From the NCBI RefSeq assembly GCF_042242105.1, contig NC_092031.1, positions 16,956,162 through 17,020,161 on the forward strand: 64,000 bases of DNA. Reading direction: 5' to 3'. Below are positions 1 through 64,000 of the stretch, piece after piece. The DNA is from Pempheris klunzingeri. Taxonomy: Eukaryota; Chordata; Actinopteri; Acropomatiformes; Pempheridae. The translations under genes were made by a program, and so were the position numbers. Below the pieces are notes generated by a model. It did no database searches, was not told where the DNA came from, and saw only the letters and a list, made by a program, of their open reading frames with translations. Each line of letters opens with the position of its first letter. The first letter of the stretch is position 1.

Positions 1-625
1 TCATTCATCACTCGTGAGTTTGTCGTCGTCGTCGTCGTCACATAGTTTTAGGAAGCATTTTCTTTAACAAGGACAAGTAAGCAAAACACCTGTTCTTTTC
101 TGCCTCTCATGCTGCTTCCAACAGTCACGGGGAAATAAATCACACAGTGAATATTCTATTTTTATACATACTGTAATTAAAATGTTTGTTTACAGTTTTG
201 CACTCTCCCTAAACGCCCACATTGTTCGTCTGTGTTACGTTGTGCCGTCAGTCATGTTTTTTGTACACTCAAAAGCAAAATAGTGCTGATAACGTTCATC
301 AAACTGCTGCTATGGCGGCATAATTTAATTTAATTTTTTTTTTTCCTGTTCATTTTAGCTATTTCTGTCAACGTTTTTTTTTTTTGGCATCACAGCCCCA
401 CACTCACGATGCGCTGTTGTGACGCTTTTTCGGGTAGATGGCAAAAAAGAGAGGAGACGATAGAGGAGGACTTAATTCTCAGTACAGCACGAGTCAGAAT
501 GCTCGATCCTGCAGTGTTAACCGTCGGCCGCATGTTGCTCTAATTCGGTGTGTTTGTTTGTTTGTGTGTGTGTGTGTGTGCGTGCGTGCGTGTGTGTGCA
601 CGTGTATGTGCCCAAGAAAGGGGAG

Positions 626-657
<32 letters not shown>

Positions 658-2676
658 TCAGTGTAGGTGTGTTTGTATAAAACGTGTTATCGCGTGTAAA
701 GAGGAAAAACAAACCCAATAACGTGCGTATGTGTTGCTGTTTGTATGCACGTGTGTCGTGCGCGTGCGTATCTACCGTATGTTCGTGTACTGAATCAGTA
801 CTTGCATTCAGCATGCCGTCTGAGCTGGGTATCACAGTTTGATAGGATTTTTATCCACATGTTGACGATGTATGTAAAAGTATATATGTACAGTTTGTAT
901 GTAAGAGACAAATGGTGAAACCTCAAAGTTGATTTGTTCTTCTTATATTGCTGGATCCGGCCAGGGGGTCGTAATCAGAAGAAACTTGTCTTGACCCGGT
1001 TAGTCATTCCTCGCACACACGTGTAACTGCTGCAAGAACTGGACACAGTGATTGAAAGACACTCAAATAAAGAAAAATCTATATCTGTAAACACTGTTAT
1101 GCCTGTTTATTATCCCTGATAATGTAATATGAGATTAATTATTATGGATTTATTTTGTGAATGCAAGATGTTTACTGATATTTCTTATTGGTTGAAGAAT
1201 GGTTGTGTCTGTGTTAGATGACACTAAAGGTTACCATAACAACAGCACTTTATAATACGCTATCAATTTACCACAGACACGCTTAAAAAATGAATGACCA
1301 TTTGAGTAGCTTCTCTCTTTGATATCAAGTTTTTTATTTTTCCTTACTGGGGGCAAAGAAAGGGACTCCCCACAAATACACACATAGCAATGTTCACATA
1401 CATGCACTGTACATACTGAAGGACACGCAGCATCAGATGTCAGATGTCACGATGTAGATTTGAAGAATGTTTATTGTCTAACAGTTGACCTTATGGAGAT
1501 AGTGGTGGAGAGCATTGTTCCATAGGTGTTCAACAGGGTTTAGATGTGGTGCCTGTTACGGCCTCAGCATTTTATTCATATAATTTTCATACTCACTCCC
1601 TGAACCTGGTGTACGGAAGTGTTTACATTTGATATGTTTCTCCACTCTTATAGTCAGGTTTTTCCTTTGATGTGTGCCCCATCCAAAAGAGGAAAGCGTG
1701 GAGCGTGAATGGTTCCTTTTTTTTTAATATATATTCTTTTGGCTCTTTTTTTTAATGACTTTTTTGAACAGTGATAGAAAGAGAACAGGTGAGAGAGAGA
1801 GAGGAGGACATGCAGCAATGAACCACAGGCTGGAGTCAAACCTTGGACGTTGCAGTAAATCGTAAGCCTTAACGGTACTCGCTTTACCAAGTGAACATTT
1901 CTGACTTCTCTGACATATAAATGTCTGTGTCTGTGTGGAGTTTCACTTGTTTTGGTGGAAAAGCAATAAACACGCTGAGAGAGCAGGAGTCATAATCTTA
2001 GACACACAAGTGGTGTCCTCCTGTGGTTATAGCTGTCCGAAATGATGGGAATGCCATCAGCTAGCAATCGTTATGGGTCCATCATTGAGCTTGTGTGCTC
2101 AGCTGTGACCTGTAACAGAAGTCATAGGCAATGTAAAGCAAAGCATCAGTCAGTCTGTACGACTGGTGTGTCGGGCCACCAACGATGCTGCCTCTCAAGA
2201 CCAAAAATCTTGACAAACAAGAGCGCCCCCCTGGACAAACATGTTCCCAACAATTAAGGACAGGACATAACCTAATGAGTCTTTGCCCCATTTAGTCCTG
2301 CCTCGTGGCACAGACTTCCATGTGTCATCTGCATGCCTGTCATCGGGGACTGAAACTGTTTCTCATTTTTAATATGAATCATCCACACAACAGCATTTGA
2401 AATATGTCTAATGGAAATCTGTCCCTTTACTCAATTTACAGTTGTAGCTTTTTAGTGGATGCTGCTTGATGAGAGGTGGATAAAGGTCGTAGATGAGCAT
2501 TCACATCTTTTAACAGCCTCCCTTCAGTTTCATAACACTTCCAAAAGTTTGCTGAGACCGAATCCACAGTCTGATTGAAGATCAAATATTGAAAATCGAA
2601 TACACTGTCAGTCCTTTCCTTTGAGCTGGGGACACATTTGGCATTTGCGGTCGTCCTGTGTGACAGCCAGTGGGCC
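1..2676. other. Gene-free 3' flank of tnfrsf13b with simple repeats
   Basis: No credible coding exon was seen. The stretch holds a short GTC trinucleotide run near 19-40, a GT-rich tract near 555-600, a run of about 27 A at 630-656, and a tRNA-like repeat relic listed separately. The text at 1500-1560 ('gttcaacagggtttagatgtggtg') is reminiscent of DNA-transposon relics common in fish, but I cannot name it. A possible ATTAAA poly(A) signal for the minus-strand gene (TTTAAT on the plus strand) lies at 2368-2373, about 300 bases past the stop codon. Confidence 0.5.
1740..1895 (-). repeat. tRNA-like SINE/MITE relic
   Basis: The text 'gaggaggacatgcagcaatg' followed by 'ctggagtcaaaccttgga' and then 'ctttaccaagtgaac' resembles a frequent teleost interspersed repeat whose tail looks like a tRNA gene (B-box-like and A-box-like text in reverse order). 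It is decayed, cannot fold as an intact tRNA by eye, and is therefore called a repeat rather than a tRNA gene. Family assignment is from memory of similar fish sequences. Confidence 0.45.
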
Positions 2677-4641
2677 TCATCCCACTGCAGCCTCTACCTG
2701 CACCCCCTGTTCAGAGGTGTACAGGTTCTCCTCAGTCCAGATAGGCCCTCCGTTTTGGATCAGGGTTCCATGGTGGACAGCCTGTGAGTAGGGTGCTCTC
2801 AGTGGCCTGTCGTTACCCTGGCCCAGTGCTTTCAGATCGGGGAAACAGTGGACACACACGCATGTCTCAGTGGGGCTGGAGTCGTCTGACGGCTCACGGT
2901 CAGCGGGACGGCTTGCATTTGTGGCAAAATCTGTAAAATGACAAAAGGAACCTGGTCTTATTTCGGCTAAACTACTCGTAGACTGTACAAATCTGTGCCT
3001 TTGGTTTGTGTCCGTGCCACACCAACCCTTGGAGCTCTGCCTCGGCTGGCCACCTGGTTGGCCGACCCTCTGGACAGGTTTGATCACACACTCGTGGTTG
3101 TGGTTTTCCTCCTTGGGTTGTGGGTTGGAGATTTTGCGCCTGGCTCGTCTCTGAAAGGTCATGAAGGCTAGAGAGAAGCTCGCAAGCAGCAGCACCATGC
3201 ACAGGGTCAGCAGCGAGTAGAACACAATAGTGGAACCCGTCAGGGCTGTTGCCGCTGAGAGCCAGCTGCACTTCGGCACGTGTGTGGTGAGCGTTTTAGT
3301 GGTCACTGAAGATGGCGGAGCTGCAGAATAGATGGGAAGAATATCTGAGTCTGCAGCTGCAGCTTTAGACTGCTCACTCATACATACTATGGGACCTTAT
3401 CTCCTTGTGCCGTGGTGCACACCTCTTAAAGGTACGGTTCTGCTTATACTACAAATGCATTCAAGTGTATAACCTGTACATTTATTCAGTCATTCAGAAT
3501 GGTTTTCACAGGGTATGGGGTACACTGCTAAGATTAGCGGGGCCTCCAGAATGTTGATGGGGTCCGAGCATTTCACACTGATAAAACTCAACAGCTCAAA
3601 TAGAATATGCTATACTTGGGGACATTTTGCTCTTTTGTTGGGCAGCCAATGGTAATCTGATCATAGGATATTAAATGAATGAAACTGTGGCCTTCCAGCC
3701 AGAACTGCTGTATTTAGGTAAACTTGTTAGCTACCTGATGACCTTCAAAAAAAAAGTCATTGCGATTGGTTCCTTCTTTTCACGAAACCTTTCTAGTCTA
3801 GTTAAACTGGTGAGCAGAACACTTTATCCACTGAAGTCTGTCTCCACAGAACGTTTGGGACTTTAAAAAAAAACAAAAAAAACGAGAGAGAAGTTACAGA
3901 GAAAGAAAAAGTCACTAAATAATTAAAGCTGTGATTCAGGCCAGCGGGGTTAGTACTCACTCTGGCAGTGCTGGGAGCATTCGGCTGGATGTCTGCCACA
4001 AACGTCATAGCACAGCACGCATTTCTTCAGCAGGCCATCATAGTAGTGGCCAAACAGCGCCTTACACTTTACAGACTCTAATGCAGTGTGAAAACAATCA
4101 GGAGAAGTGGAAGACATATGATTAACTCAGTCACTCATGCCATGTCCATTTAATCATTGTATTTACTTTATGTGTATTGCTTTATATGGATGGGGATCAA
4201 GAACAGGTTCCAGCTGAGAACCTGTTTCAAATTGTCTGATCTGTGGATTATCAGCCTCTGAGCTTAGAAATTCCTTTAATCAATGCCAGCATGTTTTTGT
4301 GACAGTTGCAACTCGCAGAACAATGATATAAACCTCTTGTGTCTCCGCTGCTGAAAAAAATAATGGCTTCAGTTTACAAAAGAAGAAGTCAGCAGTGCTA
4401 GTTGTAATGCCTGTCAAATGATCATTGTGAGTAAGGGTGGAAACATCAGCAATATGCTGAAACTTGAGCTTTTCTAAAGAATAATGTTTATTTTATCAGT
4501 CAGTTTGTATATTTGTAATAGCCCTTTAAGAAAAGGAACAATGCAGTTCATTTCAACATGTTTAAATGTCAAGAGGCAGACGTGGTTGGCGACACACTGA
4601 TCAGGGATCAGTAAGGGCATCTACAAAGAATTGGACAGATC

Positions 4642-4696
<55 letters not shown>

Positions 4697-4823
4697 ACGT
4701 GTACTCACCACAGTAACTGCTGCATCTGGCGCTGGCATGTACTTCCTTGCATTTCGTATGACAGTTCAAACACCCTTTGATCAAGAAATCCCAGTACTGA
4801 CCGTAAGGGCAGCCTCCACCCAT
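2677..4823 (-). CDS. tnfrsf13b: TNF receptor superfamily member 13B (TACI)
   Basis: TACI is a B-lymphocyte receptor for BAFF and APRIL. I assemble four coding exons: 4823-4709, 4077-3961, 3320-3027 and 2930-2677, giving 259 residues (human TACI is near 290). Exon 1 encodes CRD1, starting CPYGQYWDFLIKGC, close to human CPEEQYWDPLLGTC. Exon 2 encodes CRD2 (FGHYYDGLLKKCVLCYDVC). Exon 3 carries a membrane helix at about residues 107-131, and exon 4 has a PTETCVCVHCFPD motif like human PVETCSFCFPE. There is no signal peptide, as expected for a type III protein. The first two donors are GTGAGT and phases agree (1, 1). The last intron (2931-3026, 96 bases, weak GTTGGT donor, good acceptor) is in frame and could be retained, giving 291 residues. 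The ATG at 4823 has an in-frame stop 15 bases upstream of it, but an additional coding 5' exon is not excluded because the human gene has one. Confidence 0.85.
4643..4694. repeat. (GT)26 microsatellite beside the tnfrsf13b exon 1 donor
   Basis: Uninterrupted GT dinucleotides for about 52 bases. Read on the coding (minus) strand this is a CA repeat that starts about 14 bases inside intron 1, just after the GTGAGTACACGTGTAC donor region of tnfrsf13b. Confidence 0.95.
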
Positions 4824-7413
4824 CAGCCCTGATAACCGTCACACTGACAGAGAGAGAGAGAGTGTAGAAGAAATATCAGGGGCGAGTAACCATAAATATG
4901 TGAAAAATCTTATCTGTGCTATGCACATGTAGCGTGTAGGTAGCTGATACAGCAGCCTAAACCAGTCAGGAAAACAGGCAGGAAGACAGTGTGAGTCCAA
5001 TATTTACTAAATGCTGTAATTTTGAATCTTATTCAAACTAAATTCATTATTGTGAATTGTTTCTATTTCAGTTATACATTTCTATTTCGGACTGAGCTTT
5101 GTCAAAAGTTTTTTATTTTACAATTCTTTAAATGTATCTGTTCTAATAATGATTTTTATAAGATAAAGACATAAACGACAGTAGGAATAATGCCATTTGC
5201 AGCACTATATTATTGTATAACTTGGCTCTGTATAGTGCCAAGAAAAGAGAGCTGACCTGTTTGAATTACTTGCGTGTATCTATACATTTGTAGTGAAATA
5301 TGGCCTGATCTTTTAACTATTGATAGAAATGATAGTATTGTGTTGCACTTGTCCTTACTGAAGACATTGTTAAAAGATTCATTGTAGTTTGGGAAAATTA
5401 AGTGAAATAACCAGCTTAATCACCTCAACAAAAGCAAGTCAAACCGCAAAATCAATGTAAAGAGCTTGCAGGTGTATATTGGAGCTACTCGGACTCATAA
5501 AAGCCACTCAGACTTTTTTGAGTTTGCTATTTATGAGAGGCTTCGGCTGGAAATTCCTCTCAGAAGACCTCAGATCAATAATAATTGATTCACATAAAAG
5601 TGGACGTGGTGATGGAGTCCTTTCCAGCGCTTTAAATATTCACCCATCAGACAGGTCGTCCACGTGTGGAGCTGAATCCGAACCGTCTCACCTGAAGTGG
5701 ACGCTGAGCCAAAAGGACCGCAAGACCATAACGAACAATGCTTGACGATGTAAAAAAAGAACATTCGCCTCACAGCTAAAGGCCTGAAGAAGTCGCATGA
5801 GAAGGTTGGCTTCTCTGTTCTTGAATGCACTACCACACTGTGTATGTGTATGTAGTTTTCCCAATGTAATGCAGTGTTGTGAGTGGCTCACTATCGCAGG
5901 AGCTACAACCCATCAGAGTGTGGGGTTGGGGGGTGCAGTCGAGTGCGGTGTAACTGACAGGTCAGTCCGAAATAAATGAATGAATAATGGGGTTTGAGCT
6001 GCGTCGATCAGAGCAGTCTCAGGTCATCAGAATGAAAAGCGCTCACCGTTTGACCACTGAGATTCAATTTAGAATTTTTTTTTTTTTTTTTCAAAACCAC
6101 AGCAGTATTTATAAAACATTACTTTTCCATGGAACACAGTTCTCCTAGCAAAGTGCAGACTTGACATAAGTGATTTTCCTGTTGGGCACGTAGGGGCAGC
6201 CTTTTGTAGTTTGGGATGCACATGCGTGTATTTAGTCCACCAAATAATTATGGCCGTGGCCTCGGCCTCCAGAAGGTTTGCTTTTCTCTTTTGGTCCATG
6301 GCTGCTCCTGACTAAACCCTCATTAGTGCTACTGTTATATAAAGGGGAAACACTGATTGTTAGCCAGGTGCTGTCAGTTTTAAGTTTCAGTTACAAATGG
6401 GGGTCTAGAACCTGCAGAAGCAAGTTTTTTTTATCCCCAATATCTCTTTCATTCATGAATTGAGTGTCTGCATGCTGTTGGAAATGATCTTAAGTTCAAG
6501 TCTAAATCCTAAGAACATTTTTGATATTACATTGTTGGTTAATGTGCAGATGTAGGAAGCAAGTGTGAGCTGTGCTAAAGCACGATGGTTGTAGAAAAAG
6601 GACTGCTTTGCACCAGTGTATTAACTGGGTGAGTTGGGGGAGAGTTCCTGCTTTTATGCTGCGAGGGGTCTCTTCTGCCTTTGCTGCAAAAGCAAAGCAG
6701 ACCCATTTCCTTTGGTGTTTCTCAACTGTTTTTTTCCCCTTTTGGATCAAACCTTGCATGAACAAAGTCCAGTAAGTCAGAGATAAAGGGCCATCAGCGA
6801 CATGCCAGCCTTCCCGCTGCCGCAGCCCGTACGCTTCCATCGCTTTCAGAGATCGTGTCTTTGTTCTCAAACACAGTCCTCTTCGCTCTGCTGAGCACTG
6901 AGTCAGCGGACTGTGAAAGACACACAGATCTAAACCTCCTCCGCCCTCCGCTGCTTTCACACACAGAACTGGAAGCCTGAATTATTCTTGAGTATATTTG
7001 TCACACCCCGATAATCAGCACCCATTGTCTCAGATTCCATGTACAGTTAGTACAGTATAATCATCACAAACACATACTATATGCTATATAGTATATAAGC
7101 TGGTTTTACCATTTACTTTTCAGAGACTTTACGAGAATATCATGCTCGGTCTTGCCTGCGTTATCTGTTATTGTGTGTGTGAGTGTCTGCAGATGTAACT
7201 GAAGACAGAACTGCGTTTACGGCGAAGGCGTTTCTGGTCGTCAAAGAGCTCACTGTGAGCCGCAGGGCCCCAACAACTGCGTTTCATCACTACCGCACTA
7301 GTTAGGAACTGCGACAGCGCCGGCTGAAGCCGAGGGCACAGTTCTCCCCCTCCAGCGCAGCGTTCAGTGTGTGCAGATGGGCTTGATAAGTGATGTATAG
7401 AGGGATCACTCAC

Positions 7414-7560
7414 CTGGCGAGATGAAGACGCGGTGGGAGAATCTGTGGTGTGAAGATGAGAGCGCGACAGGCCTGTATTTGAGCTTGGAGACTCATTTGG
7501 GTATGAACTCTCAGTCTGATCTGGGACTTCCCCCCTGGGCGTGATGAGCATCCCCCCCAC
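7414..7560 (-). other. Possible untranslated first exon of tnfrsf13b
   Basis: A moderately CpG-containing stretch ends in CGCCAG followed by a perfect GTGAGT donor on the minus strand. It lies 2.6 kb upstream of the TACI CRD1 exon and has the same orientation. The frames leading into that exon do not give a continuous coding join, so if it is an exon it would be 5' UTR. Its upstream limit is arbitrary, and transcript data would be needed. Confidence 0.2.
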
Positions 7561-9189
7561 TGAATCAGACTCTGAATCACAGCAGATCTGCCATAATTAG
7601 GATGTTTTGACTGTGATCGACAGAAAATATACTCACAGTTACAGATTTAATTCGGCCTGTGTTGAAAAGTTTGCTTGATTTCTTGATTTTTTTTCTTCTT
7701 CTTTCAGAAGAGCTCGGTCACATTCCGTGGGCTCTGTGATTTTAACGCATTGCAGTTCTCAAGTCCCGCCGCAAGTTTGGGATTGTTGCCTCACTGGAAT
7801 GCAAATCCTCTCCTAATGGAAATGTAAAAAGAAATGTTTATAGAAGCACATTTGTCGAACAGAAATCACCTCTCGAGTGGCAGTTTTCTTGCAGACTGCG
7901 GCACGTTTTCCTCCAGGATTTATTCCGCTGCATCCCTGCCATCATCCACGTTCACAATCCTTCCGGGCTATTCTGCCAAATGAGCTCTATGAATGAAGTC
8001 CACAGAGCTTACTTTCTGTCCAATCAGGCCGTGGCACCTTCCACTTGAAGTGCCTCGTGCAGACAATGCATTGTTTGCGATGCTTTTCTTACAGGAAATA
8101 GACTTTTTCTCAACTTCTTGACACATCTTTGCAAGAAAACCACGGGTGTGATTAGTAACTGTAAAAATGACCTCAGTCTTGGGAAAGGGGGGTTGGGTGG
8201 GCAAAATCTTTGTCACCACTCGGTTACGCACAACTGATCTCCATCAACACGCCACGCTTAAATAAAAGGGGGAGACCCTTTTATTTAAGATGGGACAGCA
8301 GCCATTTTGCTCAATATATTTTCAATTATTTCGGTTCGGATAATTTTCACTTGTTTTCAAAGAATGGCCTAACGCAGGCACTGACTCAGTGTCGTCAAGT
8401 GTTTCTGTGCAGCTTCAGGGTGTCTTTGTGTTTTATTCACATGCTGTGACTAAACCCACTTTCTCAACATCAGTGTGAAACTGTTGGGCAATTCCACACC
8501 ATGTGTTTTGCTCTCCACTGAGCACAGGAAGAAGAGTTTCAGTGTTTCATCTTCTGCTTCTCCTGTGAAAACCTGAATCTGCGAACATTGTGAAACGGAG
8601 ACATTTGGTCCCATTATAGTGAGCACATTTTAGCACATCTCTCATTTTTAAAGCCCTGCACAGCTTTTAGTTGAACTTTCTTTAATCAGTGTAAATTGCT
8701 CTGCGTGTTCTGGCGCTGGAACAAAGAGGCGGCCACCTGTAAAGCTGTTAAAGCCTCACACAGTGCCTGTTTGCTCAGCTAATACCTATTAATGATGTAC
8801 GATAACGAAGCGAAGCGTGTAAGGACAGTAATCAGAAAAGAGTAGAACTTAATAAGGCAAGTAGTAGGCAACAACTGTAGGAGAAGAAAGAACGCACCGA
8901 CTGAGATTATCTGAGAGACTCTGCTGTGCAGCTGTGAGAAGACACCGGAAATTCTGGTGCGACAAGTCATTTAAAGGTGTTAGTTTTGTTTCACGACAGA
9001 GTAATTTGGTTCTGCTTTGTGACTTTTCGAATGATGAGCTGAAGACAGCAGGATGGGAAGAGCAGCAGGTGCAGTTGTGCTGCTGCTACAGTATTTATTA
9101 GTATTGTAGAAGAGATAAATGGTCCCAGAGTTATGGAGATTAGAACTAGTTGTTCACTACTTTGCGGCATATTCGTCATGAAACAATAA

Positions 9190-9233
<44 letters not shown>
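9190..9233. repeat. (CA)22 microsatellite
   Basis: A perfect CA dinucleotide run of about 44 bases. The short open frame that crosses it on the minus strand (a run of Cys-Val) is an artefact of the repeat. Confidence 0.95.
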
Positions 9234-9235
<2 letters not shown>

Positions 9236-10812
9236 ACAGTGTATAAAAGTAATCACTCGTCTTTAACTGTTCTGATCAACTGGTTGAAGTCGTCAATGCT
9301 TTTGACAAGGGCACGATCCCTCACTGGCCTCCCACCCACGAACAAGTTAGAGATGGAGCTCTTGAGAACTGCGTGTCTGCGGTGGACCAGTCCAACGCCA
9401 CGCTTTCTGATTCTTCCAGGAAGCCGTGAAAGCCAAGCAGCCTCTGAAATGCCATACCCTCTGAAACTGACTGAATGATGCCAACAATGAACAAGTCAGT
9501 GAAAATCTGCAGGACCATACCTGAGCAAGTGTGCCGTAAATAAGTGAGACATCTGTATGTAAATCTTCTGGGCGCAACCTTGTGTGAAAAACAAAACAAA
9601 ATCCAGAGGAAAATCAAGCCGCTGAATTTGAGGAAGCTTCGACAAGAAGTGTTGAGTCACAGTGAAACCTGATGATTCTTTACATTTCCTGTAATCTCGG
9701 CTAAAATACTGTAATTTGCTTAGTTAAAACTGCTGATGAAAGGGGGATGTATATGAGGAACATATACGGGAAGATCACAGCGAAGACAGAAATAATGTAT
9801 GAGTAATATTTCTACAAACAAATATGTCTGTCACTGTCTCTTTCACTGTCTCTTTTTACCGAGTGATATTCATGATATTCACACTATAAATTCACTCCTG
9901 GACACGTTTCATATGATCATTACAACATGTAGCTGGTGAGAATACATGGGAGGGCAACACGGCAGCAGTGAAGACTTACTGACATCTAAGCATCATGGTA
10001 GCCTGATAGTAGGCAGTTTGGTGTTAGGGCCTGAAAAAAAAATTGAGGAAATGACAGAAATATGGGGAAATGTGAGGAAGAATTTGTAGTTGTAGCACAA
10101 AATACTACTTATCTCAATCCCATATATACTTCAGTCCTTTTGTTTTTAATGAATTTGCAAAGAAAATCTTATTTTAGCTTTGTCGTTAACAGGTAGTGAG
10201 TGTAGATCGCAACAAAACAGCAACAAAACAAAAATTGCAAAACGTAAAGGAGCCTGAATGCTGAAATTGCAACCTGCATATTATCACTACTGCTTATATA
10301 AATGTCTTTTTTTTCTTGTACTGTGTGTTATATTGTGGTGAAAAACACAAGCGATTGATGTTAATCCAAAAGAGGTGGATAGAAAGTAAAGAAACCTGGA
10401 TCATACCTCTTAGCAAGTTCAGAAACCTGAACACCCAGAATAGACTCTCTGCAGATGGTTAGTCAAATTCAGAAAAGGAAAAAAAGAGTAAAAAAACAGA
10501 ACAATGCAAAAAAAAAAAAAAGCCCAAATCATGACTCAATCAGTCGTTTGGCAGCCTTTGCTCAGTCAGTTAAGGTAATCCACTTCGCCTTTCTCTGCCG
10601 AAATATTTGCATGAACAGCATCAACAAGCATTATTAATTCCTACTTTTTGAGACGTTTTAATGTGGTACGTTTAGGACGAACAATCACATTATTTTTCTT
10701 GATTTTGGAGAGGATTGTGGAAACTCAAGCAGTCTTAAATACGAATTAACTTAAATTTGAAGTCAGACCTGGTGAGCTCTTTTCCTGGCATCAGAAAAGA
10801 GTAGTCCAGGAG

Positions 10813-10848
<36 letters not shown>
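10813..10848. repeat. (TGC)12 trinucleotide repeat
   Basis: Twelve uninterrupted TGC units (CAG/GCA on the minus strand). It sits in otherwise ordinary intergenic sequence. The minus-strand frames that read it as poly-Ala or poly-Ser lack any recognisable domain, so I treat it as a non-coding microsatellite. Confidence 0.95.
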
Positions 10849-10850
<2 letters not shown>

Positions 10851-13800
10851 CAGTCAGTCCTGCTAAACGGCACACTGGCTCCAACATTACCACAATCAGA
10901 CCAGTAGATGGAGACAGCCGGCAGTGTTTGACAGGACAACGTGTTCGGAACGAGATCATCAGTGATTTCCAACCTAACCTCTGTGTACTTTTCATAGTTT
11001 GTCAGAAGCTTACATGCAGCGTTTTCACTTCTGGATGCTGTCTTTATCTCATAGAAACACGCCGTTCATTGCACTTAATCCTGCGTTTCACTATGTTGGG
11101 AGACAGCTCAGCGGCAAGAATGATAAAAAAAAAAAGACTATTTTTCAACCTTGGTGTGATGATGAAGTGTGAAAGACGAGGCTGAAACTAGTCACAGGTT
11201 AAGGATTTGGAGGGGATGAAAGGAGATATAGAGAGTTCTGGTGAGAGTATGAACATGTATGATCAAAGGGTGAGAGCCCCCATGCTGTGCAGCACTCCCC
11301 TGAAATTTCTGCTTGCTCATTGAACGTTTCCACCCATGAGGGTGTTTGTTAGATCAAACAGACTGTGTTGCTCTTCCACATTTGCTTCTTTCGGCATCAG
11401 CTTTATTTTATTGACAGTGTTCACCTGGGCTGAGGAAAAGCCGGCGTGTTATAGAGGAGTGGGAAAACCCAAACAGACACTTTGTTCCATCCGTGCAGGT
11501 GGACGCTGTGACATAGAAAGACATCGGATGTGCTGATTTATCTGTGATTCTTCAGGCAGTGTAGAGACTCTCTCCAGCAGATGAAGCTGTAACTATTCCA
11601 AGTAGATAAATCACCCCGATTCTCTGAGTGTCAATAGTTTTACCTCGTCAGTTAAAAAAAACGTAATTAAAGTAGTTAGAATCAATGATTTCTTTAATTA
11701 AAAATGGATTCCATGACTATTTATACGGGAAAGTGGTTGCTCATAGTGATGAACTGACTGAGAATTATCACCTCTCAGCTCTACAGAGCGTTTTAGCCTC
11801 CTTGGCCTTATTTTGGGGGTTTTCAGGCCCGCAGCTTGACCGCAGCAACAGGCCACCTATTCCAGTGAAAAAGCTCTTAAAGAAAGGGCTGCACACTACC
11901 TGTCCGGCACCAGACAGCAGACAGAAGAGCTAGCCGCCAGCTGGTGGGCACTGTGGAGGATCTAGCAGCTTAAGGAGTTGGATATTTCCCTCAGGAGTTG
12001 GTGGAGACCAAAAACAGAGCTTAAAAGGACAGTGAATATTGGACTGCTGAGTGTGCAGACAGACCACTCCTTGCTAACATGTTGCTAGCCGTATCTAGGG
12101 CTGTGTCAGTATGTATGTTTTCTTGCTGTAATAAAAAAGCAACCACAGTTTGATGGTGTTGCATATCGTCCCCCGACAGCCCATGTTGTTTCCTGCCAGG
12201 AAAGCTCTGGCAGCACGCTGTGTTGATGTGATTATGCAGTAAGAGGAAAAAAAAAAAAAAGGAAAGTGTGATGATAGACTAGCATTGCCCTTTTTTGCCC
12301 TTTATTATGTACTCGTATCTATTTGTTTGGCATTGCTTTTTCACCATGAGCACCAACTGGAGGACGCTCTTATCTTTGTATGTATGAGCTCGATGTCCCC
12401 GCCACCACTGCTCAGCTGTAGAGTTAGGGAGATGTGAGTGTGTGACAGGATCTGCCGTAAACAGTAATACAGTGAATATCAAGCTACTGTTAGATGGAGT
12501 CCAGCTCCAGATGTATTTCAGACTGACCAAAGGGCAATTTGATCTACTCCCTGGCTGGTAGTACCATCTCGAGCATACATTCAGGGAGACAATCAGCCCT
12601 GCAGGGCTTCTGTGCACCGTCTACAGTGGGTGAACTGGAGCCCCAGTGATGATACCAGGGTTCTTATGAAAAGCTCAGAGAATTTCAACTACACAAAAAA
12701 TACGCTGGTGCTTGGAAAAAAAATGTAATATGGACACGGGCCCTTATGCTAATTAAAACATGTCCTGTGAAGAAAGCAGTTTATTGTTTTAAAATCTAAC
12801 TAAAAGGTCAAGAACTCAAGAAAAAATGACACGCTTTGGGCACAATCACAGACACAATAGTCCCAATAATAAAGCTTTAGCCCGGTTCTGCTTTTTCAAG
12901 GTGCAACATAAAAAGAGTTAACATATATGTTCCATGTTAACTATATTATTATTATAATTCTATGATTGTATTTGAGTGATGATGGTAATGAGCTCAACAC
13001 CATCACATGGCATCACATGACCGTGGTATTACAGTAATGCAGTTATTGTCACAGCCATCGCTATATCAAACTAAAAGATAAAAGAAGAGATAATTGCTAG
13101 TCTAGGTGGTGTTTGCCACCTACCTTTGTGTGCATCAGGACCTCCTTGAACAAATGGAACAAATGTCAAGTAAAGAAGTCAAGTAAAAAAAAAAAAAAAA
13201 CGAGATGTCTTCTCAGCTTGAGAGGGTTACTTGAATCTTTCATTTAGCCTCAGGAACTTTGCTTCTTCACTTTCAGAACATCTTTTGTGCTCTTCCATCC
13301 TGTTCAGTACAAACACACCATGCCAAACACTTCATGTGAGCTATGCTGCATGAAGTTTTACATACACGGATTTTAATTTGACCTACTTCCTTAACTTTGT
13401 CCTACTTTGAGCCCACATTATGTAACAGAACTTTTCAAAAGATTTTTTCAGGAGTAGTTGGACAAGTCATTTTTCTATCTGATTATCAAAAAGGTCATAC
13501 ATATAGAGGCTTGATCACACACTGCTGAAGCTCTGGCCCAACGCTGACCCGTAATGATAAATCTGCTGTCGACCGCCCTGAGGGAACAGGGGCCGCGTTC
13601 ACTGACATTTTTTATGCTGACATTCAGACTCCCCCAAAAAATCCTATTTAACCGGCTGGAGGTGGATGAAGATTCACTTTCTACTTTGTGCATTTAATCC
13701 TCATTTCCATAGTCTTACCTGCCACCACCACCACAATAAAACACCCCCAAGCACAACATTAATTACAGAATACATTACTTGTTCTCGCAGCGCACATTGG

Positions 13801-16800
13801 CACAGCGTTCAAAGTCGTGAGTTACATGGAGGCGACACGGGAGACAAAACGAGAGGTGATATGAGGGAATGTTATTGCAAGTAGGCTCACTCGTGTGTGG
13901 AAGGTTTTAAAATTAGACTTAGTTACTTTTTACGTCTCAGGGGATGCCAAAATAATTTCACATTAAACCAAAGAAAAACTGTATTCTATGTCATTTTGAC
14001 AAGATTTCAATTGCCAGCTACAACATGTTGCAACTGTCTTTGCGGCTTGTGCCTTGTAAACATTAATTTGGTGATATGGAGATCATATTATGAGGAAAAT
14101 GCAGGTATTTTCTAACCAGGAACTCATTCACTGGCCATCTTGATCACTGCGTTATAATGACTCGGCACTTGCCACCTCTGCTATACAGATTTGGTGTATC
14201 GTGAATACGGTAAAACGACGTATATATAGGGACAAGACACACAAAGTCTTCCAAATGGAATCTTTATATTTATATAAAGCATTTCCAACTTTTGTTCTTT
14301 GAGCGAAACAGAAAATAAGCGCAGGAAGTAGCTCTCTGGATTAACAATTAAAAATCGGCTTTTAAAGATCTGCCTATAGGGCAAACGGACAAGCGTGACG
14401 TGTGTGAGGCTGTGGGTTGGTTAAGCCGGTGTTTTAGGTGTTCATCTACTTAATTAATAGCCAGAATGCCAGAATTGAAAAATACCCATATTTTCCTTTA
14501 GACATGTAGCCTCTACACCAGCGGTTCTATGAGGGTTAGTGATTTGAGCAAAACATCAGAAATGGTAATATTAATATGCTAATGTTTGGCAGGTTAGGTT
14601 TACCATGGGGGCCGATCTGATTTAGCGTATTAGCATGCTAACCAACTGACCGGTCCAGAGCCACGCTACCAACATAGTTGATAAAAGGGTTACATGTGGT
14701 TGAAGAGGTCAAGATTTTGAGACAGGTTATATAACTTTTGTTATGTTACTGTTTTTCAATGAGAAGCAGTTCTTGGCTAGAGTAAAGGTTGAAATACAGT
14801 CGTGCTGCTAACAATGTTGTGTTACTTAGATTTCTAAAATACTAACCAAACTTAGCCTAACATCCAGACATCTAGGCAGCTCTTTATTGGCACATCACCA
14901 ACTCAGTCCTTCCAAGGCGAGTTAACAATAACACAGGCACAGTCAAAGTGATTATGAAAGCAGTCTTAGACTTTTTTAAATCGTAATATCTTTCAGGGTT
15001 AGAGAAATGGGACGGGACTTCTTCACCAGGACTGGCACGTCCTCTCTTCCCTCAGCCTCCTTTCAACTTTGTCGTCTGCTGCATCTTTTGCGCCTCAGTT
15101 CATTCCCTCTGTCGGTTAGGTTAAAGGATTTCATGTGTGGTCTCCCCTCTTTGTCCAGTGCTGCCCCAGGATAAATGATGGGATTCCTGTTTCTGTCCTC
15201 TCTGTTTGGGAGTTCATCCAAAGCCCCAAGGGAAAACGCTGGATTTATGTATGATGTGTTCAGAGATCAAAATAAAAACCTGGAGTTCTTCCAAGGAATG
15301 CATTCCTGGAAGATATACACAGTGGAAGGGCCCCTTCAAGTTGCACTTCTAGGAACTTTCTAAGATACACAGTAGTCATTATTTGTGTGGTGCATGCGGC
15401 CAAGTGAGTCCATCCCAACACACACCCTCACACAGCCTGCATGTACACTTCCACTGACAAACAAATACACAGGTTTGACCATGGGAGCAGAAACTTGCCT
15501 GCATTTTAATCGCAGAGACGAGGACATTGACCTGTCCGTTACAATCAATGATCACATGATACTATTATTACATATTACTATGCAACAATATAGAGTCACA
15601 AATAAACATCTGCTTCTGACATTATATCACACAAACATAAGCTATGTAAGCTGGGGAAACAGTACTAAAATTCATATACCCCAGGTCTCTGTTATGTTTT
15701 GGTTACCAACATGTTCTGCACAGTACAAAGGCCTTTGGTTGCTTGGCTTTTCGGGAGAAACAGGTTAAAATGTTATTTTGCTGTACATTGACGTCATCAC
15801 GTGATTTTTATATCAAGTTCCAAGGCACATGTATAAAAGTAACTGCACAGAAAAATACATATCCATGGCTGTACACCGTCAGAAAGCTACAACCAGTTTG
15901 GCTAAAATTTGCCTTTGTCACGATTCTAACATGAAATTTGAAGTGTTGAAAACCCACGTGTAATTCTAATTCTTTGACCAGAAGAGTGACTCGCATTTGC
16001 TGCTGATTCGTAACTTCTTTCTGAGAGTGTATGTAGCAAAAAAATGTGTGTAACACTGGTTTTGGTTAGTGAGGGGACACAGATGGCGGGATGCGCAACC
16101 CTCCCCATGCAGGAACAAGCAGAGGACACCACAGACACATAAAGTTAATATCGAACGGTGCATCCTCAGGAGTGCACGTTCTAGCCCTTCGCAAATCAAC
16201 TTGTGTTTCGAAAAAAATTAAGCAGAGCACAGGAAGCCGGGGGGGTTTCCCGTTCCTCTGCTTCTGCCTCTCATCTGTACACTACGCAGTGGCAGGAACC
16301 GGCCACAAATCTTTTGCCGCTGACCTGCACCCAGCGAGGCCCCGTGTCCACCCGAACCCAACAACTTTTCCAGAATATGACCTAATTGCAGAGAGATATT
16401 TCACAAAATGCTCAGCTGTCATACTGCGCTACATTTACACTGGTTTTGGCACAAACCATCTTATCAACATCTATTAAACATCAGAAATGTTCATTGAGTC
16501 CATTAAGTATGTCCGAGTATGTTTCCCTCAGTATGGTTCAGCCCATTCAGTTTGGGTGGGTGTAAAATGTGTGTCAGCTCATGTTATTCTTCACCAGCTG
16601 GGCATGACGGAGACAGAGAGTGAGGGGAAAGACAGAGCAAAAGTAATTAAGTGTGGATGATGACAAAATAGTTCTTGCACTTCAAGCATGAAGGCGCTAA
16701 ATACCTTAACTGTAATGGGTGAGATTGTGAAATGAGTTTCTTACTGTGGCACGCACACACCACCCACACACACACACACACACACACACGTGCACACACA

Positions 16801-17948
16801 TTTGGCAGAGTATTCATAAATCCTGAAAATACAGATATACAGAAAGATATTGCGTGTCTCTGGATCATTCACAGGCTTTCTACGCACGATAATCAAATCA
16901 CAATCCAAGCATGTGTCTGGTTTTGGGTATTAGTCACATAAAGCCTTTGGTCTTGGGCTGTGTCACCCTATTACACACACACGCACACACACACAATCCA
17001 CTGGGCCTGCATGATGCAGAATTGGTCACCCATGTCACCTTCTGCATCACTCAGACAAGGGCGCAAGGAGCTTACGTCTGCATAACACACTGTAAGCAGC
17101 CGATTTTAATTTTATCTGCTCATTAGATGGACGTTATCAGTTGGCCTTATTCTACCTCCTAATTGGCTCAGTGGGACGTTATCATCTTTTGGTGAAGTGG
17201 GAGGACCTAGTGGCCATATTAATTATGATAGGAGCAAAGCAAAGGAGGAAGTAAGGTGACGTAGTGTAAAGAGCGAGAACATCCGTATTGGGAGGAGGCC
17301 GGTCTGCACAGGACGGGTCAAACACAGGACGTTCTCCCACGACATGGGGGCTCATGTCTTATGTCAAGTAGTGTTGTGTTAACTGAAAAGACTGACCTTT
17401 ACCCTGCAACAACACCAGTCTGAGCGGTGACAGCACAGACAGAATGTCATGACAAACTGTGGGCTGTGTGGCCCACTACCAACTGGCACCCATCTATCTG
17501 TGTGTGTGGCCAACACATTTTATTTCCTGCAGTAACCTCCCAGAATGGGCCCTCTGTGGCTCCTCATCTCTTTTGGTTACACTGATTGACGGCCTGTGAT
17601 TTGACCGATATGCTGGGACGAAGTGAATCTGACACTGCAGCATATGGTGGGTAACCTTATTACTATAGAGGCTTTGCAGTTGTTTGATAAAATCTCCTGG
17701 CAACCAGTTGTGGTTCCATCATGGAGGCGTGTTGGAAAAGTCACTGTGCACAAACAGCCTGATGGCTGAAGCGGAAATCGATGTCTGCGGTGGATATAGG
17801 CTCATTCAGTCAGCATTAATGCACTGATAAGATTTCCCAATTCAGGTTATTGTGTAAGGTCTTTTGTTGTGCCTCCTACAATAGGCTGAGGCTTAGTGGA
17901 GCCCAGTTAACTTAGTACACTGGTATTGGTTTAGCTATTAAATCAGCA

Positions 17949-18037
17949 GGCTCATGTATGACCAAATCTCATGGCAATCCATCCATGAGAACCTCCACTG
18001 ACGTCCCACTGATTGATTGATTGATTGATTGATTGAT
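17949..18037. repeat. Interspersed-repeat fragment with GATT tetranucleotide run
   Basis: The text 'ctcatggcaatccatccatg' matches the internal part of the teleost repeat also seen near 53.5-53.8 kb. It is followed by about seven GATT units at 18011-18037. In related fish copies this position commonly holds a short tetranucleotide array, which would explain the association. Confidence 0.5.
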
Positions 18038-20075
18038 GGCATCCTAACATTCCTGTGTCTCACAAGAAGCCACTAAATAAAGAGTATGTTGTCATTCATT
18101 CAGTGTCTGAGTGCCACTGAGATGCACTGGCTCACCTTGGTGGGGATGTACTCTGTGACTATGACTGTGAAGAGTGACTTAACACTAATCCTTTTCTGAG
18201 GTCCCAGTCTGTCGTGCTCATTGCAGCGGCAGTTTTTAGTTCTATATGAATGGAAAATAAAAAGCTGTGACATATCCCGTATTTCATGCTCTAAAATACT
18301 GCAGCAATTCAAGTTCACTGGGCAATTTGAATGAATTTACGAATATCTAAAAGGCCTCTTTGGGCTGGATTGGGGCAGTAAGTTGCTCTTTAAAGGGGCT
18401 ATCGCTGACTTTACACAATTCAGTTTACTCATCATGAGGACTTACACTCAGCCTTTGAAAACAGTTGGAATAATATCTGGAAGGAGCACTCTGACAAAAG
18501 CAAGCCCATATGATGCCATGAGGTTGCATCTTGGGAAATGTAGGATCCATGGTTTATGGAGTTTAAGCTTAAATGGTGCAATGTCCTGTAGTAGATTTCA
18601 AATCAAGCATGTAATCAGTTGTATGTAAATACAGCACATAATTCTTTGTATATTTGATCTAATGATACATATTACTTCAGTTACACTATCAGCTTTCCTG
18701 AGCCGCCAAGATTAGAAGCCATTAGAAGGCTTGTTACAACTTCTGAAAGTCTTCTTAGATCGAAAATACACATTTCTGAATTCATTTTATAGTTTCAAGG
18801 TCTGTCTCTCTCTTTATCTCTCTCTCACACACACACACACACCTTGCTCTCTTCATTTCCCCTGAATCCTTTCGGCCTACTAGCTCCGGCTTCATGTCTT
18901 GTGTTCTCAGTAGATACAATGCAAAACCAAGCTGCTGCCCAAGCTTTCTCTCTGTATCTCCTCATCCCCCTCTCTCCCTCCCTCTTCTACTACATGACAC
19001 ATTCTCCTGCCTTCTGTGAAATTTAGACGTTTTTTTTTTTTGCGCGCACACGCTGGCTGAACCAGATGTGAAGCTGAGGGCGGGGACCAGATTTCAACAT
19101 GAACTCAGGAGGAAACCTTACATTGTCAAAACACAGCACTTTACAAGTAGAAATGGGCTGTTTACAGTTGCACCGCTGCACACATGATGGGTTTCACAAG
19201 CATAGCTTCAGAGCGGTCTTTGTGCATCACAACAATACATCATTTTACAGCAGTAATTACCTTTTAAATTCATTTTGGTTAGGACACGGAGTCGTCCATG
19301 GGCAGAACTTTCCCCCAGAGACTGACAGAAAACCAATTTGTATATACAAAGTCAAGCTGTTTTAAAAGCAGCAAGGCCAGAGTGTCTGCCAAGATGTTTT
19401 CCCATCCTCCCACTTAGTCAATAATCCAGGATGTTGAATTCAAGAGTTTATGGATCAATGCAGCTCCTCCTGCGGAGATGCCAGTTAGAGAGGGAAAAGA
19501 GCATTGTCTGTTTGTCAGTAAATAAGACGTCATGTTTGGAGGGCTTTGCCATTTTGTTGCCCTGTTGGATCTGTAAGACATCTTCGGGTTGTGGTTTCTG
19601 TTTTTTGTCTCTGCAGAATTACTGTGACGGCTGTTTTCCACTGACATGTTTGGCCCACTTCTTCAGCAGTATTTCCGCATTCAGAGAAATCAATGCCGAC
19701 CCCTCTTAGCTCTCAAAAACTCGATGGAGGGTACTCACTCCCCTCAGATCTCTCTCTACCATAAGTAAATTAGTGTTTTTCCAGCACACCCATAGAACAT
19801 CCACTCTCCGATCCTGTGTCTTGTTTCGACTTTGGTCTTCCAGACTTCTGACAACTCGATGGACACCTCAGTCTGTCATGCCTGAACGGCAGTCTTATTC
19901 ATGTCTGATTTTAACATCGCTTGGCTCTACAGCACTGAAAATCATTTCAGTCAAGATGTATTTTTGCTCTGCCTCAGGGCGAACCAACTCAAGTTGCCTC
20001 ATTAACCCAAATATTAAGAGTTTTGAGCTGGAGTCCGTGAACTTTCCCTGACCTCTGAAATCCCTTAGGAAACTA

Positions 20076-20081
20076 TTTATT
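20076..20081 (-). terminator. Candidate poly(A) signal of sstr2
   Basis: TTTATT on the plus strand is AATAAA on the coding strand, about 175 bases downstream of the sstr2 stop codon. It is the first canonical hexamer after the stop that I noticed. Confidence 0.5.
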
Positions 20082-20254
20082 TTACACTCACTTTGTTCAT
20101 GTGTCAATGTCCATGAGCAGCAGCTATTACATCACCCCCCCTGCCCCCGTATCTATGTACAGGGGTCACTTGCAGTGCCCTGGCAGGCCGAAGCCCCAAG
20201 CACCACCGTTTAGTCTTTCTGGCCTCATTGGATGTGACTGTTGCTCCTTCACCC

Positions 20255-22717
20255 TTATATGCTGGTTTGCAGCTCACCATTGAGCAGGGCAGCATTGTGA
20301 GTCTCCAAGTTGGCATTGATGATTGCAGCATCGTTGACCATCCTGCTCCTGTCTGCCCTGCTGTCACTGCGCTCCATCTCGTCCAGGCCTGCCACCTTTT
20401 TCAGGCACAGAACGTTCTGAAAGCTCTTCTTGAAGTTGTCCGACAGGAAGGCGTACAGGATGGGGTTGGCGCAGCTGTTGGCGTAGCCGAGCACCACGAC
20501 AAAGTCGAAGGTGCTCTTCACGGCGGAGGTGGGGTTGATGGAGCTGGTGACGGAGGTGACGTTGAAAATGTAGAAAGGCAGCCAACAGAGGACGAACACT
20601 GCCACCACGATGGACACCATCCGTGTCACCTTACGCTCAGAGCGCTTGCGCTTGGTGGAGCCCACTCGCATGCCGGACGACTTCACCTGGTAAAGGAATG
20701 AACTGTCAATGGCTTAAAACTCCCAGGTATAAAAGCTCTGTTCACTCTGTGAGACAGAGAAATGTCTTTAAGTTGTTTGACATTTTGGGACATACACTTA
20801 ATTGCTTTTTTAGCATAATGACTGAAAGAGCCTACGCAAGGTTTTACATAAGGTTATGTACTGGACCTTATAAGTTTATAGTCAAGACAATTTAGTACCA
20901 TCTGCTATATTTTCACCATTATTCACGTAACAAATTGAATGAATGACTGTGAAATTACAATGTTCAATTTCCCTAGCTGGCCTGACAAGCCCTCCAGGGC
21001 TAACTAGCTCCAGGGCTAACAGCCATGGCGTCCTATTGTAGGCTAAAATATGTTAATGTGATGTTACATAATGTAACATTCAGTATATTATATTAAGTTA
21101 AAATAACTTGAAATGTGAAAACAGGCACTCATGGCTTCTTTAATGACACAACTCACTGTGCTGTGGGAAAAAATAGCAAACGCTGTTGTTGATCCACACA
21201 TATGTTATATGTCACATTAAATTGAATCAAATATGCATGACTCAAGTGGCCAAAGTACTTTCTGTGCCAGATGGATGTTCAACCCACTAGTTCTGTAGCC
21301 AGCAATAAAATCATCTCATGATTGAATTTAGAGGAAAACGTAGATGAGAAAAGTGCATGTCATACATGGGGAGCCAAGCTCTCACCTTGACTATGATGAG
21401 CAGGTAGCACAGGCATATGACAGCCAGTGGCAGGAAGAAGCCAATGAAGAAGGTGTAGATTATGAAGGCCGTGTAATAGACGTCCTGAGGCTCTGGCCAC
21501 ACGATCCCACAGACAGGCACCTTGTTCAGGCCACTGAAGATCATAGTAGGTAGGATGACTAACAGTGACACACCCCATACTGTCAGGTTAATTAGCTTGG
21601 CTATGCGGGGCTTCCGCCATTTTGTAGACTTAATAGGGTGGACCACAGCCAGGTATCGATCGATGCTCATCACCATCAGACAGAAGATGCTGGTGAACTG
21701 ATTGAGAGAGTCTGGGGGGGGGGGCGTGAAGGAGTGGAAAAAGAAAGGTGAGGTGGGGATTTGTATCAAGTATGTCGTATTAATAATTGCTAATGCTCTT
21801 TTTATTAAAACAAGGTGTATATAATACTTTATATAATACAGTGTGATAAAGGATGTTGGTAACACAGCTGGGATGACCAACACAGTGCAGCTAAAGTATT
21901 TATCATCTACGTTAAAGCAATAATTAAACATTGTGGGAAATACACTTTTTCCTGAGAGTTAGATGAAAAAAACAGTACCACTCTTACATCTGTTACAAAT
22001 GAAGGACCTATAAATCTCACTAACTAACAAGTTATACTGGATCTTGTTAGTTAAATCCATTCAAAAACAACAGGTTGTCCAGGAAGTCACTTGGCCTATA
22101 GTGGAATCAATCTTCTGATCTAATTTTCAGCAAAAAAGCGAGTAAGTGTATTTCCCAAAATGTCAAACTATAAACAAATATCTTAGTGTTTAACAGTCTT
22201 AAATAGTAGGGATGTTCTCTTCAAATTGCAACCACAGTGAACAATGTTTTCAGGATAATTTCCCTCCCGAGGAACCGGAAAGTGAACTGCTGCTGCTGCT
22301 GAAGCATTAGCCTTCACCTGAACACCTACCTACAGTCATGATCACCCGGCACAGCACCTCCCCAAAGGGCCAGTGCACCAGAGCCAGCTGCAGGGCGATG
22401 AACGGCAGGCTCATCATGCACAGGACATCTGCCACCGCCAGGTTCAGGATGTAGATGTTGGTCACCGTCTTCATTTTGGCGTAGCGCAGGATGACATATA
22501 TGACCAAGGTGTTGCCGCACAGCCCCACGCCGCATACCATGAAGTAGATGAAGGTGATGACCACCGAACTGGTCTTGTCCTGGTGGGGCTCACTGGTCTC
22601 GGAGATGTTCAGATCCAGGTCGGACTCATTCCCCTGGATGTAGCTATCGTACAGGAGGGGCTCGGGGATGGAGATGTTAGGGGGAGTCGAGAGAAAGGGC
22701 CACTGATCCAAGGCCAT
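20255..22717 (-). CDS. sstr2: Somatostatin receptor type 2
   Basis: This is a Gi-coupled class A GPCR for somatostatin. Three coding exons, 22717-22330, 21711-21386 and 20686-20255, join in phase 1 and phase 0 to give 381 residues (human SSTR2 has 369). The N-terminus has N-glycosylation sequons at Asn14, Asn30 and Asn37. Ligand residues are Asp130 (3.32) and Gln134 (3.36) in [24 protein letters not shown] follows TM3, CWLPFYIFN marks TM6, and the family signature [18 protein letters not shown] is in TM7. The C-terminus [10 protein letters not shown] is nearly identical to human and keeps the PDZ-binding end (SSTR2 tails bind Shank-type PDZ proteins). Human SSTR2 has an uninterrupted coding frame. 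Here the first intron splits the codon of Asp3.32 and the second falls at the start of intracellular loop 3. Neighbourhood with slc39a11 agrees with human chromosome 17. Both introns contain mobile-element remnants. Confidence 0.95.
20772..20812 (+). repeat. MITE end fragment in sstr2 intron 2
   Basis: The text 'tttgacattttgggacatac' followed by 'acttaattgctttttt' matches the terminal part of the repeat at 21925-22171. Only one end was recognised here. Confidence 0.55.
21714..21724. repeat. G11 homopolymer forming the sstr2 intron 1 acceptor tract
   Basis: On the coding strand this is eleven C directly followed by the AG of the acceptor, so the polypyrimidine tract next to exon 2 is a C homopolymer rather than the usual U-rich tract. 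Confidence 0.85.
21925..22171. mobile_element. MITE-like repeat in sstr2 intron 1
   Basis: The left end reads 'acattgtgggaaatacact' and the right end 'gtgtatttcccaaaatgtca', which are inverted copies of each other (GACATTTTGGGAAATACAC type). The element is about 250 bases long and has no coding capacity. Related ends occur at 20772 and 58846. From experience with fish genomes this looks like a very common teleost non-autonomous DNA element; the superfamily is not determined here. Confidence 0.65.
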
Positions 22718-23038
22718 GATGGCTGAGAGGGGTTTAGGGTATCAAAGGGCTCCGAGTTTCTAAAGATGGTAAGAGGTAAGGGATACAGGTATAATAATGA
22801 GGGACTTTGTTGTTTAGATTAGATTGGGTCTGAGGTTAGACTTCTACTTGCTTAAAAGCGTAGATTTTACCACACTGGGCTGTAGAAAAAAGGGTAAAAG
22901 AACTTCCAGTGGGAAGTTCTACGATAGGTTTAAGGTACTGGGAATCTGAGACTTTGGGGTCTGGGGGGTTTGGGGCTCTTGGGATTGGGATGACTTGGGG
23001 ATTTTCATTAACAAGGAACCACACGCATCACATTCCAG
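22718..23038 (-). promoter_or_regulatory. Probable 5' UTR part of the sstr2 first coding exon
   Basis: A good acceptor (TTTCTCTGCAG on the minus strand) ends at 23039, so the exon with the start codon may extend from 23038 and carry about 320 bases of 5' UTR. It contains short upstream ATGs, for example one at 23028-23026 that terminates after six codons. Intronless leader transcription is the alternative. Confidence 0.4.
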
Positions 23039-25930
23039 CTGCAGAGAAACAGTAAATGAACAAGACAGATCTATGGAGAGAGAGAGAACAGAGGGGAAGT
23101 AAGTATGGCTGAGAGGCTCAGATTATTCCTTTAGAGAAATAATAAGAATAGTCCCTTAAGATCCATGGCAACAGCAGCAATGGTTACTTTACATAACAGC
23201 TTTCACACATTCAGTCATAGTAATATGTAAAATAAGATATTCTTCTTCTCCTTGATTATCCTCTACAATACTTAATATCCTCATAGCAAGCATTTGGCAG
23301 ACAGAGACATGGAGGAGATGGCCAAGTCCAGCCAAGTCCAAATGTTACACCTTGCGAAAAACAACATCAGGTTTCTTTCTTTTAATGAGTAGCAGTAGAG
23401 AAAGACAGAGAAGCTGGGGGGGGGTCATAGATGAGATGCAAACTCAAAATAGTGGAGTTTTTTGGTTTCTTCCTGAGCCAGCAGCCACCAGGACACCTTG
23501 CATTTCTCAGCCCAAACAAAGAGACGCGCTGAAGCACAAAGGGAGGCAGCCAGTTTAGAATTTCACAAAAAAATTCAGGCATGGGTGACAACAAAACTAA
23601 TCACAGCTTCCACTTGAGATCCATATTTGTATCTGCACTTGCATTCAACTGTCAAAATGTCTGGATCACATCTGGTCGCGTACTCTTTTCTTCCTGTCTA
23701 CCTCAGTCCGAGCCATAAATCCTCCCAATGCTCCACTGAGCCCAGTAATCCACATAATGTTTGTGTGGGTGTGAGTGTGTGCGTGCCTGCCCCGTGTATG
23801 CATACATGCAAAAAGCTACAGTTCGCCAGAGCGAGAGAACGACGAGGGCACTGCGCTGCCGAAGACAAATGTTTATTCAATTGATCCTGGGGACAAACAG
23901 CTCTGACACTGTGGCAGGATCACTCACTCTTCCCCTGCGGTGACAGCAGCTGGCCCAACACGGACATTAGTCCAGTTCGTGCTTTCATAATTTACCTGAA
24001 TTGCATGTGATTGACACACGTGGGCCCACTTTGGTCAGCCCACTGTCCTAACGAGGGGTATGATGGGGTGAAAAAGGGATTGGGTGCAATTACTTGTTAT
24101 CCCAGAAGATGGGAAACAATACACTTGTATTTGCGGTGAATGTGTATGCATGCAAAGATTACACAACCAGGAGTAGTTGTCATTTTTATTCTACAAGATG
24201 TTTCTCTTAAATAATAAAATAATAATAAAGAAATTTAAAAAACAACAACAAAGAAATTCAATTAAATTGAGTTTTAAAGACTAAAACATCAACAAATCAT
24301 TCAGTATCATAAATTGTCGACCAATTCCAGCACTGTTAAGATGTGGTACGCCAGGCTAATGCTCCTCCATTAGTGGCCATTCGCCTCTGAAACAATGGAG
24401 CCATTTGCACACGGCTGCACACAGTAATCATCAGTTTGCTGTGGGGTAATTCTCCTCAGACAGCTGCGAGCATGGCAGTTTATGAAACTGGCGACGGAGC
24501 GAGTCTCCACTTGATTTGATGAGCTGCTAACGAACCCAAATTTTGCTCATCTATGATTCAGTGCAGAGTTTTAGATTTTAAGAGACCAGAATGGTCTACA
24601 AGCTGTTTCAGTGCCTCAACCTTGTGGGAGCAATTACGATGCAGAAACACCTTGCTCTCATAAATTGAGTGGTATTATTGGGTCAAATATAGGCAAATTT
24701 TAAAGTTGTAGCTTTCACATATAGCGAGTAAGTATAGTGAGCGCGTGTGAGGGATGGCGGACCCTGCCCCTAACAATGAAAACTACTATATAGACTTACA
24801 TTGAGTGGTTATTGCTGTAAAATGCTATAAAAAATGCCATAATTCTTGTGAAAAATGGGATCTTAAAGTGTAAAATTCACAAATTATCACCTTGGACCTT
24901 TACAAACAGATATCTTGGATATCTGTGGAGCTTCATTGTAGGCGTAAGTGCTTGTGTGTCGTGTGTGTGTGAGAGTCAAGGAGTGAGAGAGCTACATGGA
25001 AAGTGTGCAGAAAAGCAATTTGCACTAATAATACATGCACTAATGAAAGGATTTACAGTGTCATTTGCTAGCAGGAGGCGTGGGCTAATCACTGTATGAC
25101 TGTCAGTATTATTTGGTAACATCTTGTAGTTTAATTATACAGTGGGTAATTGTATTCTTAAGCGTAAATGGGTTATTTAGAGGAAACTTGAGACCCACAG
25201 ATATACAACATACATTGCAGGACGGCTGTCAGGAGCCGGATCTCAGCTCTGCACTGACTGTGTGAACAGCTGAAGTGATGCCAAAGAAGCAGCTTGACTT
25301 AATGCAGCCTCCCGCTCACCTGCGGGCTGTGCCTCCAGCTCAACAGTTACACTTGAATTCACAATCAAGGGGGAAACTCTCTTCCAGTAGTGAGGAGGTG
25401 GTGGGTTTATCTTTCTTCTCAAGGACACTTAGGCATAAAATGGCTGCTGCAGGCATCAAACCTTTGACCTCTTACTTGACAGACAGACCCCCCCCCCCTT
25501 ACTATTCTCTCACTTATTTTCTAGGCAATTCTTCCTGTGAACTCACTCAATTACGTGCTTCTCCTTTGGAGTTCCTGCGCGGGTATGAAGGAGCACTCAC
25601 CTGTTCTCCTCTTATATCTAATAGCAGAAACACTTTTAAGAATGTAAAGCACATGTTGTGGATCGGTGTTCAAACAGTTTGAATTATTTTAGATATTTTA
25701 GTTTTTCTTATTTAATCATTCATTCAAGTGGCAAACATTAAACCACCGCTGCGTCATGATTTGGCACTTCACGCGCCCTTCATGATAACAAATGTAACTT
25801 TTAGCAGACAGAGCAGAGCTGAGGGTATGAAGAGTGCAGTAAAGCAAGTCAACGTGAAAACGCCTATGGATGATGACAAATTGAATCACCGCAACGTATC
25901 AGTACAGAATTCTCATCCATCATCACTTAC
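23039..25930. other. Candidate 5' leader intron of sstr2
   Basis: No gene was seen. If the acceptor at 23039 and the donor at 25930 are used, this 2.9 kb is an intron in the sstr2 5' UTR. It contains a small direct repeat ('ggccaagtccagccaagtcc') near 23321-23340. A dense, high-complexity stretch near 24330-24560 looks like a conserved non-coding element by composition alone; no alignment was possible. Confidence 0.35.
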
Positions 25931-26440
25931 TTTTAACCAGAGAACTTCATCCTTATATCAAGTCCATCGTAGCAAGGTGTCGTTCAGCAGAGAACGTCCA
26001 GTCCAGCCGTTCCGAAGCGGCGCTGACCTGATGGAAAGCTGCATCCCGCCAGCCTCTCCATCCACCTGCTCCCCCACTGTTACGCACGGCGCTGGCGCTC
26101 AGCCGCCCACTCGCCACCTTCGCCGGAGCTGGTGGTTGCACCGCGTCTCTCAGGTCATTTTACTCCCCCCCCCCACCCCCCGTCGCCCCCACCCCCAAGA
26201 AATATTCCGTGTTTGCTAAACGAAACTTTGGCAGACTAAAAACGCCGCGGTGCGCTCTCGAGTGCGCTTCGCCCAAGCCGTAACCGTCTTGGCACCGAGT
26301 CACCGAATCAAGTCGGTCAGAGCTGCAGGACGCACGACTACACAGGAGAGAGAGAGAGGGAAGGAGGGAGAGAGAGAGAGAGAGAGAGACGCGCATCACC
26401 CTATGTGCGTCGGTGTCCTGCGGATTGCTGATTTTGAGTC
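25931..26440 (-). promoter_or_regulatory. CpG-rich candidate promoter and untranslated exon 1 of sstr2
   Basis: This is among the most CpG-rich stretches of the window, with many CG dinucleotides between about 25980 and 26410. On the minus strand it ends in a consensus GTAAGT donor at 25930-25925. It lies 3.2 kb upstream of the sstr2 start codon, and human SSTR2 also has an upstream untranslated exon. A (GA)n tract at 26346-26389 sits at its upstream edge. The open frames across it (60-160 codons on either strand) have no recognisable domain. The exact start site cannot be placed from sequence. Confidence 0.4.
26346..26389. repeat. (GA)n purine tract
   Basis: An interrupted GA dinucleotide run with GGAAGGAGG in the middle, at the upstream edge of the CpG-rich region. 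GA tracts at vertebrate promoters are common; a function here is only an inference. Confidence 0.85.
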
Positions 26441-27241
26441 GTGCGTATGAGTTGGCTCTTTTTTTCTTGTATCAGTAAAGAGACATATTTCCACAGCATT
26501 TACTCTGCTGAGAACTGTATAATTATACAGATGCTCTCAAATATATTGACATAAAAACCAACTAGATGTGAAATATTTGTAGTACTCACCTGAGCAGTAA
26601 CAGCAGCTCCAATAAGACATAGTTTCATTCCATTTCAGATAAATCAAAAAATTCTTTTTTTTTTGTTGATTCTTGCAGTAAAAAGAAACATCACCCCCGA
26701 GGTGCAACACAGAATGATGCCTCAGTTAAATTGTCCCCCTCCAAATCCATCACCTTCCACTGGTATAATTTCAGGCCGTCCACATGGAGATGTCAGTGCG
26801 TTGCAGCCTACACATGCACACAGTGGCGACACTCTGATCCAGACAATGAAGCCGACGCAACAGTCCCTCTTCCTTCTTTATAAAGGAGAGAGAGTTCTCA
26901 AGCAAGTGCAGATGGCGGGCATCTTCCACGACCTCTCTCAGAGGAGAACTCCGTGAGAAAATGTCCTGCCACTTCTCTCAACATAGCAACAGAAAAGTGC
27001 TGCTATTATTACTACCAGCTGTTGTTCTATCAAAGATTGATAGTTTTATTTACGTCCAAACTGATAGAGGGGGGACTGAAGCTGAGGCCCAACAACAGAG
27101 GGGATTGTGAAAGGGTTCATGTCTTCAGTTGTTCAGTACAGAAATCCCCATCCATGTGTATCTGTGGTCAGTAAGGGGGGTTATTGGTTCAGGTGTGTGT
27201 TTGCTGTGCTACAGTTTAAGTTCTCTGGGCGAGTTCACTAC

Positions 27242-27266
27242 TGTGTGTGTGTGTGTGTGTGTGTGT
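27242..27266. repeat. (GT)n microsatellite
   Basis: A perfect TG dinucleotide run of about 25 bases. Confidence 0.95.
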
Positions 27267-29479
27267 CACAGAGGACCAAATCCAACCAAGCTGAACTCAA
27301 CTCAGTGGGAACGTAGGTTCTTCTTTGTTCTTGGGGGCAAATTTTTCGCTCAAGCTGAAACAATCTCATCTCTCCCGTCTTCATGTCAGTTTGAACCGCC
27401 CCGAGCAAACCGGCATCTAATTGCGCTCTTCCATTGACTTCCCACGCAGTCGGGCCGTTTCTAAAAGTTGCCTAGTTGTCTGTCTGGATGGTGAGGTTGC
27501 CAAGAAATAGTTTATAAGCCCCGTGCCACTGCAACGTCTTATCTTTGCAGTTTTTTGGGGGGGATTAAACAGACATAGTGGGTCAGTTTGAGAGCTCCAG
27601 AGGCGCCAGCAGGTGGTTGTTACTACCTGTGAGCAAAGACAGGCTAGCTTTTTCTTTATGCTAGGCTGAGTTAACAGCCTGATCACTGCGGCCTCGCTAT
27701 GAGCAGGTTGCCAAAATGTCAAATTAGAAATTAGAACCTACCGTTACTACTGCTTGAGTGCTTTGAACAAATAGGTTTGCTACATCCATCCATTTTTCTT
27801 GGCTTTGATTAAAAGGAAAAAAATCACTTAAAAAGATCACATGATATCAGGCAGGAAGAGGCAACCTGATCTCACAGAAATGTGTGAGATAACCACGACC
27901 TCTGCTGTGCGGCGTAATGTGCTGCTGTTGACACGTAATGTCCAAATTATCCATGTGACATTCGTGCCCATTGTTTTTAGACTTTGTTTTCCTGTGAAGG
28001 GTTTTAACACATGCAGCACAGAAAATGTTATTTGTTTGATAAAACGTCCATGTAATAAAGATTCATAGAGGAAAAACTCCACTCGTGCTGAGACAAAGGA
28101 TTAATGAGTACAAAGCTCAATCAGTACCAACTACCCTGCAGTCATTTTAATGAACTTTCACACTCTATTACTTCTCTACAATTCCAGGGCACTGACCACA
28201 CTGAATTGCCAATAGGGGGGGCAGGATAAGGTAAAAAAAAAAGGGAAAGGGAGCTTTTTTTGGACTGATATGAGTGTGATGCTGTCATCTTTCTTCATTT
28301 TTTATGTAGAATTTGGGATCTAAATGGTCCATGATGGCCTCCAACTGATGCCCCTCCATAACTCTCCTTCTTCTTCTTGATCTGGGGATCCCTGACTGAT
28401 GATTGCTCAAGCGTGATCCTTCTAAAAACCTCATTTACTGTGTTATGAAAGCGTATCGTGCTACTACAAGGTGCTTCCTGATTGTATATGTATGTTGGGC
28501 TTCTATCTGTATCCCTCACGGTGCTGAGCTTGCGTAGGATTGGTGATTGTTACCTGCTTGTTCCAGTTTGCAGGTAATGTGTTGAAATCACATGCTGTGT
28601 GGTAATGTTTACGCACCAAAACTTCATGGTTTGGTTGGGGCACCTGACTACCGCTGCCTTCATGACGACGGTGTTAAGAGGTCATTGACATTTCACATAT
28701 CTCTGTGACAGCAGCACTGAGAGCAGCAGAATGTTTGTCATCATTGGTCTCAATAAAGATGAATAATGACGTTTATAGAGCTTCTTTCATTTTCAAAATA
28801 TTTGAAAACTGCTTCATATCACGGCAATGAAATTAATGAGCCTGTTTGCTGTATGTGTAATTAGCCAAGCAGCACTGACTTCAATAAAATGTCAATCTTT
28901 TTAAAATTGAATTTTTACCACCTGCAGTGTATCTTGCTGAAGGAAAATAAACAAAGCGATTGAAAGTAGTCAAAACTGGAGCTGCAAAGCAAATGCTGTT
29001 TGTTGGGCCGCCTGGATCCACTGATGTTTCAAATACAGTGCATTGTGCCTTTACCCATTTATCCTACTGAGACACAGTATAATGAATCTCAAACTTTCAC
29101 CCCGCTTTCCACACAACACAAACACACATAGCCTTGAGTGTCATCTGTCAACAACCACTCCGTTGGCCTTCAACTCTGACACACGTCTACGTCAATGATG
29201 AAGCCTAGTTTGAGGGGTAAAGGTCCGTTTAAGATAAGGCTTAAAGATCTAACACTGAGATCAGTCAGTTTCTCACATTCTTTCCTTTCTTAATCGTTGC
29301 CCGTGTAGAAAAAAAGCAGCCTGTCAGCAACACAAAGCAACAGAAATGCTTCCATCTTATCAACTGCACGTCCATACAAGGCGCAAGGCTCATTCATTGT
29401 CACTCCCCGTCTCCATTTGCCACATTAGAACATAAATATTTTCATAGTGGTGGAGTGTGGAGGATGATTTAAAGACACC

Positions 29480-29760
29480 TACAGCCTGAGGAAAGGAGCT
29501 CTCCAGTCTGGTATCCCAGCAGGAGGGTGAACAGACTGTTGCTGGGGTGGGTATAGTGTTTTATCCTCTGGGCTCTGTACACGCACCTCACCTCACCCAT
29601 ATTACTGATGCTCAGTAGGTGCCATTGATGTACTTGGCACCCCTAATCTAATGGGAATACAGCCATTTCTGAGCTTTCTTAACCAGGGTGGAGATGTTCA
29701 CGACAGGTTCTCTGTGATGCTGATTCTTAGAAACTTAAAACTGTATGGCTGCGTATAGAG
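29480..29760 (-). mobile_element. Decayed LINE fragment
   Basis: On the minus strand near 29740-29640 there is KFLRISITENLS followed, after a frame change, by VNISTLVKKAQKWLYSH. This resembles the conserved '..WS.NIS.LVKKAQ.RLYFLR' segment found after the reverse-transcriptase domain of teleost LINEs. Stops and shifts show it is long dead. Limits are approximate. Confidence 0.45.
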
Positions 29761-30539
29761 CCGCATCTCATCTCTACCTTGGGCTGCATGGCTTTGTCAA
29801 ATCCATTTGAAGAGATCCAGGACAGAGAGTGACGGAAGACCTGACGTTGTGCTGCTGATGGATTGTTTTTGCCGTGCAGTCAAGGCGTTATTGGAAAGAG
29901 TGAAGCAGCCCGAGAAAAGTGTCAAGACAAATATGTTTCTTTTTCCTTCTGCAGCCCGGCGCCTCTTGCCTGTTATCCTGTCATAAGCTATTCTTTTGCC
30001 TTCTTCTCAGCCGTCTTCACGTACATTTCATGGCCCCTGGCATACCAAGCACACAAACACCTCTCCAGATTGAGTGATTCGATGCTGCTGCAAAATGTAG
30101 AACCTTGACACTGTTCGTCATGAACTTCTTCCACGGAGAAAGTAAGCATGCATTGTGACATGATTTATCTGCTGTTTATCACCTTGACTCCTGGTGACAG
30201 CACAGTGCTGCAGCACATAATATCACGTGTCATGTGATGCCACCAGCGCCAAGTGTGAAGGTGCTGCATGTTAACTGAATCAAACAGCATGGAAAAAAAG
30301 AAAAAAAACATTGTGACTGATCACCAAGGTCACTGAGCTTTTAACATTTATTTGAATATTTTTCTAGTTCCTTTCCATCCTCTGCAACAAAACCACTAAA
30401 GAGGACTGCCACTTTCTGGCCATCTTTTGACTCATAAAAGTTTAAATGGCTTAATTTTACAGTAAAGGCCCCATGGCACAAAGTGTGTAAAAGACAGCTT
30501 TTTGCACATTTTGTGATTCTTCGTTGTTGTTTCGCATTG

Positions 30540-30745
30540 CCTTCAAGTCACGTTATATCTCATTTGAGTTGCTCTGCATCTCTTTGTAGTCATTTTAGGT
30601 TTTAGGTCTATAGTTGTTTTTTTTTTGTAGCTTTTCACATCTCTTTGCAGTCGTTTGCGTCTCTTTGTTGTAATTTTTTTAGTCTCTCTGTAGTCATTTC
30701 TTTTTTTGTATGTCTATGTAGTAGTCAGCATCTTTTTGTTGTCAA
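30540..30745. repeat. Degenerate tandem repeat, 'catctctttgtagtcatttt' type
   Basis: The unit recurs with variations as 'gcatctctttgtagtcattt', 'acatctctttgcagtcgttt', 'gcgtctctttgttgtaattt', 'agtctctctgtagtcatttc' and 'agcatctttttgttgtc'. The period is roughly 21-25 bases. Similar decayed minisatellites occur widely in fish genomes. Confidence 0.7.
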
Positions 30746-33551
30746 AAGGCAGAACTTGGTTGAAAAACTTCACTGGAGGTGAATCGAGGTTGTCTGTCTG
30801 CAGATGCACACTTGCACAGATATACTAAATAAAGCACCCACCAAACAGAATATCGAAGGACACTGTCTAAGAAAGCCTGAGATGTGGGTGTTATTTTCTC
30901 CTTTTACTTTTTATACGTATTAGTTACACAACATCTTACACAGATGCTACTGTAGCTTCAGTATGCTGTGCAGTGGTAATATAAAAAGTAAAATGTACTA
31001 TTGGGTTGAATTTGGTTGGCACTTAATATTAAATAGGCTGAGTTGAGAAGGACAAGATTGATCAGATTGATCAAAAAACACACACATAATACATAGCAAA
31101 TCCTTGCTTTTACCTGTGCTCTGTGACTTTCTACTAAGAAATATTAACAGCCACTGAATACAGACTCTCTGGCTCAGGGGACCCCGACCTTTTGGGTTCA
31201 GTAATCCATCCATGGCCAGGTCCCCTGTAGTTCTAACACGTTTCTTAGCAACAACATGTCCTTATGAGATTGTCCCAGAGTAGTGAAACTTGAATCTTGA
31301 GCCAATATGTCACATTAGTACTAAATACATAAGTCATGGGTCTGTGGATAATTGGGTGGACAAATACAGGACAACCCTAAAGTGGTTTAACTTTACACTT
31401 ATTTGACCAAAAATGCTTTTCTACATATGATCATGTTTTACCTCCCTCCCTGGGGATAGGAGTGCCCCATTGGTCCATTTTGCTACCAGTATTGTTCTCA
31501 TTTTGTATGCTCCTGTGTATTAACACGCATTGTATTCCATTCCATTTCTTTGCAGATGATTCATTGATGTATGTATCAGTTAACACAGACAACCGTTCCA
31601 CCTAGAGAGACAATTTTAAGAGATACAAAAGAACAGGATGTCAGAAAATGTTCCGCCAAACTCAGACAAAACCAACATTGTTATTATTGGCTCCCTACAC
31701 TGCCCATCCCCACTTCTCCCTGATCAAACATGTTAAGCGTTCAATCAGATGTGTGATGTGTGATTTTTGATGCTTATGTCTGAATATTAGCAAGCCCATC
31801 TAATCTTGCTTCTTCCATCTCAGGAATATCTGTCCAATTGCTGGAATCAGTTAAATGTTGTGCTTGAAAGATACTGAATCCAATCATATATGTTCTTATT
31901 TATTATTTTACTTATTTTATTATTATTTTGTATTATGTTAACTTATTATAAATGCCCACTTTTCTGAAACATTTCTGCAGACATGTTCAGCCAGGGTTCA
32001 AGGTTCAAAAATCTTGTTTCTTTTGTTGACAGATTAGATCTTTTATTCCACTTCATGAATTGGAAAATACTCTTAACAGCCATCTTCAGCATGTCTTTAG
32101 GAATAAAATGTCATATTAATCAGGGTAGGCACGATATATAAACAAATATCTCTATAAAAAATGTTGTGTATGTGAGTGGAGATTTCTGGCTCCCAGTATG
32201 TGGAAAAAACTCTGAAGAAAACAGCCTTAGATGGACATCTGTAAAATTCCATACAGACACAAAGTAGTGTATAAGTGTAGTAAAACAAACACCTAAATGT
32301 GTATTTTAGATGTTTTCTTTCCACTAGTCTGAGACAGGACATGTTATAGAAACAAAATAGTTGAAAATCTCAAACTTGGCCAGTGCATGAAGAACACTTC
32401 ACTGAGTTTGATAATTAAGTTCATTATTATATTCTTAATTCTGAAAGATGGTGCTCATGTAGCCCACACATTATAGTTTGTAAGTCAGTCAGAGATGTAT
32501 TAAATCAGAAGAAACCCTTGTGTCATGTCATTTTCATTGATCCCAAAATCACTGTTTATACAAAAGAACCTGTAGACAAATTTGAAATGCTTATCCTCAT
32601 ATAAATGTCAGATGTCAGGTCACCTGTGCTGTGTGCTTCTCGTTCTTCAGTTCTTCTTCTCATCTGCTTTGTGTGTGTGTGTATGTTTGTGTGCTTCTGA
32701 CACTGCTGCTCTGCGTCTCTCGACTGATGAAGCAGCTTCGGCATCACGGCGAGGATGGAAATTTAAAGCTTGAGAGAAATTTAAAGGCTGAGAGACGCCA
32801 GACATTCTAGACATGACAAATACTGCCAGAAAGATCGGAAGAAGTGTGTGCGTGTGTGTGTGTTGTTTGACTTACCTGCGACATCGAGTATTATTGGTCA
32901 GACAATATGTCTCCTCTCCTTCTGTATGTCAGTCTCATCTTTTTTATGATGGTACATCTGAAAATGTGGGGTTTTTTTTAGCCTTCGGCGGGTGATGGGC
33001 TGTGACTCAGCTGTCTTGCTTTTTGAGTGGGGAGTTCATTCCCCACTGAACAGAGAGGAGCCTTGATCAGGACCAGTGACCACAGGAGCCGTGGAGTGAC
33101 GATCAGTCTGTGCCAGTCACATGGAGGTGGTGTGGGGTTTGATCATTGCTCGGAGCAGAATATCACTGTATTATGGTGTAGAACAGAAAACGGATGAAAA
33201 CAAAAAAAAGTTAAGGACAATGGACCAAACAGTCTGGTTTAAATCAAGCCTAGTCCTCGCCAAATAGGTGGTGCTAGAGGCTCTGCAATGTAAAATTTAG
33301 TGAACTCACAAGGCATGGACATGCTAGTGCTAGTAGGTTATAATAAGGCTATTCTCCCTCTGGCATTTTGTTCTCTGGATTGTACAGCATTTGGTTCAAT
33401 AAAAGAGTTACTGAAGAGGGGAAAAAGTTGGAAAGTAAGGAAACTGTAATTAAAGGAAAGAAAAGGAAACTGTAATTAGCTAGCTTGTTAGCACGTTTGC
33501 TAATAGCACAATAATTTCAGTTTATTCACATGGAGAGGAGGCTCAGACCAC

Positions 33552-33852
33552 AGACTGTATAAAGGAAGTGGACGTAACCTTCACGTGTGAAAAGTGCGGA
33601 AGTGCTTTAAACCTGCGTTCTCTCCGATGGCCAGCAGGGGGCGACTCCACTGGCCCAAAAAGAAGTCTGATTGTATGGATTATCTGAGAAAATGACCCTA
33701 CCCCTCGCCTCATAAAGCCAAGATGGCGACAGCCATGAGGCAAAGATGGTGACGTACATAAGGCCAAACTCTAGGCTTCAAAACGGCAGTCCACAAACCA
33801 ATGGGTGACATCACGGTGGCCACGCCCACTTATATATACTTATATACAGTCC
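33552..33852. mobile_element. MITE-like element with AGACTGTATA / TATACAGTC termini
   Basis: The element starts with 'agactgtataaaggaagtgg' and ends with 'tatatacttatatacagtcc', whose ends form a short inverted repeat. The interior includes 'cctgcgttctctccgatggc', 'cagcagggggcgactcc' and 'aagatggcgacagcc', segments I recognise from many fish introns and intergenic regions. There is no coding capacity. It carries a strong CTCF-like motif, treated under findings. Confidence 0.6.
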
Positions 33853-36534
33853 ATTGGTCAGACAAAAGTGGATTAGTGACATATCCAGTATGCTACAATG
33901 GCTTCCCCCTTTTTGGACTCAAAGTAGAAGTTGGCATGAAAAGTTTGTGTGTATTTACTTCATCCCTGTGAGCAAATCCACTGATCACAGCTGTAACATC
34001 AAAATAAGCTGATTTTGCCACAAAATCCCACATTTGAAATGCTGCTGTGACCGAGTCTTTAGTACTTAGTCTTATGCTCACATATCTCTAAGATTCCCGC
34101 ATAATCTTTAATCCTCTCGTGGTGTAACTATGTCAGTGAGCAATAATAGCCAGTCACTGTCTGATTTTCTCAACACATCCATGACCTCTCCCCCGTCCTT
34201 GTGGTAACAGAGTAAGTTAAACACTTAAATTAGCTGCAATTAGTTGTTGTTCTCTCAAGAAAAAAAATATGGCTCCAGCAATTTCTACTCATACAAACAA
34301 TGCACCAAACTGCTGTAGCATTTATCTGATCACAGTTCAACCACTGACTGACCTCTGTGGGTGAGACACCTTTGATATATGTGTGTGAAGGGAGGATGCA
34401 AAAACATTTGTCTCGCCTTTGGTTTATTAATATGATTCAGTGACGTGTTTGTGTTAAGGATAGTTGCGAGCTAACAATAGCTGAACTGAAATTGTCAGAT
34501 TATATCAGATTTGCGATCTGGCCAGCAGAGATGCATTTATGCGGCAAAACGAAAAGTATCTTCAGTGTCATCTGGATTTTATCTGGTCAGCTGCCAGATG
34601 CCTTAACTGAACTTTAAGCGCTCTTGCCTCAGAAGTCCATGAGCAAGCTGTGAGCTTACATAAGAAATCTTCACTCACCCAAACGACACATGATGATATC
34701 ATGAACTAAGTTTGAGGCACAAAGCTCCTGGGCTCTGCAGAAACATTTCCGAGAACGTGAATCATCCTGAGATGACAAGTGTATTACATGCTACTGGGTC
34801 ATTGCTGTGGTCTGCTCAATGTGTCAGCGGACACATTTTTCGAGGGCCTTCATTGTCACTCTGTGCACTGATGTGCAGCACCACCGAATGCTGAGTAACA
34901 AGCATATGCCATCACCCTGATGGAGCACGTTTGTGATTCAAAACTTGAACCAATGGGAGCCGCAATCTGCCGTATTGACAGTGACCGGACGACTGATAAA
35001 AGATTGCTGGAGCTTTCAAAGCCTTTTAAGCTTCTTTCTAAGAGTAACAGCCTTTTTTTTTTGTTTTTATTATCTCAGTTTACTCTCATCAGAGCAGCAC
35101 ATCATTGTGATAGTGATGACCGAGGGCTCAGTGGCAAGACCAGCAATTTCCTGTGCGTGGCTGTAGGAAAAGCTTAGTGAACTTTAGTGTTGTACTGCAG
35201 TGGCTTTTTTTTTTTTTAGCATGTGATCTCTGGAAACATTCAAATTGATAAACTTAGTTCACAAAAAAAAAAAAAAGATTATCTTGTCCTAATGAACTCT
35301 AATCATGTTCGCCTTCAGGGGTGCTGCTTACAATCATGTGCAATTTAATTTAAGATGGTATTAGTTTGATTCAACGTGATTACATTTGATTGAATAATAA
35401 GAGAGGGTTAAGGAGTACAAGTATGAATTGATTTACATGGAAAACAGAGAAAAGACAAACAAGGGGGAAAAAAAAGGAATATTGATCACACCAAAGTGAT
35501 AAATTGGTTGCTATGCCAACCTCTATAGTGTTTTACAATCTGCTTCTCTGTCTTCCCTCTCAAGTCACATTTTCACTTTCAGAGGCCCCTCAGCGTTATT
35601 CTCCCCCCAACCTACCAGATGCCCCCAGACTTTTCCTTCGTTCCCCATCACCTGACTGCCCACCCATGTGCACACTCCGCCCACTCTCTCACCTGTTTCC
35701 ACTTTCCTCATCAGCCCCGTGGGCCCTTCCCACCCTTCAAACACGTAAATGAGCCTGTTTTAACATTTTGCCTGTTTATTGGCATTTGGATTTCTGCCCT
35801 CTCCTTTTCAGTGACGCTTGTCTGAGGCCTGCCTGCTTCCCTTACTCTCTGTACTGTACCTTTGCTTTTTCTTATTAACTCACCAAACTGCATCAGCCCT
35901 GCCTCAGGGTTGTATTCCCGTTTCCCTGGTTGCACCAGCTGTGACAGCTGTATCTTTTCCACGGTCTTATCTCTATCAAAGAAAAATAACATGTCTTACA
36001 GATTCAAAGGTTTCATACAGAGAGCTGGGCCTATAACCTATGGTACCAGAACTGTCTGCATTCAACACAAAATACTGCATCCAATAGAAAATACTGAGAA
36101 AACAGAAAAGAAGAGCAAAGACGCACATTGTATTCATAATTGCAATGGTAAAATATTCATATTATCACACTGGTGTTGGTAAAATAATTAGATTTTCTAT
36201 GTTGTCCCAAAACCAATTTTCACTGAATTATTCAGAAACATGTTGCTCCATGAAAACGTTATTACAAGTAAAAACCAAAACAAAGCTGGTAAAAAAAAAA
36301 ATGGAATGACTATCATTGAAATCACTGTCAACTTAATTAGGTGCACCTCTTGTTTTTCCCCAGAGCGAACTGGCTTCTGTAGACAGACAGACATGCTACA
36401 GCCTGTTGGAATGGTCTTTTTACAAAAGCTCAGTTGTTGTAGATGACGACCAATTGATTGACAGTTGTCATTGTCTATAGTTATTAGTAGTTGTGATTTA
36501 GCTCCTTTTTCGAAATCATCCCAAAATGCTCTCT

Positions 36535-36650
36535 GATGACTTTAGACATGACTTGACATGACTCGAAACAGACTTCTGTGACTTGTGCCTTTTAATTTTG
36601 ACCTGTGAAGGACTTTGACTTGACTGATTTGGGACTTGATGCTGACCTGT
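36535..36650. repeat. Degenerate 'gacttgact' simple repeat
   Basis: Repeated variants of GACTTGACTT ('acatgacttgacatgactcg', 'ctttgacttgactgatttgg') form a decayed simple-sequence tract. Confidence 0.6.
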
Positions 36651-38394
36651 GCTCCAAAATTCAAATAAGGCTACAGACATTACTGATGACCACAGCTGAC
36701 CTTTTTTTTTTAAAAAAAAAAAAAAAAGGATCCACATGATAATATGTGTGATGTCTCAGCATAGCTCCAGGAAGCTGACAGCGTCTGTCATCGGTCCATC
36801 GGACATCCGTAGAAACAAGCCCAGTTGATACTCAGATCATGACCGTGATTAAAAAGTCTCCCCTTAGTTAGTCACCTGCATCGCCTTGTACGCAATAATA
36901 ACGAACAACATTGTCAGTAAACCAGAGATGATTTTTTTTAAATTTAAAGGCCAACAAAGACGGTACACTGAGCACAGCACATTATGCTTGAAGGCCCACA
37001 AAGCAGCCAGTGAATCATACAATTTCCTTTCATCTAAGCTCCGATGAGTCATCAGATACACCTAAACCTCTCGATTGCACTTGACTGGAGCCTTATCTCT
37101 ACAGAGCCCTGAATCACAAAGAAGTGACCAGACTCTTAATGTGTCGCGGCTGCCTCTGAAAGTCCTGCTAAAAGCTTGGACAGAAAGTCAAGCAAGAAAG
37201 AGAAAGCTACATTTTAACCACATATCGGAAAGAAACTGCAAAAAAGAAAGAACAAAAACAACCAGCAAATTGGGAATGAAATGAAATAAAACAAAATGAA
37301 AGAACTTGACAGCCATGGTTCAGTGCACAGCAGATTTATGTTTGACCTCAGAGTCCATCGGACAGTAATGACAAATCATTGACAACGTATTGATTGAGTG
37401 GAGAGGATGTGGCTGACACAGGCAGAACGGGGAGGCCAGGCTGAGTTCATTTTGTGAAACATTCCCTCTGACTGCGCTGGCTCAGGTACATAGAAATACG
37501 ATCGAATTACTTTGACAAAATAATTTTCAAAAGTGTCCCTTGAGAGAACAACTTGTGCTACCGTAATGTTTGAGCTCTATCATGTCGCGATTGACAAATA
37601 GCACTCCGGAGCTTAAAGTGCCCGCTTTCAGTCACCGAGCAGTTTTAAATTCATATCATACTCAATTCAGTACATTGCAAACATTTCCTGCTGGGGTACT
37701 TTTCAGGCGTACAAATATTTCTCATCTGAGTCCCTGAGCCTGCTCTTATTTTGAGTGTTCCTCCTCTGTGGCAGATTTTAAAAAGTCTTTGTCACACTCT
37801 GCTATGATTACAGGACGTGTAACTCTGAGGGTAGCTGCTGCCGAGTTGGACTGAGATGACAAAGAAGGGGAGTTTTGGTTGACGTCATATCCAACCCAAA
37901 CCTACCAGCGTCATGTTATTACTAATAATGTTTAACAGTTTAATCAATAGTTGACATCTTTCCCATGCCCTCTAAAAGCACCGCGCTAATATTCAGATGT
38001 TGAAATGATGGCCTGAACCAACGTGTAACACACACCTGTAGCTCATGGCTTGTTTGTTCTTGTTTGAGCTCATGCTGAAAACTGAAAACTGTTCCATGTC
38101 TAAAAAGAGGAAATCAGACAAGATTTAGAAAAGTCTTCCGTGCACTTTAGAAATCTGTGAACCTGGACAGACTCTGTGGGATTTTATCGAGTTTGTACGT
38201 CGTGTTGACTCACACTAAACGTTTTAATTGGCCTTTCTGCACCTCTGCGCAGCATGGACCTTCGACTTTCATGCTCGCACTGAATGGATGAATTGACCGG
38301 CCACAACGCGGTTTTTGTCATTGTCCTATTAAGCCTATTCAGACAAGATGGCTGTGTCCTAAATGTGGCCAAAGAAGAAAGTCAGTACTTTGTG

Positions 38395-38600
38395 CAGTTG
38401 TACCATGCATATTTTCAGGTTCATGCTTTTATTTAGGGATCCCACTAGAATATGTTTTACATGCAGCAACATTCAAAGCTCATTATTTTTCTCACACTGG
38501 ATGTGGCTGATGCAGCTGTTTCCACCCGCTTTCTTCCGTTTTAGCTCCTGTCTCTTTAAGTAAAGTTAAACAGACTAACCTGCCAAATAACCAGAAAACA
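38395..38600 (+). repeat. Teleost interspersed repeat fragment
   Basis: The text 'cacactggatgtggctgatg', 'cagctgtttccaccc' and 'ttagctcctgtctctttaag' matches a non-coding repeat commonly met in teleost DNA. The element class is unknown to me and the boundaries are approximate. Confidence 0.4.
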
Positions 38601-40550
38601 ACATAAAACACAACAAAACTTAAAGCTCCCAAATCTGAGGTCAGGTATCGGACTCTCTGTAACGATCCACCCTCAAGCTTGTACCGTCGCCTCGTTAAGA
38701 AAGCGGTCCACATTTCAGTTTTCCAGTCTATGAGGGGACATTTCCATCATATTTCTATCTTTGGCAAAATAAATCCACCTGTTCTGTCCACCTGAGGACG
38801 TGAAGACAGGGTTCTTGCAGCCAACAGATATCTTTTGACATCTTCACTGTGGCTAGGTTTTTAGTGGACGAGACACTCAGAGTGCTGACGGGCTGAAAGA
38901 GGCCATCTGTGCACTTTGATGAGGGGCCAAATCTAAACTGCATGCTTTCACCCATTGAAAGATGGAGCAGGAGAAAAAAGGATGGTGCTTTAAAGTAGCT
39001 TGGGGGTCTGTGGACACACTGGGGGGACATTTCATGTTGAAAAGGCATTATATAGTATATATAGTGCAAATATAGCAGCGGGATGACAGCAACAGAGGGG
39101 AAAAAAGGCAAAGATCTCACAGATTACCACTATATTTACCACATCATCTGGACCTTCTCTGTCCCTTCTGACAGCTGAAGAAGAGAGAAGGTTTTCAGGG
39201 TGCAGCAGCAGGTCATCTGCAGCAATATAGATCTGTTCTGCAGCTATTTCTATTTCTGTTCTGAGAAAGAGCTGCAGACTGAAGAACCTACGGAGTCTTA
39301 CATCGCCAAGTTTTACAAAACTCATTACCTTATCACTGTGAGAGTCAGCCCATTATCGGATCCCCATGGCAACTACAGCTCATTGATAATCCTCATTTGG
39401 TCCCATGTGCTGCCCTCTGCATGAAACTGGGACCATTTCCAGTGGGAATGTAGACTATTTTGTTTCCTTCCTAAGCAGCACATTAATTGAGACGGATGGC
39501 TTAAGGCGCAGAGTGAAGTGGAAAGCTATGCTTTTAGATATTGAATAAAGAAAACAAAAACATCCACAGAGAGGACCGCACAGTCTGATCGAGACGCACC
39601 CCGAGGAACACAATTAAAAAGACAATCCTCTCGAACTGAATCACCTTGTTGAAACATTGATTTAGTCTCGGTGATAAATATTTCTATGCAGCAGCTGTAG
39701 CATTGTCGGGGCCCCGCTTATGAACTCACCAAAAAACACAGTATTTATTTCTGCAGCTGAAAGGAACACAGACATGACTCACTTTACAACTCAGTCTGAA
39801 AATAACCTTTAACCAATTATTTATTATGAACACGTAAAAAAGCTCAAGAGAATCCAAAAATCTGCACATTTAGGGGTGAAAACATTCTTGAAACAAAGCT
39901 CATATGTGCTAATGCAGTTTTCATCTGAATGGACAAATCAATTTGCCTGCAGAAAGGGAAAAGTGCTAGATGTACATCCCAGCGTGCTACAGGACCCTGC
40001 GGCTGCCTTTTCTAACCGAGACCATTCCCCAAACCATCTATAGCTCAGCACCCAATCGTTATATCAATCTCGTGTGTGGTTGTTCTTAAATAAGACCTCA
40101 GAGGGTTATTTTGAAGAAAAACAATGCATTTGAAATTCAAGATCCAAGATTGCTTTGACATGGAAATCAGTTGCTTAAGATGAGGGGGGCATTGGTGTTT
40201 TCCATTAAAAGTGCTGTTGTTATTCATTGAGAAATTCAAGTTTAAGCACAAATTGCTTTGAAAAGAGATCATATATCATATATCCCCTTCGCTGCTAAAT
40301 TCAATTAAGATCCGCAACTTCAGCTTTAAGGTCGATCATCTACTCTGTTTCATTTTCTCTGATCCTTACTCCTTATGTGATCTACAGCCCCCCCCCCCCC
40401 CCCGTTCTCTTTGATGCTCATCTCATGCCCATATCAATCCCGGGGTTATTTATCTGATATGATTGACCAGTAATGACTGTAGCCATACATTTCTAATGTG
40501 GAAAACTAACTCATGGGTACATGCATGACCATGAAAAAGATATGTTAAGG

Positions 40551-40594
40551 TAAGATGAGATGAGATGAGATGAGACGAGACAAGACAAGACAAG
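40551..40594. repeat. Pentanucleotide array GAGAT to AAGAC
   Basis: About nine 5-base units. The first are GAGAT, then GAGAC, then AAGAC, so the array shows a directional change of unit. Confidence 0.85.
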
Positions 40595-42297
40595 ACTTGA
40601 TATGGGAAACTAATTTGGTCGGCCATGCACAAAGACAAACAACATCTGAGGGGAGCTACAGAGTTGGGTGATAATTCTCTGGAGGTTGATCACAACAAGT
40701 GAAAACTTTGATAAAAAGTTAAAGATATTGTTATTTGATAAATTGTTGATTTTAAAAAATAAAATTGATGGCTGCTTTAAGATTTTCAGGAAATCAAACT
40801 CCATTTTGGATTCTACTTATGGTCATTTTTCTCCTGCAGTAACCACTTAACATGTATATACTCATCCTGTGTTCCACGTACTTTTTTTGAGCCATATCAC
40901 GAACTGTAGCTGCCCTCACAAAGAGCACACTTTCCATGCAGCATGGAACATGTTGCTCTTGTTACTTTGTCATGTCATCGTAGATTCTAACTTGCAGTGT
41001 GATAGTGTGTGACATTTCTATGCTATCTCTGTAGTCCTGTCCTTTTGTTGTCGGTTATCTTCAGGATTATTTTGGCCACTTAAACAATTCCTATTATTTC
41101 TATTACTTCTATTCCATCGGTAACAGTCTGCATGTTAACCCTTTTTCACACAAATCTCTCTTTCCCTGGCAGATGTTTTCTTTGTTTCAGCAGCTTGCTC
41201 TATGTTCTGCCTGCATGGCATTTCACTGTCAGTGTGCTGTCATCTGTCTGTGCTCTGTGGGCAGCTATGCTGATGCTGCACAGAGCATTGTTGGTCAGAA
41301 CAACCAAAAAAAGTATACTGGCTTGCATGCTGCTTAATGCAGCCGGATGTAGTTGGACATCCTGGTATTTTTGACAAACTGAATTTGGCATACAGGTACT
41401 GGGACAGAATAAATCTACCTGGCATACTGAGCAGTACGGTAGTATGGGTACTAGATTTCACCATCATCGTTACCTCTCTGTATATTAGCTTTCATTGTTC
41501 GTGGCATGTTCAATACATATTAGGGATTTTCAGCAAACAATGCTGCAATGCATGCAGCTTAAATGTATTTAATTGATAACAGCCTCAGTGTTTTAGGCCA
41601 CACAGTTGACTCTAATACTATATTAGAGCTGTATTAAGTTACTGCGAATGCAAAACAATAAAACAATCAACTGTCGAAACACCAGACGGAAACACAATCA
41701 GTAGTGAGTTATTCATTCATTAAAATCTGCATGTGCTAAACAAAACAATTTTTGCCATTTTTTGACAGTAGATCAGTTTTAAATATTGTTGGGAGCCACT
41801 GAACAAGAAGAATGAGCCACTGAGAGAATAGATAAAGAGCCGCAGGTAACTGACTGCACACCTCCAAACCCTCAGTAAGGTAGCAGCGATTATTTTACTG
41901 CCCTGCTGTTGTGAAGATAACTACCCCTGTAGCATGAAAACCCTCAGTAAAACGTGAATTTGTTTGGCTGCACTGTAAACAGATAACACCAGTTGCTCTT
42001 CTGTTGTATTTCTGACAAAGTAAATGCTCTGTGATTGTTTACTGCCCCCTGGACTCTGCGGTTACCGTGGTAACCACAGCTGACTGAATTATAACATTTT
42101 ACAAGCAATCCATCAATCAATAAAAAGCTGCTCAGAAGTGATGCAACTGAAAACGGGCAACAAAGCTGAAATGTCACCTTAGAAATTTAAATTTGCCAAA
42201 ACAATACGTACAATACGTAAAACAAATCATGTCAAAAACAGAACATGTAATTAAAGAAACAAGCTATTGTCTCATGTCATGTGGATAAAAAGGCACT

Positions 42298-42560
42298 GGG
42301 TGTCACAGCTGGTGGTCAGAGAAAGGACCCAAACTCAGACAGAGGCAGATTTTAACAAACCACATAGACAGAAACAACCAGTGTACACAGACTAACCAAG
42401 AAAGAACGAAGGACATGGGCTGGTATATAAGAAAAGACTGAAATGATGATTAATGAGGGAGGTGAAGGCAGGTGAAGGCAATCACAAGAAACCCCACAAA
42501 GGCAGAAAGTCCCAGACACCAACAGGAAACCAAGACTGAGAATAACACGTAATATAACAG
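42298..42560. repeat. Interspersed repeat fragment
   Basis: The text 'gggtgtcacagctggtggtc', 'ggacccaaactcagacagag' and 'cacagactaaccaagaaag' resembles a family of fish repeats that contain 'ggacccaaatgcagac'. It also contains a 10-base direct repeat (ggtgaaggca twice). There is no coding capacity. Confidence 0.4.
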
Positions 42561-42839
42561 TTTTCTATGTAGTGTGGCCTATTCACATCGCTGAATGTGT
42601 GCCTGAGCCTCAGAGGCAGGCTCTGCTGTCACCATACGGTCAAGTCACCTCCAATTGCATTAGTGCTGCAGAAACTGAATAATCAGATTACTGAATGATC
42701 TAGATACATTAGCAAATCATTAAACAAATTAGTGCACCATAAGACGGGAAGCGGGTATCTCTCAGCTAACTAAACCTGTCTGTCCATTTATTCAGTTTGC
42801 TGTTCATATTCTAGCTCTGTTATTTCAGACCCATCCATT

Positions 42840-43080
42840 CCCACCTGCTCCTCCTCCTCCTCCTCACTCACCTGTTCCCCACTCCTGCATGAGCTCTACC
42901 AGGTTGTCTTTGTGTGTCTTAGCTTTCCAGCCTTCTGTTTTATTCCTGCCTGTCAAGTTTTTTGATCCTGTACTTCAGCCTGACTCCTTAATTCTACATT
43001 TGTCTGCCTGGACTTTGGTATCCTTGTACTCTTAGTAAAGGCTGTTTTACTTTTTACACCTAGCCGCTGAGGTGGATTCT
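42840..43080 (+). repeat. Interspersed repeat fragment
   Basis: The text 'tgcctggactttggtatcct' and 'agtaaaggctgttttacttt' resembles the 3' part of a frequent fish repeat; a CTC-rich run ('ctcctcctcctcctcc') lies near 42848-42864. Limits and class are uncertain. Confidence 0.35.
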
Positions 43081-45724
43081 GTTGTCTTTAAACTATGGCA
43101 AATCACCAAATTCATAATTCCTAATATCGTTTCTTGGAAAGTGGAGTTGGTGACATAGGGCAGGTTTTACACAATAAAAGTACATGTACACGATAAAAGA
43201 ACTGCGTAAAACCTTGATTAGAGCTGGAACCCTGGCACAGATGTCGCAGTAATTTAAGAATTTGCTTAAGAACAGTTTTATGGCAGAAAAGCATAAAATT
43301 TCCAAATTTTTGTGCTTTCGAAGAAAACTGCAAACTGGTTATGAAGCCTGGCTGGCTCTGTTTTCTGTCTGTCCCCTGTGATCCTGCAACGCTGGCTCAG
43401 CAGTGTCTTGCTTGTGTCACACTCATCTAAATGTTGGCTGAGTGTCTCTCCTGTTGCACAATCGGAATGAAACAGGAAGTAGAGACCATCCATGGTTGGG
43501 GGACGAGTTGAGGTAATGACAAGACAAGAGGTGAAGGAGAACAAAGAAATGCATGACAGCAAATGAACTTTGTAAATTGCATGATTGCATTTTATTGATC
43601 TGCCCTCTAATCATGTCATGGACAAATACACACACACAGACGCACACACAAACACACACACACTAGCTCTCAAGGGCCCCATCAATATTCTTTACTGAGA
43701 AACCTTTCAGGCAGTTTGCATCTGGTCTTAATTATACATAGAGGGCTAAGGTTGGATCAGTCAGAGTAAAGGAGACCAATGAAAATAGCTGCTGTCTGCC
43801 AGTGCTTTAATTAGGACCAACACACACATACAGTGTACACACAAATGCACACTTTTGATTAGTGTGACCTTTTGGATTGTGGTGTAACAATAAATTGTGA
43901 ACCTCGTATCATTCAGCACAATATCGATTAAATGGTGGTCAATTGAACAGTTACCCACAGGTTTTGTCCGTTAAGCACTACAGCGCTGCGGTTTTTTGGC
44001 TTCCTGCTTTTGCCACTACAGCTTGTTGGTTTTATGATGCTAAAAAGCGGATTTTCTTTCATATTATACACCTTGTGTGGAAAAAACACAAAATAAGCCA
44101 AGAAAAATGCCTTTTTTTTTTGGTCTGTTGCTTTACACCACTATTTAAAGCAACTTATTGATTTAGTTTAGATTGATACCATTATTTGCTCCCATATTTG
44201 TCCTTTAATTGTAATTCTACAGCAAGCTGCCAGTTAGGAAAAAGGGGAGGCAGTTATCCTGACTTTGTCAAAAGGAAAGAAAATCCACCTCCCAGGACCT
44301 CTGAGCCTCTCCAATTGACAGTTTGTATCCCATTTGTCTAATTGGTACAATGGATTTCAGTTGGTAGAGCTTGTTTTCACCTGTAATAATTAGTTGTGCT
44401 TCACTCAATCTGATTGAAGCGGCTTAAGCATGCAGTTGAAGTATGTTAGGTCCAAAAAAATCCCAGGGTGCACTGCTGCCTGAAGTTTTCAGCGGAAGCA
44501 CTTAGCACAAGACCTGTTTATAGTAGTGTAGTATATCCGCAAGACAGCTTATTGAACAGGATGATGAAGATTAATACTGCCCCCCCCAAGTCATACTGTA
44601 TTTTGATGTTAAAGAACCAAAGAAATGGTAAAAATGGTCGTATTATTATAGAACAATGATAATTGAAAATTGTACTATCATTATAGTATAATAATAATCA
44701 CTACCAAGACATGAATCCAACCAAAAGCCAGCATCATGTGGCTGTCAGAATGCCCCAAACCTTTACTTTCCTGAGCTCCACCATCTCACCCTGCCCCCAC
44801 CTCAATGCTCAGACACAGATAACACGGAGAGGGACTCAATGACACCCTCAGGTAAACCTCAACTCCTTCTTACTAAGGCTTTTTAAACATAGCTCTGCCC
44901 CGTCTCAAGCCGGTAACTGCAGGTTGGAACAGATAACACACACGCACACACACACAAACACACACACACACACACACCAGGTAAATGTAATTCATTTTAG
45001 GGCAGGTTTTTCCTTTATTTGATATGATGAAGTCAACTCCATGACAACTTGCTCTTTTTGAAAAAAAGAGTAAGAAAGACCAACGTGATAAGGTTCCAGG
45101 GCAATCATCACTTAAAACGTGACAAGAGACAAATGCTCTTCATTTGTGGATCAATACCAGCAAAGTTTTATGCCAGATAGATGTTACAAACCCATGCAAG
45201 GATATTAGACCTGGAGATGAAACCATACAATACTATCTTAATATGATATATTGTAGCTGTGTAATCATTCGTGAGTGTTTTGTGCTTTTGGGCTGACGCT
45301 GAACTTGGCCTCCTCTTACTGTCTGTCAAATTCTTCTTCGCCGTTGGCAGTTGAGCAACTGTCAGACTGGATGTGGCAGGGCTTTATTAGCTCCTTTAAA
45401 AACAAGCCAGCAAACACAAGTGGCCCTCAGCTAGCCGGCTTGACATTTGCAGAGCCTTTCTAGTCTTGTTTTAAATAGAGCCGTCATATGGTGGCTGGCT
45501 GTTGCAGCGGTGGAGGACACAATGCTGAGATAAAGGTCTCTGTTACTCTGTTACAAGTCCCGTATTCAAAATTTGACTGAAGCAAAAGGACGTAAGTATT
45601 ATCATCAAAATATACCTTAAGTTTTCAAATTGAAAGAACTCATTCTACAGAAAAATCACCCCTGTGACGGACAGAATGACAGCTTTAGATTGTAGGTAAT
45701 TGTACTGTTGTAGCTGGGTAAGGT

Positions 45725-45835
45725 GGAACTACTTCTAACTGCAGATAGTTGAGGTCGACCCCCTCCAAAGGGTCACACATTAAATCTGTGGGGTCATGAG
45801 ATGATTAATTGGCCAGGAAAGAAGAAAAAACTCAT
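45725..45835. repeat. Interspersed repeat fragment
   Basis: The text 'ccctccaaagggtcacacat' followed by 'tgtggggtcatgagatgatt' and 'ggaaagaagaaaaaac' matches a non-coding repeat that I associate with teleost genomes. It is short and decayed. Confidence 0.35.
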
Positions 45836-48081
45836 TTTTACCTTGCAAATCCACAATAAAATTAATTATTGGATAATTTGACCTCTTTGGGACTCCTAGT
45901 GCATTGAGTAAATACACAGTGGCAGCCAATCCCAACTTGAGGCCTCTCGGTTGCCAGCCAGCTGGGAAAGAGCTCCATGCCAACCGACTCCCAGCCCCTG
46001 GCAGCCCTGTCACAGCCCCGCTGACACTTCCAGGTGGCTGCATCTGTACTTAGTTATTTTCCACTACTGCTGAGATGTCAAGAGTGATAGAAATAGGAGG
46101 TAAGATTGCTGGTAAGTCTTGTAGAGCTGATGTCCTATTGCTTTAGAGTCTTCTACAAATGAGAAACATTTCTTTGACCCCATACAAGGAAATTGATTGT
46201 GTGATGTGGTTGGAGTTTTTTTCCTCTTCACTGAAGTATGGTAACAGAAATAAGAATTTCACACAAGCGGCTGCATTTATTTACAGTCCATATAGCAACA
46301 GCATTGAACAAAGCTCATATATAGAGTGACAACATGATCAATATAAGTGAAGATTCAGTTCCACATCTTGATAAACAGTCTCAATAAAATTCTGGACACA
46401 ACTGACTCAACAAATATATAAATTCTGTGTTTAGATGTGGAGTAACTGGATTACATTGACAACACGTTTTTAAAATAAGGCACTTTCTGACATCAGATGC
46501 ATGTTTCTCTCAACAAAATACAGATTGTCACATACATCATTTTCTCATACAGCATTTACATCACTGACAACTGACAGCCGACATCTGTTCAGAGAATCCA
46601 TTTTTGACAAGGGTGTATATATTTACGAGCTGCTTGTCTCCTGGTTCCTTTATTTTGCATGTGTGTGCAGAAATGTGCGTCTGTTTGTGTGGCTCCTGGT
46701 TGTTCACTGGCCAAATTTGAATCTGTCTTGGGTTTGTTTACATCTGTTTTTATGTGTTTTCCCGAGTGGTATTCAAATCCAATAACCCAAGATTAATATT
46801 AATTCCAGGGAGAAAGGCGTCTTAAAGCCAGAGCCACATCACTGATGAGCATGTCATCGCTTTTACATGAAACTCCTTACTTACATTCAGGTGATTTTTC
46901 ACCGAAAGGTTGCATGGCTCTGTATGACTTTATGACAGCCTTTCCATCACAGCATCAAAATACATTTTTATCAAACTAAACCCAAGACTGCTTTTTTTCT
47001 CAACCGGAGACATTTTAGAAATACGAGGTTTTAGGCTGAGAGCAAAAGCCGGAGTGGCAGAATCATTTCAGAAGAGAATCACTCACTGTAACACAAGATA
47101 AGTGCTGGTGTGTTTTTCACTCACTTTACAGGAATAACCTCAGGAAATAAAGTGAATAAATGTGTTTGCCTTTTATCCTGTTAATGTGCTTAAAAATTTT
47201 TTGGAGATCCTCTTCGGTAAATCGGGATCAAGCGGAATACCACAGTAAGCCTGTGGCACTTACACTCCTCCATGTGCATGTGTACAGGTGCATGCACATG
47301 GCCACCCAGGCACAAACATGCACATCTGATGCATTCCTCCACTCAAAGCCACCAGGACATAATCCAGCTGTGGGAGCCGAGGAGCTGTCTGTGTGCGTCT
47401 TTGTGCTGGTGTTTGGCCACGGGCATGTGACCCATGTTATTCTGTTTACACTCTATCTGTCCACACTTTATCCCTCTTGTGCCTCATTTCATTAGCTCTG
47501 GTGGAAAGCAATTTAACAGGAGATGCAGCAGAGCAGATTGCCTCAGCCGTCTGAGTTTTTTGAAGAAAAAATGATACAACAGCTCTGAGTCAGGACAGAG
47601 AAGGAGGCGGGCCTGTGCGCCATCCAGATCGGAGATTTGTCAGACAAGGAGAGCATCATGGAAAGTCACAATGAATTATGTTGTTTGACAAGCGCAAACC
47701 CTTTTTGGCTAAGAGGCTGTTCCCGAGAGAGTATAACGTCAACTTTTTCATTTCCAAACAGAGAACAGATGCAGTCTCTACTCAAACAGTGAACGCAATT
47801 GGGCTGAAAACCCCAAACACTTGTATCTGAGACAGTGATGAACACAATTCAGGCCCTGTAAACATGCTAACAAGATACATCTAAGAGGATATGTACAACT
47901 TTCATTCTAGGAGGCAAATAATGTACCTTCCATACATTCCAAGTTAAATTGAGAAAATAAAATACAAATTTGGAATTTATCACATATCTACAAACCTTCA
48001 AATGAGTAAATAAGTTTAAAGAAGTTGAAAAGTATCATGCAGCGCATCATGACAGGCAATGAAGTAAAATGATCAGTTATT

Positions 48082-49128
48082 CTACATCTCCCCTTTTACC
48101 AGAATGGTTATATCCCGTACACCTGTGTCATTTAAGTCATACCGTTCGGTGTTGCACTGCATGCTGGGGGATGACTTGGCGGCAGGGCAGAGGAGGGTGC
48201 GGAAGTGCCTCCTGAAGGTGTCTGAGAGACAGGCGTAGAGGATGGGGTTAGCGCAGCTCCACGAGTACGACAGCAGGACCGCAAACTCAAAAGCTCTGGC
48301 GAAGGTCAGGACCAGGCCATTTTGATACAAGGAGCAGAAGTTGAAGGTATAAAATGGCAGCCAGCAGATCCCGAACACTACCACCACCGCGACCACCATT
48401 TTGGTGACCTGGCGCTCCAGCCGGTGGCTCTCGTGGTTCGGGGTCCTGGCTCGGAGCCGCTGGGACCTCAGGTTGAGCAGCAGTGCCGCGTAGGAGGCCA
48501 TCATGACCGTGAATGGCAAAGCGAACCCCATGACGAAGGTGTAAGACAAGACGCCGAGCCACCAGGCATCCGAAACCAGGTCTGGTATACACAGGCCTCG
48601 ATCAGCTGAGAAGTGAAGTGCCATGGGAAGGATGGTGAGGAGGGAGAAGAGCCACAGGAAGGCCGAAATGATCTTGGCGCGGCGTGGCGTTCTCCAGTGG
48701 GTGAACCGAAGCGGGTCGGCCAGCGCCATGTAGCGGTCGAGACTCATTGCTGTCAGACAGAAGACACTGGTGAACTGGTTGATGCCGTCCAGCACCATGA
48801 CCACTTTGCACGCCATGTCGCCAAACATCCAATGATTCTGAAAGTTCTGGCTTGCTATGAAGGGAAGACCAACCATGAAGAGTCCGTCGGCCAGCGCCAG
48901 GTTGAAAATGTACACTGTGGTGGATGATGACATTTTGTCCAATTTTAAAATGGCAACAATGACAAGGGCATTCCCAGCTAGTCCCATGATGCAAACCACC
49001 AAGTTAAGGATAGCCATGGTGATGCCGAAGCCATCAATACTGTCCTCAAAGTAAAAATTCTCATCCACATAGGTCTGACTGTAGTTTGTATCTGGTAAAA
49101 ATGAGGCATCCATTTTGCCCCAGTGCAT
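48082..49128 (-). CDS. Divergent somatostatin-receptor-like GPCR (intronless)
   Basis: A single open frame encodes 348 residues from the ATG at 49128, or 343 from the ATG at 49113, which has the better context (A at -3, G at +4). Numbering is from 49128. All seven helices are present: Asn53 (1.50), Asp81 (2.50), DRY 131-133, Trp159 (4.50), Pro205 (5.50), CWLP 255-258 and NPILY from 294. The extracellular disulfide pair is Cys107-Cys180. Family membership rests on DGINQFTSVFCLTAMS in TM3, ICWLPFYTFN in TM6 and [15 protein letters not shown] in TM7. Ligand positions Asp114 (3.32), Gln118 (3.36), Asn263 (6.55), Phe280 (7.35) and Tyr288 (7.43) are kept. Oddities are Trp290 at 7.45 (normally Asn), DRYMALADP instead of DRYLAVVHP, loss of the WP pair in loop 2, and a tail ending VKGEM with no PDZ motif. 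It has one sequon (Asn15) and a palmitoylation-type Cys314. It is closest in feel to the SSTR2/3/5 group; whether it is a named paralogue such as sstr5 or a separate receptor needs a tree. Confidence 0.85.
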   Translation of the reverse strand: MHWGKMDASFLPDTNYSQTYVDENFYFEDSIDGFGITMAILNLVVCIMGLAGNALVIVAILKLDKMSSSTTVYIFNLALADGLFMVGLPFIASQNFQNHWMFGDMACKVVMVLDGINQFTSVFCLTAMSLDRYMALADPLRFTHWRTPRRAKIISAFLWLFSLLTILPMALHFSADRGLCIPDLVSDAWWLGVLSYTFVMGFALPFTVMMASYAALLLNLRSQRLRARTPNHESHRLERQVTKMVVAVVVVFGICWLPFYTFNFCSLYQNGLVLTFARAFEFAVLLSYSWSCANPILYACLSDTFRRHFRTLLCPAAKSSPSMQCNTERYDLNDTGVRDITILVKGEM

Positions 49129-49618
49129 CGATCGGAAAAAACCCAAATTACACCTAGAATCTATGCTGAGAGGGAGAAAATCTGTGCCACTTGACGCCCT
49201 GTGGTTGAAGTAAATAGTACTCAGAGGGAGAGGAGTAAACAGTTCATCTGAAAAACCTGAAAATCAAATACCGTTTTCAGGTTCAAGACCAGCCAGGCTT
49301 CAACAGTTCTTCAGCTCCCCCTATTCAGTCAATCGTTACTTCCTTTTATCCTCTGAAAAAAAAAAGCTGTCAAAGTTTATTCCTTTGTAGTGGAGACAGA
49401 ACTCTTCTCCTTGTGCACTTTCTCTCCCCCACGCATACACAAACACACACACACACACACAGAAACACGCTCAATGTAAATACACTCAGCACCACACAGC
49501 AGTGGAAGTGAGCAGGACGGCCGCTCGGACGCTTGCCTGGCTGCTGTTTCTCCCTGGGAGTCCTTTTATATCTCTTCCCCCCACAGTGTGTGAGGAGTTG
49601 GTCTGCTTCTGCTGTTGT

Positions 49619-49642
49619 TGTGTGTGTGTGTGTGTGTGTGTG
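49619..49642. repeat. (GT)n microsatellite
   Basis: A perfect GT run of about 24 bases. Open frames through it on both strands are artefacts of the repeat. Confidence 0.9.
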
Positions 49643-52600
49643 GAACCCCCCCATCCCCACACTCCCCTCCTCTTGTTCATCAGTATCCAGAGATTGTGAT
49701 AAACTCCAGCTTGGCTCACGCCCCTCCTCGGCGCCCCCCCCCCCCAGCCCCTCTGCTGTAATGCTGTTTCCAAGGTAAACCCTGGCCCCATCTGCTACAA
49801 TACTTCTGTTTTCATAACTTTTCCTCTCTGCTCTTTCTTCTCTCCCCTCTGCTCCTGTTTACTTCTAACTCCCCCCCCCCCTTGCTCCCCACCATCCATT
49901 TTGTCTCATCACCCACCACCTCTGGGCTCCTCTCCTTCTCTGCCTCCTGTCTCCTTCACAGTTCATTGGGAGGGGGGTCATACAACGCAACCTAAACACA
50001 CACAAGCGCACACAGATATTAACACTATCTGGTCATTTGGGCCACCCACCTTTACAACCCAGACAGAGCAAATCTCTCCCCAGGAAAGACAAGTCCACCG
50101 TCTGTTTGTTCAGGACTTTTGTTTCTTGACATCTGACATGCTGTTTTGGGTTCTGCGAGTCGCCCCATCCTCCTCCAACCCCTTCAACCTTGTTTTTCTT
50201 TTCTCCTATCTGCCACAAAAGGAGGAAGAGCGAAAGGTGAAAAGGAGGCGAGAGAGCGAGAGAGCGAGAGAGTAGCAAGAGGAGAAAGGGGGGTGAAGAT
50301 TAAAGACCCTAGATGAACGATGACCCCCGTCCTGTTGCCGTTCTGACACGCATAGCTGGAATACCCCGGGAACATCCCCCAGAAACCCTCCAGCATCAGC
50401 AATGCAGGCAAAGCTATTCTTCCCGTCATGATTTTATCTCATTTCAAAGACATTTAATGTAACTTATCTGAGAGCTCATTCCTCAGATGTCACTGAGACA
50501 TTTCTCGAGACATAGTTGTTTTTTAACTGGTTCTAATTACCTGGAAAAAATGCCTTTGTAGTCTAAACTCCTGATTAGGTTGTGGCTTAACATCCCCCTG
50601 GAGACTCGCACTTCATACAACAAAAGCCCACCTCTCCGCCCCAACCCCTGCCCCCCTGTAAAAACATCACTGGAAACACTTTGTTTCGTGGTGCTAAATT
50701 TGGAGACGTTTGACAGCTTCGTATTTCACAGGCAGTATTTCATCGCCTGACACGCTGGCATCCATAACCACGTGCTGCAGAGCAGTCTGCAGCAAAAGGA
50801 AGAAACATATGGAATCAAATGGGTGATCTCTCACGTTGCCAAAATCAAGGCTAAGGGACACTTCAGAGTTTATTAGGAGTTTACTTGCTCTATCAGACAG
50901 CGTTGATTGTGGCTTCGATATCTCCTTTTTTTTTGTTTTTGAACTCTTTTCTTTATCCAATACAGGATGACATGTTAAAAAAATACATAAACCTCCAAAA
51001 TTCTCCCCTCCAATCCTCCGACATACATAAGCTGCTTGCATTTCATGGGAGAGGAACGTAAAAGTAAGATTAATAAGAGTAAAGAAGAAACAGCAAAAAA
51101 AAAGAAATGAATAAATAAAACAGGGTACAGTAGGAGTAGACAAATATTACTTTCGAGAAATGCAGGACAATAATTATCCAGGTTCAGGCATCAATATACT
51201 CTAAATATACTAGCAGGTCACCATCGTATGTCAAATGGTAGTTTGACAAACCCCCCCCCCGGTTGACCTCTGGGCAGATCTCGTCCCAGCTCTCTGTGGG
51301 AATTGGTTCCACTAATTGTTGCTAATTGTCCCATTTTGTTATACCGTAGTAGAGTTCGGGCTGATCCAAATGCATTATACATTAGAAAGAAATAGTTTTT
51401 GCCCATTGAATCACAAATTTGTAGATTATTCAACAGCTTTTTAACTGCCTCAGGAGCCTGGATCTTATTGAGGTCATCCTCTTTGTGTAGAATATGACCT
51501 AAATAACTGTAGAAATCTGTCTGAACTAACTAACTAACTTTCTTAATTGGCTTCATTATTAGCCTTGAATAATCAAAGAGCTTGTGCAGATAAATTAACC
51601 CAAATATTAAGCAGTTCCTAAAACCTGTGTCCATGTAGACCACATGGGAGTAAGGGCTGAAATAGGGAGAGGGAAACCATGTTTTTTTGGCCATCTTTCC
51701 AAATTGATTTCAATCCATTTGTTGTTGTTCTTTTCTCTGTTCATTCTCTCCAAGTATGTTTCAAGAAGGGCAGCTCTGCTAAGTCATGCTGACTGGCTGA
51801 TTTAGCTACTTTATTTCTAATTCAGCAGTCTGCTAAGGGTCTCTTAGTAAAAGAATGTGCTCGAATATTGTCTCTGCAGCCTCTGCACTATATTGGCTTT
51901 AAGTCAAAAACTAATGTGGTCTTGGTGACTTAAACTTTTGGATTACATTGGATCCTTGTTGCTACCTTACAGCGTTTCCAAGTGGTATTGTTGCACTGCT
52001 GTTGCAAAGACAAACTGATTGGCATTTTCAAACATTCACTCATCTGTCTACTTAACAACTGCTTGATCCTAACAGGATATAGTAACTCTCACCACTGCCA
52101 ATTTTAGAGGGCCACTGCAGTCAAGCATGTTCTTTGTTTAGATTGTCAAATCCCCATCTCAGTGCTATGATACAGGCATCTGGTTGTATTAAAAAGTAAG
52201 GAGTTTGTGTTATATTCTGATTCTGCACTACTAGTAGCTATAGTGTTCAAAGCAAGAAACAACTATTAGAATCCCAAGCTGAACTAGAGACCCGGATTTC
52301 GATGCTATGAAAAAGTATTAATAAGTTAGGCAGGTTGTATTATTCACTGATCAAGCAGAAAGAACCCCGACTAAATGGAGCATTGCTTCTGCACTGGTTG
52401 ACTCACTTCCTTTGTGCCATAATTCGAGCCTTCATTTTCCTGGGAGATCATATCCAGTGGCGCAGTGAAAGGGAGGCTTAATGGGAACCGATCTAAACGC
52501 TGATGGTGTCATTATTCTGTAGCCTTTACACTGTGCAATCAGCATTTACTTCATAATGATAAGTTAAAGCTAAAAAAAGCTGTCCTCTTCCATTTTAACT

Positions 52601-53439
52601 GGGAAGCTAGTTGTCTACTTGCCCTCGAGGCATGATCACAATATCTTTGGCAGCTCACTCAATTTTTTTCATAGAGCAAAGAGTCTAGGGCCCTCTAAGC
52701 TTCCCTCAAAGGTGTCGATGAAGCTGCTCTATGCTGCGCTTTATGCTGCTGCTCTAACTTCTTTTTTTTTATTTTCCATCTCTACTTTTATTTGGTTGTT
52801 TCTGTTCTGGTGTGGTGTGAGAAATAATGCGAACCCCGAGGCAAGCCTTTGCACAGTCCCACAGTATAACCAGACGGATCCGGACGTGTGTCGACATCTA
52901 GATAAAGTCGGATTTCAGCTTTAACAAACTGTGAAAAGGCTTCATTGTTGAGAGGCGATGCATTAGGTCTCCATCTCTTAGAAGTGGTATCATGCCCTAA
53001 ATTCCACATGAGGGTCAGTGAAGTATGTTCTGAGAGTGGTATTGGAAGAATTACACTTTCTACTATTCTGTGACCTTCAGACTTAGGGGTGAAAAAGTGC
53101 TTTATACAGGAATCAGACAAATGCCTATTAAAGTATAGCGTATAGTTTCCCATCTCCTCAGAGGTCACCACACATCGATCGCATCCTTTTCAATGCAGTG
53201 ACCCTTCAGTGCTTTGCTCGTTCTGGTAGTGGCCACGTTACGCTTATCCTCAGATTGTAAGTGGAGCTTCTCACTCTTATCGAGAAAAGAATTGTCTTAA
53301 TGAAACCTGCATCATTTCAATTAGGTGCACATGCATTTCCAACCCCTCTTCTCCTTCCTGACGCATTTTAGTAGTAAAGCGTCTTATCAGTACTCCTTTC
53401 CGGTGTTCACTCATCATATTGATACTTCAAAATTAGGAG

Positions 53440-53828
53440 TTTATTCTTGTCTTGTAGAGATCAGATGTGTCCAGGGATCACCAAAGTCAAAGGCACATCA
53501 TGTTCATGGTGGCATTAGAGGAAAAGTCAGGGTATCACAAAGTCTGTTGGATCCTCTGGGGAGCACGAATGTTGGCACAAAATGATGTGCCGGTTCATCT
53601 GATAGCTGTTAAACATTTTTCCCGAATAAGTGAATAAGCTGGTGGCTGTGCAGGAAAAGTCAGAGGTTCACCAAAGTCATTAGGATTCATCCTCAATGGA
53701 TCGTATATATCCGAACCATATTTCATAGCAATCCATTCAACAGTGTTTGAGCTATTTCAGTCTGGACCAAAGTGATGAACTAAGTGACCTTGCCGTCCAT
53801 GGGGCCTTGCTGCTAGCATGACTAAAAA
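53440..53828 (+). repeat. Teleost interspersed repeat ('caccaaagtcattaggattc' family)
   Basis: Recognisable text in order: 'caccaaagtcattaggattc', 'catttcatagcaatccattc', 'tgagctatttcagtctggac', 'ccttgccgtccatggggcct', 'tgctgctagcatgacta'. A partial duplication of the first part occurs upstream near 53470-53585 ('gatcaccaaagtcaaag', 'ctctggggagcacgaatgtt'). It is non-coding, decayed, and in the same family as the fragment near 17.95 kb. Confidence 0.6.
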
Positions 53829-54869
53829 AGGACCAGATGTACACAGAGTACATCTGCAGCCTGCATGCAATAATAGGATTATTCCGGAAAAATATTAATC
53901 AGGATGTTTTCGTAGCTTTGACAAAATTGTTTCGTAAGAGGGCATTGCCAGTAAAAGATGTTACATATGGCATGATACACCAAATACTTTCAGCATACTT
54001 GGAAGTGAGAAAAGGCCCCAGAAGGAATCTGGAACCTCCACATGTCTTATTATCTTGTTTACTATTCCTGGGTATCAGTTTATTTTTATCCTTTTGTTTC
54101 CCAGCAACACTGACCAACAACAGCCAGAGTCACTCATGGGTATAATATAAATCTAGCTTCCTGGAATTGCAACGCAAAAATGTAAAATATTTAAGGGAAT
54201 GTTAGACCAAGAATCCTAACTGTGCTGTAGCATGTGTGTTTCATTAATGAAATGAAATACAGATGCATCAGTGGATGGATTTGTTTGTATCCATGCTGGC
54301 GTAATAACGGTTCTGTTTCCCAATGGTTGATGATTTCAGCAAATATTTTTAAGCAAAGCTGCTGATGATAAATACACTCAAAAACCTACAGTGTGAACAC
54401 TACAGCCGCTGTACCAGTAGGAATATTTCTTCGGTGGTGTATTCCTGTTATTTTCATGCAACACTGCCCAGAAATATGCAGCGTGATTTCACATTGGGAT
54501 TTTTCCAACGCAGGTGTTTTGAAGTGACATTAGCATAAAGCACATCAGGGATCGAACACATCAGAGGTAAACATCTGAAGTAACATCAGTCCCTCAGAAT
54601 CAAAGCGTGAGGACTTATTTTCCTCGAATCCACTTCTTTTCTGAGCCGACACTTTGCATACGTTCAATAATCTTGCAGGGACAATAATCTATTGACGATA
54701 AGGCAGAAAGACCACTTCATCCTCTGAGAGATCTTAATGCTATTGATACATAAGACTTGTGGTATTTTCATTTAACATATTGTGGCAAATGTGAAAGAAT
54801 CCAGTTCTCTAATTGTCTACAACACAAAACCCTTCTCAGAATGACATTTCTCAGGATTTGCTTATGGCT

Positions 54870-55700
54870 GCAGGTGGATCATGACGGGGCAGCACACGGC
54901 GCTGGAGAAACACATTTCTGACCCCCGAACCATCAGCATCACCTCCCCTCAAGGCTGCGTCCTCAACCCCTTGCTCTTCTCCCATCAACACAGAGAGCTC
55001 CTCCAGTCATCAGTTTGCAAGCTTCTGAAAGTCAAGAATGACACCACCCTCATTGGGCTCGTCTTCTTGGAAGGGGTGAGTCCGCCATCTGATGGGAGAT
55101 TAACCATCTGTTGATCTGGTGTGAACAAAACAACTTGGAGCACAACACTTGACGGCGGGGATGGTTCTGAATTTCAGCCTCATCTGCCTCCTGAGCACCG
55201 TCATCACCCAGGATGTCAAGTGATGGCCGAAAATCTGTTCCCTCACCAACTAGGCACAGTAGAGGATGTACTTTCTGTGGCAGCAGAACAAGCTCGACCC
55301 TCCAAAATCAATAACGGTGGACTTCTTCACGGCCATCCTCACCTCCTCCATCACCAACTGGTACACTGCTGCCCCTGCCAAGGACAAGAGCAGACTGCAG
55401 CGCATCATTCGCTCTGCTGAGAAGGTGATTGGCTGCAATCTGCCATCTCTCCACAGCCCGCTCGCCTCCAGGGGCCTGAGGCGAGCGGGAGAGATTGTGG
55501 CCGACCGATCCCAGCCCAGACACAAACTCTTTTAGACACTCCCCTCCAGCAGGAGACCGCAGTCCATCAGGATCAAAACCTCACACCACAACAACAGTTT
55601 CTCCCTGACTGCAGCTGGCCTTTTCAGCAAGGCCTCATTAAGCTACATGGACTCTACACATTACATTATCATCATTATCATCTCTGTAGACTGCAAATAT
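54870..55700 (+). mobile_element. Decayed LINE (L2/Rex-like) with reverse-transcriptase remnants
   Basis: Fragments of a reverse transcriptase and its C-terminal part appear in order but in shifting frames. They are ISITSPQGCVLNPLLF near 54935-54982, NDTTLIGLVF (the degraded -DDT- region) near 55040, and then FFTAILTSSITNWYTA and LQRIIRSAEKVIGCNLPSL from about 55325 to 55450. A last piece reads SRGLRRAGEIVADRSQP at 55467-55520. The order and text match the 3' half of teleost non-LTR elements. Frameshifts and a truncated 5' end show it is inactive. Confidence 0.75.
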
Positions 55701-56708
55701 AAACGTATACTTTATACTGTAAACATTTATACTTTCCTTGGCCAATATTTTGCACTTTCCATCCTTCTCAGTGTTTCAAACACTGCACACGTCGCTTCAT
55801 TTAAAATAAATGTTTCTGTTTTCTATCTATGATTCATGACTTTTGCAGTACTTGGGTCTTTTTTTTTTATAAGTGAAAGTGAACTTCTATACGTTCTTAT
55901 TTTAAATTCCTTATTTTGTTTGATCTTCGTATGGGTGAAAATCCTGTATTTGACATTTCTCCTGTTCAATTATCTCCTACAGGCAACCAGCACATACGGT
56001 ACAGTACCAAAGGTAGCAGTAGGAACTGATATCAGAGACAGAATTATTCTGAGAGCTCGCTCACTGTGAACGTGCCTGACTTGGTGAATGTGAAAAGGAG
56101 AATTGCTGACGACATTTTACCCCTGAGAGGTGAGTGACAGCAGCAAGCCTGGGAATTTCCACTGGTGAGAAAGCATGCCTCACAAAAAAATCCCCAGAAT
56201 CTGTTTCTTGTCAAAACCCCCCCACACACACATCCAAAGCTAGTAAAACTAGTACTACCACAGTGTAAACATAGGCCATTAAAGTACTTAAGTGGAAGCA
56301 CTCAGGTAGTTTAGTCCGCAAGAATGCAATATATATTATAAAGTGATCACATGTTGTCTGTGCAGAATTACTAAGGATAGTTCTCTATCTAAAAAAGTGC
56401 AATATTTCTCTCCAAACAGAAACGCTAAGGTAAAGTTAAAGTATCTTGAATTTTTATTTAAGCGCAGTACATATAAATGTGTCTGGTTGAAGCACACGTA
56501 ATAATCATGCACCACCTCTCCTCAGACACCTGAGGGAGAGTTGGGCATAAATATATAAAACAGCTTGAAGCACATCACTGATTCTGCCATCTTTTCTCCT
56601 TTACATTCTTCTTAATACCTCACCGATTTCAGATTAGATTTTTTTTCCCCCAACTGCTTGATTCAGCCTTGTATCCCTGATGATACAATGAAATGCTCTT
56701 ACGCTTTA

Positions 56709-56710
<2 letters not shown>

Positions 56711-56746
<36 letters not shown>
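56711..56746. repeat. (GT)18 microsatellite
   Basis: A perfect run about 90 bases upstream of the candidate slc39a11 promoter boxes. Confidence 0.95.
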
Positions 56747-56747
<1 letters not shown>

Positions 56748-56838
56748 TAACCTTTTCCAGACCCCTCTTTTTTGAAAAAGCTCTTTTAGAGATTGAAGTC
56801 ACTCACACTGCTGCTGCTGCAGCTGTCAAAGTCATTGA

Positions 56839-56938
56839 CCAATAGGCTGCGAGGAGAGGCGGGGTTTTCTCTGTCATATCTACGTGTACCAGGAAGTAGG
56901 AAGTAAATACAGAGGAGTCGAGGTGCCACTGGAAGGAA
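56839..56938 (+). promoter_or_regulatory. Candidate slc39a11 promoter and untranslated exon 1
   Basis: A CCAAT box (56839-56843) is followed by a GC box (GGCGGGG, 56858-56864). A stretch ending in GGAA and a consensus GTAAGT donor (56939-56944) then follows. The arrangement fits an NF-Y/Sp1-type TATA-less housekeeping promoter with a short non-coding first exon. The first coding exon of slc39a11 lies 1.7 kb downstream on the same strand and starts only 10 bases before its ATG, so an upstream leader exon is required. The start site itself is inferred. Confidence 0.5.
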
Positions 56939-57284
56939 GTAAGTAAACCTGTAACTAATGTGAAAAATTACCGATAACATAAACTTAGCGCAACTTTAAA
57001 ATATGCCGAATGAATGCATGTTGTTGTAACACCATAGACACAGTTTGAGCGGAGGAAAACAGTGCTGTTTTATAAAATAAGGCGGGAAAGCATTTAAAGT
57101 CAGCCAGTCTCATTTAGAGTTTGTCACCTCAGTTGCATGTATTGAGCAGTGCACAGCTCCACCACGTAGTGCAGCGTTGATGAAGCCACATTGAAACACG
57201 CATCATAGCCGTTTGTCAGGTGTCAGCTAAAGCTAAATGCCGGCTATCACATGCTCTGCTAACATTCACAGCTGATTCTACATT

Positions 57285-57480
57285 TGTAATAAACTTTATT
57301 TATATAGCACTTTTCAAAACGACAGTAACAAAGTGCCTCACAGATCGTGATAAATAAAATAAAATACAGAAGCAGTAACTGTAAATAAAACCATACAAAA
57401 ACAGAAACAGGGGCACAAAAAGGAAACAAAATGCAAGACAAATAAAACCAACAGGAGTTGAGCAATAAGTTCTAAAACTG
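57285..57480. repeat. Teleost repeat with 'tttatttatatagcactttt' motif
   Basis: The text 'aaactttatttatatagcac' and 'acagtaacaaagtgcctcac' is a hallmark of a repeat tail very common in fish genomes (shared by SINE- and LINE-type elements). An AT-rich tail follows. It lies in the presumed intron 1 of slc39a11. Confidence 0.5.
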
Positions 57481-58678
57481 CCAGCGTGTGCAAGTGAGTT
57501 TTTCAAAGTTTAATGAGAGGAATGTCAATATTTGTCAGTGGTATTTACTGTAACATGTAGAGTTGTCAGTCGTCAGTGCTTCATGAGAGCAGCTTTGAGG
57601 GGTAAATATTCCCATTGCATGTATTTTTTTTATCTAAGAGATCATGAGAACATCATTTGATGGTAACATCAAATGCAGCCTACATTGGCGACCACTTCCA
57701 GCCGTCACAGCACACGTTCACATCTACTGCATATGAAAGTGAAAAGGCGCCATTTTAAATGTGACTTTTCGACACGAGGATTAACACGTGCTGGTGGCTG
57801 ATGTTAGTTAGTTTTAGGCAGATACTGCTCCATTACAGACGAAGCTCGTGCAACTGTTACGTTACATTTCAGCATTTGATATTATCCAGTAATAGTCGAT
57901 TGTGATCACGGCGTCCACTTTTCAGTAAGTCACATAGACTTGCCTTGAAGCACCCGGCCTGTGGAGGCCACGTTCGTTTAGGCGAATGTAAACCTGTGGC
58001 TTAAATACTTCAAAGTTCAGGTGTTTTTACGTATGAGGGACAAAATGATCATCTCAGTAACAACAACACCTACTGTATATTACATTTCCTGTAATATGCA
58101 GTGGGTGTATAATGAGAATCATCAACATATCTTAGGCTGTATCAGTTAGTTGAGAAGCGATGGGCCAACCTCAACAGGTCTGCCTACACAGATGCAAATG
58201 AAAACTTCCAGGACATTAACATCCTGAGCAAACAGGATTTTACTGTTGTTTTTTTGTGTGCTGAACCAGACGCTGTGGGCGTGTTTCAGGTGTTTCAGAC
58301 TAGTAATGTGAGGGCTTAAAGGCTCAAGTGATTTAAGATGAGTGAGCCTAAGTATATTAACTCCTGCTTTTGGATAACGTTCTCTTGGCATTCTTGTCTA
58401 TCAAAGGTATAAGCTTCCTAAAAGTATTAGACTTGCGTTGCTTTCACATCTCAAAACTAATAACTGTCATCAAATGTATCGTAAATACCAGCAACTAGAT
58501 CCTGTAGGCCTTTTTAAAATGAGGGCAGGTACTAGAAGATTTGAATACAACTTTTTTTTTGCTTTCCTCAAGTCTTTCAGGAACGAAAAGAACAAGATAT
58601 CATCTGCTGCATCCTCCTCTATAGCGTGAATGTGCCATTGCATAAGTTTGATTATGTGTGTTTTCCAGGTCTGGCACC

Positions 58679-60142
58679 ATGCTGGAAGGCTACAGCCCTA
58701 TGACCCAGGCCCTGCTGGGGACTCTGTTCACCTGGGGTCTGACTGCTGCCGGAGCAGCCCTGGTGTTTGTCTTCTCCAGCCGACAGGTATTGTGTGAACC
58801 CAGTGCAGACAGACGGAGCTTGAGTAAACACTTTACACATTGTTTTAAAGGAATAGTTGGCATTTTGGCAAATATGCTTAGCCGCCGGTTCAAGAAAGCA
58901 AATAAGGCTTTTTCCCCAAGTGTCACGCGATTTCATTAAATGTGGATGTTCATGTTCTACAATGTCTACACTGCCCTCAAAGTGAAAGCAGCGCCTTAGC
59001 AGAGCAGCAGCAGCGTCACTGCTCCGCCTATGTCTGGACAGGATGCATTCAGGGTCACCCGCATTCTGGCAGCGCTCACAGCCCGACACAGAATCACTGT
59101 AGTCAGTCATGTGCATAAAACTTAAAGCTTTTTTGGATCTCTGAGACGTGCGTGAGACTGATGATGCAAAAATGCGACTGAAATGCCTCCTGTGTAGACA
59201 AGCTGTTACAAAAAAATTAATAAATGGCATAATTTGCGGGGAATAATGTGTGATAATGCTGAGATTTTTTTTTCTTTTTACGACTAAAACTTGGAATAAT
59301 GGATATTTAAATGTAAAATGATGGAGAATCAACACAAAGGAAGTGTATTTGAATTCAAATACGATTGTTTAATAGTATCTTCTCTCCTCTGTGAGCTACA
59401 GATCAGGCCTCTAATTAGGAAACATAGACTGAGACAAAGCTTTTTCAGATCTGTAGGGTTGCAGTTCTACCTACTATGTTTTATCCCACAGTGTTCTAAG
59501 TGTACACGTTTCACGGACTGAAATAATAAAGGTGCTGATGTGCTGACGGTGGCACGTCTGATGCAGCAACTTTAGTTCCTACAAACTTAGCTACACTTTT
59601 GTTTTAATCTATTATTTTTTTCTGCCTTTACTGATGATGCACATTATCTATGGCAGCAATACAGTCGTAGGCAGTGGAATATGAAGCGTGTGGTTTGGAT
59701 TAAGAGCAGCGGAGCTTGAAATCACTGCCAACGAGACGGAAAGTAAACAAAGCGCAGCTCCATTAATTGCATTCATTTGAATAAATACATTTTTTTTACA
59801 GCACCAATCTAAACACAAAATTAGTCGGATTTATCGGTGATGAAATAATCAGTACATGTGAACCACATGTTATCTACATCATTACAACATGTTTTTAAAG
59901 TATTCGTGGAGCTGAGGATTTCCACTATAACTGCGAGAGAGTGTGTTATGTTACATCACGTCAAACCCGTCTACAGAGTGGTTTTGCCTGTAGATGCCCG
60001 TTTCGTTATCTTTGAACCTCTGACTCTCAGGACATGTTGTGTTATTCCGAGTTAAGTCAACAGTAAGAGGTTTACAATCTCTATTCCTGTCTGTCCTTTA
60101 CAGAAGCGCATCTTGGATGGAAGTTTAGGCTTTGCAGCTGGG
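58679..60142 (+). CDS. slc39a11: Zinc transporter ZIP11, 5' part (exons continue beyond window)
   Basis: ZIP11 is a ZIP-family metal transporter that moves zinc into the cytoplasm, reported on Golgi and nuclear membranes. Two coding exons are visible. The first runs 58679-58786 (exon starts at 58669 after TTTTCCAG, donor GTATTG, 36 codons, MLEGYSPMTQALLGTLFTWG...). The second runs 60104-60142 (13 codons, KRILDGSLGFAAG, donor GTGAGT). Phases are 0 and 0. The sequence follows the human N-terminus closely: ALLGTxFTWGxTAAGAALVFVFSS, then RILDGSLGFAAG, so the first membrane helix is complete. In human the next residues are VMLAASYWSLL; no exon encoding these was found before 64000, consistent with this gene's very long introns. 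Gene order next to sstr2 matches human chromosome 17. Confidence 0.92.
58846..58890 (+). repeat. MITE end fragment in slc39a11 intron
   Basis: The text 'ggaatagttggcattttggc' followed by 'aaatatgctta' matches the terminus of the element in sstr2 intron 1 (GACATTTTGGGAAATACAC type). It starts 60 bases past the donor of the first coding exon. The right end was not recognised. Confidence 0.5.
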
Positions 60143-60166
60143 GTGAGTTCAGTTTCATTTGCACTG

Positions 60167-60168
<2 letters not shown>

Positions 60169-60224
<56 letters not shown>
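60169..60224. repeat. (CA)27 microsatellite beside a slc39a11 donor
   Basis: A perfect AC/CA run of about 55 bases on the sense strand, starting 27 bases past the end of the second coding exon. Confidence 0.95.
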
Positions 60225-60226
<2 letters not shown>

Positions 60227-60604
60227 TACAGCACAGGTTAGAAGATGCTGCGATGTGTTGGGTTTTTTCCACATTTGATTTTGGCAGGCTGAGTTGCTTC
60301 CAGATACTTCCAGATGCCACACTCATTCATAAAAGTCTGAGATAAATGTTCCCCTTAAGGGATTCTTGGCCTTATCATGTCTAAACAACGTATTATACTG
60401 CAATAACAAACCTTACTATCTGACTCTCACAATTACATTTTTCAATTTCCTGAGGGAGAAGTAGTTCACGGTGGATATATATCAAGAGTCTCAGAGTAGA
60501 CAATCTGAAGCGGATCTAAACTAGCACCAAAATATTGAAAATGATCATGTTCTGTATCTTTTCTGGGATTCAGGGGAGTTGGATTTTATCGCAAGTTCAT
60601 GGAA

Positions 60605-60960
60605 GAAGTAAACAGCTACACACTTTGTGCCTTAAAATCAAATAACAAAGTGATTTATAGACATAGATATGCAGGGCCCTTCTGGGGGATCTCAGGCAGT
60701 GGTCAGGCTCATAGGGAGTCAGCAGATCACAGATATAGGCTGTAGCCTGACCACGCAAGGCTTTAAAAACAGCAGAATATTAAAATCAATCCTAAAACTC
60801 ACAGGTAACCAGTGAAAGGCAGCAAGGATTCGTGCAATGTGATCACATCTGTAAGTATGTGTTAAAAAGTGTTTTGTATCAGCTGCAGTCTGTGGATGTT
60901 GCAGGAGTCAGGTCTGGAGAGGATAAAAGCATCATTAGATAAGGCACCTAGACTACAGGA
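60605..60960. repeat. Decayed teleost interspersed repeat
   Basis: The text 'cacgcaaggctttaaaaaca', 'attaaaatcaatcctaaaac', 'acaggtaaccagtgaaaggc' and 'gtgcaatgtgatcacatctg' resembles a frequent fish repeat, possibly a LINE 3' part. There are no open frames. Limits are approximate. Confidence 0.45.
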
Positions 60961-63900
60961 GAGGTATTATATTATCACTGTCCTAAGTTAATTTGGCTAA
61001 TGTGTTAGCAAACAGCTGTCCGGTGACTTCTATAGCAGACACAAAACACCATTAACATTTATGTGGAGTCGAGTGTCTGGCCTTCCTTAGCTCTGTTTTG
61101 GTCCCCACCGACCCCTTAGGCAAATATCCGTGTTTCTCTGATACCCACCAGATGTTCCGTTGTGTTCACCAGCTAGTCACTAACATGGTCCGCTTGTTAT
61201 TTCGTGCTTTGCAAGTAGCATACAATGGCTTTATCAAAGCTTTTCGTCTGTATATGATGTTTATGAGAGAGAGCGTCTGAATCAGTCCAATCTAATCTGA
61301 ATCAGCCCTTATCTCCGTTATCTCAATTTTAGTTTTTTCCGTTTCAGTTTTTTCAGATACGTCCCCGACTATTTTGACGCTCTTAAACATTCGCATGAAT
61401 TAAAACACAGACAGAGAAAAGAGGCGTCTTTCTGTCACACATTTGCTTAACTTCTTTCAAAATCTTGTCAGGAGCCTGTCTTTCTGAAATACATTTTTGA
61501 TTCATTCAGACACTCAGCATGAACACCATGAATTATTGATAGTCTCTGTAATTGTTAGCATAATGTGCTTTTTGCAGTAATTTATTTTAATCAGAAACTC
61601 AAGTTTTCATACTCTTCCTTACATATTAAAAGTAAGGCCCTGATAATCCTGTGGATAGTCTAAGTTATTAGTAGCTTGTGGCATAGCAAAATACACAAAT
61701 GTAGGGCTAATAGAAAGACTTTTTCCTACTTTGGTTGAATTATTGCTCTACCTGGACTCCAGTTTGGTTTTGTACTATTGTACGTGTGTGTGTTTACTTA
61801 TCTATGAAAGAAAATGTAGTAATAGTACTGGACATATATTGTGGATGGAGAGAGGTTAAGTGTTGCTCCGGAAAGTAACCAAGTAATTTTGTGCTTGTTA
61901 AATGCAGACTGTAAATCGGTCCTGTGCACTCACTGATGTTGTGCCTCTGAGATCTGGCTGTGTCAACTTGCACGATTGCTGCTCACATCTGGCTTTTATA
62001 TTGGACAAATTCCGCTATTCAGCCATATCATTTTCTGCGGGGGGGAAAAAAAAACCTGAGGGGGTTGAGTGGAGGGTCGGTCCTCCCTTCATGCCATTTT
62101 CTAAGAATTTCTTGACCAGCCTTGGGATTGCTTTTTGGCTGCAGAGGAGAGGGAAAGAGGGTCAAACAGAAAGTAGGAGCCAGTTTAGAGAACGGAGGTA
62201 GATACTGAGTGGCCATTTCCAGCCATTATGTGGAAAAACATGATGGTGTTCTAGATAATGGCCAACAGAAGTAGAGACACCTTTTATCATTCTTTAAACT
62301 ACCTTTTCCTGCCCTTTCACTCCATAATTTTTCATTGCGAAAAGCACATTGGTTAAACACATACACACAGGCAGTACCACAACAGGCAATCTGACAAGCT
62401 TTTACCTTGGTCTCAAATCTCCCAGCAAGGAGTCTCGCCTGAGGAGGGATTTAGGCAATTTCAGAGTGATTATGAGCAAGAAATAGATATCACCATTTCT
62501 TTAATGATGGGGTGTGGTTGACCCTGCTCCTCAGTATGGTGCTGCCCTTTGGGGGCTGTTGCAGTGGTTCCATGTGTTTTTCCCCTGCTGTAAATTCACT
62601 TTTCAAAGGTGTCTGTTACTGATAATGCCAGTGATCCTCAACATAAAAAGACAGGAGTCTCCTGGATATTTCAATAATACAATGTATGCGATGCCCATCA
62701 ATTTTAGTTAGTTGTTTGATTTTGTCTTTGAGACCTTGGTTTTTTTCTGTCACTTTGATATGGCAGATGGCTCAAAATCCCACAATACCAATGAGGCATT
62801 ATTGAGAGAGAGATTCATCAAATCAGGTAAAAATCTTGAGGACATTTTCTGTTCAGTCAGACTGCAATATACAGAATACTTGTGTCACACATTATGCACA
62901 GTAGACTGTGTGCATTTGAGTCGAAACTCCACCAACAAATTCATTATGTCCCTGCAGGACAGCCATGCTCAGGTCCTGCACAATACGTTTAAGTAACGTG
63001 AAAAATCAATCTATGTCTATGAGGCTCGTGTTTGTTTCGTGACCTGCATGTGTGATGTGCTTTTTGCATCTCATGTGATTCAGATGCCATCTCGTTCCCT
63101 TGCTTTACATCTGCTGTCCCCCTCACACGCTCTCTGTGTTTGTGTGTGTCCATCTGTATCTGAATCTGTGTGTATTTGCATGTGTTGGATTCAGACATGC
63201 CATTACAGTCTTTGTCACAGCAGAAAATAACGTCATCACGTCCAAGCTGTGGCAAAAAATAACAAGTTTTGAACATTTCTTTTTTTTTTTTTCCATATGT
63301 CTCTATGAATCTCTTCACCCTATTCCTCCAAACCTACTTATCTTGGCACGTTTTAGGTAACAGTGCTGTTTATTCTTGGACTGACGGGTAAGAGACAGCA
63401 GTTCCTGCGAATGACGTTAATGGGCAGCATTTAAGCCCAATCCTCTATTTTCTTTAAGGGCTCACTTGATATAACACAACAGTAATTCCTCCACAGACCG
63501 TTTATGAAGGTGGCTCCAGCTGTCCTCTATGAATTACAATCATGTACAAAACATTTCCATTGGCTAATAGGTCTTCACTGCTGTGTAATAACGTCACACG
63601 ACATGCTGCATTGGACCAAGCTTTTGCCAGTTAACGTAGTTTGGCTGATATCACGTTTCCTTCCAACAATATTGGCCAATGTCAATGAATTGTATTACTG
63701 TAGGTGTTTCCTGTTCTGGAGATTTGAAGAAATAGCAGTACACTGTATTTTAGAAAGTTAGAGATCAGGGAATTTTTATTCCTGAACAGGCCAGACACAC
63801 ACCTCCAGAAAAGCATAGTGTCGACTATTCCCATTTATTTTAACTGTCTCTGAGTAGCACATGGTTCCTAAGTGGCTCAAAGTTCTCATCAAAATGTGCA

Positions 63901-64000
63901 TTTGCCTCATTTAGACGTATAACTAATTTATGTTTAATATGCATGAAGGAAAAAAATGGCCAAAGCAGTGGGATGTCACAACTGTGTGTTTATTGTCCAT

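Follow-up and report, generated by a model that had tools for sequence, protein, structure and literature searches.

Our analysis indicates that a single-exon frame lying beside sstr2 in the window (the whole stretch of 64,000 nucleotides analysed here) most likely encodes an old, working and retuned somatostatin receptor, and that on its sequence it can be filed, provisionally, as an old, intact and divergent SSTR of a known kind. We refer to the gene as sstr2-like, a name already in print for a gene of this sort (PMC11224465), as is a similarly placed coelacanth gene, SSTRX (PMC3560075); as far as the available parts of those papers go, its novelty as an extra SSTR is less than the earlier note had claimed. 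The account that we regard as probable, though far from assured, is that sstr2-like belongs to the SSTR2/3/5 group, still works and evolves fast, being a local duplicate of an sstr2-type gene that would be older than the split between this fish's two sstr2 genes. The frame and its landmarks are as follows.

48082..49113, minus strand: coding frame of the sstr2-like receptor, 343 aa, single exon, stop included (frame reading, Pfam, PDB, genome protein search)
49114..49128, minus strand: in-frame upstream ATG, the start chosen in the earlier note, with five extra codons and a weaker context (sequence reading)
48730..48738, minus strand: DRY motif at residues 126-128, with MALADP next; a D replaces H146, which all 12 SSTRs in the comparison share (alignment)
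48235..48249, minus strand: NPxxY motif, residues 289-293 (sequence)

The earlier description of an intact, intronless 7TM frame resembling a somatostatin receptor is borne out, and so is its end at 48082, but the other boundary, 49128, corresponds to the upstream ATG (T at -3, C at +4), while the start with the better context is the ATG at 49113 (A at -3, G at +4). Pfam 7tm_1 covers residues 47-293 at 3e-60, and in the PDB the best match is SSTR2 at 264 bits, followed by SSTR5 (241), SSTR3 (239), SSTR1/4 (about 221) and the kappa opioid receptor (187). The receptor has the attributes of class A, namely 7tm_1, DRY, CWxP (as CWLP), NPxxY and the TM3-ECL2 cysteines, and it has seven hydrophobic segments, the same number as SSTR2; the AlphaFold model, whose mean pLDDT of 48.4 is too low for it to serve as evidence, has helices that fit seven TM segments plus helix 8 loosely. 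GC at the three codon positions is 0.50/0.40/0.71, and the two 3-kb flanks have GC of 0.41 and 0.44. A protein search of the 646-Mb genome gave at least 127 matches, with 118 of 601 candidates scored, and among the matches listed there was no second copy, the next best being 41% identical. In viral and prokaryote contigs, one scan for relatives of the receptor gave no match and another gave 22 pattern matches, none of them a relative.

Is so divergent a frame held by constraint, or is it falling apart? Starting from this genome's intronless sstr2, we let substitutions accumulate without constraint to 54% or 37% identity, in 2000 runs each, and no frame stayed intact at either level (0/2000 and 0/2000, with on average 6.6 and 9.2 stops). 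Together with the Pfam match this rules out a chance open frame. Since drift leaves no intact frame while the receptor is 42-45% identical to SSTR2 proteins (42% to the adjacent sstr2), its sequence has most likely been constrained for most of its history, and the high third-position GC likewise speaks for constraint. A decaying or dead gene, as PMC11224465 in its available portion offered for tilapia, is a reading that we find quite improbable here. It would account for a branch of 1.2-1.8 where the remaining SSTR tips have about 0.12-0.40, for the alteration of 15 or 16 of 78 SSTR-invariant columns, and for the six TM segments stated for the tilapia receptor. It sits badly, however, with a full 343-residue frame that keeps DRY, CWLP, NPxxY and seven hydrophobic segments, with the outcome of the drift simulations, and with a tilapia gut sstr2-like transcript that is reduced at 30 g/L salinity (PMC12428277, available in part and matched by gene name alone). 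At least in this fish, the intact seven-segment frame argues against the six-TM, pseudogenizing interpretation.

The gene had been described as lying on the same strand as sstr2, 26 kb upstream of it, and between it and slc39a11. This placement stands, with a measured gap of 25.4 kb and with the first coding exon of slc39a11, named from human sequence, beginning 9.6 kb beyond sstr2-like; such a location and orientation are in keeping with a tandem copy.

22331..22717, minus strand: sstr2 exon 1, TM1 to the start of TM3 (genome comparison)
21383..21712, minus strand: sstr2 exon 2, TM3-TM5 (genome comparison)
20255..20686, minus strand: sstr2 exon 3, ICL3 to the C-terminus, stop included (genome comparison)
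58679..58786, plus strand: slc39a11 first coding exon (78% identity to the human SLC39A11 query)
60101..60145, plus strand: slc39a11 second coding exon (93% over 15 residues of the human SLC39A11 query)

The query that named the locus at 58679 was what we take to be the human SLC39A11 protein. Pfam gave no recognition of the 36-aa first exon, and the locus is absent from the matches listed in a Zip-family scan of the genome, so that the name derives from the alignment with this query. The other presumed SSTRs of this genome are sstr2, sstr3 and sstr5 on C17, sstr3 and sstr5 on C3, and a gene of sstr6/sstr1 type on C23; names follow PDB matches for the C23 gene and for sstr3 and sstr5 on C17, and the tree for the others. 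The C23 gene has SSTR1 as its best PDB match and weak support in the tree, and its label sstr6, which we presume from fish usage, may have to be changed to sstr1.

We also observed that a phase-0 intron (AAG|GT), placed where TM5 ends, is common to the window's sstr2 (on C20; 21383/20686 in the window), sstr3 on C3, sstr5 on C17 and sstr5 on C3 (L015, L016, L017), while sstr2 and sstr3 on C17 have no interruption at this site; donors were read directly, and the acceptor of the C17 sstr5 is inferred from its translation. Either this is an ancestral intron of the 2/3/5 group that has been lost many times, or introns were inserted repeatedly at one proto-splice site. A further intron interrupts the window's sstr2 at 21713-22330, immediately before D3.32; the C17 sstr2 lacks it.

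Besides sstr2-like, the trees contain 12 SSTRs, drawn from this fish and from PDB chains taken as human (two species in all), and up to five outgroup rows. Eighteen genome regions were retrieved and 12 used; those of opioid type on C12 and C21 were omitted, as were the more distant receptors L022, L023, L024 and L026. AU tests comprised five runs, three rooted and two SSTR-only, under LG, JTT and Q.pfam models. In SSTR-only trees sstr2-like joins the SSTR2 branch in both runs; in rooted unconstrained trees all four best trees place it outside all SSTRs, with p-AU 0.55-0.71 in the three tested. Over the five runs p-AU is 0.42-0.80 for a sister of SSTR2, 0.22-0.37 for the base of 2/3/5 and 0.11-0.21 for SSTR3, and the confidence set of the rooted trees holds the SSTR2 sister, the base of 2/3/5 and the position outside all SSTRs. 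The three rooted tests without constraint reject a position within SSTR1/4/6 (p-AU 0.0015-0.008); the two SSTR-only tests do not (0.22), and with groups fixed the values are 0.020 without MCHR and 0.060 with it. The earlier note had itself named a tree position as plain sstr5 or sstr3 as what would speak against it: plain sstr5 is rejected in five runs (p-AU 0.007-0.015), but sstr3, at the values just given, is not.

The trees also bear on the age of the copy. A sister position to both fish sstr2 genes, which would mean an origin in the fish line, is not rejected (p-AU 0.087-0.275), while AU rejects, in five of five runs each, a union with the adjacent sstr2 alone (p 0.010-0.035, and 0.009-0.042 in a separate set of the tests) and with the C17 sstr2 alone (p 0.010-0.035); the weaker SH test rejects these single-gene unions in one run of five and gives p 0.07-0.08 in the other four. 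Since neither single fish sstr2 is accepted as partner, the copy should be older than the split of the two. That sstr2-like was copied recently from the adjacent sstr2, in tandem or by a retro route, is accordingly extremely improbable, even if the gene adjoins sstr2 on the same strand and is intronless where its neighbour has two introns: the AU rejections and the 42% identity stand against it, and SSTR genes usually have a single coding exon according to the available text of PMC3560075, as the C17 sstr2 does too. From these alignments we would derive sstr2-like from a duplication on the SSTR2 stem or below it, its deepest node being provisional.

What, then, of the position outside all SSTRs? 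It would make sstr2-like a member of the SSTR/opioid/NPBWR/MCH cluster that responds to some other peptide, left from an older tandem array beside sstr2, and we hold this to be unlikely but to be reckoned with. It is preferred by the unconstrained rooted trees, and once 2/3/5 and 1/4/6 are constrained to be groups, as published, it is still best when MCHR is kept (p-AU 0.80, against 0.42 for the SSTR2 sister). When MCHR, the most distant outgroup, is omitted, the SSTR2 sister becomes best (p-AU 0.84, against 0.26 for outside). Moreover, the SSTR2/3/5 grouping is broken in trees with sstr2-like and returns in trees without it (SH-aLRT/bootstrap 76.5/75 without MCHR, 60.5/44 with MCHR), where SSTR1/4/6 joins the outgroups; this restoration is a sign of long-branch pull. 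On the other hand, simulations under a homogeneous model recovered a true SSTR2 sister in 39 of 40 cases and placed it outside in none, recovered a true outside position in 38 of 40, and, for a true position at the base of 2/3/5, were right in 22 cases out of 40 but shifted it to SSTR2 in 17 and outside in one. Because the outside position arises so rarely in them, a long-branch artefact would need model misfit, and these simulations count against a simple long-branch excuse. The earlier proposal, an old tandem copy belonging to the SSTR2/3/5 group, survives as the best reading, with sstr5 and post-split copies rejected by AU, but against the best rooted trees.

Individual residues point towards the 2/3/5 group. 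Two stretches are of particular use.

48340..48342, minus strand: N258, corresponding to SSTR2 N276(6.55), typical of SSTR2/3/5 and Q in SSTR1/4/6 (alignment)
48259..48267, minus strand: Y283 (Y302, 7.43, kept) to W285 (N304, 7.45; Asn in 12 of 12 compared SSTRs) (alignment)

At the eight columns with a clean separation between SSTR2/3/5 and SSTR1/4/6, sstr2-like has the 2/3/5 state in five, the 1/4/6 state in none and neither in three; at looser 2/3/5 columns it has the 2/3/5 residue in 12 of 20, and of 25 columns where 1/4/6 is invariant with a residue that 2/3/5 lacks, it shares that residue in one. M119, Q126, M136, W153 and N276 are among the separating residues, and M119, W153, L270 and N276 are 2/3/5 states absent from the five outgroup rows, which, with the gap between the best opioid match in the PDB and SSTR2, weighs against a receptor from outside the SSTRs. 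Subtype-diagnostic matches are few (SSTR2 2/13, SSTR3 2/7, SSTR5 1/5). The 78 SSTR-invariant columns are kept in 62 cases, Cys193 being, among the 16 losses, an alignment gap with the Cys present; one opioid row keeps 56 of 72, NPBWR 58 of 78 and MCHR 49 of 78. The TM7 motif reads YSWSCANPI and so departs from YANSCANPI, which we take to be the motif of the somatostatin receptor family. Other receptors of this genome depart too (YANSGANPI in the sstr6-type gene, YVNSCANPL in the C17 sstr5), with the Asn kept in 12 of 12 compared SSTRs, and it is this departure with a lost Asn that makes the filing of sstr2-like as an SSTR provisional. In class A receptors, position 7.45 lies near the sodium site and the toggle switch.

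For the ligand pocket we compared the SST-14 contacts of SSTR2 that PMC9343605 names in its available part, 18 residues in all; the first stretch of interest is the anchor of the peptide lysine.

48775..48789, minus strand: D109 to Q113, corresponding to SSTR2 D122(3.32) and Q126(3.36) (alignment; roles from the available part of PMC9343605)

Ten of the 18 are kept (D122, Q126, F272, V298, Y302, T212, N276, Q102, F275, F294) and eight altered: F208 (V), Y205 (W), I284 (G), P286 (V), K291 (A) and, in ECL2, T194, I195 and W197, where T194 was judged by eye and, as loop lengths differ between the two receptors, the register of ECL2 and of ECL3 is uncertain. The earlier statement that the five main ligand contacts are kept is right as far as it goes, but these eight published positions have changed. 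The lysine anchor is complete, F208 alone differs among the tryptophan contacts, and the F7 subpocket is rebuilt. D3.32, which pairs with the peptide lysine, is present, and does not discriminate the SSTR family because the displayed outgroup rows carry D too. In SSTR2, the substitution Y205W, which sstr2-like bears naturally, reduces SST-14 potency, as the available text of PMC9343605 has it. ICL3 is identical to that of SSTR2 in three of 23 residues, with presumed TM boundaries. The pocket and core substitutions suggest a changed function, and we predict that ligand preference or basal activity is altered. A receptor that has no peptide of its own, and is instead constitutively active, a decoy or an SSTR2 partner, might be suggested by the exchange of N7.45 for W and by the changed ICL3; we consider it improbable, as the deep ligand anchors are kept and a ligand-free receptor would have no need of them.

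Candidate ligands are encoded in this genome, which contains at least three somatostatin-like frames with NFFWKTFTSC. One somatostatin-like frame, on contig C416 (L029), ends in ESCCKNFFWKTFTSC, with a doubled Cys ahead of the usual core. A [Tyr7,Gly10] form of somatostatin occurs in some teleosts. A genome pattern permitting that variant matched three canonical NFFWKTFT sites only, which gives no support for a variant ligand in this fish.

How could such a receptor have arisen and what might it do? We suggest that an sstr2-type gene was duplicated locally before this fish's two sstr2 genes split, presumably in the teleost genome duplication, and that the duplicate remained between sstr2 and slc39a11. 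It keeps the anchors of the Lys-Trp tip of somatostatin (D3.32, Q3.36, T5.42, F6.51, N6.55, V7.39 and Y7.43), would bind a somatostatin-family peptide through that tip and would couple to Gi/o as other SSTRs do. The rebuilt residue-7 subpocket (Y205 to W, F208 to V, an altered and short ECL2), together with Trp 7.45, may lower SST-14 potency, or alter peptide preference or basal activity. Speaking for this account of a local, pre-split duplicate are the PDB ranking, with SSTR2 first by 24 bits, the 2/3/5 residues, the SSTR-only trees, the groups-fixed tree without MCHR, the rejected post-split unions and the peptides encoded in the genome. Speaking against it are the outside position, best in four of four rooted unconstrained trees and in the groups-fixed set with MCHR; the SH test, which keeps local-copy trees in four of five runs; invariant columns kept at a rate like that of one opioid row and near that of NPBWR; the few SSTR2-diagnostic matches and the eight altered contacts; and PMC11224465, which in its available portion sees possible degeneration and omits the gene from four pituitary-expressed SSTRs.

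Counterparts of the gene have been described from two directions. According to the available parts of PMC11224465 (2024), sstr2-like occurs in gar and teleosts, from an inferred ray-finned duplication, has six TM segments, is perhaps becoming a pseudogene and is not named among the four SSTRs of the tilapia pituitary; PMC12428277 reports, under the same name and with gene identity assumed, the lowered intestinal transcript mentioned above, and an SSTR7 is named once, for topmouth culter, in a review table in the accessible text of PMC9576932. The published gene is, like ours, a single exon (339 aa in tilapia, 343 here); in gar it is the nearest gene to sstr2 and is listed with slc39a1, probably slc39a11, as in the neighbourhood here; and, again like ours, it stands at the root of the SSTR tree. 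It differs in its six segments, where we find seven. Its label in tilapia, paralogon A, compared by description, has no simple fit to this fish, where the three-receptor chromosome C17 (sstr2, sstr3, sstr5) is not C20, the chromosome bearing sstr2-like and its neighbouring sstr2. Coelacanth SSTRX, as described in the accessible portion of PMC3560075 (2012), lies some 20 kb from SSTR2 and is oriented like it, is SSTR2-like and basal in the SSTR2 cluster and has a faster branch; it was taken to be coelacanth-specific. The position beside sstr2, the shared strand of SSTRX and the single exon of tilapia all recur here, and on those papers' authority there is evidence against the absence from all related fish that the earlier note had held up against itself. 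No work linking sstr2-like with SSTRX was found in a literature search whose scope excluded most subscription journals, and its best matches held no further description of this gene.

The gar and teleost sstr2-like, this gene and SSTRX could be one ancestral seventh SSTR of bony vertebrates, and we entertain this tentatively, with somewhat more doubt than belief: it would have been born in tandem with SSTR2 before the ray-finned/lobe-finned split and lost in tetrapods but retained in fish, its rebuilt residue-7 pocket preferring a somatostatin variant, for instance [Tyr7,Gly10], over SST-14. PMC11224465 and PMC3560075, in the parts available, each assume an origin within their own lineage for what looks like the same gene; taken with the intact copy here, the two point to an overlooked subtype, which would concern a hormone system governing growth and reproduction of farmed fish. 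SSTR2 itself offers the closest comparison. It is the top PDB match and has in common with sstr2-like the lysine and most tryptophan contacts, F275 and F294, whereas at 42-45% identity the two differ in the F7 subpocket, ECL2, ECL3, ICL3 and position 7.45, and the adjacent sstr2 has introns where sstr2-like has none. Given the effect of Y205W (PMC9343605, in its available text), the changed F7 subpocket would amount to a natural experiment in ligand selectivity.
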